From a bacterium (GTDB lineage: Bacteria > SM23-31), in the NCBI GenBank assembly GCA_028278455.1, contig JANQEH010000249.1, positions 32,710-96,709 of the forward strand: a stretch of DNA of 64,000 nucleotides. The letters are read 5' to 3'. Each line of letters opens with the position of its first letter. Position 1 is the stretch's first letter. The translations under genes and the position numbers were made by a program. This document shows positions 1 through 64,000 of the stretch, one piece after another. The notes below the pieces were generated by a model, which was not told the DNA's origin, made no database searches, and worked only from the letters and a program-made list of their open reading frames with translations.

Positions 1-208
1 GATAGTCATTGCTTTGGCATAACATCAAGTTCATTAAATCTTACCGACAGCCGCAGGTTTCATCCAGTGTATTCACTTCAAATCCGGACTTTAATTAAAT
101 TCAGTCTGAAGCCTGCGGCCGCACTTTCTGTTTTAGGTTTACTAACTTAAGCGATTCTCACTATCCTTAAACTCGTAATATATTTAACGCATTCAATCAA
201 AAAAAGAT

Positions 209-1129
209 TTATTTTAATTCATTTTTATTTCTGTTCCCGATACTGCACATGCTGTAAAGCTGACATTTTTCACATACACCATTTCTGTATTCATGCTCGC
301 ATATATCGAGTATACCCAACCTGCAGATAGCAAAATCATATTTCACAGGATCATCGGGTGCCAGCAATTTCAGGTTCTCCGTAACCTCCAGCGCCATTTT
401 CCAGGATGTGTTCTTTCTTTCTGTCAATCCTATATACCGACAGATCCGGGCTGTATGCGTATCCAGAGGCAGGATCAGCTGTGATGGACTTATCTCAGTC
501 CATATACCAGGATCGATGTCATCTTCATTTCTTACCATCCATCTTAGGAAAAGGTTCATTCTCTTACAGGCGCTTTTATTTGCGGGTGAAGACAAGAAAT
601 ACCTGACTCCGGCGTTTTTCGGCAGGCCTCCAATACTATAGAACGGGGAGCAATCCAGCTTAAGGATCCTCTCTATGAACTTCGATAGCGAACTCTCAAT
701 ATTTGTGTCTTTACTGCTGTATCCTGCTAGATAGAAACCACCCAGAGTCCTGTGTTGTTCATAAATCTGTCTCAGATAATAAAGCAAAAGAGATATATCC
801 TTACCGTCGTTGAACCTGTGCTTGAAATTTCTGAATCGCGGATTATCCTTTAAAGGATCGAAGGATAACACGAACTCATAGGGCGAGCTTCCCATTATGC
901 CAAGAATATTCTCTATAGAAGTAAATATCTGCTTTACATTTCCGTAAGCCAGGGCAGAAGATATAATCCCCGCTATTTCAACATCCTGATGTTCTATATA
1001 ATTATACAGGAACTTCAGGGGATCGGAATCAAGATATTTCCTGTCATACGTCCTATACAATTCCTCAAGCTGTCTCTTCAGATTTGATAATTTTAAGTTC
1101 ATCCTATTTATATAAAAAAGTCTTTTCAA
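209..1129 (-). CDS. TIGR02757 (DUF2400) family protein
   Basis: 306-aa ORF; LSSALAYGNVKQI..., LPLDTHTARICRYIGLTERKNTSWKMALEVTENL..LAPDDPVKYDFAICRLGI and a C-terminal C..C..C cluster, typical of this family. Confidence 0.85.
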   Translation of the reverse strand: MKRLFYINRMNLKLSNLKRQLEELYRTYDRKYLDSDPLKFLYNYIEHQDVEIAGIISSALAYGNVKQIFTSIENILGIMGSSPYEFVLSFDPLKDNPRFRNFKHRFNDGKDISLLLYYLRQIYEQHRTLGGFYLAGYSSKDTNIESSLSKFIERILKLDCSPFYSIGGLPKNAGVRYFLSSPANKSACKRMNLFLRWMVRNEDDIDPGIWTEISPSQLILPLDTHTARICRYIGLTERKNTSWKMALEVTENLKLLAPDDPVKYDFAICRLGILDICEHEYRNGVCEKCQLYSMCSIGNRNKNELK

Positions 1130-1174
1130 TATCTATTCTGATTAAAACACTTAATATATCTGAAAAGACCCGGA

Positions 1175-2143
1175 TCATGATTCTCTATTTTTTTCGAACA
1201 GATCAAATTGTTTCTTCGGTTTTTTCCCTGGTCTTGAGTTACTCTTCCTCACACCGATGTGTGAATCAATATATCTTTTCCAGGTCATCCTGTCCCAGTC
1301 CCATTCCGTTTCCCTGCCGCAGCCGCATTTACATTTCGGTGGTGATTTAAGGACTTTGAAGATACCATTTTCTCCGAATTTTGAATGGCCATGAATATAT
1401 TTCCTTTTAGGATTCAATCCGATTAACTGCCTGCCGCACCCGCAGGCACACTTTCTTTCTCCGTTCCTCTCTAATACGTTAAAAGTATTCTCCTTCCGGA
1501 TCACCTGCACAGGGTGCTCGATTACGGTGTTTTTTCTGTGCCTTGTCTGTCGGTAAATGTGTTCTTTCTCTGTCTGTCTTTTTGGATTCTTCTGCGGCTC
1601 AACTGCAGGTATACCTACAGGAAGGATCACTTGTGGAATAAAATGCTTTTCAATACTTAGAAATTCGTTTAGAAATGTCCCATTTTCCGGTGTATAGATT
1701 ACAGTTCCAAGTCCCTGGTCTACTGCCGCCAGCATCATATATCCTATGCAGATCCAGGTTGATTCTCTCCAGTATGGATCACGTTCATCACCGAAAACAA
1801 CTATTAGGTATGGAGCATCTGTAAGAAAATTCTTTACCGTTGTGATGTGCTTTGCCTCCAACCATTTTTGAAGTTTTTCGTCAGCTTCTTCATGCCACTT
1901 TCTGTCTGCTTCCTCACAATTTACCCTGATGATTTTCTTCTTCTCAGGATCGGAAATAACCACGAAATGCCATGGATGCCTGTTTCCTCCCGAAGGTGAG
2001 TGACTGCCTGCGGCCAGGATCGTATCGATCCGGGAACGCGGGATATCCTCGTCTTTGAATTCGCGGATACTTCTTCGTTTTTCAAGTAGTGTGAACAGGT
2101 CTGATCCGGAAGGATCTGAATCAGGGGGAAAATATCGTGCCAT
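1175..2143 (-). CDS. Nitroreductase-family protein with C-terminal tandem CxCGCGR...GH zinc-finger-like extension
   Basis: N-terminal LLEKRRSIREFKDEDIP...SPSGGNRHPWHFVV...GLGTVIYTPE nitroreductase motifs; C-terminus carries KCACGCGRQLIGLNPKRKYIHGHS and KCKCGCGRETEWDWDRMTWKRYIDSH. Confidence 0.85.
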   Translation of the reverse strand: MARYFPPDSDPSGSDLFTLLEKRRSIREFKDEDIPRSRIDTILAAGSHSPSGGNRHPWHFVVISDPEKKKIIRVNCEEADRKWHEEADEKLQKWLEAKHITTVKNFLTDAPYLIVVFGDERDPYWRESTWICIGYMMLAAVDQGLGTVIYTPENGTFLNEFLSIEKHFIPQVILPVGIPAVEPQKNPKRQTEKEHIYRQTRHRKNTVIEHPVQVIRKENTFNVLERNGERKCACGCGRQLIGLNPKRKYIHGHSKFGENGIFKVLKSPPKCKCGCGRETEWDWDRMTWKRYIDSHIGVRKSNSRPGKKPKKQFDLFEKNRES

Positions 2144-2250
2144 GTTGAAAATTAGGTAAATCCCCGAAAAAAATCAAGGCTTTTATGGGTATAAAAATAT
2201 TTCAGGACCTGCAATAAAATGATTCAGGACATAGTATAATTGGAGAAAAT

Positions 2251-3630
2251 CTATTTTATCAACGTGGCGGCAATAAAAAGATATGAACCAACTCCGAGAA
2301 CGTCTATTGCTGTAGTTACGAATGGACCTGATGCGAGAGCCGGATCTATCTTCATCTTTTCGAGAACTAATGGAACAAAAGCCCCGACGACCGTCGCGAT
2401 TAACATAGATGTGCATATCCCGAGCCCGACGACAAATCCCAGAACAGTAAAACTTATATCAGACTTGAACTCAAAAATATCAGCCCAGATCAGGACTCTT
2501 GATAATAATCCGAGGAGTATACCGTAGATTACACCGAGAGATGCACCTACAAGCAACTCCCTGCCAATAACCTTCCAGATGTGCGATATATTGATCCTGC
2601 CTGTAGCCAGGCCACGCACCATGAGAGTAGATGACTGAACGCCTACATTCCCCCCCATACCTATAATAACCGGCAGAAAGGCAGAAAGGCCTATAAATCT
2701 CTCGAGCGTTACCACGAAATTCGATATCTCAACCGCAGCAAGTATACCTCCGGCTAAACTAGCCAGCAGCCAGGGTGACCTTACTTTCAGACTACCTGTT
2801 ACCGATTTTTCTGTGATCTCCTGTGTGCTGGTCCCTGCCAATTTCATGAAGTCTTCCGTGGCCTCTTCACGCAGAACATCAATAGTATCGTCCACCGTAA
2901 CGATCCCTACAAGTTTGTTTTCCTCATCAACTACCGGAATCGCAAGGAAATTATACCTTGCCACCTGTCTCGCGACTTCCTCCTGGTCAATACTTGTGTG
3001 GACACTTGTAATTTCTGTCTGCATTATATTCTTCAGCTTGGTATTACCCGGTTTTACGATCAGCTGCCTCAACGACAGGACTCCAACAAGGTGATTCCTG
3101 TCGTCAACAACATAAACATAGAAATAAGATTCTATATCCGGAGATTTCTGAATTACGTCAATAGCTTCCTTTGCGGTCATTTCTTCATCGAAAGCGTGAA
3201 ACTCCGTATTCATGATACCGCCGGCAGTATTTTCATCGAATCCCATCAGGTTTTCGACTTCCTCAGTATCCGCTTTCTTCATCAATTGAAGCACCGCTTC
3301 GGATAACTCTTCCGGAAGGCTGCTGATAATATCGACCCTGTCATCGGGTGACATTTCCAGTAAAATCAGTTTGATATCCTCCTGGGAAATCTGCTCTAAA
3401 AGCCTGACAGCTTCTTTCAATTCCATTTCCGACAGAGCTGCTGCGGTCTTTTCAGTATCATCTTTCAGGATCTTGAAAATTGTATCTCTTTCAAACTGGG
3501 TAAAATCTCGCGCGAGGTATGCAATATCTGCAGGATGTGTTTTATCTAAAATCTTTTTCAGATTGGTATAGGCATCCCGCCTGATCAATCTGCGGATTGT
3601 CTCTCCGGCTTGTTGGATTTTTACCTGCAT
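2251..3630 (-). CDS. mgtE: Magnesium transporter MgtE
   Basis: MgtE N domain, CBS pair and C-terminal membrane domain (GMGGNVGVQSSTLMVRGLATG). Confidence 0.95.
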   Translation of the reverse strand: MQVKIQQAGETIRRLIRRDAYTNLKKILDKTHPADIAYLARDFTQFERDTIFKILKDDTEKTAAALSEMELKEAVRLLEQISQEDIKLILLEMSPDDRVDIISSLPEELSEAVLQLMKKADTEEVENLMGFDENTAGGIMNTEFHAFDEEMTAKEAIDVIQKSPDIESYFYVYVVDDRNHLVGVLSLRQLIVKPGNTKLKNIMQTEITSVHTSIDQEEVARQVARYNFLAIPVVDEENKLVGIVTVDDTIDVLREEATEDFMKLAGTSTQEITEKSVTGSLKVRSPWLLASLAGGILAAVEISNFVVTLERFIGLSAFLPVIIGMGGNVGVQSSTLMVRGLATGRINISHIWKVIGRELLVGASLGVIYGILLGLLSRVLIWADIFEFKSDISFTVLGFVVGLGICTSMLIATVVGAFVPLVLEKMKIDPALASGPFVTTAIDVLGVGSYLFIAATLIK

Positions 3631-3796
3631 AACGCCTCAGGAGATTTAGAGTAGAAACGAGGATAATTTTTCAAAGTGGATAATATAGAAAGAATATGCC
3701 TAACAGGCAAAGAAAAAAACAATTATTCCAGAAACATAGAAAATGTTCCGGGTTATCTGAAATCAGGCTATATATAATATAAAACTTCTTCTTATT

Positions 3797-4480
3797 CTAA
3801 AGATCGTATTGATTTATCCTTTTCTCATCAAAATAATCAAGATCACTTATCGGCAAAACCACCGATGTAGCAATATTGGTCAGATGAGCAGTAATCCGCT
3901 TAAAATACCGGGATAACAGGGTAAAACAGACGGCTTGATTAACAGGCAGATCGCTTTTTGACAGTTTCGCAATAATACCGTCACATTTCTGAACAATCTC
4001 CCGCTCGTTCTGCCACAGTTGCGCTGCCATCTTCTCGTCAGATTCTGCAAATGCTGTTTTTGTTTTTGAGAAAACATCAAGAATCTCTTCATCGATATTC
4101 CCGAACCAATCCCTGAATTCCGGTTCAGTTATTTGTTTTTCAAGCATTCCGTCTACTTCGAGCATATTTTTAGAAAAATCCCCTATTCTTTCTGCATCCT
4201 TGACAACGCTGATCAGCAGCAGTGAAACATGGAGATCTATCATCGGCTTCAGTGAAAGGTGGCTCATTACTCTTTTACGGATATCTTTGACAATACTGTT
4301 GACTTTATCGTCTGAAGTGTATATCATTTTCTTGAGATCGTTCTGCTCCTCACCTCTGATCAATTTATTCGAAACAGCCTTGAACATATCTTCAGTATCA
4401 TTGAGTATTCCTGTAAAATCCTCCAGTACACTTTGCAGAAAATCTTTACCTCTCCAGAATTGTATTAAAGTCTTAAACAT
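3797..4480 (-). CDS. PhoU/DUF47-like phosphate-transport accessory protein
   Basis: All-helical PhoU-like protein immediately downstream of a Na/Pi symporter gene. Confidence 0.75.
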   Translation of the reverse strand: MFKTLIQFWRGKDFLQSVLEDFTGILNDTEDMFKAVSNKLIRGEEQNDLKKMIYTSDDKVNSIVKDIRKRVMSHLSLKPMIDLHVSLLLISVVKDAERIGDFSKNMLEVDGMLEKQITEPEFRDWFGNIDEEILDVFSKTKTAFAESDEKMAAQLWQNEREIVQKCDGIIAKLSKSDLPVNQAVCFTLLSRYFKRITAHLTNIATSVVLPISDLDYFDEKRINQYDL

Positions 4481-4495
4481 TTTATATCCCTTTCA

Positions 4496-5620
4496 TTATA
4501 AAAGTTTTGAGATCACAATTAGAATTGTGGGAATAAAAAAGAATATGCTTAACACATAAAAAACAGCATATCTTCTTTTCTCCACAGCAAGATTACCCAG
4601 AGATTTCGCGAGCTTAATTGGTATTTTTCTGAATATTTTGATAGGATATATAACAAAAACTCCGATCGTATTGAATAGAAAATGAACAATTGCGATCGTG
4701 ATAGCCGACACATTTCCTGCAGCAAAAGATGCAAGTATTGCCGTAGTCGTGGTACCGATATTTGCCCCCATGGTTACCGGGAATGCTACCTCAATTGTGA
4801 TTATTCCCGCTCCGATAAGCGGTATAAGCAGAGAGGTTGTAATCGAGCTGCTCTGGACTATTGTCGTAAATATGAATCCTGCAAATATCGCTATAACATC
4901 CTTTTTCTCGAGTACTGTATTGATAATTGTATCTGTTTTTCTAACTACAAGAGATTTCATTAACCGGACTATAAAATACAAAGATACAAAAAGCAGTATA
5001 ACTGAAACAATGAATACCAGAATATATCCGGTTTTTGAAGGCAGCGGCAGCGTGGATGTAAAGAATTTTGTGATTGCGCTGATCACAGGTTTTGTGACAA
5101 TCTTAACAGGACTTATAAGCTTGATACCTCCAACATCTACAAATTTACCTGATAGAAATGTAGCAGATTTCTGCAGAAAACCGGTAGCTATCTCCAGTGG
5201 GAACATTATCGAAACACAGATCAAATTGAAGAAATCATGAACTGTTGCTCCCGCGAAAGCCCTTTTGAACTCCTCTTTTCTTGTTATATGTCCAAGTGAA
5301 ACAAGAGTATTGGTCACGGTCGTTCCAATGTTTGCCCCCATAATTATAGGGATCGCATTGCCGATAGACAAAACACCGGATGATACAATTCCGACAACTA
5401 CTGAAGTAGTAGTCGATGAACTCTGTACCAGACTGGTGGCAAGGATACCTATAAACAGACCGATGAACGGATTTGAGGTTGTTGCTATCAGATTTTCAGC
5501 AAACTCTTTACCGAATCCCTTAAAAGCATCGCTCATTAATCCAATACTGACAAGGAACAAATAGAGGAAAAGGAATACAAAAAACAGCCTTAAATAAACA
5601 TTAACGTCTTTTCTTCCCAT
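4496..5620 (-). CDS. Na/Pi cotransporter family protein (PNaS)
   Basis: Duplicated QSSSTTTS/QSSSITTS and GANIGTT motifs. Confidence 0.92.
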   Translation of the reverse strand: MGRKDVNVYLRLFFVFLFLYLFLVSIGLMSDAFKGFGKEFAENLIATTSNPFIGLFIGILATSLVQSSSTTTSVVVGIVSSGVLSIGNAIPIIMGANIGTTVTNTLVSLGHITRKEEFKRAFAGATVHDFFNLICVSIMFPLEIATGFLQKSATFLSGKFVDVGGIKLISPVKIVTKPVISAITKFFTSTLPLPSKTGYILVFIVSVILLFVSLYFIVRLMKSLVVRKTDTIINTVLEKKDVIAIFAGFIFTTIVQSSSITTSLLIPLIGAGIITIEVAFPVTMGANIGTTTTAILASFAAGNVSAITIAIVHFLFNTIGVFVIYPIKIFRKIPIKLAKSLGNLAVEKRRYAVFYVLSIFFFIPTILIVISKLL

Positions 5621-6059
5621 TATCTCATCTTCTTAAAATTTAAAGGTTTATTAATATGATTCTGTTATCTTGAATAGAGTATTGTATAGGTAGCTGTGAA
5701 GATAATAATATAACGCCGGGCATTTCATGATTGAATCATCAATCTCAAAAACGAGCCTTTGATTAAAAAACCTTCAATTAATATTAATTAAAATCACATC
5801 AGATGAATGATATGAATAAAAACAAAAAGAGGCAGAGCCTCAAATATTCCTTCCCTCAAAAGAACTATATATTTTACGAATTTCTTTCTTCAATATCAAA
5901 CTATTTTTTTCCATTAAACAGGCAATTGATATCATCCTGACTCCGGGTAAAAAGAAGCCTATAAATAAAATTTTGTTTCTATTTCTTTTGTTAGTTTATA
6001 TATTTTGATACCTCTTATATTATTTACCACCAGAATATCAGCAAACTAAAGGATACAAA

Positions 6060-7799
6060 ATGAAAATTGAAAGAAACTCATCAACCTCTGTTTCACAATC
6101 AGAAATGAACAGGCGGAGGTTTATAGGCTATTTCTCAGCTATCGGTATGTCATCTACATTGCTCCCGGGGGCTCTTGCTGCCGTCTCACAGGAAAACGAG
6201 AAAATAACAGCTGATATGCTCCGGTCAGCAGAGAAAATCGCCGGGATTGAATTCACCAAAAAAGAAAGGGAGGAGATCCTCAGGGGGCTGAACGGCAGAA
6301 GAAGCATTCTCAGAAGCTATGAACGCATCAGGAAAAGAAAAATTGACAATAGTGTTGCACCTGCGATAATCTTCAATCCGTTACCCGCAGGATTCGAAAT
6401 CCCGTCAGATAATACACCCTGCAGATTCAGTGATGCAGATATCCGAAAACCTGCCGATATTGAAGACCTTGCTTTCACTTCTGTGCTCCAACTCGGAAAG
6501 CTGATCAGGAACCGGGAAATAACATCGACTGATCTGACTAAAATGTATATTTCAAGATTAAAAAAATACAATCCCACTTTGAATTTTGCTGTTAGTATCA
6601 CAGAGGAACTTGCATTAAATCAGGCGAAGAAAGCAGACGAAGAAATACGCGCAGGAAACTACCGCGGGCCTCTTCATGGGATACCCTGGGGAGCAAAGGA
6701 CCTATTCGCAGTCAAAGGATATAAAACTACATGGGGAGCAGCTCCCTATAAGGATCAGGTGATCGAAACAGATGCAACGGTTGTGAAGAAACTTGAAGAT
6801 GCCGGGGCGGTTCTTGTAGCAAAGCTCACTCTTGGTGCACTGGCTATGGGGGATAACTGGTTCGGTGGAAAAACAAGAAATCCCTGGGATCCCGAACAGG
6901 GATCGAGCGGCTCCTCTGCAGGACCCGGATCCGCTACGGCTGCAGGATGCGTTGGATTTTCGATCGGGACGGAGACCAGGGGCTCAATTGTTTCTCCATC
7001 GACCAGATGCGGTGTAACAGGACTCAGACCTACACCTTGCCGGGTTAGCAGATATGGAGCTATGGCGTTAAGCTGGACGATGGACAAGGTTGGTCCTATG
7101 TGCAGGTATGTTGAAGACTGTGCTGCCGTATTCAATGCTATAATCGGACCGGACGGAAAGGATAATTCTCTTATGGATATTCCCTTTAACTGGAATCCTG
7201 ATAAAGATATCAGGAATCTGAGGATAGGATATCTGAAAAAATCATTTGAACGTGAGATCAAAGACAATCCGGAAAGAGAAGAACAGGTAAGGAGAAGCAG
7301 GGAAAACCTTAAACTAAGCAATAATGTACTTGATGTTATGCGCGGTCTTGGAGTGGACCTTATTCCGATCGAAATCGACATACCAACTTCTGATATCAGT
7401 TTTATTCTCTCTACAGAAGCAGCAGCCGCATTCGATGAGCTTACAAGAAGCGGCCGGGATGATCTGCTGAAGGCAAATTCTTGGGCACGTATTTTCAGGA
7501 ATCACAGGCTTATCCCCGCAGTTGAGTATATTCAGGCTAACCGTGCAAGAACCCTGGTCATTGAACAGATGCATGAAGTTATGAAAGATATTGATGTTTA
7601 CATTGAACCCACTCACACCAGCACAGGCCTTACTAACCTGACCGGTCACCCTGCTGTTGTTCTTCCAAACGGCTTTGTTGACGGCAGGCCGGTAAGCATA
7701 ACGTTCATCGGAAAACTTTTCGGAGAGGCAGAAACTCTGGCTGCAGCAAAAGCTTACCAGGATGCAACTGACTTTCACACTAAACATCCTGAGTTGTAA
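6060..7799 (+). CDS. Amidase (amidase-signature family), probably exported with a Tat-like N-terminus
   Basis: GPLHGIPWGAKDLFAVKGYKTTWG, GSSGSSAGPGSATAAGCVGFSIGTETRGSIVSPS amidase signature; N-terminal NRRRFIGYFSAIGMSSTLLPGALA. Confidence 0.93.
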   Translation: MKIERNSSTSVSQSEMNRRRFIGYFSAIGMSSTLLPGALAAVSQENEKITADMLRSAEKIAGIEFTKKEREEILRGLNGRRSILRSYERIRKRKIDNSVAPAIIFNPLPAGFEIPSDNTPCRFSDADIRKPADIEDLAFTSVLQLGKLIRNREITSTDLTKMYISRLKKYNPTLNFAVSITEELALNQAKKADEEIRAGNYRGPLHGIPWGAKDLFAVKGYKTTWGAAPYKDQVIETDATVVKKLEDAGAVLVAKLTLGALAMGDNWFGGKTRNPWDPEQGSSGSSAGPGSATAAGCVGFSIGTETRGSIVSPSTRCGVTGLRPTPCRVSRYGAMALSWTMDKVGPMCRYVEDCAAVFNAIIGPDGKDNSLMDIPFNWNPDKDIRNLRIGYLKKSFEREIKDNPEREEQVRRSRENLKLSNNVLDVMRGLGVDLIPIEIDIPTSDISFILSTEAAAAFDELTRSGRDDLLKANSWARIFRNHRLIPAVEYIQANRARTLVIEQMHEVMKDIDVYIEPTHTSTGLTNLTGHPAVVLPNGFVDGRPVSITFIGKLFGEAETLAAAKAYQDATDFHTKHPEL

Positions 7800-7810
7800 A
7801 TATTTGAAGA

Positions 7811-7840
7811 CAAAAAAATCCCGCATATTGCGGGATCTTG
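7811..7840 (-). terminator. Rho-independent terminator downstream of fliD
   Basis: Minus-strand ATCCCGCA-ATA-TGCGGGAT stem followed by TTTTTTT. Confidence 0.85.
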
Positions 7841-7865
7841 TCAATTCCGGTTTGGGAAATCAGTT

Positions 7866-9320
7866 TTAATAACTTGAATACTGGCCTAACGTAGCCATTG
7901 AGTTCTGAATCATGTACTGCTGATTGTTCAGCAAGCTTAAAGTCTTCTGTAGTTCTGTATATTGCCTTCTCAGTGACTCTTCCCTCACAGCAAGTCTTGC
8001 TTCATAATTATCTATTCTGGAATCAATACTACTGATCTGTCTGTTCACACTCTCCCTGCTGCGGTCTACAGTTCCCCCTGAATCTACAAATTTATCCAGT
8101 ATTTCCTCAAGACGAGCTCCAATTCCGTCTTCCGAAGTGAAAAGGTCTGTAATTTGCTCTATATTGCTTTCCAGCTGATCATCAAATTTGGATGAATCGC
8201 TGATAGACATTGTTCCATCACGATCGAAAGTTATTCCGATCTGCGAAAGAAACTGAATCTCTGCATCCGGTTCTGCCGCTATTGGTGTTGTGACAAGGCT
8301 TCTCATACTGAATTTCAAATTGGAAATAACGAAATCTCCCGCAAATTCACCCCTGGTGAAATTTGTTGTATCCACACTGGTTTTAGCGTTGAGATATGTG
8401 ATAACCGAGTTATAATCTTCGATAAAACTTTTAATTTCTTCTTTGGTTTTATCCGTATCCTGCTCGACTTTGAATGTAAGCGGTGTGTCGTCAACACCCT
8501 GCGCCTGTAGCAGATTCAGAGATACACCGGGCAGAATATCTTTAACTTCATTTGAGGACTTAATAATATCTATACCATCAATATTAAATGAAGCGTCAAG
8601 TTCATTTACATCCTGAATGAGAAAACCACCGGCCGTACCTTCTGCCAGACGTCTTGCACCGCCTGAAGTCAGGTATTTTAGCTTTCTTAAAATATTTGAT
8701 CCGTTCAACTCAGTCATTTCGAGCTGGTTTTCGGATCCGGTCTTATCGCTCTTAATTATTAGTCTTGCTGTATCATTGGTATCATAGATGATCGATGCAT
8801 CAGCATCCAGATCGCTTTCATTGATCACATCCCTGACTTTCTCCATAACTTCCAGGTTCGTATCTCCAGCCTCAACTGTAACTGAAAAGTTTACTGCATC
8901 AGCATCGCCTACTTTAATAGAAAACTCCTGTAGTCCAAGCGATTTATTCTCGAGAAAATTGCCATCACGGTTAAGCTGCCTTGAAAGTCCCGTATCCGAT
9001 GTAGCAAGCCTGTTGATACTAAGAGTATGAGTTCCAAGTGATGCATTTGATGCTGCTGAAACTGTGAAAAAGCTTTCATTACTCGAGGTTGCTTTTTTGG
9101 AAAGAAGAGTATTTAGTGTGTCTATTTTAGTAAAATCTCTGGATGTATTTCTAAGAGTCTTGAGCTTAGTTTTGAGGTCGTTAAAGATATTCAACCTCAT
9201 TTGAAGGGTTTTCTTGTTATCCTCAAGATCAGTAATCGGCCCTCTCTCAGAAGCAATAGTCTGCTGAATAAGAGTCTCAATGCTGTTGGCGCCACTCCCG
9301 ACTGATGATATTGATGTCAC
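7866..9320 (-). CDS. fliD: Flagellar hook-associated protein 2 (filament cap) FliD
   Basis: VTSISSVGSGANSIETLIQQ N-terminus, FliD N/C domains, coiled C-terminus. Start revised to GTG at 9320 (GGAG seven nt upstream) rather than the upstream ATG at 9347. Confidence 0.9.
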   Translation of the reverse strand: MTSISSVGSGANSIETLIQQTIASERGPITDLEDNKKTLQMRLNIFNDLKTKLKTLRNTSRDFTKIDTLNTLLSKKATSSNESFFTVSAASNASLGTHTLSINRLATSDTGLSRQLNRDGNFLENKSLGLQEFSIKVGDADAVNFSVTVEAGDTNLEVMEKVRDVINESDLDADASIIYDTNDTARLIIKSDKTGSENQLEMTELNGSNILRKLKYLTSGGARRLAEGTAGGFLIQDVNELDASFNIDGIDIIKSSNEVKDILPGVSLNLLQAQGVDDTPLTFKVEQDTDKTKEEIKSFIEDYNSVITYLNAKTSVDTTNFTRGEFAGDFVISNLKFSMRSLVTTPIAAEPDAEIQFLSQIGITFDRDGTMSISDSSKFDDQLESNIEQITDLFTSEDGIGARLEEILDKFVDSGGTVDRSRESVNRQISSIDSRIDNYEARLAVREESLRRQYTELQKTLSLLNNQQYMIQNSMATLGQYSSY

Positions 9321-9613
9321 TTTAAACTCCTTTAATTTGAACACCACAAAAACTCACTATCAATCGAGCCGCATCCGTCTATATTGCCACTTTTAATATC
9401 GGAATATTTAATTAATTACTTTAGTCTGTATCATTATATATGCAGGAAAAAATTGACCTGAATCACATTTTCTGAAGTTTAATACAAAAAGTGTGTATAT
9501 TTCCTACACAATTCCGGAATTATCTTTAGCCAGGTTTAATATTTTCTGCTCAAACTCTTAATGGCATGTAATTTGTATTTCGGAAAAGAAAGAACTTAGC
9601 AATGGAGAGCAAA

Positions 9614-10510
9614 ATGAAAAAAACATTCTTAATCGCCCTGGCCCTGACAGCAGCTTTGTCAATAAATTGCTCTGACTCAATTGGACCCGTTGACGATATA
9701 CCGGAAGCGCCGTCGGGATTGTATAGTATTACCGGTGATAACCGTGTTACGCTTTACTGGGACCACAATATTGAACCGGATTTATATGAATATGGATTAT
9801 ATACTTGCGACACTGAAGACGGTGTATATGAGCTTGACGGAACAACAACTGATAACAGGTATACTTTCTATATTGCAAACGGAGTTACTAAATATTTAGC
9901 TGTTGCAGCTATGGATTATGCCGGAAATGAAAGCGATCTCAGCTATGAGATCGTCTGGGATACACCGAGGCCTGAAGGGCACAACCTGACAGTCTATGCT
10001 CTTTTCTATGATGAGTTTGATACAAACTGGGAAAGATGCGGGCTGGATCTTTCAGATTATAACGATTATATGATCCAGGATATTGACAATATGTCCAACG
10101 ATGTTTATATCGATAACTTCGAAGGCACCCTTTTTCTGAATGCATTTGCGGATGATACGGATATCGCGCTGTTCGGCAGGACTTATGAGTTGTCGGACGT
10201 TGATTATGTTGATCCCGACCAGATAGAATGGGACGAAGAAGGTTATCTCCCGCTTTATGAAGATCATTCCTATATAATCTGGACTTATGATAATCATTTC
10301 GCCACGATTCGTGTAAAAGAAGTCTACAACAACAGGGTGAGAATCGACTGGGCTTTTCAGACAGAACCGGGTAATCCTCAGCTCAAGACAAGCGGCAAAT
10401 CCGGATCCGAGTTTAGCAGGATCATAACGTTCAAGCGCGCTGAAGGTCTTTCTGAAGAGATTAAAGCCGGTAAAAGGGGAAAAATCAAGAAATCAAAATT
10501 GAACTATTAA
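9614..10510 (+). CDS. Putative lipoprotein with fibronectin type III-like domain
   Basis: Lipobox ALSINC; PEAPSGLYSITGDNRVTLYWDHNIEPDLYEYGLYTC... FN3-like; GGAGAG upstream of ATG 9614. Confidence 0.75.
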   Translation: MKKTFLIALALTAALSINCSDSIGPVDDIPEAPSGLYSITGDNRVTLYWDHNIEPDLYEYGLYTCDTEDGVYELDGTTTDNRYTFYIANGVTKYLAVAAMDYAGNESDLSYEIVWDTPRPEGHNLTVYALFYDEFDTNWERCGLDLSDYNDYMIQDIDNMSNDVYIDNFEGTLFLNAFADDTDIALFGRTYELSDVDYVDPDQIEWDEEGYLPLYEDHSYIIWTYDNHFATIRVKEVYNNRVRIDWAFQTEPGNPQLKTSGKSGSEFSRIITFKRAEGLSEEIKAGKRGKIKKSKLNY

Positions 10511-10529
10511 TAATTTGGGGGTGAATAAA

Positions 10530-11630
10530 ATGAGAAAAACATATTTTGTATTTTTGATGCTCATCACAGCATTTCTTCTCCAGGGTTGTCATCATGTATT
10601 CATTCATTCCTCACCCGGGATAAGGATCAGGCATAAGAAAGTTGTTAAAAGGCCTGTATATGTTGAAGAAGAAGAGGAATATTATGACGACGAAGAAGAT
10701 GCCTACGAAGAATACGAAGAGGATCAGTATGAAGACGCCGATTACGAAGAAACTGATTACAGGGAGTATGTTGAAACAGATGTCAGCGTGGATATTTTTG
10801 TAGGTACTGCGTTTGCAATATACGGAACGCGATATTTATGGTGCGATTACTGCTGCTGCTGGCATCCAAGATGCACACCCTGGAGATGCTACTGCCACCC
10901 CGTTGTAATCAGGCATTACGGTTTTTTTCATAACCACGTGTACCGGCATCACTGTTACCACTGGCATTATGAACCGCATTATCGTCCCGCAATAAACAGG
11001 TTCAGGGTAAGGCATGGAACCGGTAGATATTACACGTATAGCGTAGCTCAGAAGCGGAGAGAGTTTGCGAGAAGTAACGGCGTTGGAATTAGCGCAGAAC
11101 GTGTCCGTTACAGGGGTAAAGATGAAATAAAATTCACATATGACAAGTCCCGTAATGTTGATACCGCAAAACGTACGGTTACAAGAACAGGAGATTCGAC
11201 CGGTCTGTCAAAGACATCAGTTGTAAAACGTGAAACATCAGACCGTTCCAGATCGGTTTCACGCAGTGTTTCAAAAACAACGAGTGAAAACTCCTCTCTG
11301 AACAGAACATCAGCATCACGGAAAACAGTTAGAAGTACTGAAACCAGTTCGCGAAGCTACGAAAAAAGTAGTTCATCAGACAGGAAAAGGAATGTCTCTG
11401 AAAAATCAAGATCTTCAAGAAGCAGGGAGTACACGAAAAAATCATCGAGCAGCTCCTCGAGACTATCAAAGATCGGAAATTCCATTAAGAGATCTGTACC
11501 GAAAGTTGCACGGGAAATTAACAAATCAAGGAGCAGTTCAGGAAAATCCCGGGCAACTGTTAAAAAAGTCAGTAAACCGAAAAAGGCCGTGAACAGGACA
11601 AAGAAAACTGCAAAGAAAAAAGGAGGATAA
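10530..11630 (+). CDS. Putative lipoprotein of unusual composition (acidic, Cys/His/Trp-rich and Ser/Arg/Lys-rich blocks)
   Basis: Lipobox LLQGC; EEEEEYYDDEEDAYEEYEEDQYEDADYEETDY, then CDYCCCWHPRCTPWRCYCHP...HHCYHWHYEPHY, then a basic Ser-rich tail. Confidence 0.75.
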   Translation: MRKTYFVFLMLITAFLLQGCHHVFIHSSPGIRIRHKKVVKRPVYVEEEEEYYDDEEDAYEEYEEDQYEDADYEETDYREYVETDVSVDIFVGTAFAIYGTRYLWCDYCCCWHPRCTPWRCYCHPVVIRHYGFFHNHVYRHHCYHWHYEPHYRPAINRFRVRHGTGRYYTYSVAQKRREFARSNGVGISAERVRYRGKDEIKFTYDKSRNVDTAKRTVTRTGDSTGLSKTSVVKRETSDRSRSVSRSVSKTTSENSSLNRTSASRKTVRSTETSSRSYEKSSSSDRKRNVSEKSRSSRSREYTKKSSSSSSRLSKIGNSIKRSVPKVAREINKSRSSSGKSRATVKKVSKPKKAVNRTKKTAKKKGG

Positions 11631-11713
11631 AAGAGTATTTATTCTTTTGGCAGACAGAATACTCAAATGACAGAATTTGCTCTCTAATCCGTATATCGGA
11701 CTCCTACTCAAAG

Positions 11714-11752
11714 TCACCCCGGGATTCCTGTTTAGGGAAATCCCCGGGGTGA
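11714..11752. terminator. Strong GC hairpin, probable transcription terminator
   Basis: TCACCCCGGGATTCC...GGGAAATCCCCGGGGTGA inverted repeat in the gap after 11630; only a weak T-rich tail. Confidence 0.5.
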
Positions 11753-12141
11753 TCTCTATTTATCTCTCGCTACATTCTTGTTTCTGATTGTCAGATATTT
11801 TTCCCAAAAGAAATTTCAAACTGCGTCTCATACACCTTAACCTGATAGTAAACCTTCTTTTTATCTTTTAATGGAACGATTTAATATTATATCTATTTAT
11901 ATAACGATCTTCTCCTGATTTTAATCACTTTTCTATCCTGGAGTAAATGATTTTCGATAGATAACCTGACTTTTGCCGGGCATAATCAATCCTTCTATAA
12001 TTTATATTGATTCTTAAAATTATTGGATATAAATTCCATTATCTATTTTCCTATAAAGCGGTCCGGATCATTTACCTGGTCCCGCTATTAATCAAAGATA
12101 TCCAAAGAAATATGCCGCAACCTTTCTTTCCCGGAGGCTCA

Positions 12142-13335
12142 ATGACAGACAGACTGAGAGAACTATCTGGAATGTACTTTGAAGAATCTGTTAAATTCCT
12201 CAGAGATATCATAGCTATACCATCGTTAAGCGGAGAAGAAAGCTCTGTTATCGAAAGGATATCCGGTCAGTTTGAAAAACTCGGATTCGATGAGATATAT
12301 ATCGATCTTCTTGGAAACCTTACTGCAAGGATGGGTTTCGGGAAAAAGATCATAGCATTTGACGGTCATGTTGACACTGTAGGTATCGGTAATGAATCTC
12401 TCTGGACTGTTGATCCGTTCAATGGCGCTTATAAGGATGGCAAAATTTATGGAAGAGGAGCATGCGATCAGAAGGGAGGATTGGTATCAGCGATTTATTC
12501 AGCTAAGATGGCAAAAGAGATCGGTATTCCTGAGGACTATTCCGTCATGGTGGCCGCTACGATTCTTGAAGAGGAATTTGAAGGTTTGAACTGGAAATAC
12601 ATCATCGAAGAAGACAAGACCGTTCCGGAAGCAGTTATATTGACCGAACCTTCGAAGCTGAAAATTAGAATCGGTCACAAAGGCAGGATCGATATGAAAA
12701 TAAGAGTTGAAGGTGTTTCCTGCCATGGTTCCACACCTGATCTCGGTGAAAATGCGATATATAAAATGATGCCTCTTGTAAATGAGATTGAGAAGCTCCA
12801 TAAAAACCTGCCTGAAAAAGAGCTGTTCGGCAAAAGCAGCATCGCAGTTACGGATATAAGATCAACATCACCAGCGATCAATGCCATTGCCGACTCAGCT
12901 GAGATAATGCTCGACAGAAGGCTTATTCCGGGCGAATCTCTCGAAAGTGCAATTAAAGAGCTTGAACAACTGCCTTCATTCAAAAACTCCGGTGCAAAAG
13001 TTATTCTTCCGGAGTTTGAAATAAATAGCTACACAGGACTTAAATATAAGGCAAATCCTTTTTATTCTACATGGATCATGGAAGAAGACCATCCCCTGGT
13101 CAGGAATGCATTGAATTCTTACATGGATGTTTTCGGAGAAAATACTGAGCCGGGAGTCTGGAGTTTCTCGACAAATGGTGTCGGCACTAAGGGATTGTTC
13201 GATATACCGACTATCGGTTTCGGACCCGGAGACGACAGACTCGCCCACACACCGGATGAGTATATTGAAGCAGAAGAAATAAGGAAAGCCACAGAGTTCT
13301 ATACCTCATTGATTTTTAAAATCTGTGGTGGATAA
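12142..13335 (+). CDS. M20-family amidohydrolase/deacylase, YgeY-like
   Basis: AFDGHVDTVGIG, YGRGACDQKGGLVSAIYS, EEEFEGLNWKYI, TEPSKLKIRIGHKGRIDMKIRVEGVSCHGS; ATG 12142 preceded by GGAGG. Confidence 0.88.
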   Translation: MTDRLRELSGMYFEESVKFLRDIIAIPSLSGEESSVIERISGQFEKLGFDEIYIDLLGNLTARMGFGKKIIAFDGHVDTVGIGNESLWTVDPFNGAYKDGKIYGRGACDQKGGLVSAIYSAKMAKEIGIPEDYSVMVAATILEEEFEGLNWKYIIEEDKTVPEAVILTEPSKLKIRIGHKGRIDMKIRVEGVSCHGSTPDLGENAIYKMMPLVNEIEKLHKNLPEKELFGKSSIAVTDIRSTSPAINAIADSAEIMLDRRLIPGESLESAIKELEQLPSFKNSGAKVILPEFEINSYTGLKYKANPFYSTWIMEEDHPLVRNALNSYMDVFGENTEPGVWSFSTNGVGTKGLFDIPTIGFGPGDDRLAHTPDEYIEAEEIRKATEFYTSLIFKICGG

Positions 13336-13360
13336 ACAATAAAATATTCAGGAGCTTTAT

Positions 13361-14776
13361 ATGAAGATGCTTCTTGATTCAGAATGGATTGACAGAGACC
13401 AGAAGATCCCTGTTCAAGATCCTTATGACGATTCACTTATCGATCACATACCGGGAGCAACCGAAGATGATGCCGAAACGGCACTTAAGGCCGCCGTAAA
13501 AGGATTTGAAACAGCACGGAAAATGACTGTATATGAAAGATCGCAAATACTACTTAAAACCGCAGACATCCTGACAGATAGGCTCGAGAATTTTGCAGAG
13601 ATCATAGCAAAGGAAAGCTCAAAGACTATACGTGAAGCAAGGAAAGAGGCTTCACGATGTGTAAACACATTGATTGTATCAGCAGAAGAATCCAAGCGAA
13701 TTCTCGGTGAGACTATACCTTTTGACTCGTTCCCCGGGGGTGAGAGCAGGATCGGATATTACTACCGTTTTCCAATCGGTGTTATTCTTGCGATAACACC
13801 ATTTAACGATCCGTTGAACCTTGTTGCCCATAAGATCGGCCCTGCAATTGCTGCAGGAAACAGCGTTATCCTGAAACCCGCAACGGTTACTCCCTTATCT
13901 GCGCTAAAACTTGCCGGGATAATGCTCGAAGCCGGTTTGCCTCCCGAGGTGCTGCAGGTGATAACCGGAAGCGGAAAGAAGCTTGGGAAAATCCTTGTAC
14001 CGGATGACCGTATCAGAATGATCTCACTTACAGGCGGTATTGATGCCGGAAAAGATGTGGCAGGAATGGCCGGGATAAAGAAATTAGGGATGGAACTTGG
14101 TTCAAATTCACCTGTTATTATCTGGGAGGATTCCGATCTTGAATGGGCTGCAGAATCCTGCGTATCAGGGGCATTCTGGGCTGCCGGACAGAATTGCATC
14201 GGTGTACAGAGACTGTATATCCACAGGAAAATTTATGATGAATTCAAAGAAAAATTTATTGACCGGACGATACAATATAAAATAGGGAATAAACTTCTCG
14301 AAGAAACCGATATGGGCCCGATGATCACAAAGGGAGAAGCTAAAAGAACAGAAGACTGGATAAAAGAGGCAGTTGAAATGGGTGCGTTTGTATTGTGTGG
14401 AGGAAAACGGGAAAATGCTCTATTGGAACCGACAGTTCTGGAAAATGTACCGGTAAACGCCACTATCCATAAAGAGGAAGTCTTTGGTCCGGCAGTAAAT
14501 CTTTACCCTGTCGATGATGCAGATTCAGCTATCCGGGAAGCTAACAGCCTTCCATTCGGGCTCCATGCAGCCGTTTTTACGAAGGATGTTAACCTGGCAT
14601 TCAAAATGGCTTATGAGCTTGATTGTGGTGGTGTAATGGTAAATGACTCAACGGATTACAGGCTTGATTCTATGCCTTTCGGCGGAATTAAATATTCAGG
14701 TCTTGGTAGAGAGGGAATTAAGTTTTCTCTGCAGGAGATGACTGAGCCCAAGACAATCTGCTTTAACCTGGAATGA
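13361..14776 (+). CDS. NAD(P)-dependent aldehyde dehydrogenase
   Basis: TPFNDPLNLVAHKIGPAIAAGNSVILKPA, LELGSNSP-type motif, FWAAGQNCIGVQRLYI catalytic Cys, KEEVFGPAVNLYPV. Confidence 0.93.
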   Translation: MKMLLDSEWIDRDQKIPVQDPYDDSLIDHIPGATEDDAETALKAAVKGFETARKMTVYERSQILLKTADILTDRLENFAEIIAKESSKTIREARKEASRCVNTLIVSAEESKRILGETIPFDSFPGGESRIGYYYRFPIGVILAITPFNDPLNLVAHKIGPAIAAGNSVILKPATVTPLSALKLAGIMLEAGLPPEVLQVITGSGKKLGKILVPDDRIRMISLTGGIDAGKDVAGMAGIKKLGMELGSNSPVIIWEDSDLEWAAESCVSGAFWAAGQNCIGVQRLYIHRKIYDEFKEKFIDRTIQYKIGNKLLEETDMGPMITKGEAKRTEDWIKEAVEMGAFVLCGGKRENALLEPTVLENVPVNATIHKEEVFGPAVNLYPVDDADSAIREANSLPFGLHAAVFTKDVNLAFKMAYELDCGGVMVNDSTDYRLDSMPFGGIKYSGLGREGIKFSLQEMTEPKTICFNLE

Positions 14777-14858
14777 TCAGATCCAAATTGACTGAAATAT
14801 CAAAACACTGATTTACTATAAAATTTTGAATTGATAAATGAAATACCGGAGATGAAAT

Positions 14859-16223
14859 ATGGATTTTAAAGATCTGTCTTTTGAAAATGCGCCTGAAATA
14901 AACACACCCCTCCCTGGGCCTGTCTCAAGAGAATTTCTAAATTTTCAATCAGAGAATGAGGGAAATGCCGTATCTTACCCCCGTGGTCTACCGATGGCGA
15001 TAAAGAGAGGTAAAGGTGCTACAATCGAAGACGTCGACGGGAATTTATATATCGACTGTTTCGGAGGTGCCGGCGTCATAAATGTTGGGCACTCTAACCC
15101 GGAAGTAATAAATGCTGCACGGGAACAGCTTGATAACTTTACTCATTCACTCGATATTCCCAATCCGCCCAGAAAGAAGATGGTGGAAAACCTCAGAAAA
15201 GTCCTACCCCCTGAACTGACACGGATTTTTTTCGGCGCTCCAACCGGATCCGATGCAGTTGAATGCGCTGTTAAACTTGCTAAATTCAATACAAAAAAAT
15301 ATCCCGTTATCGCATTCGAGGGTTCATATCACGGCATGACCTCCACAGCCCTGTCTCTATGCAGTGGTGATTTCTTCAAGGAGGATTTTCTCCCTCTTAT
15401 GCCAGAAATTCACTTCGCTCCGTATTCCTATTGTTACAGATGTCCATTTAAAAAAGATCCGGAAAATTGTGAAATTGACTGTGCGCTATATCTCGAACAT
15501 ATTCTGGAAGATCCTCATTCAGGAGTCACAAAACCGGCTGCGATTATTATCGAGGCTATACAGGGAGAAGGTGGTTCTATCGTACCGCACGAAGGATTCA
15601 TCCCTAAACTCCGGGAAATATGCGATAAATATAATGTGCTTTTTGTTATAGACGAAATTCAGGCAGGATTCTGCAGGACCGGCAAAATGTTCTCTTTTGA
15701 ACATACGGGGACTGTTCCGGATATCATGACTATGAGCAAAGCCCTGGGCGGAGTAGGATTCCCGATAGCCGCTATTGCATACAAAGAAAAGCTTGATACA
15801 TGGACTCCCGGAAAACATATCGGTACTTTCAGGGGCAATGTCATTGCCTATGCCGGTGGTGCAGCAGGGATCGATTTTATGCTGAGCAGCAACCTCGCTG
15901 AACATACCGCAAAAACCGGGAAAGTCATGCTTGGTGCATTGAAGGAACTGGAAAAGGACTCGGATTTCGTTGGTGAAGCGCGTGGTAAGGGTTTAATGCT
16001 TGGTGTCGAATTCGTTAAAGACAAAGCAACAAAGGAACCTGCCCCGGAATTTGCATCGAAAGTAAGAAACGCATGTCACAAAAGAGGTGTGCTTATAGAG
16101 ATCGGCGGGCATTATTTTAATGTAGCAAGATTCCTTCCACCGCTTGTAATAACAGAATATCTGGCAAAAAAGGCAGCAGAATTATTTGCAGACGCTGTGA
16201 AAGAAGTCGAGAAAAGCATTTAA
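14859..16223 (+). CDS. Class III (omega) aminotransferase
   Basis: IEAIQGEGGSIVPHEGFIPKLREICDKYNVLFVIDEIQAGFCRTGKMFSFEH...DIMTMSKALGG PLP site. Confidence 0.93.
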   Translation: MDFKDLSFENAPEINTPLPGPVSREFLNFQSENEGNAVSYPRGLPMAIKRGKGATIEDVDGNLYIDCFGGAGVINVGHSNPEVINAAREQLDNFTHSLDIPNPPRKKMVENLRKVLPPELTRIFFGAPTGSDAVECAVKLAKFNTKKYPVIAFEGSYHGMTSTALSLCSGDFFKEDFLPLMPEIHFAPYSYCYRCPFKKDPENCEIDCALYLEHILEDPHSGVTKPAAIIIEAIQGEGGSIVPHEGFIPKLREICDKYNVLFVIDEIQAGFCRTGKMFSFEHTGTVPDIMTMSKALGGVGFPIAAIAYKEKLDTWTPGKHIGTFRGNVIAYAGGAAGIDFMLSSNLAEHTAKTGKVMLGALKELEKDSDFVGEARGKGLMLGVEFVKDKATKEPAPEFASKVRNACHKRGVLIEIGGHYFNVARFLPPLVITEYLAKKAAELFADAVKEVEKSI

Positions 16224-16233
16224 GGATTACCCA

Positions 16234-17613
16234 ATGAATGAAGGAAAGATACTGATAAGGGATGGTACAGCAGTGATTGATCAGAATGTCTCCGAATTTG
16301 ATATACTGATCGAAAATGAAAAGATCAAAGCTGTAGGAAACCTTAAAGAAACTGATGCCGACGACGTGATAGACGCATCGGGTATGCTGGTGCTTCCCGG
16401 AGGTATCGATACTCATGTTCATTTTGATGATGAATTCATGAATACAGTAAGTGTACATGACTATTATAAAGGAACCCTTGCCGCAGCTTACGGAGGAACT
16501 ACCAGCGTAATCGATTTTTCCAACCAGATCCCCGGTAAGCCTCTTATTGATACTCTGCTGAATAAAAAAAATGATGCCGCTGGAAAAGCCGTTATCGATT
16601 ATAGTGTTCATCCCGTTATCTCCGATCCATCTGATGATATATTAGATGAAATACAAGTTCTGGTGGAGGAAGGTGCGCCTACCTTTAAATGTTATCTTAC
16701 ATACCGGAAGGAAGGGCTCCTTATTGAGAATGATGAGCTTATTAAAATTACGGAAAAGCTGAAAAAAGCAGGCGGGATGCTGATGGTGCATGCTGAGGAT
16801 AATGATTCGCTCGAACTTATTATTCCAGAGCTTCTCGATGCTGGCAAGACATCCGCTTTTTATCATGCTGTGAGCAGACCGTCTACTGTAGAGGATATGG
16901 CTATAGAAAACGTCTTACAGGTAATACGAAAAACTAAAGCCAGGCTTTTCGTTGTACATCTTGCATCCGGGAATGGAATGAAGATCCTCGCAGCTGCCCG
17001 GGCGGAGGGATTGGATGTGCTGGCTGAGACCTGTATACATTACCTGGTATTTACTGAGGATATATTGAAACGTGATGACGGTATCAAGTGGATTTGTTCT
17101 CCTGCTCTGAGAAGCAAGACAATTCAGGATGAACTCTGGAGGGGGGTGAATGATGGCAGGATATCAATGGTAACATCGGATGATGCAGCCTTTTCATGGG
17201 ATGCCAAGCTAATGGGTAAAGATAGTTTTGACAGGTGTCCGAACGGAATAGCCGGTATCGAACCGAGATTCGTAATCCTGTATTCAGAAGGTGTAGCCGG
17301 TGGAAGAATAACTCTTCCTAAGTTTGTGGATCTTATTTCAACAAATCCAGCAAAGATTTTCGGGATGTATCCTCAGAAAGGCACACTGCTTCCAGGGGCT
17401 GATGCAGATATAGTAATTCTCGATCCCGGAGAAGAATGGATAATGGGATATGATACACTGCACATGGGTACAGATTACTCGGCATATGAGAATATCGAGA
17501 TCACAGGGAAGATACGAAAAGTCTTTTCACGGGGAGAATTGATAATTGACGGTGATAGATGCCTGGCTGAAAAAGGGCGAGGCAGGTTCATTTTTCGCAA
17601 ACTGGATCAGTAG
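16234..17613 (+). CDS. Dihydropyrimidinase / D-hydantoinase
   Basis: VLPGGIDTHVHFDDEFMNTVSVHDYYKGTLAAAYGGTTSVIDF, VHAEDND, VVHLASGNGMKIL, VTSDDAAFSWDAK. Confidence 0.92.
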   Translation: MNEGKILIRDGTAVIDQNVSEFDILIENEKIKAVGNLKETDADDVIDASGMLVLPGGIDTHVHFDDEFMNTVSVHDYYKGTLAAAYGGTTSVIDFSNQIPGKPLIDTLLNKKNDAAGKAVIDYSVHPVISDPSDDILDEIQVLVEEGAPTFKCYLTYRKEGLLIENDELIKITEKLKKAGGMLMVHAEDNDSLELIIPELLDAGKTSAFYHAVSRPSTVEDMAIENVLQVIRKTKARLFVVHLASGNGMKILAAARAEGLDVLAETCIHYLVFTEDILKRDDGIKWICSPALRSKTIQDELWRGVNDGRISMVTSDDAAFSWDAKLMGKDSFDRCPNGIAGIEPRFVILYSEGVAGGRITLPKFVDLISTNPAKIFGMYPQKGTLLPGADADIVILDPGEEWIMGYDTLHMGTDYSAYENIEITGKIRKVFSRGELIIDGDRCLAEKGRGRFIFRKLDQ

Positions 17614-18984
17614 ATGAATATGCGATCACGAATATACTCCGGTGCAGAGCCTGAACAGGTAGCTGCAGATATTGCACCTCTTCTCGATTTTCAGGAAGAT
17701 GGTATTCCACTCGAAGAATTGTCTGAAATGATCGAATCACGGCTTGTCCCCCATTTCGTCATGTATGATGATCCCGGATTCCATTCATTTTATAATTTCT
17801 TTCCCGAAAAGGCCGCGGCTCTCGGAGCCGAGACAGCGCTGAAATATAACCAGGGTGTTACTAACTGGCAGGTTTCTCCCGGAGGAGTGATGCTCGAAGA
17901 GCTCTGCTGCAAAGCTTTCTGCAAACTTTACGGCCTGCCGGAGAAAGCGGAAGGGACATTCATGTATTCGGGCACTTATGCAAACCAGGAAGCTCTTTAT
18001 CTTGCACTCCACAGAAAGGCAGAACAGTGTGGTTTTGATCTCAGTAAGAAGGGACTGTCAGGATTTGAAGATCCATCAAAACTGGTGGTAATAACTTCCC
18101 GTGAGGCTCATTTTTCTGTCGATCATGCTGTACGGATTCTGGGTCTCGGTGACCAGAGCATAATCACTGTAGGTGTTGATGAAAAAAGGCGTATTGATAA
18201 AGTAGAATTGAAAAAAACAATCGAGGCCGTTCAGAATACTCACGTTGTTTTCTGTGTGGTTATTACTGCGGGGACGACCTGTACAGGTTCAATCGATCCT
18301 GTTCAGCCTGTTATCGAAATATGTGAAGGATTGGATACATGGATCCATGTAGATGCCGCCTACGGACTTGCATTTGCTCTATTAGACGAATTCAAACATC
18401 TATTTTCCGGGATTGAGAATGCAGATTCAATAACCTGGGATCCCCATAAACAGTTCGGGGTACCGATTCCGAATTCTCTTCTTTTCGTAAATAACAGCGC
18501 TGATTTTGAAAGGATTGCGGTTTACAGTGAATACTTCAATAAAAAGAAAGAGGACGTCCCTAATCCGGGTTTGAAGTCTCCACCTTCTACAAGACCGTTG
18601 ACTGCTCTATCGTTAGTGGCCGTGCTCAGACATCTGGGTATAAAAGGTATGTCAGACAGACTCCGTGCTCCTTTAGAGGCTGTTAAGGAATTATCAATTC
18701 GCCTGGAAAATGAACCGGATATTGAAATCATGCATACACCTGAACTGGGTATACTCTGTATCAGGATAATACCTACAGAATTTCCTCCGGAAAACCTTGA
18801 TCAGCTCCAGGTGGAAATCTTTAACCGTTTAATGAAAGAGGGGAAACGGTCAGTATCTGAGTCAAGAATTGACGGTAAGGCCGTATTAAGGATACTTGCT
18901 TTATCCCCTGACATTACTGTTGATATATTACTTGAGACGATAGATTATCTGCGGACAATTGCAAAAAACTTAATGGAAGCGTAA
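17614..18984 (+). CDS. Group II PLP-dependent amino acid decarboxylase
   Basis: GTFMYSGTYANQEALYLAL, TAGTTCTGSIDPV, WIHVDAAYG, SITWDPHKQFGVPIPNSLLF lysine motif; start codon directly follows the upstream TAG. Confidence 0.88.
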   Translation: MNMRSRIYSGAEPEQVAADIAPLLDFQEDGIPLEELSEMIESRLVPHFVMYDDPGFHSFYNFFPEKAAALGAETALKYNQGVTNWQVSPGGVMLEELCCKAFCKLYGLPEKAEGTFMYSGTYANQEALYLALHRKAEQCGFDLSKKGLSGFEDPSKLVVITSREAHFSVDHAVRILGLGDQSIITVGVDEKRRIDKVELKKTIEAVQNTHVVFCVVITAGTTCTGSIDPVQPVIEICEGLDTWIHVDAAYGLAFALLDEFKHLFSGIENADSITWDPHKQFGVPIPNSLLFVNNSADFERIAVYSEYFNKKKEDVPNPGLKSPPSTRPLTALSLVAVLRHLGIKGMSDRLRAPLEAVKELSIRLENEPDIEIMHTPELGILCIRIIPTEFPPENLDQLQVEIFNRLMKEGKRSVSESRIDGKAVLRILALSPDITVDILLETIDYLRTIAKNLMEA

Positions 18985-19020
18985 GTTGATTTACAACCGG
19001 TTATAAATCTGACGGGAAAT

Positions 19021-20433
19021 ATGATAGATCTGATACTTAATTTAGCAGACAAATTCAACAAGATCCTGTGGGGACCATGGACACTTGTACTTATAGCCTC
19101 GGTCGGTATTTATCTCACCATCCGTTCCGGATTCTTCCAGATCAGACAATTCAGGTATATACTTCGTAATACGTTCGGAAAAATGTTTGAAAAGAAAACC
19201 GATCGTAAAGGAAGTATGTCTCCATTCCAGGCAACAACTACTGCCCTTGCCAGCACAGTCGGTATGGGTAACATAGCAGGTGTCGGCACAGCGCTTTCAG
19301 TTGGAGGTCCGGGAGCCATCTTCTGGATGTGGCTGCTCGCTATTTTCGGGATGATGACAAAAACTGTTGAAATAACCCTTGCGGTGCATTACAGAGATGT
19401 GGATGAGAATGGCAATCTTCACGGCGGCCCGATGTATTACATCAAAAAAGGACTCGGGTGGAATTATCTGTCAAAACAGTTTAGTATCGGTATCCTTATC
19501 GCTTGCATCCTTAGCTCTACCTTACTGCAGCCGCATACTGTCGGAAGGGCCCTTCTTCGCAGTTATGGTGTAAATCCATATCTCACTGCAACCCTGATGT
19601 CTATCATTACAGCTATTGTAGTGATTGGAGGGATCAAAAGAATAGGAAAATTCTGCGAGAGCCTTGTTCCTGTCATGGCTGCCCTCTATATGTTATGCGG
19701 TATAGCGATCTTCTTCGTAAATTATGAAAAGATCCCGGAAGTGTTTTCGATGATCTTCAAATATGCTTTTGCACCCGCTCCTGCAGTAGGAGGTTTTGCA
19801 GGTGCAACGATAATGGCAGCATTCAGGAATGGAATGAGGAGGGGTATTTTGTCCAACGAAGCCGGTCAGGGTACAGCTCCGATGGCTCATGCCACAGCAG
19901 ATACTGAACACCCTTTTAAACAGGGTATCTGGGGCGCATTTGAGGTTTTTATAGACACAATTGTAATATGCACTATCACCTCTTTCGCCCTGCTGTCAAC
20001 CGGTGTCCTCTCGAGCGGTGAATCGGGAATAGAACTTGTTATGACGGCATTCTCTGCTGTTTTCCCGGAGAACATGGGCAATGCGCTGCTTTCAATATGC
20101 ATTCTTGCTTTCTGCCTCACAACACAGATCGGATTCTTTATCTATTATGAAACAGCGGCTGTAAGCGCGTTCGGGAAGAAATCGATGCATTTTTTTAAAT
20201 GGTTCTACCTTCTTCCCGGAATTGTCTTCGCCGGTGTAACAAACGTTGATAAACTATGGTGGTTTGCAGATATTTCTGTTGGAGTATGCTGTATTCCAAA
20301 CCTTATCGCAGTGATCGCCCTTAACGGTGTTTTTTTCAAGTTGATGAAAGATTATCTCTCAGGCGAGAAAAAGTATTCTACAGACAAGATCGATATTTCA
20401 AGGGACTATATAAAGAAACCTTCCAGACTCTAA
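19021..20433 (+). CDS. Alanine/glycine:cation symporter (AGCS family)
   Basis: FQATTTALASTVGMGNIAGVGTALSVGGPGAIFWMW, GILSNEAGQGTAPMAHATA. Confidence 0.95.
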   Translation: MIDLILNLADKFNKILWGPWTLVLIASVGIYLTIRSGFFQIRQFRYILRNTFGKMFEKKTDRKGSMSPFQATTTALASTVGMGNIAGVGTALSVGGPGAIFWMWLLAIFGMMTKTVEITLAVHYRDVDENGNLHGGPMYYIKKGLGWNYLSKQFSIGILIACILSSTLLQPHTVGRALLRSYGVNPYLTATLMSIITAIVVIGGIKRIGKFCESLVPVMAALYMLCGIAIFFVNYEKIPEVFSMIFKYAFAPAPAVGGFAGATIMAAFRNGMRRGILSNEAGQGTAPMAHATADTEHPFKQGIWGAFEVFIDTIVICTITSFALLSTGVLSSGESGIELVMTAFSAVFPENMGNALLSICILAFCLTTQIGFFIYYETAAVSAFGKKSMHFFKWFYLLPGIVFAGVTNVDKLWWFADISVGVCCIPNLIAVIALNGVFFKLMKDYLSGEKKYSTDKIDISRDYIKKPSRL

Positions 20434-20454
20434 AAAGTCTTATTGGAGAACAAT

Positions 20455-21129
20455 ATGAGAATACTGATAATAAATCCGAACAGCGATCCGGTAATGACAG
20501 AAACGATAAAAAAGGCTGCAGTACAGTATGCAGAAGGAGAATTTGAAGTAGAATGCATGCTTACACCGGGAGCGCCTAAATTCATCGAAACATATGAAGA
20601 TGATATTCAATGTGCCGATGGAATGCTGAAACTTGTCCGGGAAAATGAAGGCAGATTCGATGCCTTTATCGTAGCCTGTCATGACGATCCTAATCTCGAT
20701 GCAATAAAGGAGATCACAGATAAACCCGCTGTCGGGATTGGCGAGGCATCAATGAAAATAGCATCAATGCTCGGACACAAATTTTCGGTACTTTCAACTG
20801 ATATTCACTCTGTCCCAGGCAAGGAAGTCCTTGTAAGAAAGTATCATTTGCAGGACAAACTTGCTTCAGTAAAAGCTCCTGTTAGACCAATATCCGATCT
20901 CGCCGACTATATGTCTTTTTTGGAGACTGCTAAAGCGGCAATCAATGATGATCTGGCGGAGGTTATAGTACTGGGCTGTGCCGGGCTTGCCGGAATAGAT
21001 AAAAAACTCCAGAATGAACTCGGTATCCCTGTACTTGATGGAGTTGTATGTGCGTTGATAATAGCTTCAGGTCTCGTTAAATACGGTATATCCACAAGCA
21101 AACTGAGACTATACAATCCTGAGTATTGA
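20455..21129 (+). CDS. Asp/Glu/hydantoin racemase
   Basis: MRILIINPNSDPVMTETI..., FIVACHDDPNLDAI, VIVLGCAGLAG. Start taken at MRILII (20455) after TTGGAG. Confidence 0.88.
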   Translation: MRILIINPNSDPVMTETIKKAAVQYAEGEFEVECMLTPGAPKFIETYEDDIQCADGMLKLVRENEGRFDAFIVACHDDPNLDAIKEITDKPAVGIGEASMKIASMLGHKFSVLSTDIHSVPGKEVLVRKYHLQDKLASVKAPVRPISDLADYMSFLETAKAAINDDLAEVIVLGCAGLAGIDKKLQNELGIPVLDGVVCALIIASGLVKYGISTSKLRLYNPEY

Positions 21130-21336
21130 GAAACTCTATTCGATCTTCCTGAATATCAATGGGTTTAAGCTCAGATATATACTATCGAAGTACCTGAGCT
21201 GCCTAATTGAGGATCTGATCCCATTTCACTTTTAAAAAGATAACTCAAAAAAGTTGGAACATTTTTCTATTTTTATTGTATTACAATAATAATATTTATA
21301 TTGGTTTCCAAGAAATATAATTATCCGGGAGGTGTT

Positions 21337-21672
21337 ATGGATTTATTAACGAGACTGGAAGAGGTTATTCTGATGAGCATTTGGCGTTTGAAGGACGGAG
21401 CATACGGAGTTACCATTAACAGGGCTGTTTCAAAGGTTACGGAAAAAGAATATTCAATGGGAGCTTTGTATTTCTCTCTGGACCAACTGCTGAGAAAGGG
21501 ATTTGTGTCGAAAAGTTTTGGTGATCCAACTCCTGAAAGAGGAGGAAGAAGGAAGATCTATTATTACCTTACGAGGGAGGGGAAAAATGCACTTCAGACC
21601 GTAAGGGATCTCCAGAGCTCACTCTGGGAAGATGTACCGAAATTCGAATTTACAAATAATAAGAATCCATGA
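21337..21672 (+). CDS. PadR-family transcriptional regulator
   Basis: LEEVILMSIWRLKDGAYGVTI...SMGALYFSLDQLLRKGFVSKSFGDPTPERGGRRKIYYYLTREG; ATG 21337 after GGGAGGTG. Confidence 0.9.
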   Translation: MDLLTRLEEVILMSIWRLKDGAYGVTINRAVSKVTEKEYSMGALYFSLDQLLRKGFVSKSFGDPTPERGGRRKIYYYLTREGKNALQTVRDLQSSLWEDVPKFEFTNNKNP

Positions 21673-24287
21673 GTATCAATAAATACACTCCTCCAAAAAC
21701 GGCTGCTTTTATCCTGAAACTTATCTCAAAACCCGGTGAAAGCTTCGGTTCTATAGGAGATTTCGAGGAATTATTCAATGAGAAGATCAAACAGATGGGG
21801 ATCTTTAAAGCTAAGCTGTGGTATTGGTCTCAGATATTCAGATCAGCTCCCAGACTTTTCAGAAACAACACTTCCTGGAGTTTAATCATGTTTAGAAACT
21901 ACCTAAAGATCGCATTGAGGAATTTTAGCAGGAACAGGGTGTATTCATTTATAAATGTTTTCGGTCTTGCTATCGGGATCGCATGCTGTGTTTTAATATT
22001 ACTTTATGTCAATGATGAGCTGAGTTATGATAATTACCATAATAATGGTGATAGAATCCACAGGATACTTTCATTCAGTACTATTGGAGGTACAACAAGA
22101 CATTTCTCGATGTCGCCTCCAGCTCTCGCTCCGGAACTGGAAAGTACGATTCCGGAGGTTGAATCTTATGTTAGGATTTTCAACAGGTGGGAAAATGCGC
22201 AGATCAGAATTGATGATAGATCGATTATTGATTCGGGATTCCTGCTTACGGATTCAACCTTCTTCGAGATATTCAGCTTCGAGTTTATATCAGGAAGCCC
22301 CGAATCTGCGATCGATGAACCCAATACTGTCGTTCTGACCGAAAAAACAGCGAAGCGTCTATTTGGGGATGAGGATCCGATGGGGAAGATTATCCATTTT
22401 GAGCACATGAGAATGGAGAATGTCTTGGTTACGGGCATAATAAAAGAAGTCCCTGAGAATTCGCATTTCACATTCAACTATATCATGCCTGTTAATACAA
22501 TTCCATTCAAAAACAATGGTAATCCTGTATTCCTTGCTGAAAATTACTATTTCTTCGGGCATTCATACTTACTGCTGAACGAAAATGCTGATGTAAGAGA
22601 AGTCGAAAACAAGATAAGAGCGTCAGTTGACAAAAGATGGGGAGATATGCTGAGCCAGAGAGGTGTTACACGACAGTACCCTCTTCAGAAACTCAGCGAT
22701 ATATACCTTAGATCAGATTATGAAGCAGACATCGGTGAAATGGGAAATATAACCTACATATACCTGTTTTCTGCCATTGCTGTTTTTGTATTGATCATTG
22801 CATGCATGAATTTTATAAACCTTTCAACAGCACGTTCATTAAAAAGAGCCAGAGAAGTTGGATTGAGGAAAGTGTTCGGAGCATTTAAAAGTCAGCTGAT
22901 AAGACAGTTTCTCAGCGAGTCAATTGTCTTTTCGCTGATAGGTTTGATTCTGGGAATGTTGTTAATTTATTTGATACTTCCCGCTTTTAACGGATTTGTT
23001 GGAAAAGAATTCACGATCTCCAGTCTGAACAGTAAAGCTATTTATATCGGATTGATATTCATAATGACACTGACAGGATTAATCTCCGGCAGTTTTCCCG
23101 CATTCATCCTGTCGAGATTCAATCCGATAACAGTATTGAAAGGAAAGATCTTCGGTAAGTCCGGAAATTTCTCTTTAAGAAAGGTACTTGTTTTGTTCCA
23201 GTTCTCGATTTCCATATTTATGATAGTCAGCATTTTAATCATATTGAAACAGGTAGATTATTTGAAGAATAAAAATCTGGGATTCAATAGGGAGCAACTG
23301 ATCGTTGTTGATTCGTCAGGCCCCAGGAATAATGCTTTAAAGGATCGGCTGCTTCAGAATTCAAACATTCTTTCAGTATCTTTTTCCACAAGTGTACCCG
23401 GAGGATTTACTGGAGATAACACCTACCATCCTGAGGATATGAATCCTGGAGTAACATTCAGAGCATCTGTTCTTAACGTCGACTATGATTTCATAGATAC
23501 ATATGAAATGGAAATGGTTATGGGAAGAAATTTTTCCCGGAATTTCGCGACAGATTCTGCACAGGCAATAATCATCAATGAAAAAGCTTTGGAAAATATC
23601 GGTTGGAAAGAATCCCCGATAGGTAGGAAGATCTTCAATGTTGGCGACGGCAATATCCCCCGGACCATAATAGGTGTGATAAAGGATTTTCACCATAAAG
23701 GCCTTCAAGAAGAGATAAATCCAACAGTTTTGATCCCTACCCTCAGATTCTACAGTTATGTGAACATCAGGATCAAAAACGAAAATATTACAGACACTAT
23801 AAACTTCCTGGAAAACACATTCAAAGAAATGGATGAAAATTCCGAATTCAACTATTATTTTATTGACGATAATTTCAGGGATAGGTATCAGGCAGAAGAA
23901 AGAGTAAGAATGATCTATGTATATTTCGGTTTTCTTGCGATAGCAATTGCGTGTCTTGGACTTTATGGTCTTGCATCATATACTGCTGAGCAGCGGACAA
24001 AAGAGATAGGCATCAAGAAAACTCTTGGCGCAAATAATTACACTATAGTAAAAAACTTAACAGGTGAGTTCGTTATAGTGGTATTGGCGTCGAACATACT
24101 TGCCTGGCCGGCTGCTTTGATAATTATGAGTTCATGGCTTACCAATTTTGCATATAGAACGGATTTAGATGTTTCCATCTTCCTTACATCCGGATTAATC
24201 GCTCTTATAATTGCCCTGCTGACTGTAGGCTACCAGGCAATAAAAGCTGCCGGAACAGATCCCGTGATTTCCCTCAGACATGAGTAG
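21669..24287 (+). CDS. FtsX/MacB-type ABC transporter permease with N-terminal permease-prefix-like domain
   Basis: LKIALRNFSRNRVYSFINVFGLAIGIACCVLILLYVNDELSYDNYH, two FtsX membrane modules, TAEQRTKEIGIKKTLGA; ATGA overlap with the PadR gene. Confidence 0.93.
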   Translation: MSINKYTPPKTAAFILKLISKPGESFGSIGDFEELFNEKIKQMGIFKAKLWYWSQIFRSAPRLFRNNTSWSLIMFRNYLKIALRNFSRNRVYSFINVFGLAIGIACCVLILLYVNDELSYDNYHNNGDRIHRILSFSTIGGTTRHFSMSPPALAPELESTIPEVESYVRIFNRWENAQIRIDDRSIIDSGFLLTDSTFFEIFSFEFISGSPESAIDEPNTVVLTEKTAKRLFGDEDPMGKIIHFEHMRMENVLVTGIIKEVPENSHFTFNYIMPVNTIPFKNNGNPVFLAENYYFFGHSYLLLNENADVREVENKIRASVDKRWGDMLSQRGVTRQYPLQKLSDIYLRSDYEADIGEMGNITYIYLFSAIAVFVLIIACMNFINLSTARSLKRAREVGLRKVFGAFKSQLIRQFLSESIVFSLIGLILGMLLIYLILPAFNGFVGKEFTISSLNSKAIYIGLIFIMTLTGLISGSFPAFILSRFNPITVLKGKIFGKSGNFSLRKVLVLFQFSISIFMIVSILIILKQVDYLKNKNLGFNREQLIVVDSSGPRNNALKDRLLQNSNILSVSFSTSVPGGFTGDNTYHPEDMNPGVTFRASVLNVDYDFIDTYEMEMVMGRNFSRNFATDSAQAIIINEKALENIGWKESPIGRKIFNVGDGNIPRTIIGVIKDFHHKGLQEEINPTVLIPTLRFYSYVNIRIKNENITDTINFLENTFKEMDENSEFNYYFIDDNFRDRYQAEERVRMIYVYFGFLAIAIACLGLYGLASYTAEQRTKEIGIKKTLGANNYTIVKNLTGEFVIVVLASNILAWPAALIIMSSWLTNFAYRTDLDVSIFLTSGLIALIIALLTVGYQAIKAAGTDPVISLRHE

Positions 24288-24614
24288 GTATCCTGCACCT
24301 TGCTGGCGTAAAGTGGGGTATTTAGAATTTCGGAGATTGTAAATCAGGAACGGGAAAATTGCAGGAAAACAATTTCCTGTACCCGCATTTAACCGAAACA
24401 ATCCCCATGTATCTGACGTTTTATTAATGAAAAGATGAATATTTTTTGAAATAATTAAGTATATAGTATATAGAAGGTGCATGAAAAACAGTTTTTTTGA
24501 AAAATCTATTTTACTTAGGTCAATTTATCGTTATATTTGTCTATTACGCTTATCAGGACCTTGTGTTTATTTGAAATGCTCTTTAAAACCTGTTTATCCT
24601 AAAAAGGTGATATA

Positions 24615-24914
24615 ATGGGTGCGAATTTTAAAAATTTTGAAGTCGGTACGGCAAGCGGTGTTCTTGTTTATATCTTCTACGTGATTCTGGCAGCTATAGT
24701 CGGATTCATTTTATACAAGGTATTTTTATTCTACCAGGAACAGCGCAAATGGGCATGGCTTACCGATATGTGCAAAGAAAAGAAACTCAGCCAGAAGGAG
24801 CAGGCATATTTAAAAAATCTTGCCGTAAAGAAAAATTTTACAAGTGAAGATGATATTTACGGTTCCCTGTTCTCGCTGAATCTGCCGACACCGATAAAAC
24901 GCAAATTGCTTTAG
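24615..24914 (+). CDS. Small single-TM protein resembling the N-terminal region of the PilZ protein at 27672-28790
   Basis: AAGGTGA RBS; TM followed by QEQRKWAWLTDMCKEKKLSQKEQAYLKNLAVKK. Confidence 0.65.
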   Translation: MGANFKNFEVGTASGVLVYIFYVILAAIVGFILYKVFLFYQEQRKWAWLTDMCKEKKLSQKEQAYLKNLAVKKNFTSEDDIYGSLFSLNLPTPIKRKLL

Positions 24915-24945
24915 CAGAAAATCTACGGGATAGCGATCCAACAAG

Positions 24946-26211
24946 TCATTTTGTACGTGATTCTATCGTAGCAAGGAGTTTTAGCAAAGCTCTACCGCAG
25001 ATATTCCATGATTTTTCCCCAAATCCATTGATACCGATCAAATCCTCCCTGGTTTGAGGTACATTCTGAACAATTTCTTTTAGAACTCTATCCCGGAATA
25101 CCATAAATGCCGGAAGATCAAGCTCTCTGGCTTTTGCTCTGCGCAGATCCCTTATCTGATCGATCAGTTCAAGATCTATTTCATCACCGGGAGCTATTTT
25201 CAATTTTTTTGGCAATTCGAGAGTTTTGACCCCGGAGAGATCGAACATTTTGCGGCCGGAAGGACTGATTGAGATTGTAGGATATATTCCCCTTGTCTGT
25301 CTCAGGATTTTATCGGCACAGAGTTTTTCCAGAATCTCTCTGATATTCTTTCTGCGGACATCTCTCATCAGTGCAAATGTTTTTGCCCTGTAAAGCATAT
25401 ATGACCTAACTGTCACTGAAAACGTTCCTCTCAAAATATCGCATATCGTGTTTTTACCGAATTTCTCCCTGGTTTCAGTAATGCATACCAGTATTGTTTT
25501 TATTTTCTCCTTATCATCTCCGCGTCCGGAAGCTCGAGAAAGCTTCTTCTTACATAAGTCACAATTACCACATTCAGGGTACTTACCTTTCCCGAAAAAA
25601 TATGACTTAAGATATTTAATTCTGCATCCGGCCCTGAAACAATAATCATAAACATATTTCAGGGCTTCTAATTTCTTCGTCAGATCGGTATCTGTACCTG
25701 CCGTTTCTTCTGCCAGGATCTTTCGTTTTATGTACATGTCTTGTTCATCATACAGCAGAAAATGGTATGCAGTTATAGGCTGGATCAAATATTTCGTCAA
25801 TATCCGGATCATGGAATCAAGTGAATCAGGTATAAATTCATGAATTATAAACCTGAACTGCATTTCGACCGGGAGTTCTCTGCAGCTTGATTCATCGGTA
25901 ATAAACAGCTTCACCCGGCTTTTAAACAAATTCTCGAGTGATCTTTGATTATCTTCAAGGATTGAATCTACTGTGAAAACAGAGCATTTTACATTCGAAT
26001 CGTCAAGCAGCTCTGCTAAATACCTCGATTGCTCTGGATCATGAGATATAAGCATTCCAGGACCGTTGAACGTTTTCGCAATCTTAATTATCTTCGCTTC
26101 TTTTTCGCTTCCCGGTGATACATAAAACCTGATATCTGAGCCGGGAAAAGACCGGATAGAAAGAGCGGTATTCACAGTTTGAGATTGTGACCTGAACCTG
26201 TAATTGCTCAA
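24946..26211 (-). CDS. Degenerate RecQ-like protein: remnant second helicase domain + Zn-binding + winged helix + HRDC
   Basis: YDYCFRAGCRIKYLKSYFFGKGKYPECGNCDLC, RQC-like region, HRDC (RRAKARELDLPAFMVFRDRVLKEIVQNVPQTREDLIGINGFGEKSWNICGRALL); no Walker A/DExH domain. Confidence 0.8.
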   Translation of the reverse strand: MSNYRFRSQSQTVNTALSIRSFPGSDIRFYVSPGSEKEAKIIKIAKTFNGPGMLISHDPEQSRYLAELLDDSNVKCSVFTVDSILEDNQRSLENLFKSRVKLFITDESSCRELPVEMQFRFIIHEFIPDSLDSMIRILTKYLIQPITAYHFLLYDEQDMYIKRKILAEETAGTDTDLTKKLEALKYVYDYCFRAGCRIKYLKSYFFGKGKYPECGNCDLCKKKLSRASGRGDDKEKIKTILVCITETREKFGKNTICDILRGTFSVTVRSYMLYRAKTFALMRDVRRKNIREILEKLCADKILRQTRGIYPTISISPSGRKMFDLSGVKTLELPKKLKIAPGDEIDLELIDQIRDLRRAKARELDLPAFMVFRDRVLKEIVQNVPQTREDLIGINGFGEKSWNICGRALLKLLATIESRTK

Positions 26212-26236
26212 TAATCCTCCGGCAGATAATGTTTTT

Positions 26237-26815
26237 CTACTCGATATTAAGGGCCTTTTTTATCTCTGAGATCACAGCATCATTCTTCAATAATTCACCT
26301 TTTGCACTCCATAGGATAGTCTTGTCTTTTCCGACAAGAAAGTAAGATCTAATTGCTATCTTCATCCTCCTGTTAAATACTCCATAATTCCTGATGACCG
26401 TCTGATCGGGGAAATCGCTTAAAAGCGGAAATGATGATAATTCCAGTTCTTCTGCAAAAGCCCTGTTTGCTGCTGGAGTGTCTGAACTAATTCCGAAAAT
26501 CTGAATTTCAAGATCCAGAAACCTCTGGATCTCCTCCTCGAAACCGGAGAGTTCCGAGCGTCAGCCTCCTGTAAACGCCATAGGATAAAATGCGAGAAGT
26601 ACCGGTCCTTTGTCTAAAGCTTTATACAAGGAAAACTCTCTTTTATCCGGTTCTGCATCAATAGAGCTCCCCCGAAGTGTAAAATCCGGGGCTGTTTCGC
26701 CTGCCTGAAGAAATGCCTGTTGTGCTTCCTGTGCTTCAGGAGTACCTCCTCTATCAGAACAAGCTGCTGTTAAAAGCAAAATAGACGCAAAGGTTAAACA
26801 TGTTGATCTCAGCAT
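26237..26815 (-). CDS. Lipoprotein AhpC/TSA-type peroxiredoxin, probable selenoprotein (in-frame TGA at peroxidatic Cys position)
   Basis: Lipobox LTAAC; APDFTLRG..., LLAFYPMAFTGG-[TGA]-RSELSGFEEEIQRFLDLEIQIFGISSDTPAANRAFAEELELSSFPLLSDFPDQTVIRNYGVFN...IRSYFLVGKDKTILWS...KALNIE-TAG. The ORF track stops at the TGA (26561). Confidence 0.85.
26512..26534 (-). promoter_or_regulatory. Candidate bacterial SECIS stem-loop
   Basis: Minus strand GATCCAGA-GGTT-TCTGGATC perfect 8-bp hairpin, loop 37 nt after the TGA; an overlapping proximal alternative is TCTCC-GGTTTCGAGGA-GGAGA, starting 10 nt after the TGA. Confidence 0.5.
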
Positions 26816-26872
26816 AAAAGAACCTTTATATAATTTATATTAAAATCAAACTCAGTTTTGAAATAATCGCTA

Positions 26873-27670
26873 TTATTTGTACAGCTTTTTCTTCATCGAC
26901 AGGAACTTTTCAGCATTAGAAGTTAGGTCTTTGGCAGGGAGTGAAGCAATAATGGTTTTAGCATTATTTATCCTGTCTTCCGGCATGGGATGAGTAGAAA
27001 GCATCTTTTCCAGTGCCGATGGTTGTGTATTATGCAGGTTAGATAGTTTTTCGAAGAATGTTACAAGGCCGCTGGGATCATATCCTGCAGCATAAGAATA
27101 GTTCACACCGAGTCTGTCTGCTTCGAATTCATTTGATCTGCCGTACTTCAACATCCCGGCGCCTACTATAACGTCGGTAACCATTCTTTCAACCTGCCTG
27201 GTATCACCTCCAAGTGCCAACGCTATAACGAGTTGGTATCCATAGATACTCGTTAGTTTTTTCATTCCGTGTTTACCCACAACATGCCCGATTTCATGAG
27301 CAATTACACCGGCAACCTCCGCTTCATTATCCGCTTTCTTGAGAAGTCCCGAATAAAGGTATATGAATCCACCCGGCAGAGCGAATGCGTTCACAGTTGC
27401 TGAATCGTCAACGATTTTGAAAGAGTATTCGATATCCTGCCGATCGCATACACTTACCAGTTTGTTACCTACTTCACTGATATAATTCTGCCATTCCTCA
27501 TTATCAAGCAGAGTCAGCTGTTTTTCGATCTCTTTTGAAAACTCCTGCCCCATATTGACTTCCTGATCTGTGGAAAATATATTAGCGCCGCAGCTTATCA
27601 GGAATAACACAGGCAGAAACAGTACTGTATACAAGGATTTTACATTTCTTATGCATTCTGCAAATTTCAT
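26873..27670 (-). CDS. M48-family metalloprotease, lipoprotein
   Basis: VIAHEIGHVVGKHG (HExxH), EFEADRLGVNYSYAAGYDP; lipobox FLISC; ATG 27670 just after the PilZ gene stop. Confidence 0.92.
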   Translation of the reverse strand: MKFAECIRNVKSLYTVLFLPVLFLISCGANIFSTDQEVNMGQEFSKEIEKQLTLLDNEEWQNYISEVGNKLVSVCDRQDIEYSFKIVDDSATVNAFALPGGFIYLYSGLLKKADNEAEVAGVIAHEIGHVVGKHGMKKLTSIYGYQLVIALALGGDTRQVERMVTDVIVGAGMLKYGRSNEFEADRLGVNYSYAAGYDPSGLVTFFEKLSNLHNTQPSALEKMLSTHPMPEDRINNAKTIIASLPAKDLTSNAEKFLSMKKKLYK

Positions 27671-27671
27671 C

Positions 27672-28790
27672 TTACCTGGCTCCACCGTTATCTTTTTTCC
27701 AGTTTCTTTGAATATTAGATACATATTTAATTATCTCTTCCCTGTTCTGGTCAGAGACCATAATAAATTCAACAAAAATTTTATATCTTCGTTCCAAGTC
27801 TTTTACACGCACAATCCTGCCGAAAATATCCGTTAGTTTCTCTTTAGGCCTCAGAAGAAGCTCGATCCGGAGAATATCATCGGTTTCCAGGGATGGATTT
27901 TCAGTAAAGAATGAAATACCTCCACCGCTAATACTGACAACTGTACCGAGGAAATTTCCCGGCCTTGAAGTCCTTTTGAACACCTTATTTTCGATAAGCC
28001 CTTGCTTTTCTTCCGGATTGAGTTTATAAAATCTCCCGGTCAGTCTCGCATTTATCCTGTAAAAATGTCTTCTCTGTTTCCTGCTGATTTTGTTAGTATG
28101 TTCAAAAACGACAGTATGCTTGTCAATCTGATCTTTTACAGTAAGCGGAAACCTGTAACCGGCATCACCCTGTCTCCAGAAATAACCTTCGAATTTTTCC
28201 CCCTTTTGAAAAACGAAATGGAGATCTTTGTAGTCATCACTGATAAGAGTAAAATTCTCTGTCGTATTTTCTTCCACAAAGACATTTATATGTCTATTGC
28301 CGAATTCTGCAGGAATAGTGATCCTGATATTCTGCGCGTGTGGTATCGATCTTGTGGTTTTGATCTCATCTGAAGGATCAAAGTAGCGGTGAAAGAATTT
28401 TTCTCTGGTAGTCTCAAATGAATCCTGTGCCTCTTCCCTGTCAATTTCAGCATCCCATTGCTGAAAGGAAGCCATGAAATCCTTAACAAACCTGTCATAT
28501 TTCGAAACAGATTCTACTACACCTTGCGGAGTCTCCGGGGAATATTTCTGAGCAAGCCTGATTAACACTTCCGCCTCGAGATCCGATAGATCCCTTGCTT
28601 CCGCAAGTTTATTAAAGAGATACCATTCCCGTTGAAACCTTTGTTTTTTTCTTCTAAAATGGAGTATAATCTGAATTATAGAAACAATAATAACAATACA
28701 CAGTAAAACGATCCAGGAATAGAAAATCGTCTGCTGGCTAGGAGGTGTGATCCTGAAGAATTCTAATATGTATTTCCAGGAATCTTCCAT
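27672..28790 (-). CDS. PilZ domain-containing protein with N-terminal TM
   Basis: RKQRRHFYRINARLTGRFY ... GTVVSISGGGISFFTENPSLETDDILRIELLL (RxxxR / SxxG PilZ signatures). Confidence 0.85.
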   Translation of the reverse strand: MEDSWKYILEFFRITPPSQQTIFYSWIVLLCIVIIVSIIQIILHFRRKKQRFQREWYLFNKLAEARDLSDLEAEVLIRLAQKYSPETPQGVVESVSKYDRFVKDFMASFQQWDAEIDREEAQDSFETTREKFFHRYFDPSDEIKTTRSIPHAQNIRITIPAEFGNRHINVFVEENTTENFTLISDDYKDLHFVFQKGEKFEGYFWRQGDAGYRFPLTVKDQIDKHTVVFEHTNKISRKQRRHFYRINARLTGRFYKLNPEEKQGLIENKVFKRTSRPGNFLGTVVSISGGGISFFTENPSLETDDILRIELLLRPKEKLTDIFGRIVRVKDLERRYKIFVEFIMVSDQNREEIIKYVSNIQRNWKKDNGGAR

Positions 28791-28800
28791 GCTGGGTATC

Positions 28801-30417
28801 TCAATTTGAGAATATTTTCTTGAAAACTTCTTTGAATAATCCCATAATCGATAAATTTAGTCTGTACATCTGCCGTACTCTGGCAGCCTCTTCAGACTTG
28901 TTCTCACTGATCAGGTTTTCGTATACTTCCTTTGCTATAGGTTCAACCATAGGTTTAGGCAGTTTGTGCTTTCGTTTTATAGATATTGCTTCATTATATT
29001 TACCGGCTTCCAGGTTTTTCCTCCAAATAACAAGCGCTGCTTTTTTAATCTTCTGACCTTTTAGATTAAAGGCATAACCTATATTGGCAGCAAGTTCGAT
29101 CTGACCATCTTTTATCGCATTTTCAAAGTCTTTTTTGACCTGTTGATTTAACTCAGCATCAAACGATTTTATTTTCAGATCGCCTGCTATATTGAAAGCT
29201 TCAACAAATTTTCTTTCTTTCATCAGTGTAACAAGGGCAATATTGGCCATTTCGCTTATCCTTTTGTCAGAGACATCATATTCTTTAACGACATTTTTAA
29301 TATCAGCCGCATTACCCCTGGCGAGCAATTCAACCATAACCTTGTCAACCACAGAATTAAGTTTCTCAATGCTGTCTCCTATTATATTCTTCGTATATAG
29401 AAGATAGTTTTCCTTAATCGATTTTGCGAGGCTCAGATTATTTTCCTTCAAGACTTTATTATGAGCCGCTTCAGCAGCTGCAATTAACTTCACTTTCTGA
29501 TCAGGTGAAAGCTCATGAGTCATCAGATTGAAATTTTCAACAACTTTTAGTCCATCAGTGTACAATCCTGAATTTAAAAACTTGTTATGTAGATTTATTA
29601 CTTCTTCTATTACATATTTTACTATCTGTTTAGCAACTGGATTGGTTTCACCCTTTTCAAAAAGGTTCAGCTTGTGTACAACCTGGGCCAGCATATCAGG
29701 ATTACCCCTACTTAAAAGGCTTACAACTATCATGTCCCTGAAAACATTACCGAGCAGCTTCAGGTCTGCTTCATCAACAAGGTGCAGCTCTCTGTCACCG
29801 AGGATGTTGTATTTCTTCTCGAAAGAGATAAGTTTTGCCAGATTCTCGCTATTAATGAATTGATGATAAGCTCTTATGGAGGAAATAAGGGTTCTTTTTC
29901 GCGATATATCGAAATCCTGACCAAGGAGCATGGCGCTTTCATAATCCTTGCTGTCGAAAAAATGGTTGAATTTATTGATTACTTTATCAAAAACAAGGTT
30001 ATCAGGAAGTTGGTATTTATGTTTATAATCTAATGCCTTTTTTACTTCTCTTTGCGAGAGACTTTCGTTAAAAGCTTTAATCGCTATATTGTTAACTTCA
30101 TTTGTGGGAAGGCCGTTTTCTTTTGCCCAGTCTATTCCTTCATCATATTTTTTGTTTCTTAACAGTTCTCTGAGATGAAGAGAGACTGCCTTGATCTTCA
30201 GTTCATTGTCAAGATCATATTGTGTAGTGATCTCAACAGCAACAGGCAAATTCTTTGATTTTTTGACCAGACCTTCTACCACTTCCTCGGCTGTTCTTTT
30301 AGCTTCGATCAAAGATATATCATGTTCATGCTCAATATCTTTAGCTCTATCGATATTTCCTGCAGTGAGGTTACTGACTATCTCGTCCTTAATTTCTTTT
30401 TTGCTCTTTGGATCCAT
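28801..30417 (-). CDS. 34-residue helical-repeat protein (paralogue of 40336-41487), function unknown
   Basis: Units such as TNEVNNIAIKAFNESLSQREVKKALDYKHKYQLP and GQKIKKAALVIWRKNLEAGKYNEAISIKRKHKLP match the repeat in 40336-41487. Confidence 0.8.
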   Translation of the reverse strand: MDPKSKKEIKDEIVSNLTAGNIDRAKDIEHEHDISLIEAKRTAEEVVEGLVKKSKNLPVAVEITTQYDLDNELKIKAVSLHLRELLRNKKYDEGIDWAKENGLPTNEVNNIAIKAFNESLSQREVKKALDYKHKYQLPDNLVFDKVINKFNHFFDSKDYESAMLLGQDFDISRKRTLISSIRAYHQFINSENLAKLISFEKKYNILGDRELHLVDEADLKLLGNVFRDMIVVSLLSRGNPDMLAQVVHKLNLFEKGETNPVAKQIVKYVIEEVINLHNKFLNSGLYTDGLKVVENFNLMTHELSPDQKVKLIAAAEAAHNKVLKENNLSLAKSIKENYLLYTKNIIGDSIEKLNSVVDKVMVELLARGNAADIKNVVKEYDVSDKRISEMANIALVTLMKERKFVEAFNIAGDLKIKSFDAELNQQVKKDFENAIKDGQIELAANIGYAFNLKGQKIKKAALVIWRKNLEAGKYNEAISIKRKHKLPKPMVEPIAKEVYENLISENKSEEAARVRQMYRLNLSIMGLFKEVFKKIFSN

Positions 30418-30467
30418 TTGAAGATATTACTTTTGAAGTAGTAGATTTTCGTAAAACTGATTGTATC

Positions 30468-31322
30468 TTATATCCAGCTTGAAAGCTCTATTTTCATGTC
30501 AGGAGCGATTGCCATCACATTCCTATCGGGAATTTCCTTCCAGATATTGCCGTCATTATTTTTATTTGTGGAGATTACTATAAATCTTTTTGACGGGTCT
30601 TGATTGATGGTTTTAAATTCTACATTTGTCTCACTGAAATGAAAACCAGGGATAGAGTCATCCCGACTACCCTCATGAACATAATAATACAAAGGTTCGC
30701 CATAACGGGCGGCAAGTAGGTACTTTCCATTCGAGATCAGAAGGTTCATCACAGGCTCTTTCTGGATTTCCGCTTCATTAAATATCTCTTTCATTACATT
30801 CCCGAAATTTTTCAAGCCTTCAACAGACGCCGATACGGAACTCTCTCCCTTTTTAATACCCCCTTCACCTCTTAACATAGACAGAAATAAGTAGAAGCAG
30901 TATTCACTGTCGGTATTGCCTCCGATCTGTTTTTTGTAGGCAATAGGAAGTTTCCTGATAATCCTGGATTTCACCTTTCTGAACTGCTGTATAGTTCCCG
31001 AGTGAGCAAAAAGCCAGTTTCCCCACCTGAAAGGCTGGGTATTGGCTTCCTTTACTTCTCCTATAGAGGCAAATCGGAGATGGCTAATGAAGATCCTTGA
31101 TGATACGATCTCAGAGATTGTTGTAAAATCCCTGGAATTCTTCTTCTTAAGGGGCTTTTTGAAAAGAAACGAACTTTCATTTCTGAAAAATCCTATCCCC
31201 CATCCATCCGAGTTGCTGAATATCTGCATTTCATCTTCTGATCCTGTCGTAATCGTCTCCGGTCTGTGTTCACAGGATAGATTAACCGGTTCATCTCCAA
31301 AAAATCCGAACAGTCTGCTCAT
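30468..31322 (-). CDS. Class II glutamine amidotransferase-like protein with Ser at position 2
   Basis: MSRLFGFFGDEP..., NSDGWGIGFF, ISHLRFASIGEVKEANTQPF, FAHSGTI, NTDSEYCFYLFLS; start ATG 31322 after GGGAGC. Confidence 0.85.
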   Translation of the reverse strand: MSRLFGFFGDEPVNLSCEHRPETITTGSEDEMQIFSNSDGWGIGFFRNESSFLFKKPLKKKNSRDFTTISEIVSSRIFISHLRFASIGEVKEANTQPFRWGNWLFAHSGTIQQFRKVKSRIIRKLPIAYKKQIGGNTDSEYCFYLFLSMLRGEGGIKKGESSVSASVEGLKNFGNVMKEIFNEAEIQKEPVMNLLISNGKYLLAARYGEPLYYYVHEGSRDDSIPGFHFSETNVEFKTINQDPSKRFIVISTNKNNDGNIWKEIPDRNVMAIAPDMKIELSSWI

Positions 31323-31568
31323 GCCGCTCCCATTTGAGTTTAAGATAAGTAGGAAATTAACAAAAAAAACATGTCTTGTCAAGATATTATGGAAAAGTAT
31401 ATTGCCCCGTTTTTGGGAAGACCATCGAGGAAAATAAGTTTTGAATTTTATTATTGACGAAATCTTTTTACCTAATAAATTGCTTGAATATAGTTTAGTT
31501 TATACCTATATTTTATAGTTTAAAATTAAACTTGTACTTCATGATACTGTATTGAGAGCTCCAGGCAT

Positions 31569-33041
31569 ATGATAATAAAGATCGAAGTATCTTCAAATGC
31601 TTTAAAGGCGTATATTCGGGCTGTGGAAGACCAGAAAGTCGATGAACAAACCGCAGTAACTGAACAGGATATAATAGAGGCCGTTAAAGGCAAACAGATC
31701 ATATTCGGTGTTGTTAAAGATACAATTGAAAAACTGAAAGATTCCGTAGAAACAACCGATGAGCTTGTGATAGCTGAAGGGAAGCCTCCGACAGTTGGCA
31801 AGAACGCTGAGGTACACGTTCTAAAAAGGCCGAAAAAGCGTGAAGAAGTGCTGCCAAAATCCAACGAAGAAGGTGATGTTGATTATATATCACCGCGTCC
31901 CGGTTGGATAGTCCCGGTAAATAAAGGCGAGGAGATCGTTGTAAAAACTCCTCCAACTCAGGGTGAATCCGGGAAGAGCATTTTCGGAAAAGAAATACCG
32001 GGAATATGGGGGAAAGATTTTGATCTTGATGAGATTGGCGGTCTAAACACTGAGACTGACGGCAATTGCCTTTTAGCGAGTAAGGATGGTTTTATAATAA
32101 TAAGAACAAACAAGTTCAGTGTCGAGCCGGTGTACAGAATTTATGATGACATTGGCCCGGCAACTGGTTCAATAGATATACCGCAAAGCTATGATGTTGA
32201 GATAGCCATCTCAAAAGATGTCAAGAGCGGATATTCTGTTAAGGCGAACAAGGTATCTATCGGAGGATGCATAGAGGACAGCGAGGTAATAGCAAATGAG
32301 CTTGAAATAGTACAGGGAATTGTAGGTACGAGTGAAATACCCATAACCGCGAAGAGGATTAAAGTTGGATATATAAACGGTGCCCGGAAGGTTTATGCAG
32401 AATCCGTCAATGTTATTCGTGAAGTAAGCGCAGGAGCTCAGATATTTGCAGACCAGGTTAAAGCAAGTACAATACAGGGAAGCACGATCACTGCAAGCGA
32501 ATTTATATGGACAAACTATCTTAACGGTCAGAACAGAATATGGGTGGGGATAGATTATAAATCAAAAATGGTCCATGACAGGTGCTCTAATGAGTTGAAT
32601 AATATGGAAGAACCTCTTGAACAGCTGCAGAAAGCATGGCGAAACTCTGAAAAGAGGATGAACTACCTGAAAGAGCTTGCAAAGAAGAATCCAAAGCATC
32701 CGCTTATTGTAAAAGAACTGCCTCAGATCAAAGAGATCAAGGAGAAACTTGACTATTATATCGAGAAGAAAAAGAAGTTGGAAGAAGATAAGGCTGAGGC
32801 CCTGCAGAAAATGTACCCAACTGAAAAACCTTTTATACTCATCAGAAGTGGATTTGCTAAGGATGCATCTACAGGAGCAGCTGTACCGCCAAATACAATC
32901 ATACATATAAGAACAGAAGTTCAAAAGATTCTTGAGCCGGGATCAGGAAGATTGATGACTTTTTCAGAGGGACAAATGACCTCGACTGCAAGATACAATA
33001 TCAAGGAATTGAAAACCAAATTAAATAAAATTGACTGGTAA
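31569..33041 (+). CDS. FapA-family protein (DUF342)
   Basis: DVDYISPRPGWIVPVNKGEEIVVKTPPTQGESGKSIFGKEIPG..., beta-helical middle and coiled-coil C-terminal region. Confidence 0.88.
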   Translation: MIIKIEVSSNALKAYIRAVEDQKVDEQTAVTEQDIIEAVKGKQIIFGVVKDTIEKLKDSVETTDELVIAEGKPPTVGKNAEVHVLKRPKKREEVLPKSNEEGDVDYISPRPGWIVPVNKGEEIVVKTPPTQGESGKSIFGKEIPGIWGKDFDLDEIGGLNTETDGNCLLASKDGFIIIRTNKFSVEPVYRIYDDIGPATGSIDIPQSYDVEIAISKDVKSGYSVKANKVSIGGCIEDSEVIANELEIVQGIVGTSEIPITAKRIKVGYINGARKVYAESVNVIREVSAGAQIFADQVKASTIQGSTITASEFIWTNYLNGQNRIWVGIDYKSKMVHDRCSNELNNMEEPLEQLQKAWRNSEKRMNYLKELAKKNPKHPLIVKELPQIKEIKEKLDYYIEKKKKLEEDKAEALQKMYPTEKPFILIRSGFAKDASTGAAVPPNTIIHIRTEVQKILEPGSGRLMTFSEGQMTSTARYNIKELKTKLNKIDW

Positions 33042-33059
33042 AAATTAAATTTTTTTGCG

Positions 33060-34061
33060 ATGAAGCGACCGGACAAACTTTCACTTGCACTGCTTCCCAC
33101 TCCTATACACAAACTCCAGAAACTCAGCACGAACCTGAACAGGAACATCTTTATTAAAAGAGACGACCTGACGGGAATGCAGTTATCAGGTAACAAAATC
33201 AGAAAACTCGAATATGTACTGAAAGAGGCTGTCGATCTGAAATCAGATATTATTGTTACATGTGGCGGAGTTCAATCCAACCATTCGAGGGCGACTGTAT
33301 CAGCTGCAAAAATGATCGGTCTCGATGCATTTGCTGTTCTCCGCGGTGATCCTCCTGAGATCTATGACGGAAACACTATGATCATGTCTCTGCTTGGAGC
33401 AGGATTTAAATACGTTTCTCAGGAAGAATACAATAATATCGATGATGTATACAATGAGTTGGATAAAGAGTTTAAGAAAAAGGGATTAAAAGCCTATTTT
33501 ATTCCTGAGGGTGCTTCCAATCCCCTGGGATGCTGGGGATATATCGAAACAATGGAAGAGATCTCCAGGTACGAGTATGAAACCGGAACAAAATTCGATA
33601 CTATTTTCCTGGCAACAGGTTCAGCAGGAACGTATGCAGGGCTTCTTCTGGGGAAGTACCTGACTGACTCCAGGGCAGATATTACCGGATTCAATATATA
33701 CAGCAACACCAGAGATTTTTCTGAAGTCATTTTGAAACTATGCAATGATGTTATAACCGGATATGAATTAGAAATTGAGATCGATCAAACTGATATAATT
33801 ATCAACAGTGATTATCTTGGAGAAGGTTATGCGATCACTGACGACGCACAGCTTTCAAAAATCATCTCTTTCGCGCACCTTGAAGGAATAATTCTGGATC
33901 ATGTATATACGGGAAAGGCCTTGATCGGAATGCAGGATCTGCTTAAAAAGTATCCGGACAGGTTCGGAGAAAACATCCTATTCATGCACACTGGTGGTCT
34001 ATTCGGCTTATTCCCGATAAGAGACCTATTAACAGGATCCTTAAAAAACAGTATAACTTAA
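33060..34061 (+). CDS. PLP-dependent D-cysteine desulfhydrase / ACC deaminase-family protein
   Basis: LLPTPIHKLQKLS...IFIKRDDLTGMQLSGNKIRKLEYVL, TCGGVQSNHSRATVSAA, TGSAGTYAGLLLG. Confidence 0.88.
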   Translation: MKRPDKLSLALLPTPIHKLQKLSTNLNRNIFIKRDDLTGMQLSGNKIRKLEYVLKEAVDLKSDIIVTCGGVQSNHSRATVSAAKMIGLDAFAVLRGDPPEIYDGNTMIMSLLGAGFKYVSQEEYNNIDDVYNELDKEFKKKGLKAYFIPEGASNPLGCWGYIETMEEISRYEYETGTKFDTIFLATGSAGTYAGLLLGKYLTDSRADITGFNIYSNTRDFSEVILKLCNDVITGYELEIEIDQTDIIINSDYLGEGYAITDDAQLSKIISFAHLEGIILDHVYTGKALIGMQDLLKKYPDRFGENILFMHTGGLFGLFPIRDLLTGSLKNSIT

Positions 34062-34080
34062 TATCTATTCCGGAGGATAA

Positions 34081-35241
34081 TTGAGAATTATTTTAACCGG
34101 TGGTGGCACGGGAGGACATGTTTACCCGGCGATCTCGATCAAGGAAATAATTCAAAAAAAGTATCCGGACACCGAATTTCTTTATATTGGCATTAAGGAC
34201 AAAGCTGAAGAACATATTATCAATGCCCTTCCAGAAGGATCTGTAATACCTTTAGAATTCATAACTGCAAGCGGACTTCCAAGAAGTATGTCGCCGGTAA
34301 AAATCGCCAGGTTCAAATTTGATTTTCTTAAGGGAACATTCAAATCCTTGAAGATCATAAGAAAGTTCTCCCCGGATCTGATTATAGCGACCGGAGGATA
34401 TGTAACTGCCCCGGTGCTTTTCGCAGGCGCATTGCTCAGGAAGAAACAGCTGATTCACGAACAGAACAGCATACCAGGGCTTGTCAACAGGATTCTCGGC
34501 AGATTCGTAAACAAGATCTTTATAACTTTTCAGGATTCTTCAGCATTATTCAGGAAAGGAAAAACCGTCCATACAGGCTACCCGACCAGGAAAGCAATAG
34601 AGATCAAACAGAAATCAGACTCGAGAAGAAAAATAGGTATCCCGGATGGAGCAAAAGTTGTATTCATATTCGGCGGCAGCTCAGGAGCAAGGAACATAAA
34701 CGAATCGGTTGCCAGAAACCTCGAGATCCTTCTTTCAGCAGAGGACATATTCATTATTCACGGTACAGGTAAAGACAAAAAAGAAGGATACAGGGCATAT
34801 ACTGAAACAAAAAACTTACTTGAAGAGCTCTACCCGACATTCCTGTCAGAGGAGAGATATAGATGCAGAGATTACTTTTATGACATTGAAGACATTTATT
34901 CGGCTGCTGATCTTATTGTATGCAGGGCAGGAGCAGGCACTATAATGGAATGCTCTGCAATAGGAAAACCCATGATCCTTGTTCCAAAGAGCGGACTGCC
35001 GGGTAACCACCAGGAAAAAAATGCAGAATTCGTTGAAAGATGCAATGGTGCTGTTGTTGTATATGAAGAGAAGTTCAATGGGCAGTCGTGTCTAAACGAC
35101 AGTGAATTTGCCCGGACAATACTCAACACAATCAGCGATAACGATCTTCTCCGAGAATTGAGCTCGAACTCAAAAACTATCTTCAATGAAAATACATCGG
35201 AAATTATTATAAGAGAAATTGACCAAATCCTGAAAACCTGA
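34081..35241 (+). CDS. murG: UDP-N-acetylglucosamine--N-acetylmuramyl-(pentapeptide) pyrophosphoryl-undecaprenol GlcNAc transferase
   Basis: TTG start; ILTGGGTGGHVYPAISI, ATGGYVTAPVLFAG, HEQNSIPGLVNRIL, CRAGAGTIMECSAIGKPMILVP. Confidence 0.93.
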   Translation: MRIILTGGGTGGHVYPAISIKEIIQKKYPDTEFLYIGIKDKAEEHIINALPEGSVIPLEFITASGLPRSMSPVKIARFKFDFLKGTFKSLKIIRKFSPDLIIATGGYVTAPVLFAGALLRKKQLIHEQNSIPGLVNRILGRFVNKIFITFQDSSALFRKGKTVHTGYPTRKAIEIKQKSDSRRKIGIPDGAKVVFIFGGSSGARNINESVARNLEILLSAEDIFIIHGTGKDKKEGYRAYTETKNLLEELYPTFLSEERYRCRDYFYDIEDIYSAADLIVCRAGAGTIMECSAIGKPMILVPKSGLPGNHQEKNAEFVERCNGAVVVYEEKFNGQSCLNDSEFARTILNTISDNDLLRELSSNSKTIFNENTSEIIIREIDQILKT

Positions 35242-35261
35242 AATTCTATCTAACAGAACTT

Positions 35262-35951
35262 ATGGACTCTCCATTAGCATTAAATAAAAAATTGTCGATC
35301 TCTTCTGAAGCAGAGAAGAAAGAGATCATATCTTCAATTTCGAAAGACAAAATGTCAGAATGGATGTCATCGCCGAACTGGAAAACGAGAAACCTTTCTG
35401 TAAAAATAGCCGGCGAGACCGGCCTGGTAGAATATATTGATGATCTTATCAGATTTCTTACAGACAGAACACCAGCATCGATAATTGACAGGATCTTTGG
35501 CGGTGATTTTATTCAGGTCGGTTTTATCAGGAGAAATGCCGCAGATTCTCTGGGTAAGATCGGGCACGCCTCCGAAAGAGTGAAGGATGCTCTTATTGCC
35601 GCTTTCACTGATCCGTATTGGGAGGTAAGAACTGCCTCTATCAGATCATATACATTGATCTATCGAGAGAATACCTCCAACAGCGGGATAGATAGTATCA
35701 GAGAAATGCTGAACGACAAAAAATTCGAGGTGGTCTCAGAGGCGGTCTCAGCACTTGGTCAATTAGCGGTAACCAGGGATATTATAGAGTCTTTCAGGAA
35801 GTTTTACAGTCATCCTAATTCAAGAGTTAAAGTAGCCGTAGTCAAGTCCTTAAAAACGATGAGGGCCAGAGGCCTGATAAAGGATGACAAAGAGCTCATA
35901 GCAGAATTACGAAATATTTTTATACCAGGCAACTATCAGATAAGTGAATAA
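35262..35951 (+). CDS. HEAT-repeat domain protein
   Basis: Repeated RNAADSLGKIGHASERVKDALIAAFTDPYWEVRTASIRSY / VVSEAVSALGQLA units. Confidence 0.75.
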   Translation: MDSPLALNKKLSISSEAEKKEIISSISKDKMSEWMSSPNWKTRNLSVKIAGETGLVEYIDDLIRFLTDRTPASIIDRIFGGDFIQVGFIRRNAADSLGKIGHASERVKDALIAAFTDPYWEVRTASIRSYTLIYRENTSNSGIDSIREMLNDKKFEVVSEAVSALGQLAVTRDIIESFRKFYSHPNSRVKVAVVKSLKTMRARGLIKDDKELIAELRNIFIPGNYQISE

Positions 35952-35969
35952 TATCTAAAGGTTTATGAA

Positions 35970-37079
35970 ATGCTATACCTTTTACTTCAGCATATAGATA
36001 CTACAGAGGGTCCTTTAACATTCTTGAGGCTTGTCCAATATATTAGTTTCCGTTCCAGCTTTGCATTCCTGACAGCATTCCTGATCTCTATACTTTTCGG
36101 AAGAAAAATAATTCTCATGCTGTTCAGGAATGGTATGCGTGAGACATCCCGTGAGGAGGTCGACCTGATCGTTACAGATAAAAAAGGCACACCTACGATG
36201 GGAGGCCTTCTGATCATTTTATCCCTGCTTGTATCATCGCTGCTCTGGTGCGATTTCACAAGCCCATTCATTTATCTGCCAGTTACAGCAGTTATTTGGT
36301 TCGGAATGATAGGCTGGATTGATGATAGAAGCAAGATTCGTCAGAAATCAAGCAATGTCGGTCTATCACGGCCTAAGAAACTCATCTTACAGGGGCTTTT
36401 CGGACTATTCCTGTCTTTTATCATTTTCTCCGGAGGGACCACACCATATCCCGAAGACATAGCGACCTTCCTCTATATACCGTTTTTCAAGAATCCTATA
36501 ATCGATTTATCCTGGTTCTATTATCTGTTCTGCATTTTTATAATTATCTCTATCTCCAATGCTGTTAATTTTGCCGACGGGCTCGACGGGCTTGCTATCG
36601 TACCCTCGGTTACAACTGCGGCTGTATATGGTGTTTTTGCTTACATCACAGGAAATGCTGTTTACTCGGATTATCTGCTCTACCAGAATATGCCCGGCAG
36701 CGGAGAACTAACGATATTCTGCGCAGGTTTGATCGGTGCAGGTCTGGGTTTTTTATGGTATAACGCCTACCCTGCTCAGATTTTCATGGGAGATACAGGT
36801 TCACAGGCTCTTGGTGGAGTGATAGGTACAATAGCGATATTACTGAAACAGGAATTTCTGTTTCTGATAGCCGGAGGGATCTTCCTTGCTGAAGCGGTTT
36901 CCGTTCTGCTTCAGGACAGGATCGGAATTGCCCGGATAGGAAAAAGATTTTTCTACAGAGCTCCGCTTCATCATACGTTTCAATACCGGGGACTTGCCGA
37001 GACTACTGTTGTAGTCCGTTTCTGGATTGTGTCGATACTCCTGGCATTGATGAGTATAGTTACGATCAAAATAAGATAA
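35970..37079 (+). CDS. mraY: Phospho-N-acetylmuramoyl-pentapeptide-transferase
   Basis: KKGTPTMGGLLIIL, NAVNFADGLDGLAIVPS, QIFMGDTGSQALGG, PLHHTFQYRG. Confidence 0.95.
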   Translation: MLYLLLQHIDTTEGPLTFLRLVQYISFRSSFAFLTAFLISILFGRKIILMLFRNGMRETSREEVDLIVTDKKGTPTMGGLLIILSLLVSSLLWCDFTSPFIYLPVTAVIWFGMIGWIDDRSKIRQKSSNVGLSRPKKLILQGLFGLFLSFIIFSGGTTPYPEDIATFLYIPFFKNPIIDLSWFYYLFCIFIIISISNAVNFADGLDGLAIVPSVTTAAVYGVFAYITGNAVYSDYLLYQNMPGSGELTIFCAGLIGAGLGFLWYNAYPAQIFMGDTGSQALGGVIGTIAILLKQEFLFLIAGGIFLAEAVSVLLQDRIGIARIGKRFFYRAPLHHTFQYRGLAETTVVVRFWIVSILLALMSIVTIKIR

Positions 37080-37090
37080 AATTCTGTGTC

Positions 37091-38299
37091 TCAGATAAAA
37101 TCCGGTAGTTTAGTTTCCGGTCCGGACCTTATATGCAGGAGAAGTGAAAGAAGAAAACCTGTAAATGGGAATAGCGAGAGGACTCGCAGGATTTCATACA
37201 CTCCGTAAATATCTGCAAGTTTACCAACAACCATAACAAGCAGGCCACCCACACCCCAGGAAAAACCCATTACCATACTTGAGGTCGTACTCATATGAGA
37301 AGGCATGGTCGCCTGGGCCTGGGTTATTACGGCCGGTATTGAGCTATACAATAAGAATCCCGCAGCAGCAAGATAGACAAGCGCTGACGGTTCCGGGCTG
37401 ATGATAAACGCAAAAAGAGCGGGTGCACCGAAAAGAAAAGAAAGTGTAATCAACATTTTCGGTGAAACCTTATCCGTAATAAATCCGCCTATGAAGACTC
37501 CAAGACCGCCGAAGAAATGAAGAATGAATACGGCAAATCCACCCTTTTCAAGCGGCATTTCCCGTATGGAATACAGAATTGGCACCAAGGTAGTAAAACT
37601 CAAAATAACAACACTTCTCGATATCCCTATACAGACGTATAGAAGAAGAGATCTTACCTGTCTCAGGTTTTCTTTCTTTATAAATACACGCGGTGAAGAG
37701 TTTGCCGCCCTATGTTTGGGAGCAAACCTGAAAAGCAGTAATGATATTACAAGACCGGGGATAACCGCAACAGGAAGATAATCAAGCCCCCACAATGCAA
37801 TGATCGAAGTAACAACAAGAGGACCGACTGAATATCCTATTGAACCACCTGTTACGAAGAACGACATTGCTTTACCTTTGTTCTTTCCGCCAATTTCATG
37901 AACCATCTTCGCTGCAAGAGGGTGAAACTGTGAAATTCCAATACCACCCATTAATAAACATAAAATCAGAGCCCATTTCCCGGGCATCAATCCGATACTG
38001 CTGAAGAAAACCGCTGCAATTGCAGGTCCGGCTATAACGAATATGCGCCTTGAGATCTTATCACTCAGGTACCCGAAAATCACCTGGATAAACGACGATG
38101 CGAACGAAATCGTTGCGGCTATGAATCCGGCAAAGGCGACCGAAAAGTTCAGCTTCTTCATCAGAAGCGGCAGGACAGGTGCAGTAAATGAAGCATACAT
38201 ATCTGCAATAAAGTGTCCACCTCCGAGTAGTATAGCCGGCATCAGCCAATCCGTCGTATTCTTTCCCTGTTTTTCCACTTCCGGTCTTCCGGTATTCAA
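37091..38299 (-). CDS. MFS transporter (fosmidomycin-resistance-like)
   Basis: 12-TM pattern; GHFIADMYASFTAPVLPLLMKKL...FGYLSDKISRR; GGIGISQFHPLAAKMVHE. Confidence 0.85.
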   Translation of the reverse strand: MNTGRPEVEKQGKNTTDWLMPAILLGGGHFIADMYASFTAPVLPLLMKKLNFSVAFAGFIAATISFASSFIQVIFGYLSDKISRRIFVIAGPAIAAVFFSSIGLMPGKWALILCLLMGGIGISQFHPLAAKMVHEIGGKNKGKAMSFFVTGGSIGYSVGPLVVTSIIALWGLDYLPVAVIPGLVISLLLFRFAPKHRAANSSPRVFIKKENLRQVRSLLLYVCIGISRSVVILSFTTLVPILYSIREMPLEKGGFAVFILHFFGGLGVFIGGFITDKVSPKMLITLSFLFGAPALFAFIISPEPSALVYLAAAGFLLYSSIPAVITQAQATMPSHMSTTSSMVMGFSWGVGGLLVMVVGKLADIYGVYEILRVLSLFPFTGFLLSLLLHIRSGPETKLPDFI

Positions 38300-38397
38300 C
38301 TTTAGTTATTTCTCTGAAAATATAAAAGTGCCAATATAGATATTTTTAGTTATATTAAAAAGAATTTTCTATATGATAGAACATGGTATAAACCAAT

Positions 38398-39144
38398 ATG
38401 ACAGAAAACTCCATAGGTAAAACCGTTCTGGTCACCGGAGGTTCCCGCGGGATAGGAGCCGCAATCGCTGCACAATTCGGGAAAAACGGATATAGAGTAA
38501 TAATAAATTATAACAATTCTCAAGAGCTCGCTGAAAGGATCTGTTCAGATGTTAATGAATCGGGAGGCAGAGCGGTTGCAGTAAAAGGGGATGTTACAAT
38601 CCAGGAAGAAGTTAAACACATTGTCTCTGAAGGGGAAAGAGCATTCGGAAAAGTCGATATCTTAGTCAATAATGTCGGGGATTTTCTTTACAAGGATATT
38701 GCAGAGACCACAGTTGATGAATGGCAGTATATGATAGACAGCAATCTGAACTCAGCATTCTACTGCATTAAGAATGTCCTCCCGGGAATGAGAGAAAGCA
38801 GCTGGGGGAGGATAATCAATATCGGAATAGCGGGTTTGAATAAAATAGCTGCCCAGCCTATGAAAAGCCCTTATATGATCGCTAAAACAGGGTTGCTCCA
38901 GCTTACACGGTCTTTAGCAGTATCGCAAGCATCTAACGGAATTACTGTTAATATGGTATCACCTGGAATGATAGACTGCGGTAATTACTCGGATAGTTTT
39001 AAGAACAGGGCCATGAATGAAATCCCTGCAGGAAAACTTGGTAAACCGTCAGATATTGCCAATGCTGTTTTTTTTATTGCCGGAGAGGATTCATCCTATA
39101 TTACAGGGGCTGATATTGAGGTTAGCGGCGGCGCTTATCTCTGA
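38398..39144 (+). CDS. SDR-family oxidoreductase (3-oxoacyl-ACP reductase-like)
   Basis: VLVTGGSRGIGAAIAAQF, LVNNVGDF, SPYMIAKTGLLQLTRSLA, ITGADIEVSGGAYL. Confidence 0.88.
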   Translation: MTENSIGKTVLVTGGSRGIGAAIAAQFGKNGYRVIINYNNSQELAERICSDVNESGGRAVAVKGDVTIQEEVKHIVSEGERAFGKVDILVNNVGDFLYKDIAETTVDEWQYMIDSNLNSAFYCIKNVLPGMRESSWGRIINIGIAGLNKIAAQPMKSPYMIAKTGLLQLTRSLAVSQASNGITVNMVSPGMIDCGNYSDSFKNRAMNEIPAGKLGKPSDIANAVFFIAGEDSSYITGADIEVSGGAYL

Positions 39145-40153
39145 TCAGAGATATACTCTTTAATTCATTCGCAGCAGTCTCCGGGAAGACATGATTGATG
39201 TGCATTCCGGTCTCAATTTCAAATCCACCAAAAAAAGAGGTCCTGGGTACGATCTCTATATGCCAGTGATATGAATCCGAGGCCTGCGACCTGAAAGGCA
39301 TAGTGTGAATAAAATAATTATAAGAACAATCTTCTATCCGTTTTTCCAGGTTTAAAAGCACTTTCTTCAGCACAGCCGCCAGATCTTTATAATCACCCGT
39401 GTGAGATCTTTCAAAATGTGAACTGTGTTTCATGGGAACAATCCAGACCTCATAGGGAAACCGTGACGCATATGGGCAGAAAGCTGCAAATGAATCATTT
39501 ACAGCAATCACCCTGTATCCATTTTCCATTTCGTTTTCCAAAATATCACATAAAAGACATCTTTCATTCTTCTCATAATATATGCTGCAATTGAATAACT
39601 CATTAGCTATAACTGGAGGAATAACCGGAAGACTTAGAATTTGAGTGTGAGTATGCACTACAGATGTACCTGCTATCGGGCCGGTATTTTTGAAAACAGA
39701 ACAATAGGCTGAATTCGTGTTCTCAGAAAGACTGACAAGTCGGCAGGAATATACTTCAAGCACCTCACTTATCTCAGTTTCGCTCAGACCTGTTAGAGAT
39801 AATTCGTGCCTCGGTGTTTCTATCAGAACTTCATGTTCACCCTCACTGGACACGCTGTATTCGAGATCACCTCTACTATAGATTATATTTCCCGAAGCCC
39901 TGACAGCAGGATATTTATTGGGCACAACTCTAATCTTCCATCCGGTTCCGGAATCATCTTGAACTGTAAGAATGTCAGGCGGAGTCAGGCACTCGTTCCC
40001 TACACAAAAAGGGCACATACTGCTTTCCATCGCTGTGTTTTGAAATTCATAATAGAACGGCCTTAGCGATCTTTCCTCAGAAAATATTGTATAGCAATTA
40101 CTTACGGGATCCTGCCTGATCTCTCCCGTGCGTTTAGCAATTTTTATTTTCAT
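39122..40153 (-). CDS. Galactose-1-phosphate uridylyltransferase family
   Basis: CPFCVGNE, GTSVVHTHTQILSLPVIP (HxHxQ), YEVWIVPMKHSSHFE, YHWHIEIVPR. Confidence 0.88.
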   Translation of the reverse strand: MKIKIAKRTGEIRQDPVSNCYTIFSEERSLRPFYYEFQNTAMESSMCPFCVGNECLTPPDILTVQDDSGTGWKIRVVPNKYPAVRASGNIIYSRGDLEYSVSSEGEHEVLIETPRHELSLTGLSETEISEVLEVYSCRLVSLSENTNSAYCSVFKNTGPIAGTSVVHTHTQILSLPVIPPVIANELFNCSIYYEKNERCLLCDILENEMENGYRVIAVNDSFAAFCPYASRFPYEVWIVPMKHSSHFERSHTGDYKDLAAVLKKVLLNLEKRIEDCSYNYFIHTMPFRSQASDSYHWHIEIVPRTSFFGGFEIETGMHINHVFPETAANELKSISLIRDKRRR

Positions 40154-40335
40154 TATTTTTCCGGTTTATGGATAAATATCCATTCAATTTCTGTTTAATT
40201 TATTAAATATCCGCCTGGATTTCTATGAAAATATTCATTAATTATCCCTGGCAGGACGATTACAAAATAGTTTGATTTATACATTAAAATATTGTTATAT
40301 TATTTTCATAATTATTATCGGGATTATCATACTCA

Positions 40336-41487
40336 ATGAAGGATCGTGAAAAACTACGCAGGATGGTCGACAAGGTAAATGATAACCTTGTCAAGGCTCA
40401 TTATTTCAAGACTATCGGAGATGTAAAAACTTCGCAGGAATGGGCTGCTAAGGAATTTGCCCATAAAATGTCCCTTGGGCTGATCAGCGGGGCAACGAAG
40501 ATAAAACGCGAATATGTTCTTCCCCCGAATCTGACCAGGGAGGCTGCTTCCAAGGCGATCAATAAGCTGCTGGAAAAAGATGATTACGAATATGCGGCAA
40601 GGCTTATGAAGGAATTTGATTACCCGGAAAAAACGTATGTGGATACCGCCGTCGAGGCGTTCACCCGGTATTTTAACCAGATGCGTTTTAAAAAGGCCCA
40701 GAGAGTCGAACAGGAATTTAATATACCAAACAGCAGAATCCAGGCTACTGTATCGAAAGTGATCAAGTATGCACTCGAGAAAGAGAAATTCGAGCTCGCT
40801 GCCAACCTGGGCAAAGAATATAAGCTGAAAAAATCCCAGATTCTCGATGCAGCAAAGAAAGCTATAGAAAAATTTCTCCAATATGGAAATTACGAAAAAG
40901 TAGATTACATTTACGAAGAATTCGATGTCCCTAAGGATACCTTTCAAAAGCTCCTTGCTGAAGATTTTAAAATGAGATATCATAAGGGGCAGTATGAACA
41001 CTGCAGGTTTATTAAGAACAAATACAAGATCCCGACTGAGCTGATCATGAGTGAAGTTATTAAAGTCTTCAATTTACATATGGATAAAAAACTGTATGCT
41101 GAAGCCTCGGTGATCGAACAGGAGTATAAACTACCTAAGAAGATCTGCCAGCCGGCTGCTAAAAAAGCATTTATCCATTTTATAGAGCATAACGATTACG
41201 AAAATGCAATGAAATTTCTGAAAGTATATAAACTGAAGAAGAAAGAGCTTGAAAAATTTATTTTAAGATCCTTTTACGAGAAAATGGATAAGGGTGATTA
41301 TGATGCGGCAGGTTACCTTGCGCGGGAGTTTAAGCTTTCACGCGATAAGATCCTCCCAGCAGTAAAGAAAGCCTACAATTCAAACAAACAGCTTGGTTAT
41401 ATTAAACAGGCTGAAGATCTGAAAAAGCAGTATTTTCTTCATGATGGTACTGTCTTCGGAAGACTTCTGTCAAAAGTTACACAATAG
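40336..41487 (+). CDS. Tandem 34-residue helical-repeat protein, function unknown
   Basis: Residues 30-369 divide into ten consecutive 34-aa units with no indels (29 + 10x34 + 14 = 383 aa). Confidence 0.85.
   Translation: MKDREKLRRMVDKVNDNLVKAHYFKTIGDVKTSQEWAAKEFAHKMSLGLISGATKIKREYVLPPNLTREAASKAINKLLEKDDYEYAARLMKEFDYPEKTYVDTAVEAFTRYFNQMRFKKAQRVEQEFNIPNSRIQATVSKVIKYALEKEKFELAANLGKEYKLKKSQILDAAKKAIEKFLQYGNYEKVDYIYEEFDVPKDTFQKLLAEDFKMRYHKGQYEHCRFIKNKYKIPTELIMSEVIKVFNLHMDKKLYAEASVIEQEYKLPKKICQPAAKKAFIHFIEHNDYENAMKFLKVYKLKKKELEKFILRSFYEKMDKGDYDAAGYLAREFKLSRDKILPAVKKAYNSNKQLGYIKQAEDLKKQYFLHDGTVFGRLLSKVTQ
40423..41442 (+). repeat. Ten in-frame 102-bp protein-level repeat units
   Basis: Consensus approx. 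xxxIxxAxxKAFxxxLxKxxYExAxxLxxEFxLP repeated every 34 residues. Confidence 0.85.
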
Positions 41488-41502
41488 GATGATTCAGATA
41501 TC

Positions 41503-41745
41503 ATGGAGCTCTTATTAATTATAATTACATTTGTTCTGCTAATCCTTACTGCTCTTGCTGTGTATGTTCTTATTCGTATAAGGGGCTCTTTAAGAGATAT
41601 TTACGCGGAGCTGAACCGTCTTGAGAGCAAGGTTAATGACAAAAGCCTCCCGGAATACAGGATGGCAGGCATGAATAATTTTTCGAAAAAACTCAAAAAG
41701 ATCCTTGAGGGGATGAAAAATATCAATCCTGGTGCAGATCAATAG
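41503..41745 (+). CDS. Small single-TM hypothetical protein
   Basis: 80-aa ORF tightly packed between two co-directional CDS; N-terminal TM then basic/coiled region. Confidence 0.6.
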   Translation: MELLLIIITFVLLILTALAVYVLIRIRGSLRDIYAELNRLESKVNDKSLPEYRMAGMNNFSKKLKKILEGMKNINPGADQ

Positions 41746-41750
41746 TTTTT

Positions 41751-42569
41751 ATGTATAGTTCGTATCAGACATACAGGTTCGGATTCGGAGGCGGCTTAAG
41801 CCCTGCTGTAAGAAATCTGATTATTATAAACGTACTGGTCTTTCTTGTGCAGATGATCAGCCCGGTATTGTATAATAATCTGGTCAGATATTTTGGGCTC
41901 GTTCCCTATGATCTCTTACATAAGGCGTTTATCTGGCAGCTATTATCATATATGTTCCTTCATGGCGGTGTATTTCATATCCTTTTCAATATGTTTTTTC
42001 TCTGGATGTTCGGAAGTGAGATCGAGAGAGAATGGGGAACAAAAGAATTCCTGAAATATTATCTGATTACCGGGATCGGCGCCGGAGTATTCAATGTTAT
42101 TTTTCAACCTAATTCTCCTATTCCAATCGTGGGAGCATCCGGTGCAATATACGGACTTCTGGTAGCATTTGGGCTTATGTATCCAAACCGGCCGATATTA
42201 TTTATGTTCATTTTTCCTATTCCAGCCAAATTCTTCGTAATCTTCCTTGGAGTGGTAGCTTTTATGTCCGCATATAATTCACCGGGAGATAATATTGCGC
42301 ATTTTGCCCATCTTGGAGGTCTTGTTGTGGGATATCTGTATCTTCAGTTCAAATGGAAGATCGACAGGACCTATGAAAAAGTTAAAAACAAGGTCAAATA
42401 TCCTCACCTGAAAATCCACCGGAAACCGGAATCTAAGGATAAGGAGGAGGATATGAGAAACAGGATTGACGAAATCCTTGATAAGATAAATTCTGTCGGC
42501 TATGAAAACCTGACAGAAGAGGAAAAGACTATCCTGCAGAGAGCAAGCGATTTCCTGAACAGGAAATGA
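41751..42569 (+). CDS. Rhomboid-family intramembrane serine protease
   Basis: LSYMFLHGGVFHILFNMFFLWMFGSEIEREWG, PIVGASGAIYGLL (GxSG), NIAHFAHLGGLVVGYLY. Confidence 0.93.
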   Translation: MYSSYQTYRFGFGGGLSPAVRNLIIINVLVFLVQMISPVLYNNLVRYFGLVPYDLLHKAFIWQLLSYMFLHGGVFHILFNMFFLWMFGSEIEREWGTKEFLKYYLITGIGAGVFNVIFQPNSPIPIVGASGAIYGLLVAFGLMYPNRPILFMFIFPIPAKFFVIFLGVVAFMSAYNSPGDNIAHFAHLGGLVVGYLYLQFKWKIDRTYEKVKNKVKYPHLKIHRKPESKDKEEDMRNRIDEILDKINSVGYENLTEEEKTILQRASDFLNRK

Positions 42570-42765
42570 TGAACAAATAGCGTTATTAAATAATTCAAAA
42601 ATTAATGCCGATAATAAGGAATAAATTAAAATTTAATTTGTATAGTAAATAAATTAATCATATATTAATAGACTTCTTTAATCAATACAGGGTGAAAATA
42701 TAGCAAAATTTTTTATTGTTTATTTACTTGTTTAAGATAGTTTAGTATTCAGGATCATCAATAAT

Positions 42766-44313
42766 ATGGCTATATATAATTTTCGCCTTGGAAAACCACC
42801 TTATACTTTTTCCTTGAAATCAATACATAATTATCACAACGCCATTTGTGTATTCTTTATATTTGTGATCTTATCAGTGTGTATAACCGATTCTGTATTC
42901 TCTCAAACCAGCAAAATTTCAAATTCAAGCCTGGTTCAAACCAACGGCAGGCTTCCGAGTAATGGTGTATCTGTGATCGTATCATCCGGATCGAGGATCT
43001 GGTTCGGCACCGGACGCGGATTGAGTATGTCTCCCGATTCTGGTAAGAGCTTTATAAATTTTACGGATCACCCGGATATCGGAAAAGGCGGTATTTCTGC
43101 AATAACTGTAAAGGACGATACTGTCTGGGTAGCGACAGGTTATGACACACTTGCGAATATCGGAGGGGAGATGGACCATGTTGATGCAGGCGGCGGAATA
43201 AGCTGGACTGCCGATCACGGTACTACATGGAATTACATCAAGCAGCCGGTAGATCCGAATAATGCAGATTCACTTGGATATGAACCTACAACAACGAGTA
43301 TACAGAATGTATCCTATGACCTTGCCCTTCATGAAGGTACCATATGGATCACCAGCTGGGGTGGTGGTCTGAGAAGATCGGATGATATGGGAAGTAAATG
43401 GTATGTCGTTACACCCGACGGACTCCCTTTTGATGTACTGCCCAATAACAAGCATAAAGCTTTTTCAGTCATTTCTGCAGATAACGGCCTCTGGGTGGGA
43501 ACTGCCGGGGGTATTTTTAAATCGATCGATAACGGTGATAACTGGACGCACTACAGTGCACAGAACGGCAGCGGAATTTCCGGGAATTTCATAACATCCA
43601 TGGCGGAGCAGAAGATTAACGGGCAGAGTGTGATCTGGGCAACAACATGGACTACGGGAAATGAAGAATATTACGGAATAAGCAGGACGTCTAACAACGG
43701 CCTAACCTGGGAGGTTATGCTCGAGGGAGAAAGAGCGCACAATTTTGCATTCAATGAAAATGAGATATTTGTCGTTACAGACAACGGACTGTTCAAATCC
43801 ACTGACAACGGCGATTCCTGGGGGCAGTTCCCATGGATATATGACGAAGACGGTGAACAGATCATGACATCGAAGTATTATGATGTCCTTTACCTAAACG
43901 GACTGATCCTTGTAGGAACTGGTGATGGTCTTGCAACCAGCACTAATCATGGAAATGACTGGAATATATTCAGGGCGTTTCAGACTCCCGGTGAGGACGA
44001 TGAGCCTGAGGTTTATGCTTATCCTAATCCGTTTTCCCCTTCCAGGCATAATACTATAGGAAATGACGGCCATATCAGGTTTCAGTACAAAACGGAATCC
44101 AGTGCTGAGATATCGATCACGGTATACGATTTCTCCATGAACCTGGTAAGGAAAGTTGTTGAAAAAAGGCAGAGATCAGCCGGCGGCGACTACTCAGAAA
44201 CCTGGAACGGCAGGAACGAATGGGGAAGGATAGTAGCCAACGGTGTTTATTTCTATAAATTCGAGAAGAAGGGCGAGAGTGTTTTCTGGGGTAAAATTAT
44301 TATTATCAATTAG
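42766..44313 (+). CDS. Secreted BNR/sortilin-like beta-propeller with FlgD/T9SS-like C-terminal domain
   Basis: Repeated GIFKSIDNGDNWTHY / GLFKSTDNGDSWGQF; C-terminus AYPNPFSPSRHNTIGNDGHIRFQY...VYDFSMNLVRKV...WNGRNEWGRIVANGVYFYKFE. Confidence 0.82.
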   Translation: MAIYNFRLGKPPYTFSLKSIHNYHNAICVFFIFVILSVCITDSVFSQTSKISNSSLVQTNGRLPSNGVSVIVSSGSRIWFGTGRGLSMSPDSGKSFINFTDHPDIGKGGISAITVKDDTVWVATGYDTLANIGGEMDHVDAGGGISWTADHGTTWNYIKQPVDPNNADSLGYEPTTTSIQNVSYDLALHEGTIWITSWGGGLRRSDDMGSKWYVVTPDGLPFDVLPNNKHKAFSVISADNGLWVGTAGGIFKSIDNGDNWTHYSAQNGSGISGNFITSMAEQKINGQSVIWATTWTTGNEEYYGISRTSNNGLTWEVMLEGERAHNFAFNENEIFVVTDNGLFKSTDNGDSWGQFPWIYDEDGEQIMTSKYYDVLYLNGLILVGTGDGLATSTNHGNDWNIFRAFQTPGEDDEPEVYAYPNPFSPSRHNTIGNDGHIRFQYKTESSAEISITVYDFSMNLVRKVVEKRQRSAGGDYSETWNGRNEWGRIVANGVYFYKFEKKGESVFWGKIIIIN

Positions 44314-45513
44314 ATGACTATCGCAGATATGAGATATATAGTAATAAAAATATATTTAATCGTTGCTGTATTGGGAATACTACCCTTGACCAGCTGTACT
44401 GAAGACTCCCTTTCTCCGGATGAAGATCCGGTTGAAGGATATAATGTAGTTGCTGTATCTCTGCCTGACACGATCTGGACGGGAATATATAACACAATAC
44501 TCATCACAGCAACTGTTATTGGAGACTCTACAGAAGATCACCTTAATGTAGTGGGAGAATTCAAACTTCCGGGAGAAGTCGTTTATGAGCGAACTGTATT
44601 CCTCTTTGACCAGGGAATTGCTTATGATAATATCCCGGGTGATTTTACTTACAGCAGATTATACGGAACTTCCCATTTTTTCCGAATGTCCGGTACTTAC
44701 GAGGTTGAGTTTTTTGTCTCCCGGTATTTACTTCCAATACCTTTAGGAGAATCATTCACAAAGGAAGTTGTGATTATAAATGAGGCAAAGGATTTCGCCC
44801 CAATATTAAATTCGCTCACTGCTCCGGATACTATAGACATCAGCACAAGCAGCCTTACCCCGGTTATGGTCAACTGTGTCGATTATAACGGTTTTGAAGA
44901 TATTCAATCAGTTACAGGCAAGATATATCTGCCTTATTCCCCTGTTTCCGATCATTCCATCGAGTTTAACGATGACGGGCTTGGACAGGATGCTTTTGCC
45001 GGTGATACAGTCTTTACCGCTGTTTTTCCTCATGATATTGTCAATGTAGAGGGTGTTTATTCTGTCCTTATTGAAGCTTATGATCAGCGCGGGCAGAAAA
45101 GCAATGAAGTTTTCAAGGATATATATGTAAAAGGTGATTTTGAGAATTACCCGCCTGAAATAATTTCGGTCACCATACCGGACAGCATACAGGCGGCGGA
45201 TACTTCACTAATTCTTGAATGCGAGGTTACTGATCTGAACGGCCTTACGAACATTGACAGAGTATATTTTGAGACGTTCAAGCCCGACGGTTCAGCCTCC
45301 TCAGGCAATCCGTTCCCTATGTGGGATGACGGTGGCAATGTGAACCAGGGTGGATATTTCTCAGGAGACCGGACAGCTGGTGACGGGGTATATTCTCTGC
45401 GGATAAACCTGTCGGCTTCCCAGGATAGAGGAACATATACTTTCAAGTTCACTGCAGTCGACAAGAACAATGCATCGAGCGAGACCGTTATAAAGACTAT
45501 CGTTATTTACTAA
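44314..45513 (+). CDS. Putative lipoprotein with Ig-like/choice-of-anchor-type domains
   Basis: Lipobox LTSC; repeated DDGLGQDAFAGDTVFTAVF / DDGGNVNQGGYFSGDRTAGDGVYSL motifs. Confidence 0.75.
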   Translation: MTIADMRYIVIKIYLIVAVLGILPLTSCTEDSLSPDEDPVEGYNVVAVSLPDTIWTGIYNTILITATVIGDSTEDHLNVVGEFKLPGEVVYERTVFLFDQGIAYDNIPGDFTYSRLYGTSHFFRMSGTYEVEFFVSRYLLPIPLGESFTKEVVIINEAKDFAPILNSLTAPDTIDISTSSLTPVMVNCVDYNGFEDIQSVTGKIYLPYSPVSDHSIEFNDDGLGQDAFAGDTVFTAVFPHDIVNVEGVYSVLIEAYDQRGQKSNEVFKDIYVKGDFENYPPEIISVTIPDSIQAADTSLILECEVTDLNGLTNIDRVYFETFKPDGSASSGNPFPMWDDGGNVNQGGYFSGDRTAGDGVYSLRINLSASQDRGTYTFKFTAVDKNNASSETVIKTIVIY

Positions 45514-45520
45514 GGTAATT

Positions 45521-46453
45521 ATGCATATAAAGAAATATACATATTTTCTGAGTTTTTTACTGATCTTCGTATTGCCGTGCACGGTAAATGCACAGCAGCG
45601 TGGAGGATATGCAGGAGCTTTTCTCAGGATGGGGCTCGGGGCGAGGGCCCTTGCTATGGGAGGAGCCTATGTAGGACTTCCCCAGGACGGATACAGCGGA
45701 TATTATAATCCCGCGGGACTCCCGACACTGAAGAAGAAAGAAGCAACATTTTCCTACAGGATGTTATCACTGGACAGAAGTTTTTCATATGTCGGATATT
45801 CTGCACCTCTGCCTCCCTCGGCGGGTATTTCGGTCGGATGGATACACGCCGGAGTCGACAACATAGACGGCAGGGACTTCTCGGGAAATCATACACAGTA
45901 TTATGACGACAGCCAGAACGGATTCCTTTTCGCTTTCGGCCTGAAGATTAATGACAGGGTGAATATAGGAATTGGCGGAACGCTTCTCAGGGAAACCCTT
46001 GTTGACATTACTGCCAAAGGTATGGGTATAAATGCCGGTGTCCTTATCAGGGCTGCTGAAAACCTGACGATAGGCGGAGCTATTCGTGATCTGGGCGCAC
46101 ACTATTCGTGGAATACTGAATCCCTCTTCGGAGACAGAGGTGGAACAACAACCGATGATTTCCCTGTGATGGTTACTTTCGGTGCCGGTTATGATATCGT
46201 TAAATATAATACGATAGTGATCCTGGACTTTTTCAAGAATGCGAAGAGCGAGACAGGTTATCATTTCGGACTTGAGAACAGGTATTCCGATGCTGTCCAT
46301 TTCAGGGCGGGTTTGAATAATGGTGAAATCGCTGCCGGGATAGGCTTATTATTTCCGGTTTCTAAGTACGAGGGAAGAGTCGACTATACCCTGACTGATA
46401 AAGAGAACGATCCGGAGGTAACGCATATATTCTCGCTGAGTATTATTTTTTAA
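45521..46453 (+). CDS. PorV/PorQ-family outer-membrane protein
   Basis: AGAFLRMGLGARALAMGGAYVGLPQDGYSGYYNPAGLPTL; beta-barrel alternation, ends SLSIIF. Confidence 0.85.
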   Translation: MHIKKYTYFLSFLLIFVLPCTVNAQQRGGYAGAFLRMGLGARALAMGGAYVGLPQDGYSGYYNPAGLPTLKKKEATFSYRMLSLDRSFSYVGYSAPLPPSAGISVGWIHAGVDNIDGRDFSGNHTQYYDDSQNGFLFAFGLKINDRVNIGIGGTLLRETLVDITAKGMGINAGVLIRAAENLTIGGAIRDLGAHYSWNTESLFGDRGGTTTDDFPVMVTFGAGYDIVKYNTIVILDFFKNAKSETGYHFGLENRYSDAVHFRAGLNNGEIAAGIGLLFPVSKYEGRVDYTLTDKENDPEVTHIFSLSIIF

Positions 46454-46468
46454 ATAAGTTTTTTTCTT

Positions 46469-46539
46469 GTCATCCTGAATTAATTACGGAATCTAATATA
46501 TTTTAGATTCTGAAACCACCGCCTCCGGCGTGACAGGCA
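46469..46539. repeat. REP-like palindromic intergenic element
   Basis: TGTCATCCTGAATTAATTACGGAATCTAATATATTTTAGATTCTGAAACC...GGCGTGACAGG, nested inverted arms. Confidence 0.6.
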
Positions 46540-46597
46540 AGTTCAGATTGACAGAAGAAGCCTTGTATAACACAACAAGATAGTTTTATAAAAGGAC

Positions 46598-47533
46598 ATG
46601 GGTAACAAAATGCTGTACAAGAATCTAATTTCCATTTTATTGGTCATTACAATTATTATTTCAGCCAGTGTTGCAGCCTCGCAGGATAACGCATCTGCAG
46701 GAACGGCATTTCTCAGGCTCGGAATGGACGCAAGGGGAAGCGCCATGGGCGGCGCTATGACAGCAAGCGCATCGGGATTGAACGCCCTGCAGTGGAATCC
46801 GGCAGGACTGTATTCTGCAGGTTCCAGTGAGATCGAATTCTCGCACTTGAGCGGACTGGATGATATCGATACGGAATTTTTCGGATTTTTATGGAAAAAG
46901 TCCGAGAAGAACATTTTCGCGGTAAGTGTGCTTTCGAACAATATAGGGGGTATCGAGCAAAGAACTCATCCTACAGATGAACCTGACGGGATCATCAGCA
47001 GCCACGATTTTTACACAGGATTCAGCTATGCGACCGTGATCTATGGTAAATACGAGGTCGGTATAACTGCGAAATATCTGTACCAGAAAATTTTTACATA
47101 CTCGGCAAAAGGATATGCCGCGGATATCGGAATCAAATATAATTTACCGGAGTATGACCTTGTGGTCGGTGCCGCTTTGAAGAATATAGGGAGCCTCGGA
47201 GAACTGAAAAGCGAAAAACCGGAGATGCCCGCCATGTTCAGTGCAGGGCTGCTTTATAAAATACCGGTAATTCAGGATTCGGATCATGAATTCAATATGA
47301 CAGCGGATTTCCAGATGTATTTCTCTGCTGATGATCATGCAGCGGCCGGATTAGAGTACATTTTCAGGAACAGCTTCAGCATCCGGGGAGGATATGTGTC
47401 TAATTACGAGGAAAGAGGCATCTCTTTCGGCGGAGGGATAAATTATAAGATCTACCTACTGGATTATGCATACCTTCCGAATGTCACCTCATTCGGAGAC
47501 AACCATCTGATATCATTCAGGGTGAAGTTATAG
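46598..47533 (+). CDS. PorV/PorQ-family outer-membrane protein
   Basis: SAGTAFLRLGMDARGSAMGGAMTASASGLNALQWNPAGLYSAG; paralogue of the upstream gene. Confidence 0.83.
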   Translation: MGNKMLYKNLISILLVITIIISASVAASQDNASAGTAFLRLGMDARGSAMGGAMTASASGLNALQWNPAGLYSAGSSEIEFSHLSGLDDIDTEFFGFLWKKSEKNIFAVSVLSNNIGGIEQRTHPTDEPDGIISSHDFYTGFSYATVIYGKYEVGITAKYLYQKIFTYSAKGYAADIGIKYNLPEYDLVVGAALKNIGSLGELKSEKPEMPAMFSAGLLYKIPVIQDSDHEFNMTADFQMYFSADDHAAAGLEYIFRNSFSIRGGYVSNYEERGISFGGGINYKIYLLDYAYLPNVTSFGDNHLISFRVKL

Positions 47534-47545
47534 GATAGATTCTGA

Positions 47546-47921
47546 TACACCCCCTGTATCCCCCTTCTAAGGGGGAGTAAAAAGTATAAAAGACACTGGA
47601 TTCTCACATTCGTGTGATCGAGGGTTATTGGTTATGACAATGAGAGATACAGGCAGCGAGACTATGGTATTGATTATTATACTTTATCAATTTACATAAC
47701 ACTCTGGGAATCAACCTCATAAAGTTTAATTGTATCGTATTTTAAGATACAACTCACATCCTTTTCGTCGTTCCCGGTATACTCCTTGTCATTTGGGGCA
47801 TGCTTCTGGCGGGAACCCAGTGTCTTTTCTGAGTAATACGGTGTATCAACTTTGAACAGATTAGTCATTTCAAATAAGTCTGTATAGTCCCCCTTAATAA
47901 ATGGGGATTCAGGGGATTGTT
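47546..47921. repeat. Nested inverted-repeat element (A-B-...-B'-A')
   Basis: A 47546-47580 ACACCCCCTGTATCCCCCTTCTAAGGGGGAG; B 47588-47605 AAAGACACTGGATTCTCA; B' 47807-47828 GGCGGGAACCCAGTGTCTTTT; A' 47887-47921 GTCCCCCTTAATAAATGGGGATTCAGGGGATTGT. Confidence 0.65.
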
Positions 47922-47947
47922 ATTTCGGTGATAGTCAAAAATAGATT

Positions 47948-48712
47948 TTAAAGATGCACTAGCTCTTCGAGTGAAAAGATATCCGCTTCGGGGAGTCTTT
48001 TAAGATAGTTGATGAAGATTTTTGCACATGCGGCCGCATCACCACCTGCCCTGTGGCGTGCGTCATTCTTAATTCCGAATTTTTTCGCAAGGCTTTCGAG
48101 GTCATGTTTTTTGTTTTCGGGGAACAGTTTTCTTCCAAGCTGATATGTGCATAAGGCCGTATTCTCTATCTGCTGCATACCTTCCCGGTAAAGGGCAACA
48201 TTGATGAATTTCATGTCGAAATGATAATTATGGGCGACGAATACCGAATCGCCGAGGAACTCTACGAAATCCGGAAGAACTTCCCCAATCGTAGGGTAAT
48301 CTGTAACCATCGAATTCGTAATACCTGTCAGTTTCTTAATATTGTCGGGGATATATTTACCGGGATTGATAAGTGTCTCGAAACTGTCGACGATCACTCC
48401 CTCTTCGATCTTGATCCCGGCGATCTCGGTAATCTTATCGCGCTTCAGACTTGTCCCGGTGGTTTCGCAATCGACAGCGACAAAGGTCATATTGAACAGT
48501 GTTCTGTATTCTCTTCCGAGCTCCGAAAGTATCACCCCGCTCCCATTACTGAACTCGAATCTGGAATCGGATCCAACTATGGGCTTTATAGTTCTCTTTA
48601 TCAGGGGCTCCGGACCTTCATTAATACGAAATACCTTCTCGGCAATCTCCTTTAGTTCTACTTCCCGGTTCTGGTGTGCTACATAATGAAAGATCTTGTT
48701 TTGCATAAACAC
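47948..48712 (-). CDS. DnaQ-like 3'-5' exonuclease domain protein
   Basis: FVAVDCETTGTSLKRDKITEIAGI, VFVAHNYHFDMKFI, ARHRAGGDAAACAKIF (DEDDh motifs); extra N-terminal ~70 aa. Confidence 0.88.
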   Translation of the reverse strand: MFMQNKIFHYVAHQNREVELKEIAEKVFRINEGPEPLIKRTIKPIVGSDSRFEFSNGSGVILSELGREYRTLFNMTFVAVDCETTGTSLKRDKITEIAGIKIEEGVIVDSFETLINPGKYIPDNIKKLTGITNSMVTDYPTIGEVLPDFVEFLGDSVFVAHNYHFDMKFINVALYREGMQQIENTALCTYQLGRKLFPENKKHDLESLAKKFGIKNDARHRAGGDAAACAKIFINYLKRLPEADIFSLEELVHL

Positions 48713-48732
48713 TTTCTAATAGTATTCTTCGA

Positions 48733-49533
48733 TTACCATTTATCCCTTGGAACGGATGATATTTCGCTCAACAGAGCATCATGTATCCTTCCGTTCGTCG
48801 CCAGTACTTCAAAAGCATCGAGTCCCATCCTCCCGCCCGAGAAATTCGTTACAGTTCCTCCTGCCTCTTCGACTATTATTGCACCCGCGGCGATATCCCA
48901 CGGATGCAGTTTCAGTTCCCAAAAGCCATCAAACCTTCCTGCAGCAAGATAGGCAAGGTCCAATGCTGCTGATCCGTCCCTTCGGACAGCCTGAGCTTTC
49001 ATTATAATATGATTGAATAATCCAAGGTTATTAACCTGTGATTCCCTTATATCATAAGGAAATCCTGTAATTAACAGGGATCTGTTAAGCTCATCAGTGC
49101 GGGAAACATTCAGTTTCCTCCCGTTTAAATAGGCGCCTTTATCTTTCTCGGCGCTATATAATTCATCTGCACAAGGATCATAAATAACACCGGCTTTTAG
49201 TATTCCTCCTTCAGAATAGGCGATCGATATACAGAAACACCTGTATCCGTGAGCGTAGTTAGTCGTTCCGTCAAGAGGATCGATCAGCCAGACCTTTTCC
49301 GAATTAAGGAGATCAAGATCGGCTCCTTCTTCAGCGATGAACTTATGATTCGGGAACTCTTCCTTTAAGATGGTCAGAATACATCCCTGGGATTCTCTGT
49401 CGATATCCGTAACGAGATCTATAACGCCTTTATACTCTATCTGGAGTTTCTGTTCCAGCCCATTGAGGAGAATCTTACCTGCTTCTTTCGCAGCTTTGAC
49501 AGCGAATTTCAGTTCTCTGCCCGGATCTAACAT
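48733..49533 (-). CDS. Inositol-1-monophosphatase family protein
   Basis: LVTDIDRESQ, FIAEEG, WLIDPLDGTTNYAHGYRCFCISIAY, WDIAAGAIIVEEAGG. Confidence 0.92.
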   Translation of the reverse strand: MLDPGRELKFAVKAAKEAGKILLNGLEQKLQIEYKGVIDLVTDIDRESQGCILTILKEEFPNHKFIAEEGADLDLLNSEKVWLIDPLDGTTNYAHGYRCFCISIAYSEGGILKAGVIYDPCADELYSAEKDKGAYLNGRKLNVSRTDELNRSLLITGFPYDIRESQVNNLGLFNHIIMKAQAVRRDGSAALDLAYLAAGRFDGFWELKLHPWDIAAGAIIVEEAGGTVTNFSGGRMGLDAFEVLATNGRIHDALLSEISSVPRDKW

Positions 49534-49534
49534 T

Positions 49535-50116
49535 TTAGATGAACAGCTCTCTTTCTATAATATCGCAGAAGATATGTCCCGCGGTTATATGCCCTTCCTG
49601 GATTCTGCCCGTATCCTTATGAGGTATTACGAGGGCAAAGTCAACCATGTCTTTCAGTTTTCCACCATCGCCACCAAGAAATCCAACAGTTTGTATCCCT
49701 ATCGATTCTGCTGTCTCGACAGCACTAATAATGTTTGATGAGTTTCCTGACGTACTGATTCCGATCAGCATATCTCCGCTAATACCGAATGCCTCAACCT
49801 GGCGGGCAAATATAGAATCGAATCCGTAATCGTTACCGGCAGCTGTAAGTGTTGATGTGTTTGTTGTAAGCGCCAGGGCCGCCAGGGCCTTTCTATCAAG
49901 TTTTGAGGTAAGCCTTACTACCAGCTCAGTCGCTATATGTTGTGAATCCGCCGCGCTGCCTCCATTTCCGCACAGCATGATTTTCCTGTCATTTTTATAG
50001 ACTTCTGCTGCCTGAACAGCTATTTTCTCAATCATATCCAGGCACAGCTCAGCCATTGACAGCTTCACATCTGCTGATGAATTGAGATGACTCTTAATAA
50101 GATCGCTATATTTCAT
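49535..50116 (-). CDS. gmhA: SIS-domain phosphoheptose isomerase
   Basis: IMLCGNGGSAADSQHIATELVVR, DMLIGISTSGNSSNII, QEGHITAGHIFCDIIE. Confidence 0.92.
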   Translation of the reverse strand: MKYSDLIKSHLNSSADVKLSMAELCLDMIEKIAVQAAEVYKNDRKIMLCGNGGSAADSQHIATELVVRLTSKLDRKALAALALTTNTSTLTAAGNDYGFDSIFARQVEAFGISGDMLIGISTSGNSSNIISAVETAESIGIQTVGFLGGDGGKLKDMVDFALVIPHKDTGRIQEGHITAGHIFCDIIERELFI

Positions 50117-50133
50117 ATCAGATCATTCTTCTT

Positions 50134-50877
50134 TTATTTTTTGTGGACTGCATCTGCAAAACTTTTAACTTCATTATCAGTCCAGTTGTTCTCCAGATGG
50201 TTCCCAACTACGATAATATCTGCACCGGCATCAACCTTATGTTTCGCTGTTTCCGGATTGGTTATCCCTCCTCCTACAATAATCGGAAGCGAGATCTCTT
50301 TCTTGAGCAGACTTATCATTTCATCAGGTACAGTATTCGGCGCACCAGATCCTGCTTCCAGATAGACCATCTTCATACCCATAAATTCTGCTGCAAGGGC
50401 ATGAGCAAGGGCGATCTCAGGTTTCTCTCTTGGAATCGGCCTCGTATTAGAAATGAATTCCGTTGTTGAAACCGCTCCAGATTCTATAAGCATATACCCT
50501 GTAGATATAGGCTCGACATTACTCGATCTGATCGAAGGAGCGGCCTTGACGTGGTCTCCGAAAAGGTAATCAGGATTCCTACCGCTGATAAGTGACAGGA
50601 AAAGGATCGCATCTGCATGCCTGGAGACCTGTGCCGCACCTCCCGGAAAAAGTATAACAGGTATACCCGAAAGGGATTTGATCTTTTTTACGGTGTCATC
50701 GAAATGATCATCCAGGGCGAGACTGGAGCCCACAAGCAGGGCATCAACATCAAGGTCTCTGCATTTCACCACAAAACTTTCAAGATCCCCGGTTTTCACT
50801 TTATCCGGATCGATCAGTATACAGAACACTGCACCTTTCTTTTCTACTATTTCGTTCAGATACTGTAAAATCTTCAA
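50134..50877 (-). CDS. Geranylgeranylglyceryl phosphate synthase family protein (GGGPS/PcrB superfamily)
   Basis: AVFCILIDPDKV, PVILFPGGAAQVSRHADAILFLSLISGRNPDYLFGDHV, STGYMLIESGAVSTTEFISNTRPIPREK, YLEAGSGAPNTVP, PIIVGGGITNPETA. Confidence 0.9.
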   Translation of the reverse strand: MKILQYLNEIVEKKGAVFCILIDPDKVKTGDLESFVVKCRDLDVDALLVGSSLALDDHFDDTVKKIKSLSGIPVILFPGGAAQVSRHADAILFLSLISGRNPDYLFGDHVKAAPSIRSSNVEPISTGYMLIESGAVSTTEFISNTRPIPREKPEIALAHALAAEFMGMKMVYLEAGSGAPNTVPDEMISLLKKEISLPIIVGGGITNPETAKHKVDAGADIIVVGNHLENNWTDNEVKSFADAVHKK

Positions 50878-50899
50878 AATTCGATCCGGCTTAATTTCT

Positions 50900-53539
50900 T
50901 TAAATATTGTATATTGACTTAATTACTTCAGGAAACAATTCTATCGCTTCCTTCAGCTTTGAAGGATCTTTGATTCCTGCTGTAGCCATATGCGGCCTTC
51001 CGCCTCCACCCCCGCCTATCTTCTTCGACAGCTCTTTGACTATAGCTCCCGCCTGCCATTTACTTTCCTGCATTATTCTGTCACCGACAACACATACAAG
51101 CATAGCCTTGTCCTCTATCGCTGCGCCGAGAAGAGCCGCGCCTCCCGGCATCTTCATCCTGACGGTATCTCCCATTTCCTTCAGCTCATCTACAGAACTT
51201 ACAGTAAATTCGCTTGCCAGTAGAGGGGGATCACCATCCTTTAACGCCGAGTCTATCATTCCCTCAAGCTCTCCCTCAGCAGACTTCTGGGAGATCTCTT
51301 TAATAGTCTTCTCGAGATTCTTTCTTTCTTCGAGCAGACTCTCGATCCTTCCTGCAAGCTCCGGAGTATCTGTATTGAGTATCTCTTTCAGATGAGCAAG
51401 TGTTTTTCTTTCCTCTTCTGTTCTCTTCTGCGCTTTAATACCGGTTTCCGCCACTATCCTCCGTACACCCGCTGATACAGCTGTTTCAGAGACGATCCTG
51501 AACTCCCCGATATTGCCGATATAATCAATATGAGTACCGCCGCAGAGCTCCAGGCTGTAATCACCGATCCGTATCATTCTTACCCTGTCACCGTATTTCT
51601 CACCGAAAAGGGCGACAGCTCCTCTCTCTTTTGCCTCATTGAATGGAACATTGTCCAGCGGTTCCACAGGAGTATTCCTCCTGATCATTCCGTTAACCTG
51701 CGCTTCGACTTTCTCGATCTCTTCATCTGTCATTTTCTGGAAATGGTTAAAATCGAATCTCAGGTAATCGGGGGCAACAAGAGAACCGGCCTGCTGAACA
51801 TGTGTACCAAGCACTTCTTTCAAAGCTTTATGCATCAGGTGGGTGGCAGTATGATTTCTTCTTATATCAAGTCTCCTCACCCTATCGACCGAGGCAACCA
51901 CCTGCTCTCCTGTCTCGAGAGCGGTGTCAACGATTTTTGCCCTGTGCAGTATCTTATCCTCACCAGTTTTCTGAGTTTCTAAAATTTCGGCTATAACAGT
52001 ACCGTCTTTTCTTGTGAATGTCCCTGTATCTCCCACCTGCCCCCCTGCCTCAGGGTAAAACGGTGTACTGTCTTTCAGCTGAACATTGACTTCCATTCCT
52101 TTTTGTGCCGATTTAAGCTCCTTACCATCTACATCAATTATTGCTGCAACCGAAGTAGTGAGTTCCTCCAGTATATAATCGAATTTCGTCGTGATGTCGT
52201 CATCACCGAAACCGTCACCGACTGTCATAGTTTTTTTCGAGAAGGAGCGTTTTTTCTGTTCTGCCATCTCATTGTCAAATCCATCTGTATCTACCGAAAG
52301 CTTCTTTTCCCTTGCCATCAGTTCAGTCAGGTCAAGCGGAAATCCGTAGGTGTCGTAAAGCTGGAAGGCATCTTTTCCGGGGATTTTATTGTTCCCAGAC
52401 TTAACGGCATTATCTGCAAGCCTGTTGAAAATCTCGATCCCCCTGTCCAGCGTTTTGCCGAAACTTTCCTCCTCAGACCGAATAACTTTAGCAATATATT
52501 CGGCGCTGTCTTTTATCTCAGGATAGACTTTTCCCAGTTTCTCAACAAGCGGATCTACAAGCTTATAAATAAACGGCTCATGCATATTCAATTCCCTGCC
52601 GTACCTTGCCCCCCTCCTTAAGATCCTTCTGAGGACATAACCCCGTCCTTCGTTAGATGGCAGGGCACCGTCGGCTATTGCAAAGGTTAGAGCACGTATA
52701 TGGTCTGCCAGCACCCTGAATGCTACCCCGACATATGTTTCCTCTTCATATTTCAGGCCTGTCATTTCACTGACGGCGTCCATGATCGGGGTGAATATAT
52801 CAGTATCATAATTTGAGCGTTTTCCCTGGAGGACGGCCGTTATTCTCTCGAAACCCATACCCGTGTCTACGTGTTTCGCCGGAAGCTCCACAAGGCTGCC
52901 GTCATCTTCCCTGTTATACTGGATAAAAACGAGATTCCACAGCTCAACGAATCTGCCGCATTCGCAGCCCATTTCACAGTCCGGCCCGCATGAATACTCC
53001 TCGCCGTAATCGTAATGTATCTCAGAACACGGTCCGCATGGGCCGGTATCGCCCATTTCCCAGAAATTATCCTTCTCATCGAGCCTGCTGACTCTTTCCT
53101 TAGCGATATCTGTCTCGCTAAGCCATAATTCCTCGGCTTCGTCATCCTCGCGGAAAACCGTTGCATAGAGCCTGTCCTTTTCCAGCTTCCAGACTTCCGT
53201 AAATAATTCCCATGCCCACGTGATCGCTTCTTTCTTGTAGTAATCACCGAAAGACCAGTTTCCCAGCATTTCAAAAAATGTATGATGGTATGTATCGGCA
53301 CCGACCTCTTCTATATCGTTATGCTTCCCGCCGACACGAATGCATTTCTGTGAATCCGCAACTCTTGTATATTCTCTTGTGCCGATCCCGAGGAATACTT
53401 CCTTGAACTGGTTCATACCCGCATTAGTAAAAAGAAGCGTGGGATCCTGCGCCGGAATAACCGGGGCGCTCGGCACTATATGGTGTTTCTTACTCTTAAA
53501 AAAATCCAGAAAACTCTGTCTTATTTCATTCGAAAGCAC
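50900..53539 (-). CDS. alaS: Alanyl-tRNA synthetase
   Basis: FLDFFKSKKHHIVPSAPVIPAQDPTLLFTNAGMNQFKEVFLG, HTATHLMHKALKEVLGTHVQQAGSLVAPDYLRFDF, CGGTHIDYIGNIGEF, GGGGGGRPHMATAG. Confidence 0.97.
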   Translation of the reverse strand: MLSNEIRQSFLDFFKSKKHHIVPSAPVIPAQDPTLLFTNAGMNQFKEVFLGIGTREYTRVADSQKCIRVGGKHNDIEEVGADTYHHTFFEMLGNWSFGDYYKKEAITWAWELFTEVWKLEKDRLYATVFREDDEAEELWLSETDIAKERVSRLDEKDNFWEMGDTGPCGPCSEIHYDYGEEYSCGPDCEMGCECGRFVELWNLVFIQYNREDDGSLVELPAKHVDTGMGFERITAVLQGKRSNYDTDIFTPIMDAVSEMTGLKYEEETYVGVAFRVLADHIRALTFAIADGALPSNEGRGYVLRRILRRGARYGRELNMHEPFIYKLVDPLVEKLGKVYPEIKDSAEYIAKVIRSEEESFGKTLDRGIEIFNRLADNAVKSGNNKIPGKDAFQLYDTYGFPLDLTELMAREKKLSVDTDGFDNEMAEQKKRSFSKKTMTVGDGFGDDDITTKFDYILEELTTSVAAIIDVDGKELKSAQKGMEVNVQLKDSTPFYPEAGGQVGDTGTFTRKDGTVIAEILETQKTGEDKILHRAKIVDTALETGEQVVASVDRVRRLDIRRNHTATHLMHKALKEVLGTHVQQAGSLVAPDYLRFDFNHFQKMTDEEIEKVEAQVNGMIRRNTPVEPLDNVPFNEAKERGAVALFGEKYGDRVRMIRIGDYSLELCGGTHIDYIGNIGEFRIVSETAVSAGVRRIVAETGIKAQKRTEEERKTLAHLKEILNTDTPELAGRIESLLEERKNLEKTIKEISQKSAEGELEGMIDSALKDGDPPLLASEFTVSSVDELKEMGDTVRMKMPGGAALLGAAIEDKAMLVCVVGDRIMQESKWQAGAIVKELSKKIGGGGGGRPHMATAGIKDPSKLKEAIELFPEVIKSIYNI

Positions 53540-54164
53540 TATGTTCTCCTAATACTTGCTCTATAATATTCCAGGTAAATCCTCTCTGGTAAAGAAATTG
53601 CGATAATTTCTGCCTGACCTGCTCTTTTTTGACTCTCGGATGCGTTGCGATCCATTTATCTGCACTGCGTTTCGCAAGCTCCGACTGGTCAATTTCGGTG
53701 AACAGCCTGTCCAGAACTTTGTTGATGATCTTTTCCGAGACACCTTTATTGAATAGCTCCGATCTCAGAAGAAGTTCACCTGCCGGCTTCCTCTTGATCA
53801 GGTCATTAACGAACCTGTTCGCAAAATCTTCATCATCGACGAATTTCAGCCGTATCAGGTCGTCTACGACCTCTTTTGAAACCGCCGGCGCAATCCCTTT
53901 CTGATAAAGCTTCTGTTTCAGTTCTTTTTCGCTCCGTGACCGGATGGACAGCGCTCTTAAGGCCTGGTCTTTTCCGGCGGCTCGCTGTGAAACAGCAGCA
54001 ATATCTGAATACTCTTTTTCAGAAAGCAGTATACCCGGTTTTAAAGAACTCTTAACGATTATCTCATCTGAGACGTTCAGTTCCTCGCCCGATTCAAATC
54101 TGCAGCAATACCACCCCTTCTTCCGTTTCACTTTTTCTATCGATAGGAGCCTGTATTCCCGCAT
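53526..54164 (-). CDS. recX: Regulatory protein RecX
   Basis: ALSIRSRSEKELKQKLYQKGIAPAVSKEVVDDLIRLKFVDDEDFANRFVNDLIKRKPAGELLLRSELFNKG; start revised to MREYRLLS (54164); 3' end overlaps alaS. Confidence 0.85.
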   Translation of the reverse strand: MREYRLLSIEKVKRKKGWYCCRFESGEELNVSDEIIVKSSLKPGILLSEKEYSDIAAVSQRAAGKDQALRALSIRSRSEKELKQKLYQKGIAPAVSKEVVDDLIRLKFVDDEDFANRFVNDLIKRKPAGELLLRSELFNKGVSEKIINKVLDRLFTEIDQSELAKRSADKWIATHPRVKKEQVRQKLSQFLYQRGFTWNIIEQVLGEHSAFE

Positions 54165-54399
54165 AACAGATTTCGAGCTTAATTCAAATAAAAACAAATT
54201 TAAATGTATAGAAAATAACATCCTTTTGCAACATAAAACTTGGTGTGTAAATCGCAGTCTATGCAGGATTAATAGCAAGAATATGAAAGGAATTATTTCA
54301 TTCTCAATACATTTCACTTGCTCACTATAATAATAGTTGATATATTTGATTTTGAATTTTCTGATTTATTCAGCGGAGTTTGGATCTGAATATAATTTC

Positions 54400-54531
54400 T
54401 GAGATTTCTCGACTCACCCTAATTTTTTGGGATTTCGATCGAAATGACATAAGATTATTATGAGATTATAATCCATGTCATTTCGACCGGAGTCACCCGC
54501 AGATGCGGGTGACGCAGCGGAGAAATCTCGA
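54400..54531. repeat. REP-like nested palindromic intergenic element
   Basis: GAGATTTCTCGACTCACCC...GATCGAAATGACAT ... ATGTCATTTCGACCGGAGTCACCCGCAGATGCGGGTGACGCAGCGGAGAAATCTCG. Confidence 0.7.
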
Positions 54532-54577
54532 TATCTGCTTAAAATGTCAAAACCTCTATTGTAACAGGAGAAGACCG

Positions 54578-54928
54578 ATGGAAAAGATGATCTATATGAT
54601 AGACCTTGACGGGACAATGTGGGAATTTGTACCGCTCGAGAATATACACAACCAGACCGGTGAGGCGGACGTTATGGAAGGTGCCGTGGAATGGGTAAAC
54701 AAGAAATATGACGAGGGTAATTATATCTGTTTCTTTACAGCTAGATCCGAACAGCTCAGAAAGATCACACAGGATAAGATCGATTCCCTCGGAGTGAAAT
54801 ATCACCAGCTTCTGATGAACAAGCCGCGCTTGAAAAGTACTCCTTTCGGCGGGTATCATTACATCGACGACTGCCGTGTGCTGAAGTCCACCCGCTTCGA
54901 CGGCAACTGGGATGACATGCCGAAATAA
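54578..54928 (+). CDS. HAD-like small protein, hypothetical phosphatase
   Basis: MIDLDGTMWEF (DxDGT), FTARSEQLRKITQDKIDSLGVKYHQLLMNKPR, YIDDCR; ATG 54578 after AGGAG. Confidence 0.75.
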   Translation: MEKMIYMIDLDGTMWEFVPLENIHNQTGEADVMEGAVEWVNKKYDEGNYICFFTARSEQLRKITQDKIDSLGVKYHQLLMNKPRLKSTPFGGYHYIDDCRVLKSTRFDGNWDDMPK

Positions 54929-55073
54929 TAGTATTTTGGATAAATTATTACATTTTACAGGAGCGAACTAAGCTTACCTGTATTCCCTTAATTTCTTTTA
55001 TTCGTAATTGCAGGCGAACTCAGTCCACCCCAACAATCGTCAGATGACCTGTCCAATTTAAATATTAGCATCA

Positions 55074-55108
55074 ACAAAAAAAAGGCGGATGGTTAATCCG
55101 CCTTTGTT
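55074..55108 (-). terminator. Rho-independent terminator of the 55129-57135 OPT gene
   Basis: Minus strand AAGGCGGATTAACCATCCGCC followed by TTTTTTTT. Confidence 0.88.
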
Positions 55109-55128
55109 ATGAATATAATCGAGCCGCT

Positions 55129-57135
55129 TTATGCTTTGTCTTTCCTGAATGGTAGTGCTACCAGGCAGTAAGCGATAATCGGGATGATCAGCAGAAGTCC
55201 TATCCAGAAACCCGGGCCATCAAGAAATCCGGGGCTCGCGCTCCACATATCCTTGAGGTTCAATGACCACCATTCGCGGTCATCACCGAGGACAATAAAT
55301 GCAAGGATCACCGCCATTAAAGACTCACCCGCAACGAATCCTGAGGCTACTAACAATCCTTTATTATCAGCAAGCTGTCTTTCTTCTTTCGGCAGTTTTT
55401 TCCTGTCCGCGATCCTGTTATAAATATACTTTATAAGCCCGCCGACAAAAATTGCGAATGTCGTCCGGAACGGCAGGTACATACCGACAGCGATAAGCAT
55501 CGGGGATGGTGATTTGATCAGGATCAGTCCGACTGCGAAGAACATACCCGCTATGATCAGGGGCCATGCCATTTCCTGGTTAACAACACCCTGTGCTATC
55601 ATTGCCATCAATCCGGCTTGCGGCGCCGGAAGTTCCGGGCTGCCGAATACATAAACCTCATGAAGCATCATAAGAATAAACGGAAGCGCTATTGCTGCAA
55701 GGACAACACCAATGATCTCGGCAATCTCCATTTTTCTCGGTGTACCCCCGAGCAGATGTCCTACCTTCAGGTCCTGCATCATATCACCCGCTATACCAAG
55801 CGCACAGCATACAACAGCTGCAACACCGAGAACAGCGGCAACTCCGCTCGAACCCTGAACACCCATCATTACCATCAGTATGGATGCAATTAGTACTGTA
55901 GAGAGTGTCAGTCCTGATATCGGATTACTCGAACTTCCGATAATTCCGACAAGGTAACCTGCAACTGCCGAGAAGAAAAATCCGGCTGCCAGCATAACAA
56001 CTGCTGCAACCACACCTGCAACTATACTGCCGCTGAAATAGTAATAAAGGATCGCCATAGGAATTGCCAGAATTCCGGTAAAGATCATTGTCTTATTGAA
56101 CGGAAGGTCATGATCGATACGTGATTCGACCTCACCGCCAGCCTTAATGCTCTGCATATCCTTTATGGCTTTGCCGATACCTTCGGTCAGGTTCTTCCTC
56201 ATGTTCCAGAGTGCGAACACTGCTCCGACGATCATGGCTCCGACTGCTATCGGGCGTACCTGGAAGTACCATACTGCGTGCCCGATATCTGTCCATGAAG
56301 TATCAGGATTTGTGGTAAAGATATTACCCAGTGAATTATTGATGAATAATAACAGCGGGATCAACAGGAGCCATCCGAACACACCTCCCGAGAATGTTAT
56401 GGATGCAAGTCTTGTCCCGATAATGTAGCCGACTCCGAGGAATGCAGAGTTAGCCGCAGGTGATGTGAAGTACATTCCTCCCTCATGTCTGAATGCCTCA
56501 CCGATACGGTTATTATCACCATCCAGAAACTGTATCTGTGATGGATTGAATTTGTAGAAAAACTCCTTGTATTCCTGGATCCATTGAAAACTCTTACTGT
56601 TCTTGAATAACTCGATGAATGCGCCGAATCCTGCTGCGCCGAATACGTATGCAGCCCCACTGGCTCCTTTTTGTCCGGCCTTTACGATCTCGGAACATGC
56701 AACGCTTTCGGGGAACGGAAGCTCCGGTGAATTCACGAGTGTTCTCCTGAGTACAATAACGAACATGACACCGAGCACACCACCGATCATCATGATCATT
56801 ATAGATTCCCAGATATGGATATTATCCCACACTCCGGCGAGGATAAAACCCGGGAACGTAAAAATAGCTCCTGCAACCAGCGCCTCACCAACTGAAGCTG
56901 TTGTTCTGGCGAGGTTCTCTTCAAGAACTGTACCTTTAAATACTCTTAAGAACGCCATGGCAACAACGGCTGCGGGAAAAGTTGCAGCTATCGTCATACC
57001 AGCTCTCAGCCCTACATAGGCATTTGCTGAACCTAATAAAACCGCGAGCACAACACCGATGAACACAGCCTTGAAAGTGAACTCCTTCATGTCTGTCTTC
57101 TCGGGAACGTACGGTTTAAAATCCAGTTGATCCAT
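55129..57135 (-). CDS. OPT-family oligopeptide transporter
   Basis: FTFKAVFIGVVLAVLLGSANAYVGLRAGMTIAATFPAAVVAMAFLRV; IIGSSSNPISGLTLST; MMQDLKVGHLLGGTPRKMEIAEIIGV. Confidence 0.92.
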   Translation of the reverse strand: MDQLDFKPYVPEKTDMKEFTFKAVFIGVVLAVLLGSANAYVGLRAGMTIAATFPAAVVAMAFLRVFKGTVLEENLARTTASVGEALVAGAIFTFPGFILAGVWDNIHIWESIMIMMIGGVLGVMFVIVLRRTLVNSPELPFPESVACSEIVKAGQKGASGAAYVFGAAGFGAFIELFKNSKSFQWIQEYKEFFYKFNPSQIQFLDGDNNRIGEAFRHEGGMYFTSPAANSAFLGVGYIIGTRLASITFSGGVFGWLLLIPLLLFINNSLGNIFTTNPDTSWTDIGHAVWYFQVRPIAVGAMIVGAVFALWNMRKNLTEGIGKAIKDMQSIKAGGEVESRIDHDLPFNKTMIFTGILAIPMAILYYYFSGSIVAGVVAAVVMLAAGFFFSAVAGYLVGIIGSSSNPISGLTLSTVLIASILMVMMGVQGSSGVAAVLGVAAVVCCALGIAGDMMQDLKVGHLLGGTPRKMEIAEIIGVVLAAIALPFILMMLHEVYVFGSPELPAPQAGLMAMIAQGVVNQEMAWPLIIAGMFFAVGLILIKSPSPMLIAVGMYLPFRTTFAIFVGGLIKYIYNRIADRKKLPKEERQLADNKGLLVASGFVAGESLMAVILAFIVLGDDREWWSLNLKDMWSASPGFLDGPGFWIGLLLIIPIIAYCLVALPFRKDKA

Positions 57136-57350
57136 AAGAAGCCCTCATTTAATTACAGATTTATGTAACGGATTATTTTCGGTATGCATATTGGTCAGTT
57201 ATTAAATGGTCTGGGAAATCTTGTAAAGGATAAAAAATATTTTTCCGAAAGGCAAGTACAAAGTAAGGAATTTTACTTAAAAATTGCTTTTTGGAGTATT
57301 TTCTTTTACATTAGCCCTAATTTACCTGCCAATAAATACGGGATACATTT

Positions 57351-59270
57351 ATGGAAGAATTCAAACCTTATGTTCCGGATAATACTGATCTTAAAGAATT
57401 CACAATTAAAGCCGTTATTTCAGGCGCATTGTTCGGGATCATTTTCGGAGCGGCTAATGCTTATGTCGGACTCTATATCGGACTCACAGTCAGCACATCG
57501 ATCCCATTAGCTGTGATCGCCGTTGCATGGCTCAAAGTGCTTCAGCCAATTTTTGGAAAACCTTCGGTGCTGGAATACAACCAGATCCAGACAGCGGGTT
57601 CGGCAAGCTCCTCTCTTGCTTCCGGAGTAATTTTCACGATACCGGCTCTGTTTCTATGGGGATTCAATCCAGGGATATTCCAGATGGGTATGCTTGCACT
57701 TCTCGGCGGTATTCTGGGTATACTTTTCATGATTCCGCTGAGAAAATTCCTAATAGTAAAAGAGCATGGAAAGCTGCCATATCCCGAAGGTATTGCGACT
57801 TCAAAAGTCCTCATCTCTGCAGATATCGGAGGATCGAAGGCAAAGAATATATTCATAGGTATGGGCGTGGGCGCTGTCTTTAAATTTATCTACGGATTCC
57901 TCGGAGTATGGGTGGATAAGGTTTATATTCCGATCCCGGTACTGAATAAAGCCGAACTCGGCATTAAGCCGTGGCCGCTGCTGATGGGTATCGGTTACAT
58001 CCTGAATTTCAGGATCGCCGCCATCATGGTTTCCGGAGGTATGATATCCTGGCTGGGTATTATCCCGATAATCGCATATTTCGGTGAGCATATATCAACA
58101 CCTATGTTCCCGGAAACAACCCTGCCGATTGCCGCAATGAGCGCTGAGCAGATATGGGATAAATATATCCGCTACATCGGCGCAGGGGCAGTTGCCGCCG
58201 CGGGGATCATGACTGTTATAAAGGCATTTCCCGTGATGTACAGCTCTCTTATGGCAGGTGTAAAACAGCTGAAGTCATCAGCTCTCGACAACGCAGGAGA
58301 CGAAGTACCCAGAACACAGAAAGACCTCCCGATGAATGTCGTTCTGATCGGCGTCATAGCTGTGATTATCGTACTTGCTCTGACACCGAAGATCCTCGGA
58401 ATAGGAGTAACACCGGGCGTCAGAGTGATAGCTGCGGTTTGTATCGCTGTATTCGCATTCTGTTTCGTAACGGTATCCTCGAGAATAGTCGGGCTAGTAG
58501 GAGTAACATCGAATCCGACATCGGGAATGACGATAGTTACTCTACTCGGAACTGCATCGGTGTTCTATCTTTTTGGCTGGACAGGCGATATCGGCAAAAC
58601 AACCGCGTTAACCGTAGGAACCGTAGTTGCGATAGCGGCCTCCATTGCGGGTGATACATCGCAGGACCTCAAATGCGGTTATATCGTCGGAGCTCAACCG
58701 AGTAAGCAGCAGATTGCGGAGCTGATCGGAGTTTTAACTTCGGCATTCTTCATTGTATCGGCAGTATGGCTGCTTGGTAGGGTTTACACATTCGGTTCGG
58801 CTGATTTACCTGCTCCTCAAGCCACATTGATCAAAACAGTAATAGAAGGAGTTATGCAGGCAGACCTTCCCTGGGGACTTGTACTGACGGGAGTTACATT
58901 CGGGATAGTTGCAGAGCTTATAGGAATTCCATCCCTGGCTTTTGCAGTCGGTATGTATATTCCGCTTTCTACATGGACTCCGATCTTTGTCGGCGGTGTT
59001 ATAAGGTATTTTGTAGAAAAGAGCTGTAAAGGAGATGAAGACCTGAGGAAGCACAAAGAGGAAGAAGGTGTGCTGCTCGGATCCGGATTTGTTGCAGGTG
59101 AAGGTGTCATGGCAGTGATAATTTCATTTTACGCATACTGGATGGGCCAAAAACCGGAAGCTGTAGGCTGGGCGCTTTCCGGGAATACAAGTAAGGTAGT
59201 ATCATTGGTTGCATTCGCCCTAGTGGGATGGTTCCTGGTGCAGATGACAAGGAAGAAGAGAACAGCTTGA
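57351..59270 (+). CDS. OPT-family oligopeptide transporter
   Basis: FTIKAVISGALFGIIFGAANAYVGLYIGLTVSTSIPLAVIAVAWLKV; VGVTSNPTSGMTIVTLLGT; TSQDLKCGYIVGAQPSKQQIAELIGV. Confidence 0.92.
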   Translation: MEEFKPYVPDNTDLKEFTIKAVISGALFGIIFGAANAYVGLYIGLTVSTSIPLAVIAVAWLKVLQPIFGKPSVLEYNQIQTAGSASSSLASGVIFTIPALFLWGFNPGIFQMGMLALLGGILGILFMIPLRKFLIVKEHGKLPYPEGIATSKVLISADIGGSKAKNIFIGMGVGAVFKFIYGFLGVWVDKVYIPIPVLNKAELGIKPWPLLMGIGYILNFRIAAIMVSGGMISWLGIIPIIAYFGEHISTPMFPETTLPIAAMSAEQIWDKYIRYIGAGAVAAAGIMTVIKAFPVMYSSLMAGVKQLKSSALDNAGDEVPRTQKDLPMNVVLIGVIAVIIVLALTPKILGIGVTPGVRVIAAVCIAVFAFCFVTVSSRIVGLVGVTSNPTSGMTIVTLLGTASVFYLFGWTGDIGKTTALTVGTVVAIAASIAGDTSQDLKCGYIVGAQPSKQQIAELIGVLTSAFFIVSAVWLLGRVYTFGSADLPAPQATLIKTVIEGVMQADLPWGLVLTGVTFGIVAELIGIPSLAFAVGMYIPLSTWTPIFVGGVIRYFVEKSCKGDEDLRKHKEEEGVLLGSGFVAGEGVMAVIISFYAYWMGQKPEAVGWALSGNTSKVVSLVAFALVGWFLVQMTRKKRTA

Positions 59271-59345
59271 TTTAGATAGACTGTTCTGGTTTAAAACCTG
59301 AACCGGATTTGCTATATCTACTTGATTTGATTATAACTTAATCGA

Positions 59346-59683
59346 AACAACCCCCTGAATCCCCCTTTTCTAAGGGGGATTTTCAGCTTGATACATCAAT
59401 TTGGATTTTAATAATGCATTTTTTACTTTAATCATAGTCTAGTAGTGGGACAGACATTCCTGTCTGTCAAAAAGTCTATATGAGTATATTAGTTTTTTAC
59501 AATAATCACTCTAATGAAATTAAAGTCTATTAAGATATGGATTAAATGAGGAGGGCTGACAGACAGGAATGTCTTTCCTACTATAAATTGATAGGTTCAT
59601 AAGTATTAGACTAGATTATATTCTCACTTAAACGGGTATTAGAAGAGAATCCCCCTTAAAAAAGGGGGACTATGGGGGTTGTA
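59346..59683. repeat. Nested inverted-repeat element (A-C-...-C'-A')
   Basis: A 59346-59380 AACAACCCCCTGAATCCCCCTTTTCTAAGGGGGAT; C 59440-59468 TAGTAGTGGGACAGACATTCCTGTCTGTCA; C' 59557-59584 TGACAGACAGGAATGTCTTTCCTACTA; A' 59649-59683 ATCCCCCTTAAAAAAGGGGGACTATGGGGGTTGT. Confidence 0.7.
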
Positions 59684-59738
59684 TAAAATTTCATCAGCAG
59701 TAAGTCCGGGAAAAAAGCCTTTTCAATAATCAAATTCC

Positions 59739-60863
59739 TCATTCAAACGTTCGGACTTTCTCAATCTCTTTGCGAATGCGTTCCAGCGCAGTCTTGAATT
59801 CATCCGCCGGCGAACCAAGCGCTATCCTCAGGAATCCTTCTGTACCGAAATGCGTACCCGGAACAATCAGCACATCCTGGTTGTCACGTATCCGCTCCAC
59901 AAGTTCAACAGACGGGATCTCATGATTGTACTTCACATATGCTATCGGCCCCGCCTTGGATTCTATATAATCAAAAAAATCACCGAAGCTCTCCACCCAC
60001 TCCTTGAAAATCACACGGTTCTCACCGAGTATCTCCCGTGTCCGGGCATAAAGTCTCTGCCGATTTTCTTTTCTGACAGCAATCTGCGCAATACAGTCAC
60101 TGATGATATTGGGGCCGATGGTTATATAATCGTGCTGTGACCATGCTTCCGCCACCGTTTCCGGATCTCCGATTAACCAGCCTATCCTGACTCCCGGGAT
60201 ACCGTAAGCTTTTGATAATCCGCTAACGATAAACACCCTGTTCGACATACCCCAGAAACTCGGAGTCATATCTCCCTCGAGTTCTGCACCCTGGTATACT
60301 TCGTCCGCAATCAGATATGCATCGAATTTCTCGATCGCCTCTACTATTTTCTCCATTGAATCTTTTGAAAGAACCGATCCCGTTGGATTATTCGGATTAC
60401 TTATATAGATGAACTTTGTCTTTTCTGACATCGCGTTGTCGAATTCCTCCCAGTCCGGTTCCCAGTTCTTTTCCTGCAGCAGTGAAAAAGTCTTGACATC
60501 CGCTCCAAGGCTCCTCGGAACACCGTAGACCTGCATATAATTCGGTTTCTGGAAAAGCACCTCATCTCCTGTTTCTAACAGTGTAAGACAGAGAATAAAA
60601 TTCGCCTCCGAGCTTCCGTTGGTTACCTCAATGTGGTCAACAGTTGCTCCCGGGTAGAGTTTTGCGACCGCCTTGCGAAGCTCAATAGTCCCGTTGCTCT
60701 GGCTGTAACCCAGCGGCAGAGTGTCTATCTTGCTCATGTCGAGTCCCAGCTCGAAAAGATCCTTCAGACTTACCGGATGTACACCGCTCTCGGACATATT
60801 ATACTCGACTATATTCTCCCAGACAGACTGCATTCTCTCCATGTGAAACGGTTCGATCTTCAT
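59739..60863 (-). CDS. Class I/II PLP-dependent aminotransferase
   Basis: VTNGSSEANFILCLTLLETGDEVLFQKPNYMQV, YISNPNNPTGSVLS, LIADEVYQGAE, VSGLSKAYGIPGVRIGWLIG. Confidence 0.92.
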   Translation of the reverse strand: MKIEPFHMERMQSVWENIVEYNMSESGVHPVSLKDLFELGLDMSKIDTLPLGYSQSNGTIELRKAVAKLYPGATVDHIEVTNGSSEANFILCLTLLETGDEVLFQKPNYMQVYGVPRSLGADVKTFSLLQEKNWEPDWEEFDNAMSEKTKFIYISNPNNPTGSVLSKDSMEKIVEAIEKFDAYLIADEVYQGAELEGDMTPSFWGMSNRVFIVSGLSKAYGIPGVRIGWLIGDPETVAEAWSQHDYITIGPNIISDCIAQIAVRKENRQRLYARTREILGENRVIFKEWVESFGDFFDYIESKAGPIAYVKYNHEIPSVELVERIRDNQDVLIVPGTHFGTEGFLRIALGSPADEFKTALERIRKEIEKVRTFE

Positions 60864-60874
60864 GATGCTCTTCC

Positions 60875-61345
60875 CTATTTTATAAAATTTTTTCGTATCA
60901 GATCAGAAACCAGGTTAAACCAGTTTCTTGTATTTTTAGATATGGCATTATCTTCAAATTCTGCGTTCAATATTATATTATAATCATTAGACAGCGAGAA
61001 TTCCACAAAAATCTCAGAATTTACCCTGTCATCCAGCTCCAGGTACCCTTCACGGCCTTTGACATTATTGATCAATATCAGTTCTCCCCTCCTGTCTGCA
61101 TAATGAGAATAGATACAATTCTCATACTTTTCAGTCCTGCAGATGTCCTTTGTGACATCTGAGACGAGCAGGGTGATCTCACATTCATCAAAACTCATAT
61201 CGTGAAGTTCAAGACAGAAACTGATCAATCCTTCGGACAGTTCAACCCTCGTGAAATATGAGGTGAGAAATGTAGATATCGACGATATACTGTCAAGTAT
61301 ATCAGCAGGGATCTCTTCACTGTATTTCTTAATACAGATATTCAC
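60875..61345 (-). CDS. Hypothetical protein
   Basis: 156-aa ORF, GTG start overlapping the TAG stop of the upstream S9 peptidase gene (TAGTG). Confidence 0.6.
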   Translation of the reverse strand: MNICIKKYSEEIPADILDSISSISTFLTSYFTRVELSEGLISFCLELHDMSFDECEITLLVSDVTKDICRTEKYENCIYSHYADRRGELILINNVKGREGYLELDDRVNSEIFVEFSLSNDYNIILNAEFEDNAISKNTRNWFNLVSDLIRKNFIK

Positions 61346-63348
61346 TACTTTTTACTTCCTGCCTTCTTCAAATGCATTTCAAAGAATTTCTCGATCTTTG
61401 GGAATGCGTTCCGCCAGACATCTCCATCCTGGAAAACATGAAGCTGCCCGGGATAATACATAACGTCGAAATCCAGGTTGTATTTAACCATGCTTTCGAC
61501 GATCTCATCCATCTGGGAGAACGGCACATTCCGGTCTGCAGTACCCTGCAGGTTAAGAAGCGGAACATCTATATTCTGAACATAGGTGATAGGTGATCCC
61601 ACCCGGTATGGCTCAGGACTTTTATCGGGATGTCCGCCGAAAAACCTCACGAACCTGCCCCGGTAGTTGTAGATCTTGACCTGCGTAACCCAGTTATATA
61701 CACCCGCAACGTTAATACCCATGCTGAATGTTCCGGGATGTTTTCCGAGCGCATGCAGGGTCATATATCCGCCGTAGCTGAGTCCCCATACACCTACTCT
61801 CTCAGGATCCACGTAAGACTGCTCCTGCAGATACTTTCCGCCATTTATTACATCAATAACCTCATCGACGCCCATTTTCATATGGAGAGCATTCATGAAT
61901 TCCTTACCGTATCCGACACCACCCCGGAAATTGACTGAAAGAACGACATAACCGAGTTGAACAAGTCTCTGATGGTATGAATGAAAAAGCGAATACCCCC
62001 TTCTCGGATGCCAGCCGTATCTCATCTGCCGGATAGGGCCGCCATGCACCCAGACTACTGCCGGGTATTTCTTATTGGGATCCATGTTCTTCGGTTTGAA
62101 TAACCAGCCTACTATATCCCAGTCCAATCCGCCTTTATAAACAACTCTTTCCGGAACTGATATGTTATCTTCCGACCAGACCGGAGGCATCGAGAATGTT
62201 CTCTGGACAGCATTCATATTCTCGTCCGGGCTGCCGATCCAGATATCCGAGACCTTATACGGTCCGCAGTGTGTGAAGGCTATCTGAGAACCATCGGGAG
62301 ACCATCTTGCATCGATGTTCGTTCCCGGGTAATTGTCCGTGAGTTTCTTCAGGCTGCCGCCGTTAGAATTCATCGTGAATAAATGTCTCTCTTCGAGAGT
62401 TTCACGGTTGGAGGCAAAAATGATCTGCGATCCGTCGGGAGACCATGCAGGAAAACTGTCCTCGAATTCTCCCTGTGTGAGCTGTTTCGAGGTCCTGGCA
62501 TTGATATCGACCAGCCAGATATGGTTCCATCCGTCTGGATTCCTGATCATGATGAATTTATCTTCTGTTGGTGACATCATGGGTTGTGAACTGTCCAGAA
62601 CGTAATCATCGAATTCTTCGAAAATCTTCTCCTCAGCACGTGACTCAGGATCGATCACCCAGAATTCCCTGCCTTTTCCACCGCGGGTGCGTTTCTGAGC
62701 AAGTATCCTTTTACCATCCTTCAACCAGACCGGATTTGACAGCGGCTGTTTGTTATATTCCCATTCAACAAGTTTTGTCGAGAGGTCCATTATCCTGATC
62801 CGCGACCTGCTGGTTGTGTAAATCAACTTTTTGCCATCCGCAGAAAACACCGGATTCCTCATCGGGCTTGCAGTGGTCGAGAGCTGTAATGTCTTTTTGC
62901 TGGCAAATATATATTTCCAGACCTGCCCTTCTTTAGTATAAAGGATGGTCTTATGATCAGGAGATATCGCCGCCAGACGTTCATTTTCCTTCGTGTCGGT
63001 TATCTTTTCCGATGATCCCGGCGAGAGCCTCGACCTCCATATATCGCCGTTCTCCTGGTAGATGAACGATTTGCTGTCCGGCATCCAGACGATAGCAGAC
63101 GGAGATTCCTTTGTATCAGTGATCTTGATCGCGTCTCCCCCTCTTGCCGGCAGAAGCCAGAGGTTCACTCTGCCCTGGTCATCCACGACATATGAAATAT
63201 AATTTCCGTCCGGTGACCACTGGTGCTGGCTCACATATTTGATATTCACGACATCATCGATAGTTATTTCCGCACCCTGGAATGCGGATACCGCCGCAGG
63301 GATCAGCAATAATAGGGTAAAGATTGCAATTTTCCTGTATTTTTTCAT
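61345..63348 (-). CDS. S9-family peptidase (prolyl oligopeptidase/acylaminoacyl-peptidase-like), secreted
   Basis: Signal peptide; TolB/WD-like repeats (WSPDGNYISYVVD, WSPDGSQIIFASNRE, WSPDGSQIAFTHCG); VGVWGLSYGGYMTLHAL; GTADRNVPFSQMDEI. Confidence 0.93.
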   Translation of the reverse strand: MKKYRKIAIFTLLLLIPAAVSAFQGAEITIDDVVNIKYVSQHQWSPDGNYISYVVDDQGRVNLWLLPARGGDAIKITDTKESPSAIVWMPDSKSFIYQENGDIWRSRLSPGSSEKITDTKENERLAAISPDHKTILYTKEGQVWKYIFASKKTLQLSTTASPMRNPVFSADGKKLIYTTSRSRIRIMDLSTKLVEWEYNKQPLSNPVWLKDGKRILAQKRTRGGKGREFWVIDPESRAEEKIFEEFDDYVLDSSQPMMSPTEDKFIMIRNPDGWNHIWLVDINARTSKQLTQGEFEDSFPAWSPDGSQIIFASNRETLEERHLFTMNSNGGSLKKLTDNYPGTNIDARWSPDGSQIAFTHCGPYKVSDIWIGSPDENMNAVQRTFSMPPVWSEDNISVPERVVYKGGLDWDIVGWLFKPKNMDPNKKYPAVVWVHGGPIRQMRYGWHPRRGYSLFHSYHQRLVQLGYVVLSVNFRGGVGYGKEFMNALHMKMGVDEVIDVINGGKYLQEQSYVDPERVGVWGLSYGGYMTLHALGKHPGTFSMGINVAGVYNWVTQVKIYNYRGRFVRFFGGHPDKSPEPYRVGSPITYVQNIDVPLLNLQGTADRNVPFSQMDEIVESMVKYNLDFDVMYYPGQLHVFQDGDVWRNAFPKIEKFFEMHLKKAGSKK

Positions 63349-63507
63349 GGTTTACTCCTGTATGAAGATGTAATTGGCAGTTAAAAAAGGATGAATAGTA
63401 TAAATCTAAAGGATTTTTAATTAAATACAATATTTTTCCTGATTATTGGGTATTTCTTTAGAGGAGAGAGGTTTGGTAATCCTGGTCCTTAATTTCAGGC
63501 AATATTA

Positions 63508-63530
63508 AACAATCCCCTTAATCCCCCTGG
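63508..63530. repeat. Partial copy of A-type repeat
   Basis: AACAATCCCCTTAATCCCCCTGG, left half of the A consensus. Confidence 0.5.
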
Positions 63531-63634
63531 ACTATCTAATAATACTCTTGACTAAATAGAATTCTTTTATCGATACCTGTTAATCCGTTGCTACCGTCTG
63601 GTGAATTTAACTACTCATTTATTTTGACTGCTCA

Positions 63635-63656
63635 CTGTTGGTGTTTTCACCAGCAG
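63635..63656. repeat. Intergenic hairpin repeat
   Basis: CTGTTGGTG-TTTT-CACCAGCAG 9-bp stem; a related TGTTGGTGAAAACAACGACACAC follows at about 63673. Confidence 0.5.
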
Positions 63657-63800
63657 TGTATTTATGAGATGTGTTGGTGAAAACAACGACACACAGCTAA
63701 TAATATCTCACCGTAGAGGTGAGGGGCCTTCCCAGCTCTTTTATGCCGGTTATCCAGAAATGAACCTTATTCCAGCTCTCGTCGGGCTGTTATTAGTTAA

Positions 63801-63837
63801 AAAGACACTGGATTCCCGCCTCAGCGGGAACGACGCC
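63801..63837. repeat. B-type repeat copy
   Basis: AAAAGACACTGGATTCCCGCCTCAGCGGGAACGACG; same head as B/B' at 47588 and 47807. Confidence 0.55.
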
Positions 63838-63965
63838 CACGATTAATTATATACACTATGCGGGCGAACGCCGTTCGCTCCTACTGAATTATGATACCAG
63901 GGCGAGTAAACCTCGTCTCTGCGATAAGAATAACCCACTAAATAGTTTGTTACAGTGGATCAATG

Positions 63966-64000
63966 CAATCCTTATATTCCCCCTTAATAAAGGGGGATAA
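63966..64000. repeat. A-type repeat copy at window end
   Basis: CAATCCTTATATTCCCCCTTAATAAAGGGGGATAA. Confidence 0.55.

Follow-up and report, generated by a model that had tools for sequence, protein, structure and literature searches.

Results

A peroxiredoxin gene interrupted by TGA at its catalytic codon

The window, that is, the whole stretch of 64,000 nucleotides analysed here, carries on its minus strand a single 192-codon frame that holds one internal TGA and ends at a TAG (Table 1). Both flanking genes run in the same direction and encode an M48 metallopeptidase (upstream) and a RecQ C-terminal-type protein (downstream). In the latter, a protein of 421 aa, Pfam recognises no helicase ATPase domain, and its domain content suggests that it may have lost its motor. 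When the peroxiredoxin frame was re-read on the minus strand, the coordinates and read-through residues quoted in the initial annotation proved correct. Why would such a gene go unnoticed? Standard ORF calling yields an 84-residue fragment without the active site, and the gene is a clean example of how a catalytic residue is lost in this way. Among frames of at least 100 aa with exactly one internal TGA that are not covered by other long ORFs, the peroxiredoxin frame was the only convincing one in the window, the other match being a spurious 5′ extension.

Table 1. Coordinates of the gene, its predicted elements, its neighbours and related loci of the same genome (G000)
Feature	Position	Strand	Remarks
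Predicted selenoprotein, whole CDS	26237..26815	-	192 residues plus stop, one in-frame TGA; ATG at 26815, TAG at 26239-26237; PF00578 E 8.5e-28, PF08534 E 1.1e-16
Predicted signal peptide, residues 1-18 (MLRSTCLTFASILLLTAA)	26762..26815	-	Kyte-Doolittle mean up to 2.28 over 11 residues; from motif
Predicted lipobox Cys19 (LTAA|C), putative lipidation site	26759..26761	-	from sequence
Predicted Sec codon TGA, residue 85	26561..26563	-	peroxidatic Cys position of AhpE (AFTGG-U); Mtb AhpE alignment and 21 homologues
First hairpin past UGA, loop CUCC	26537..26558	-	11 nt from UGA; outside SECIS constraints
Candidate bacterial SECIS hairpin, GAGAUCCAGA-GGUU-UCUGGAUCUU	26510..26533	-	10 bp stem, apical loop 37 nt past UGA, -13.6 kcal/mol
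M48 metallopeptidase, upstream, co-directional	26873..27724	-	PF01435 E 5.7e-36; lipobox-like N-terminus (LFLISC)
RecQ C-terminal-type protein, downstream, co-directional	24946..26211	-	RecQ zinc-binding, RQC and HRDC domains
tRNA-Sec, anticodon UCA	C123:3898-3991		adjoins selB and selA
selB	C123:4068-5993		with selA, L074:4068-7404
selA	C123:5965-7404
Second selA (C175) and second selB (C229)	L075:7476-8894, L076:4048-5661
PrxQ-like peroxiredoxin (NNTPG-U)	L002:1495-1938 (C91)		TGA at catalytic position
AhpC-like peroxiredoxin (FTFV-U)	L004:1402-2121 (C40)		TGA at catalytic position

The joined frame encodes an AhpE-like peroxiredoxin

Read through the TGA, the frame matches the AhpC/TSA domain PF00578 over residues 39-168 with 97.2 bits against a gathering threshold of 26, and the domain spans both sides of the TGA. 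The best sequence match in the PDB is AhpE of Mycobacterium tuberculosis (E 1.7e-15), in whose alignment the TGA pairs with the peroxidatic Cys (FYPMAFTGG-U in the query, FFPLAFTGI-C in AhpE). The initial annotation had placed the end of the 84-residue ORF exactly at the catalytic Cys of AhpC/TSA proteins, and this alignment, that of the homologues and the fold match all bear it out. In an alignment of 22 sequences (the window protein and 21 homologues), with TGA read as Cys, residue 85 is invariant, as are P78 and R156, and T82 is nearly so; the P-x-x-x-T-x-x-C/U loop and the conserved Arg of the family are thus present. An AlphaFold model built from the homologue alignment, again with TGA read as Cys, reached a mean pLDDT of 88.1 and a pTM of 0.81, and Foldseek placed the AhpE structures 4xih and 4x0x among its top PDB matches, with a TM score of about 0.90 normalised to the target.

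Cysteine occurs in the read-through protein only at residue 6, in the hydrophobic leader of the predicted signal peptide, and at residue 19, in the lipobox. The earlier statement that the mature chain has no Cys besides that of the lipobox therefore stands, Cys6 lying within the signal peptide, with the refinement that the lipobox has T at -3 (L-T-A-A-C). The protein is closest to AhpE and its mature chain is without a resolving Cys, as in AhpE-type 1-Cys enzymes, with a weak subfamily placement on the tree. Against the PrxU equivalog NF040737 it scores 46.4 bits, below the curated cut-off of 270. It falls outside the curated PrxU family and is an AhpE-like Sec peroxiredoxin.

Homologues carry TGA or a Cys codon at the same position

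The same codon is TGA in seven metagenome-assembled genomes of Chloroflexota/Dehalococcoidia (L005-L010, L012) and in other bacteria (for example L032, L033, L101 and L106), while it is TGT in one Chloroflexota relative (L011) and TGC or TGT in other homologues. Homologues read through this TGA or carry Cys there, and they do not terminate at it. Chance does not account for the frame: read as one, it matches PF00578, and this codon is TGA or TGC/TGT in independent homologues. Codon differences after the TGA between close Chloroflexota pairs are mostly synonymous (synonymous to non-synonymous 18:6, 25:7, 23:7 and 26:5), and therefore that part is translated and under selection in those relatives. 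No homologue of the lipobox Sec peroxiredoxin gene was found in its own class, the same genus included, so selection on the gene itself is not directly measurable.

A tree of 69 domains requires nine switches between the Sec and Cys labels, three or more of them on well-supported branches, and the swap has therefore recurred. The window protein forms a long isolated branch whose placement is weakly supported. Some peroxiredoxin matches contain a TAG, which we considered as a UAG-coded Sec and rejected: in all three examined (L094, L099 and L117) the TAG lies upstream of the gene.

The genome encodes selenocysteine machinery

Within the window, Rfam at its gathering threshold gave no match and ARAGORN found no tRNA, so we turned to the whole genome for the Sec machinery (G000; 76% complete, 318 contigs, 5.28 Mb). 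The initial annotation had proposed looking there for selA, selB, selC and selD. A tRNA-Sec with anticodon UCA, two selA and two selB genes were found, and Pfam confirms SelA and the SelB domains in both copies of each, but selD was not found in the assembled 76%. The selD model gave just two weak matches, of ThiL and PurM type, which were rejected: they fall below the cut-off, and the ThiL gene adjoins ThiD. In four of the five other genomes of the class, selD is present with an in-frame TGA near its N-terminus, the usual place (CAG-U-AS and similar), and the gene order is selA-selB-selD in the sister genome G002 (contig C164) and in G004 (C100). In G000, the contig with the second selA (C175) overlaps that with the second selB (C229) by exactly 24 bases, and C229 ends inside selB at the spot where the sister genomes place selD next. 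We infer that the missing selD lies just past the end of C229. The gap is explicable, because relatives in the class have selD and C229 breaks off before the expected gene.

The two selA-selB sets of G000 are diverged, with SelA 45% and SelB 39% identical between them. One set resembles that of G001 (51% in SelB) and the other the selA-selB-selD sets of G002/G004 (70/62%). Because the sister G002 also holds both selB types (C62, L073; C164, L080), the two sets look like a trait of the lineage and not like contamination. Photobacterium profundum 3TCK has been reported to carry two complete sel operons (PMC5330540). G000 carries two further peroxiredoxins with a TGA at the catalytic position, one PrxQ-like and one AhpC-like (Table 1); the latter is without the usual C-terminal resolving Cys (SEATPSGWKPG).

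A candidate SECIS hairpin lies downstream of the UGA

According to a 2026 review (PMC13188914), a bacterial SECIS has a loop of 3-9 nt with G in its first two positions, lies 16-37 nt from the UGA and reaches -7.5 kcal/mol or lower. The hairpin closest to the UGA was rejected, since its CUCC loop is without G and only 11 nt away. The candidate hairpin in Table 1 lies within all four limits, with a spacing exactly at the upper one. Among 2000 synonymous recodings, 18 (0.9%) were as good as the candidate and 256 (13%) passed the -7.5 threshold, and -13.6 was not reached at any of 49 control sites, which were placed at the stops of long frames in the window, whatever the stop codon. Nevertheless, the bSECIS scan misses several clear homologous Sec sites, and for this reason it discriminates weakly and carries little weight.

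The N-terminus resembles a lipoprotein leader

The N-terminus, MLRSTCLTFASILLLTAA|CSDRGG..., has one Arg, a hydrophobic stretch and small residues at -1 and -2 before Cys19; Ser stands at +2, and a run of about 16 residues, hydrophilic for the most part, extends to about residue 35 ahead of the domain. The features expected of a lipoprotein, namely a positive N-region, a hydrophobic stretch and a lipobox Cys, are all there; T at -3 is allowed by the general lipoprotein pattern and departs from the classic L-A-G-C. The hydrophobic N-terminus ending in LTAAC suggests a lipoprotein leader with a short tether, and the low confidence of residues 1-30 in the AlphaFold model (pLDDT 53-57) is consistent with a flexible one. 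Of the initial description as a lipoprotein peroxiredoxin, the enzyme class is borne out by domain, alignment and fold, while the lipoprotein part draws its support from this motif. No lipobox was seen in any other Sec homologue among the hits read as loci from some 470 genomes searched, a reading that may have passed over rarer cases. A Cys-containing PrxQ-like peroxiredoxin (L111, contig C220 of genome G399) was seen by eye to have a lipobox-like leader (AVWG|C), so peroxiredoxins may have become lipid-anchored elsewhere as well.

Discussion

The initial proposal of a probable selenoprotein is supported by the Sec machinery of the genome, by the TGA or Cys codons of homologues and by the alignment and fold match to AhpE. 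We regard it as very probable that this is a genuine selenoprotein gene whose product is an AhpE-like 1-Sec peroxiredoxin, with a predicted lipid anchor on Cys19 that would keep the exported protein in the cell envelope. In the model that we propose, SelB and the Sec-tRNA(UCA) would decode the UGA of codon 85 as selenocysteine, guided by the mRNA hairpin just downstream. The protein would then be exported and lipidated on Cys19, and a short flexible linker would hold the enzyme in the cell envelope. The P-x-x-x-T-x-x-U loop and the conserved Arg156 would activate the selenol of Sec85, which would reduce H2O2 or organic hydroperoxides and turn into a selenenic acid. Because the mature chain is without a resolving Cys, this acid would be recycled by an external thiol donor and not by a Cys of the same chain. 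The most likely role of the protein is thus that of a 1-Sec peroxidase anchored in the cell envelope.

Could the TGA have arisen recently as a nonsense mutation in the gene of a Cys peroxiredoxin, or be a sequencing error there? TGA is one base away from TGC and TGT, the source assembly is fragmented and selD is absent from it. However, the change would have had to fall on the catalytic codon of all codons, and in a genome that has tRNA-Sec, selA and selB, while the remainder of the frame stayed intact and conserved, and homologues from several lineages have TGA there independently; we hold an error or a pseudogene to be very unlikely. The frame would equally be open if the organism read TGA generally as an amino acid such as Trp, but 12 of the 47 long ORFs in the window end at TGA as an ordinary stop, which excludes a general reassignment of the code. 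Moreover, the sole UCA tRNA seen among the loci scanned is tRNA-Sec, and the residue of homologues at the TGA position is the redox-active one, so that the chance left to this explanation is negligible.

A different question is whether the selenoprotein is a lipoprotein. Its leader might be cut by signal peptidase I, or kept as a membrane anchor, leaving a periplasmic or membrane-embedded enzyme without lipid. The T at -3 of the lipobox would fit such a leader, as would the fact that every other exported Sec peroxiredoxin found has an SPase-I-like leader without a lipobox. Yet Cys19 ends the hydrophobic stretch exactly, small residues occupy -1 and -2, a flexible hydrophilic linker follows, and the adjoining M48 peptidase has a lipobox-like leader as well. 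We therefore consider the form without lipid unlikely, though deserving of some weight, and favour the lipidated one.

Lipidation would set the protein apart from known relatives. Knowledge of Sec peroxiredoxins with a TxxU motif dates back to 2001 (PrxU, as cited in PMC13188914), and marine data contain many of them (43 genes in PMC1088965; also PMC1794560). PrxU of Eubacterium acidaminophilum and the proteins of the Sargasso Sea and later surveys (PMC1088965, PMC1794560, PMC13188914) share with the window protein PF00578, the peroxidatic UGA and the P-x-x-x-T-x-x-U loop; the window protein differs from PrxU in its low equivalog score and its predicted export and lipidation leader. M. tuberculosis AhpE has the same FTG-C/U active site, likewise no resolving Cys and a close sequence and fold, but uses Cys in place of Sec, and the solved protein is without a signal peptide. 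The AhpE-like Sec peroxiredoxins of Chloroflexota/Dehalococcoidia have an identical active site (FYPMAFTGGU) and are 32-40% identical to the window protein, but they have no recognisable signal peptide, and the window protein sits with weak support on a long separate branch.

Known, then, are the kind of enzyme and the recoding of UGA; unusual is the predicted lipid-anchored location at the membrane. We found no mention of a lipoprotein form of Sec peroxiredoxin in PMC1088965, PMC1794560 or PMC13188914, and for most bacterial Sec peroxidases these papers do not mention export or anchoring. Nor did we find in the open-licence literature a paper that joins selenocysteine, selenoprotein and lipobox, which is weak evidence of absence. 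A membrane-tethered Sec peroxidase, if true, would place selenium in the peroxide defence of the envelope, beyond the reach of cytosolic reductants. A bolder reading, which we think improbable, is that the lipid-anchored 1-Sec peroxidase attacks lipid hydroperoxides at the surface of the membrane, as a bacterial functional counterpart of GPX4; in this reading the lineage that translates it maintains two diverged selA-selB sets whose SECIS preferences may differ. The candidate hairpin of the Sec peroxiredoxin mRNA has a GGUU loop at 37 nt, whereas three of four selD mRNAs of the class have a GGA loop at 20 nt.

Exported Sec peroxiredoxins elsewhere (L101; L106/L113; L057 and L085-L092) share a signal peptide and the peroxidatic UGA with the window protein, and differ in having SPase-I-like leaders (ALA|E, AFA|Q, YAYG|A) without a lipobox Cys. 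Those of L057 and L085-L092 are fusions of two peroxiredoxin domains with one in-frame TGA in each (FTGG-U, then FGRG-U or FTGG-U). By their leaders and reading frames they are predicted double-Sec periplasmic peroxiredoxins, and they occur in two families of one phylum (genomes G044, G079-G081, G089, G095, G100, G103 and G104).
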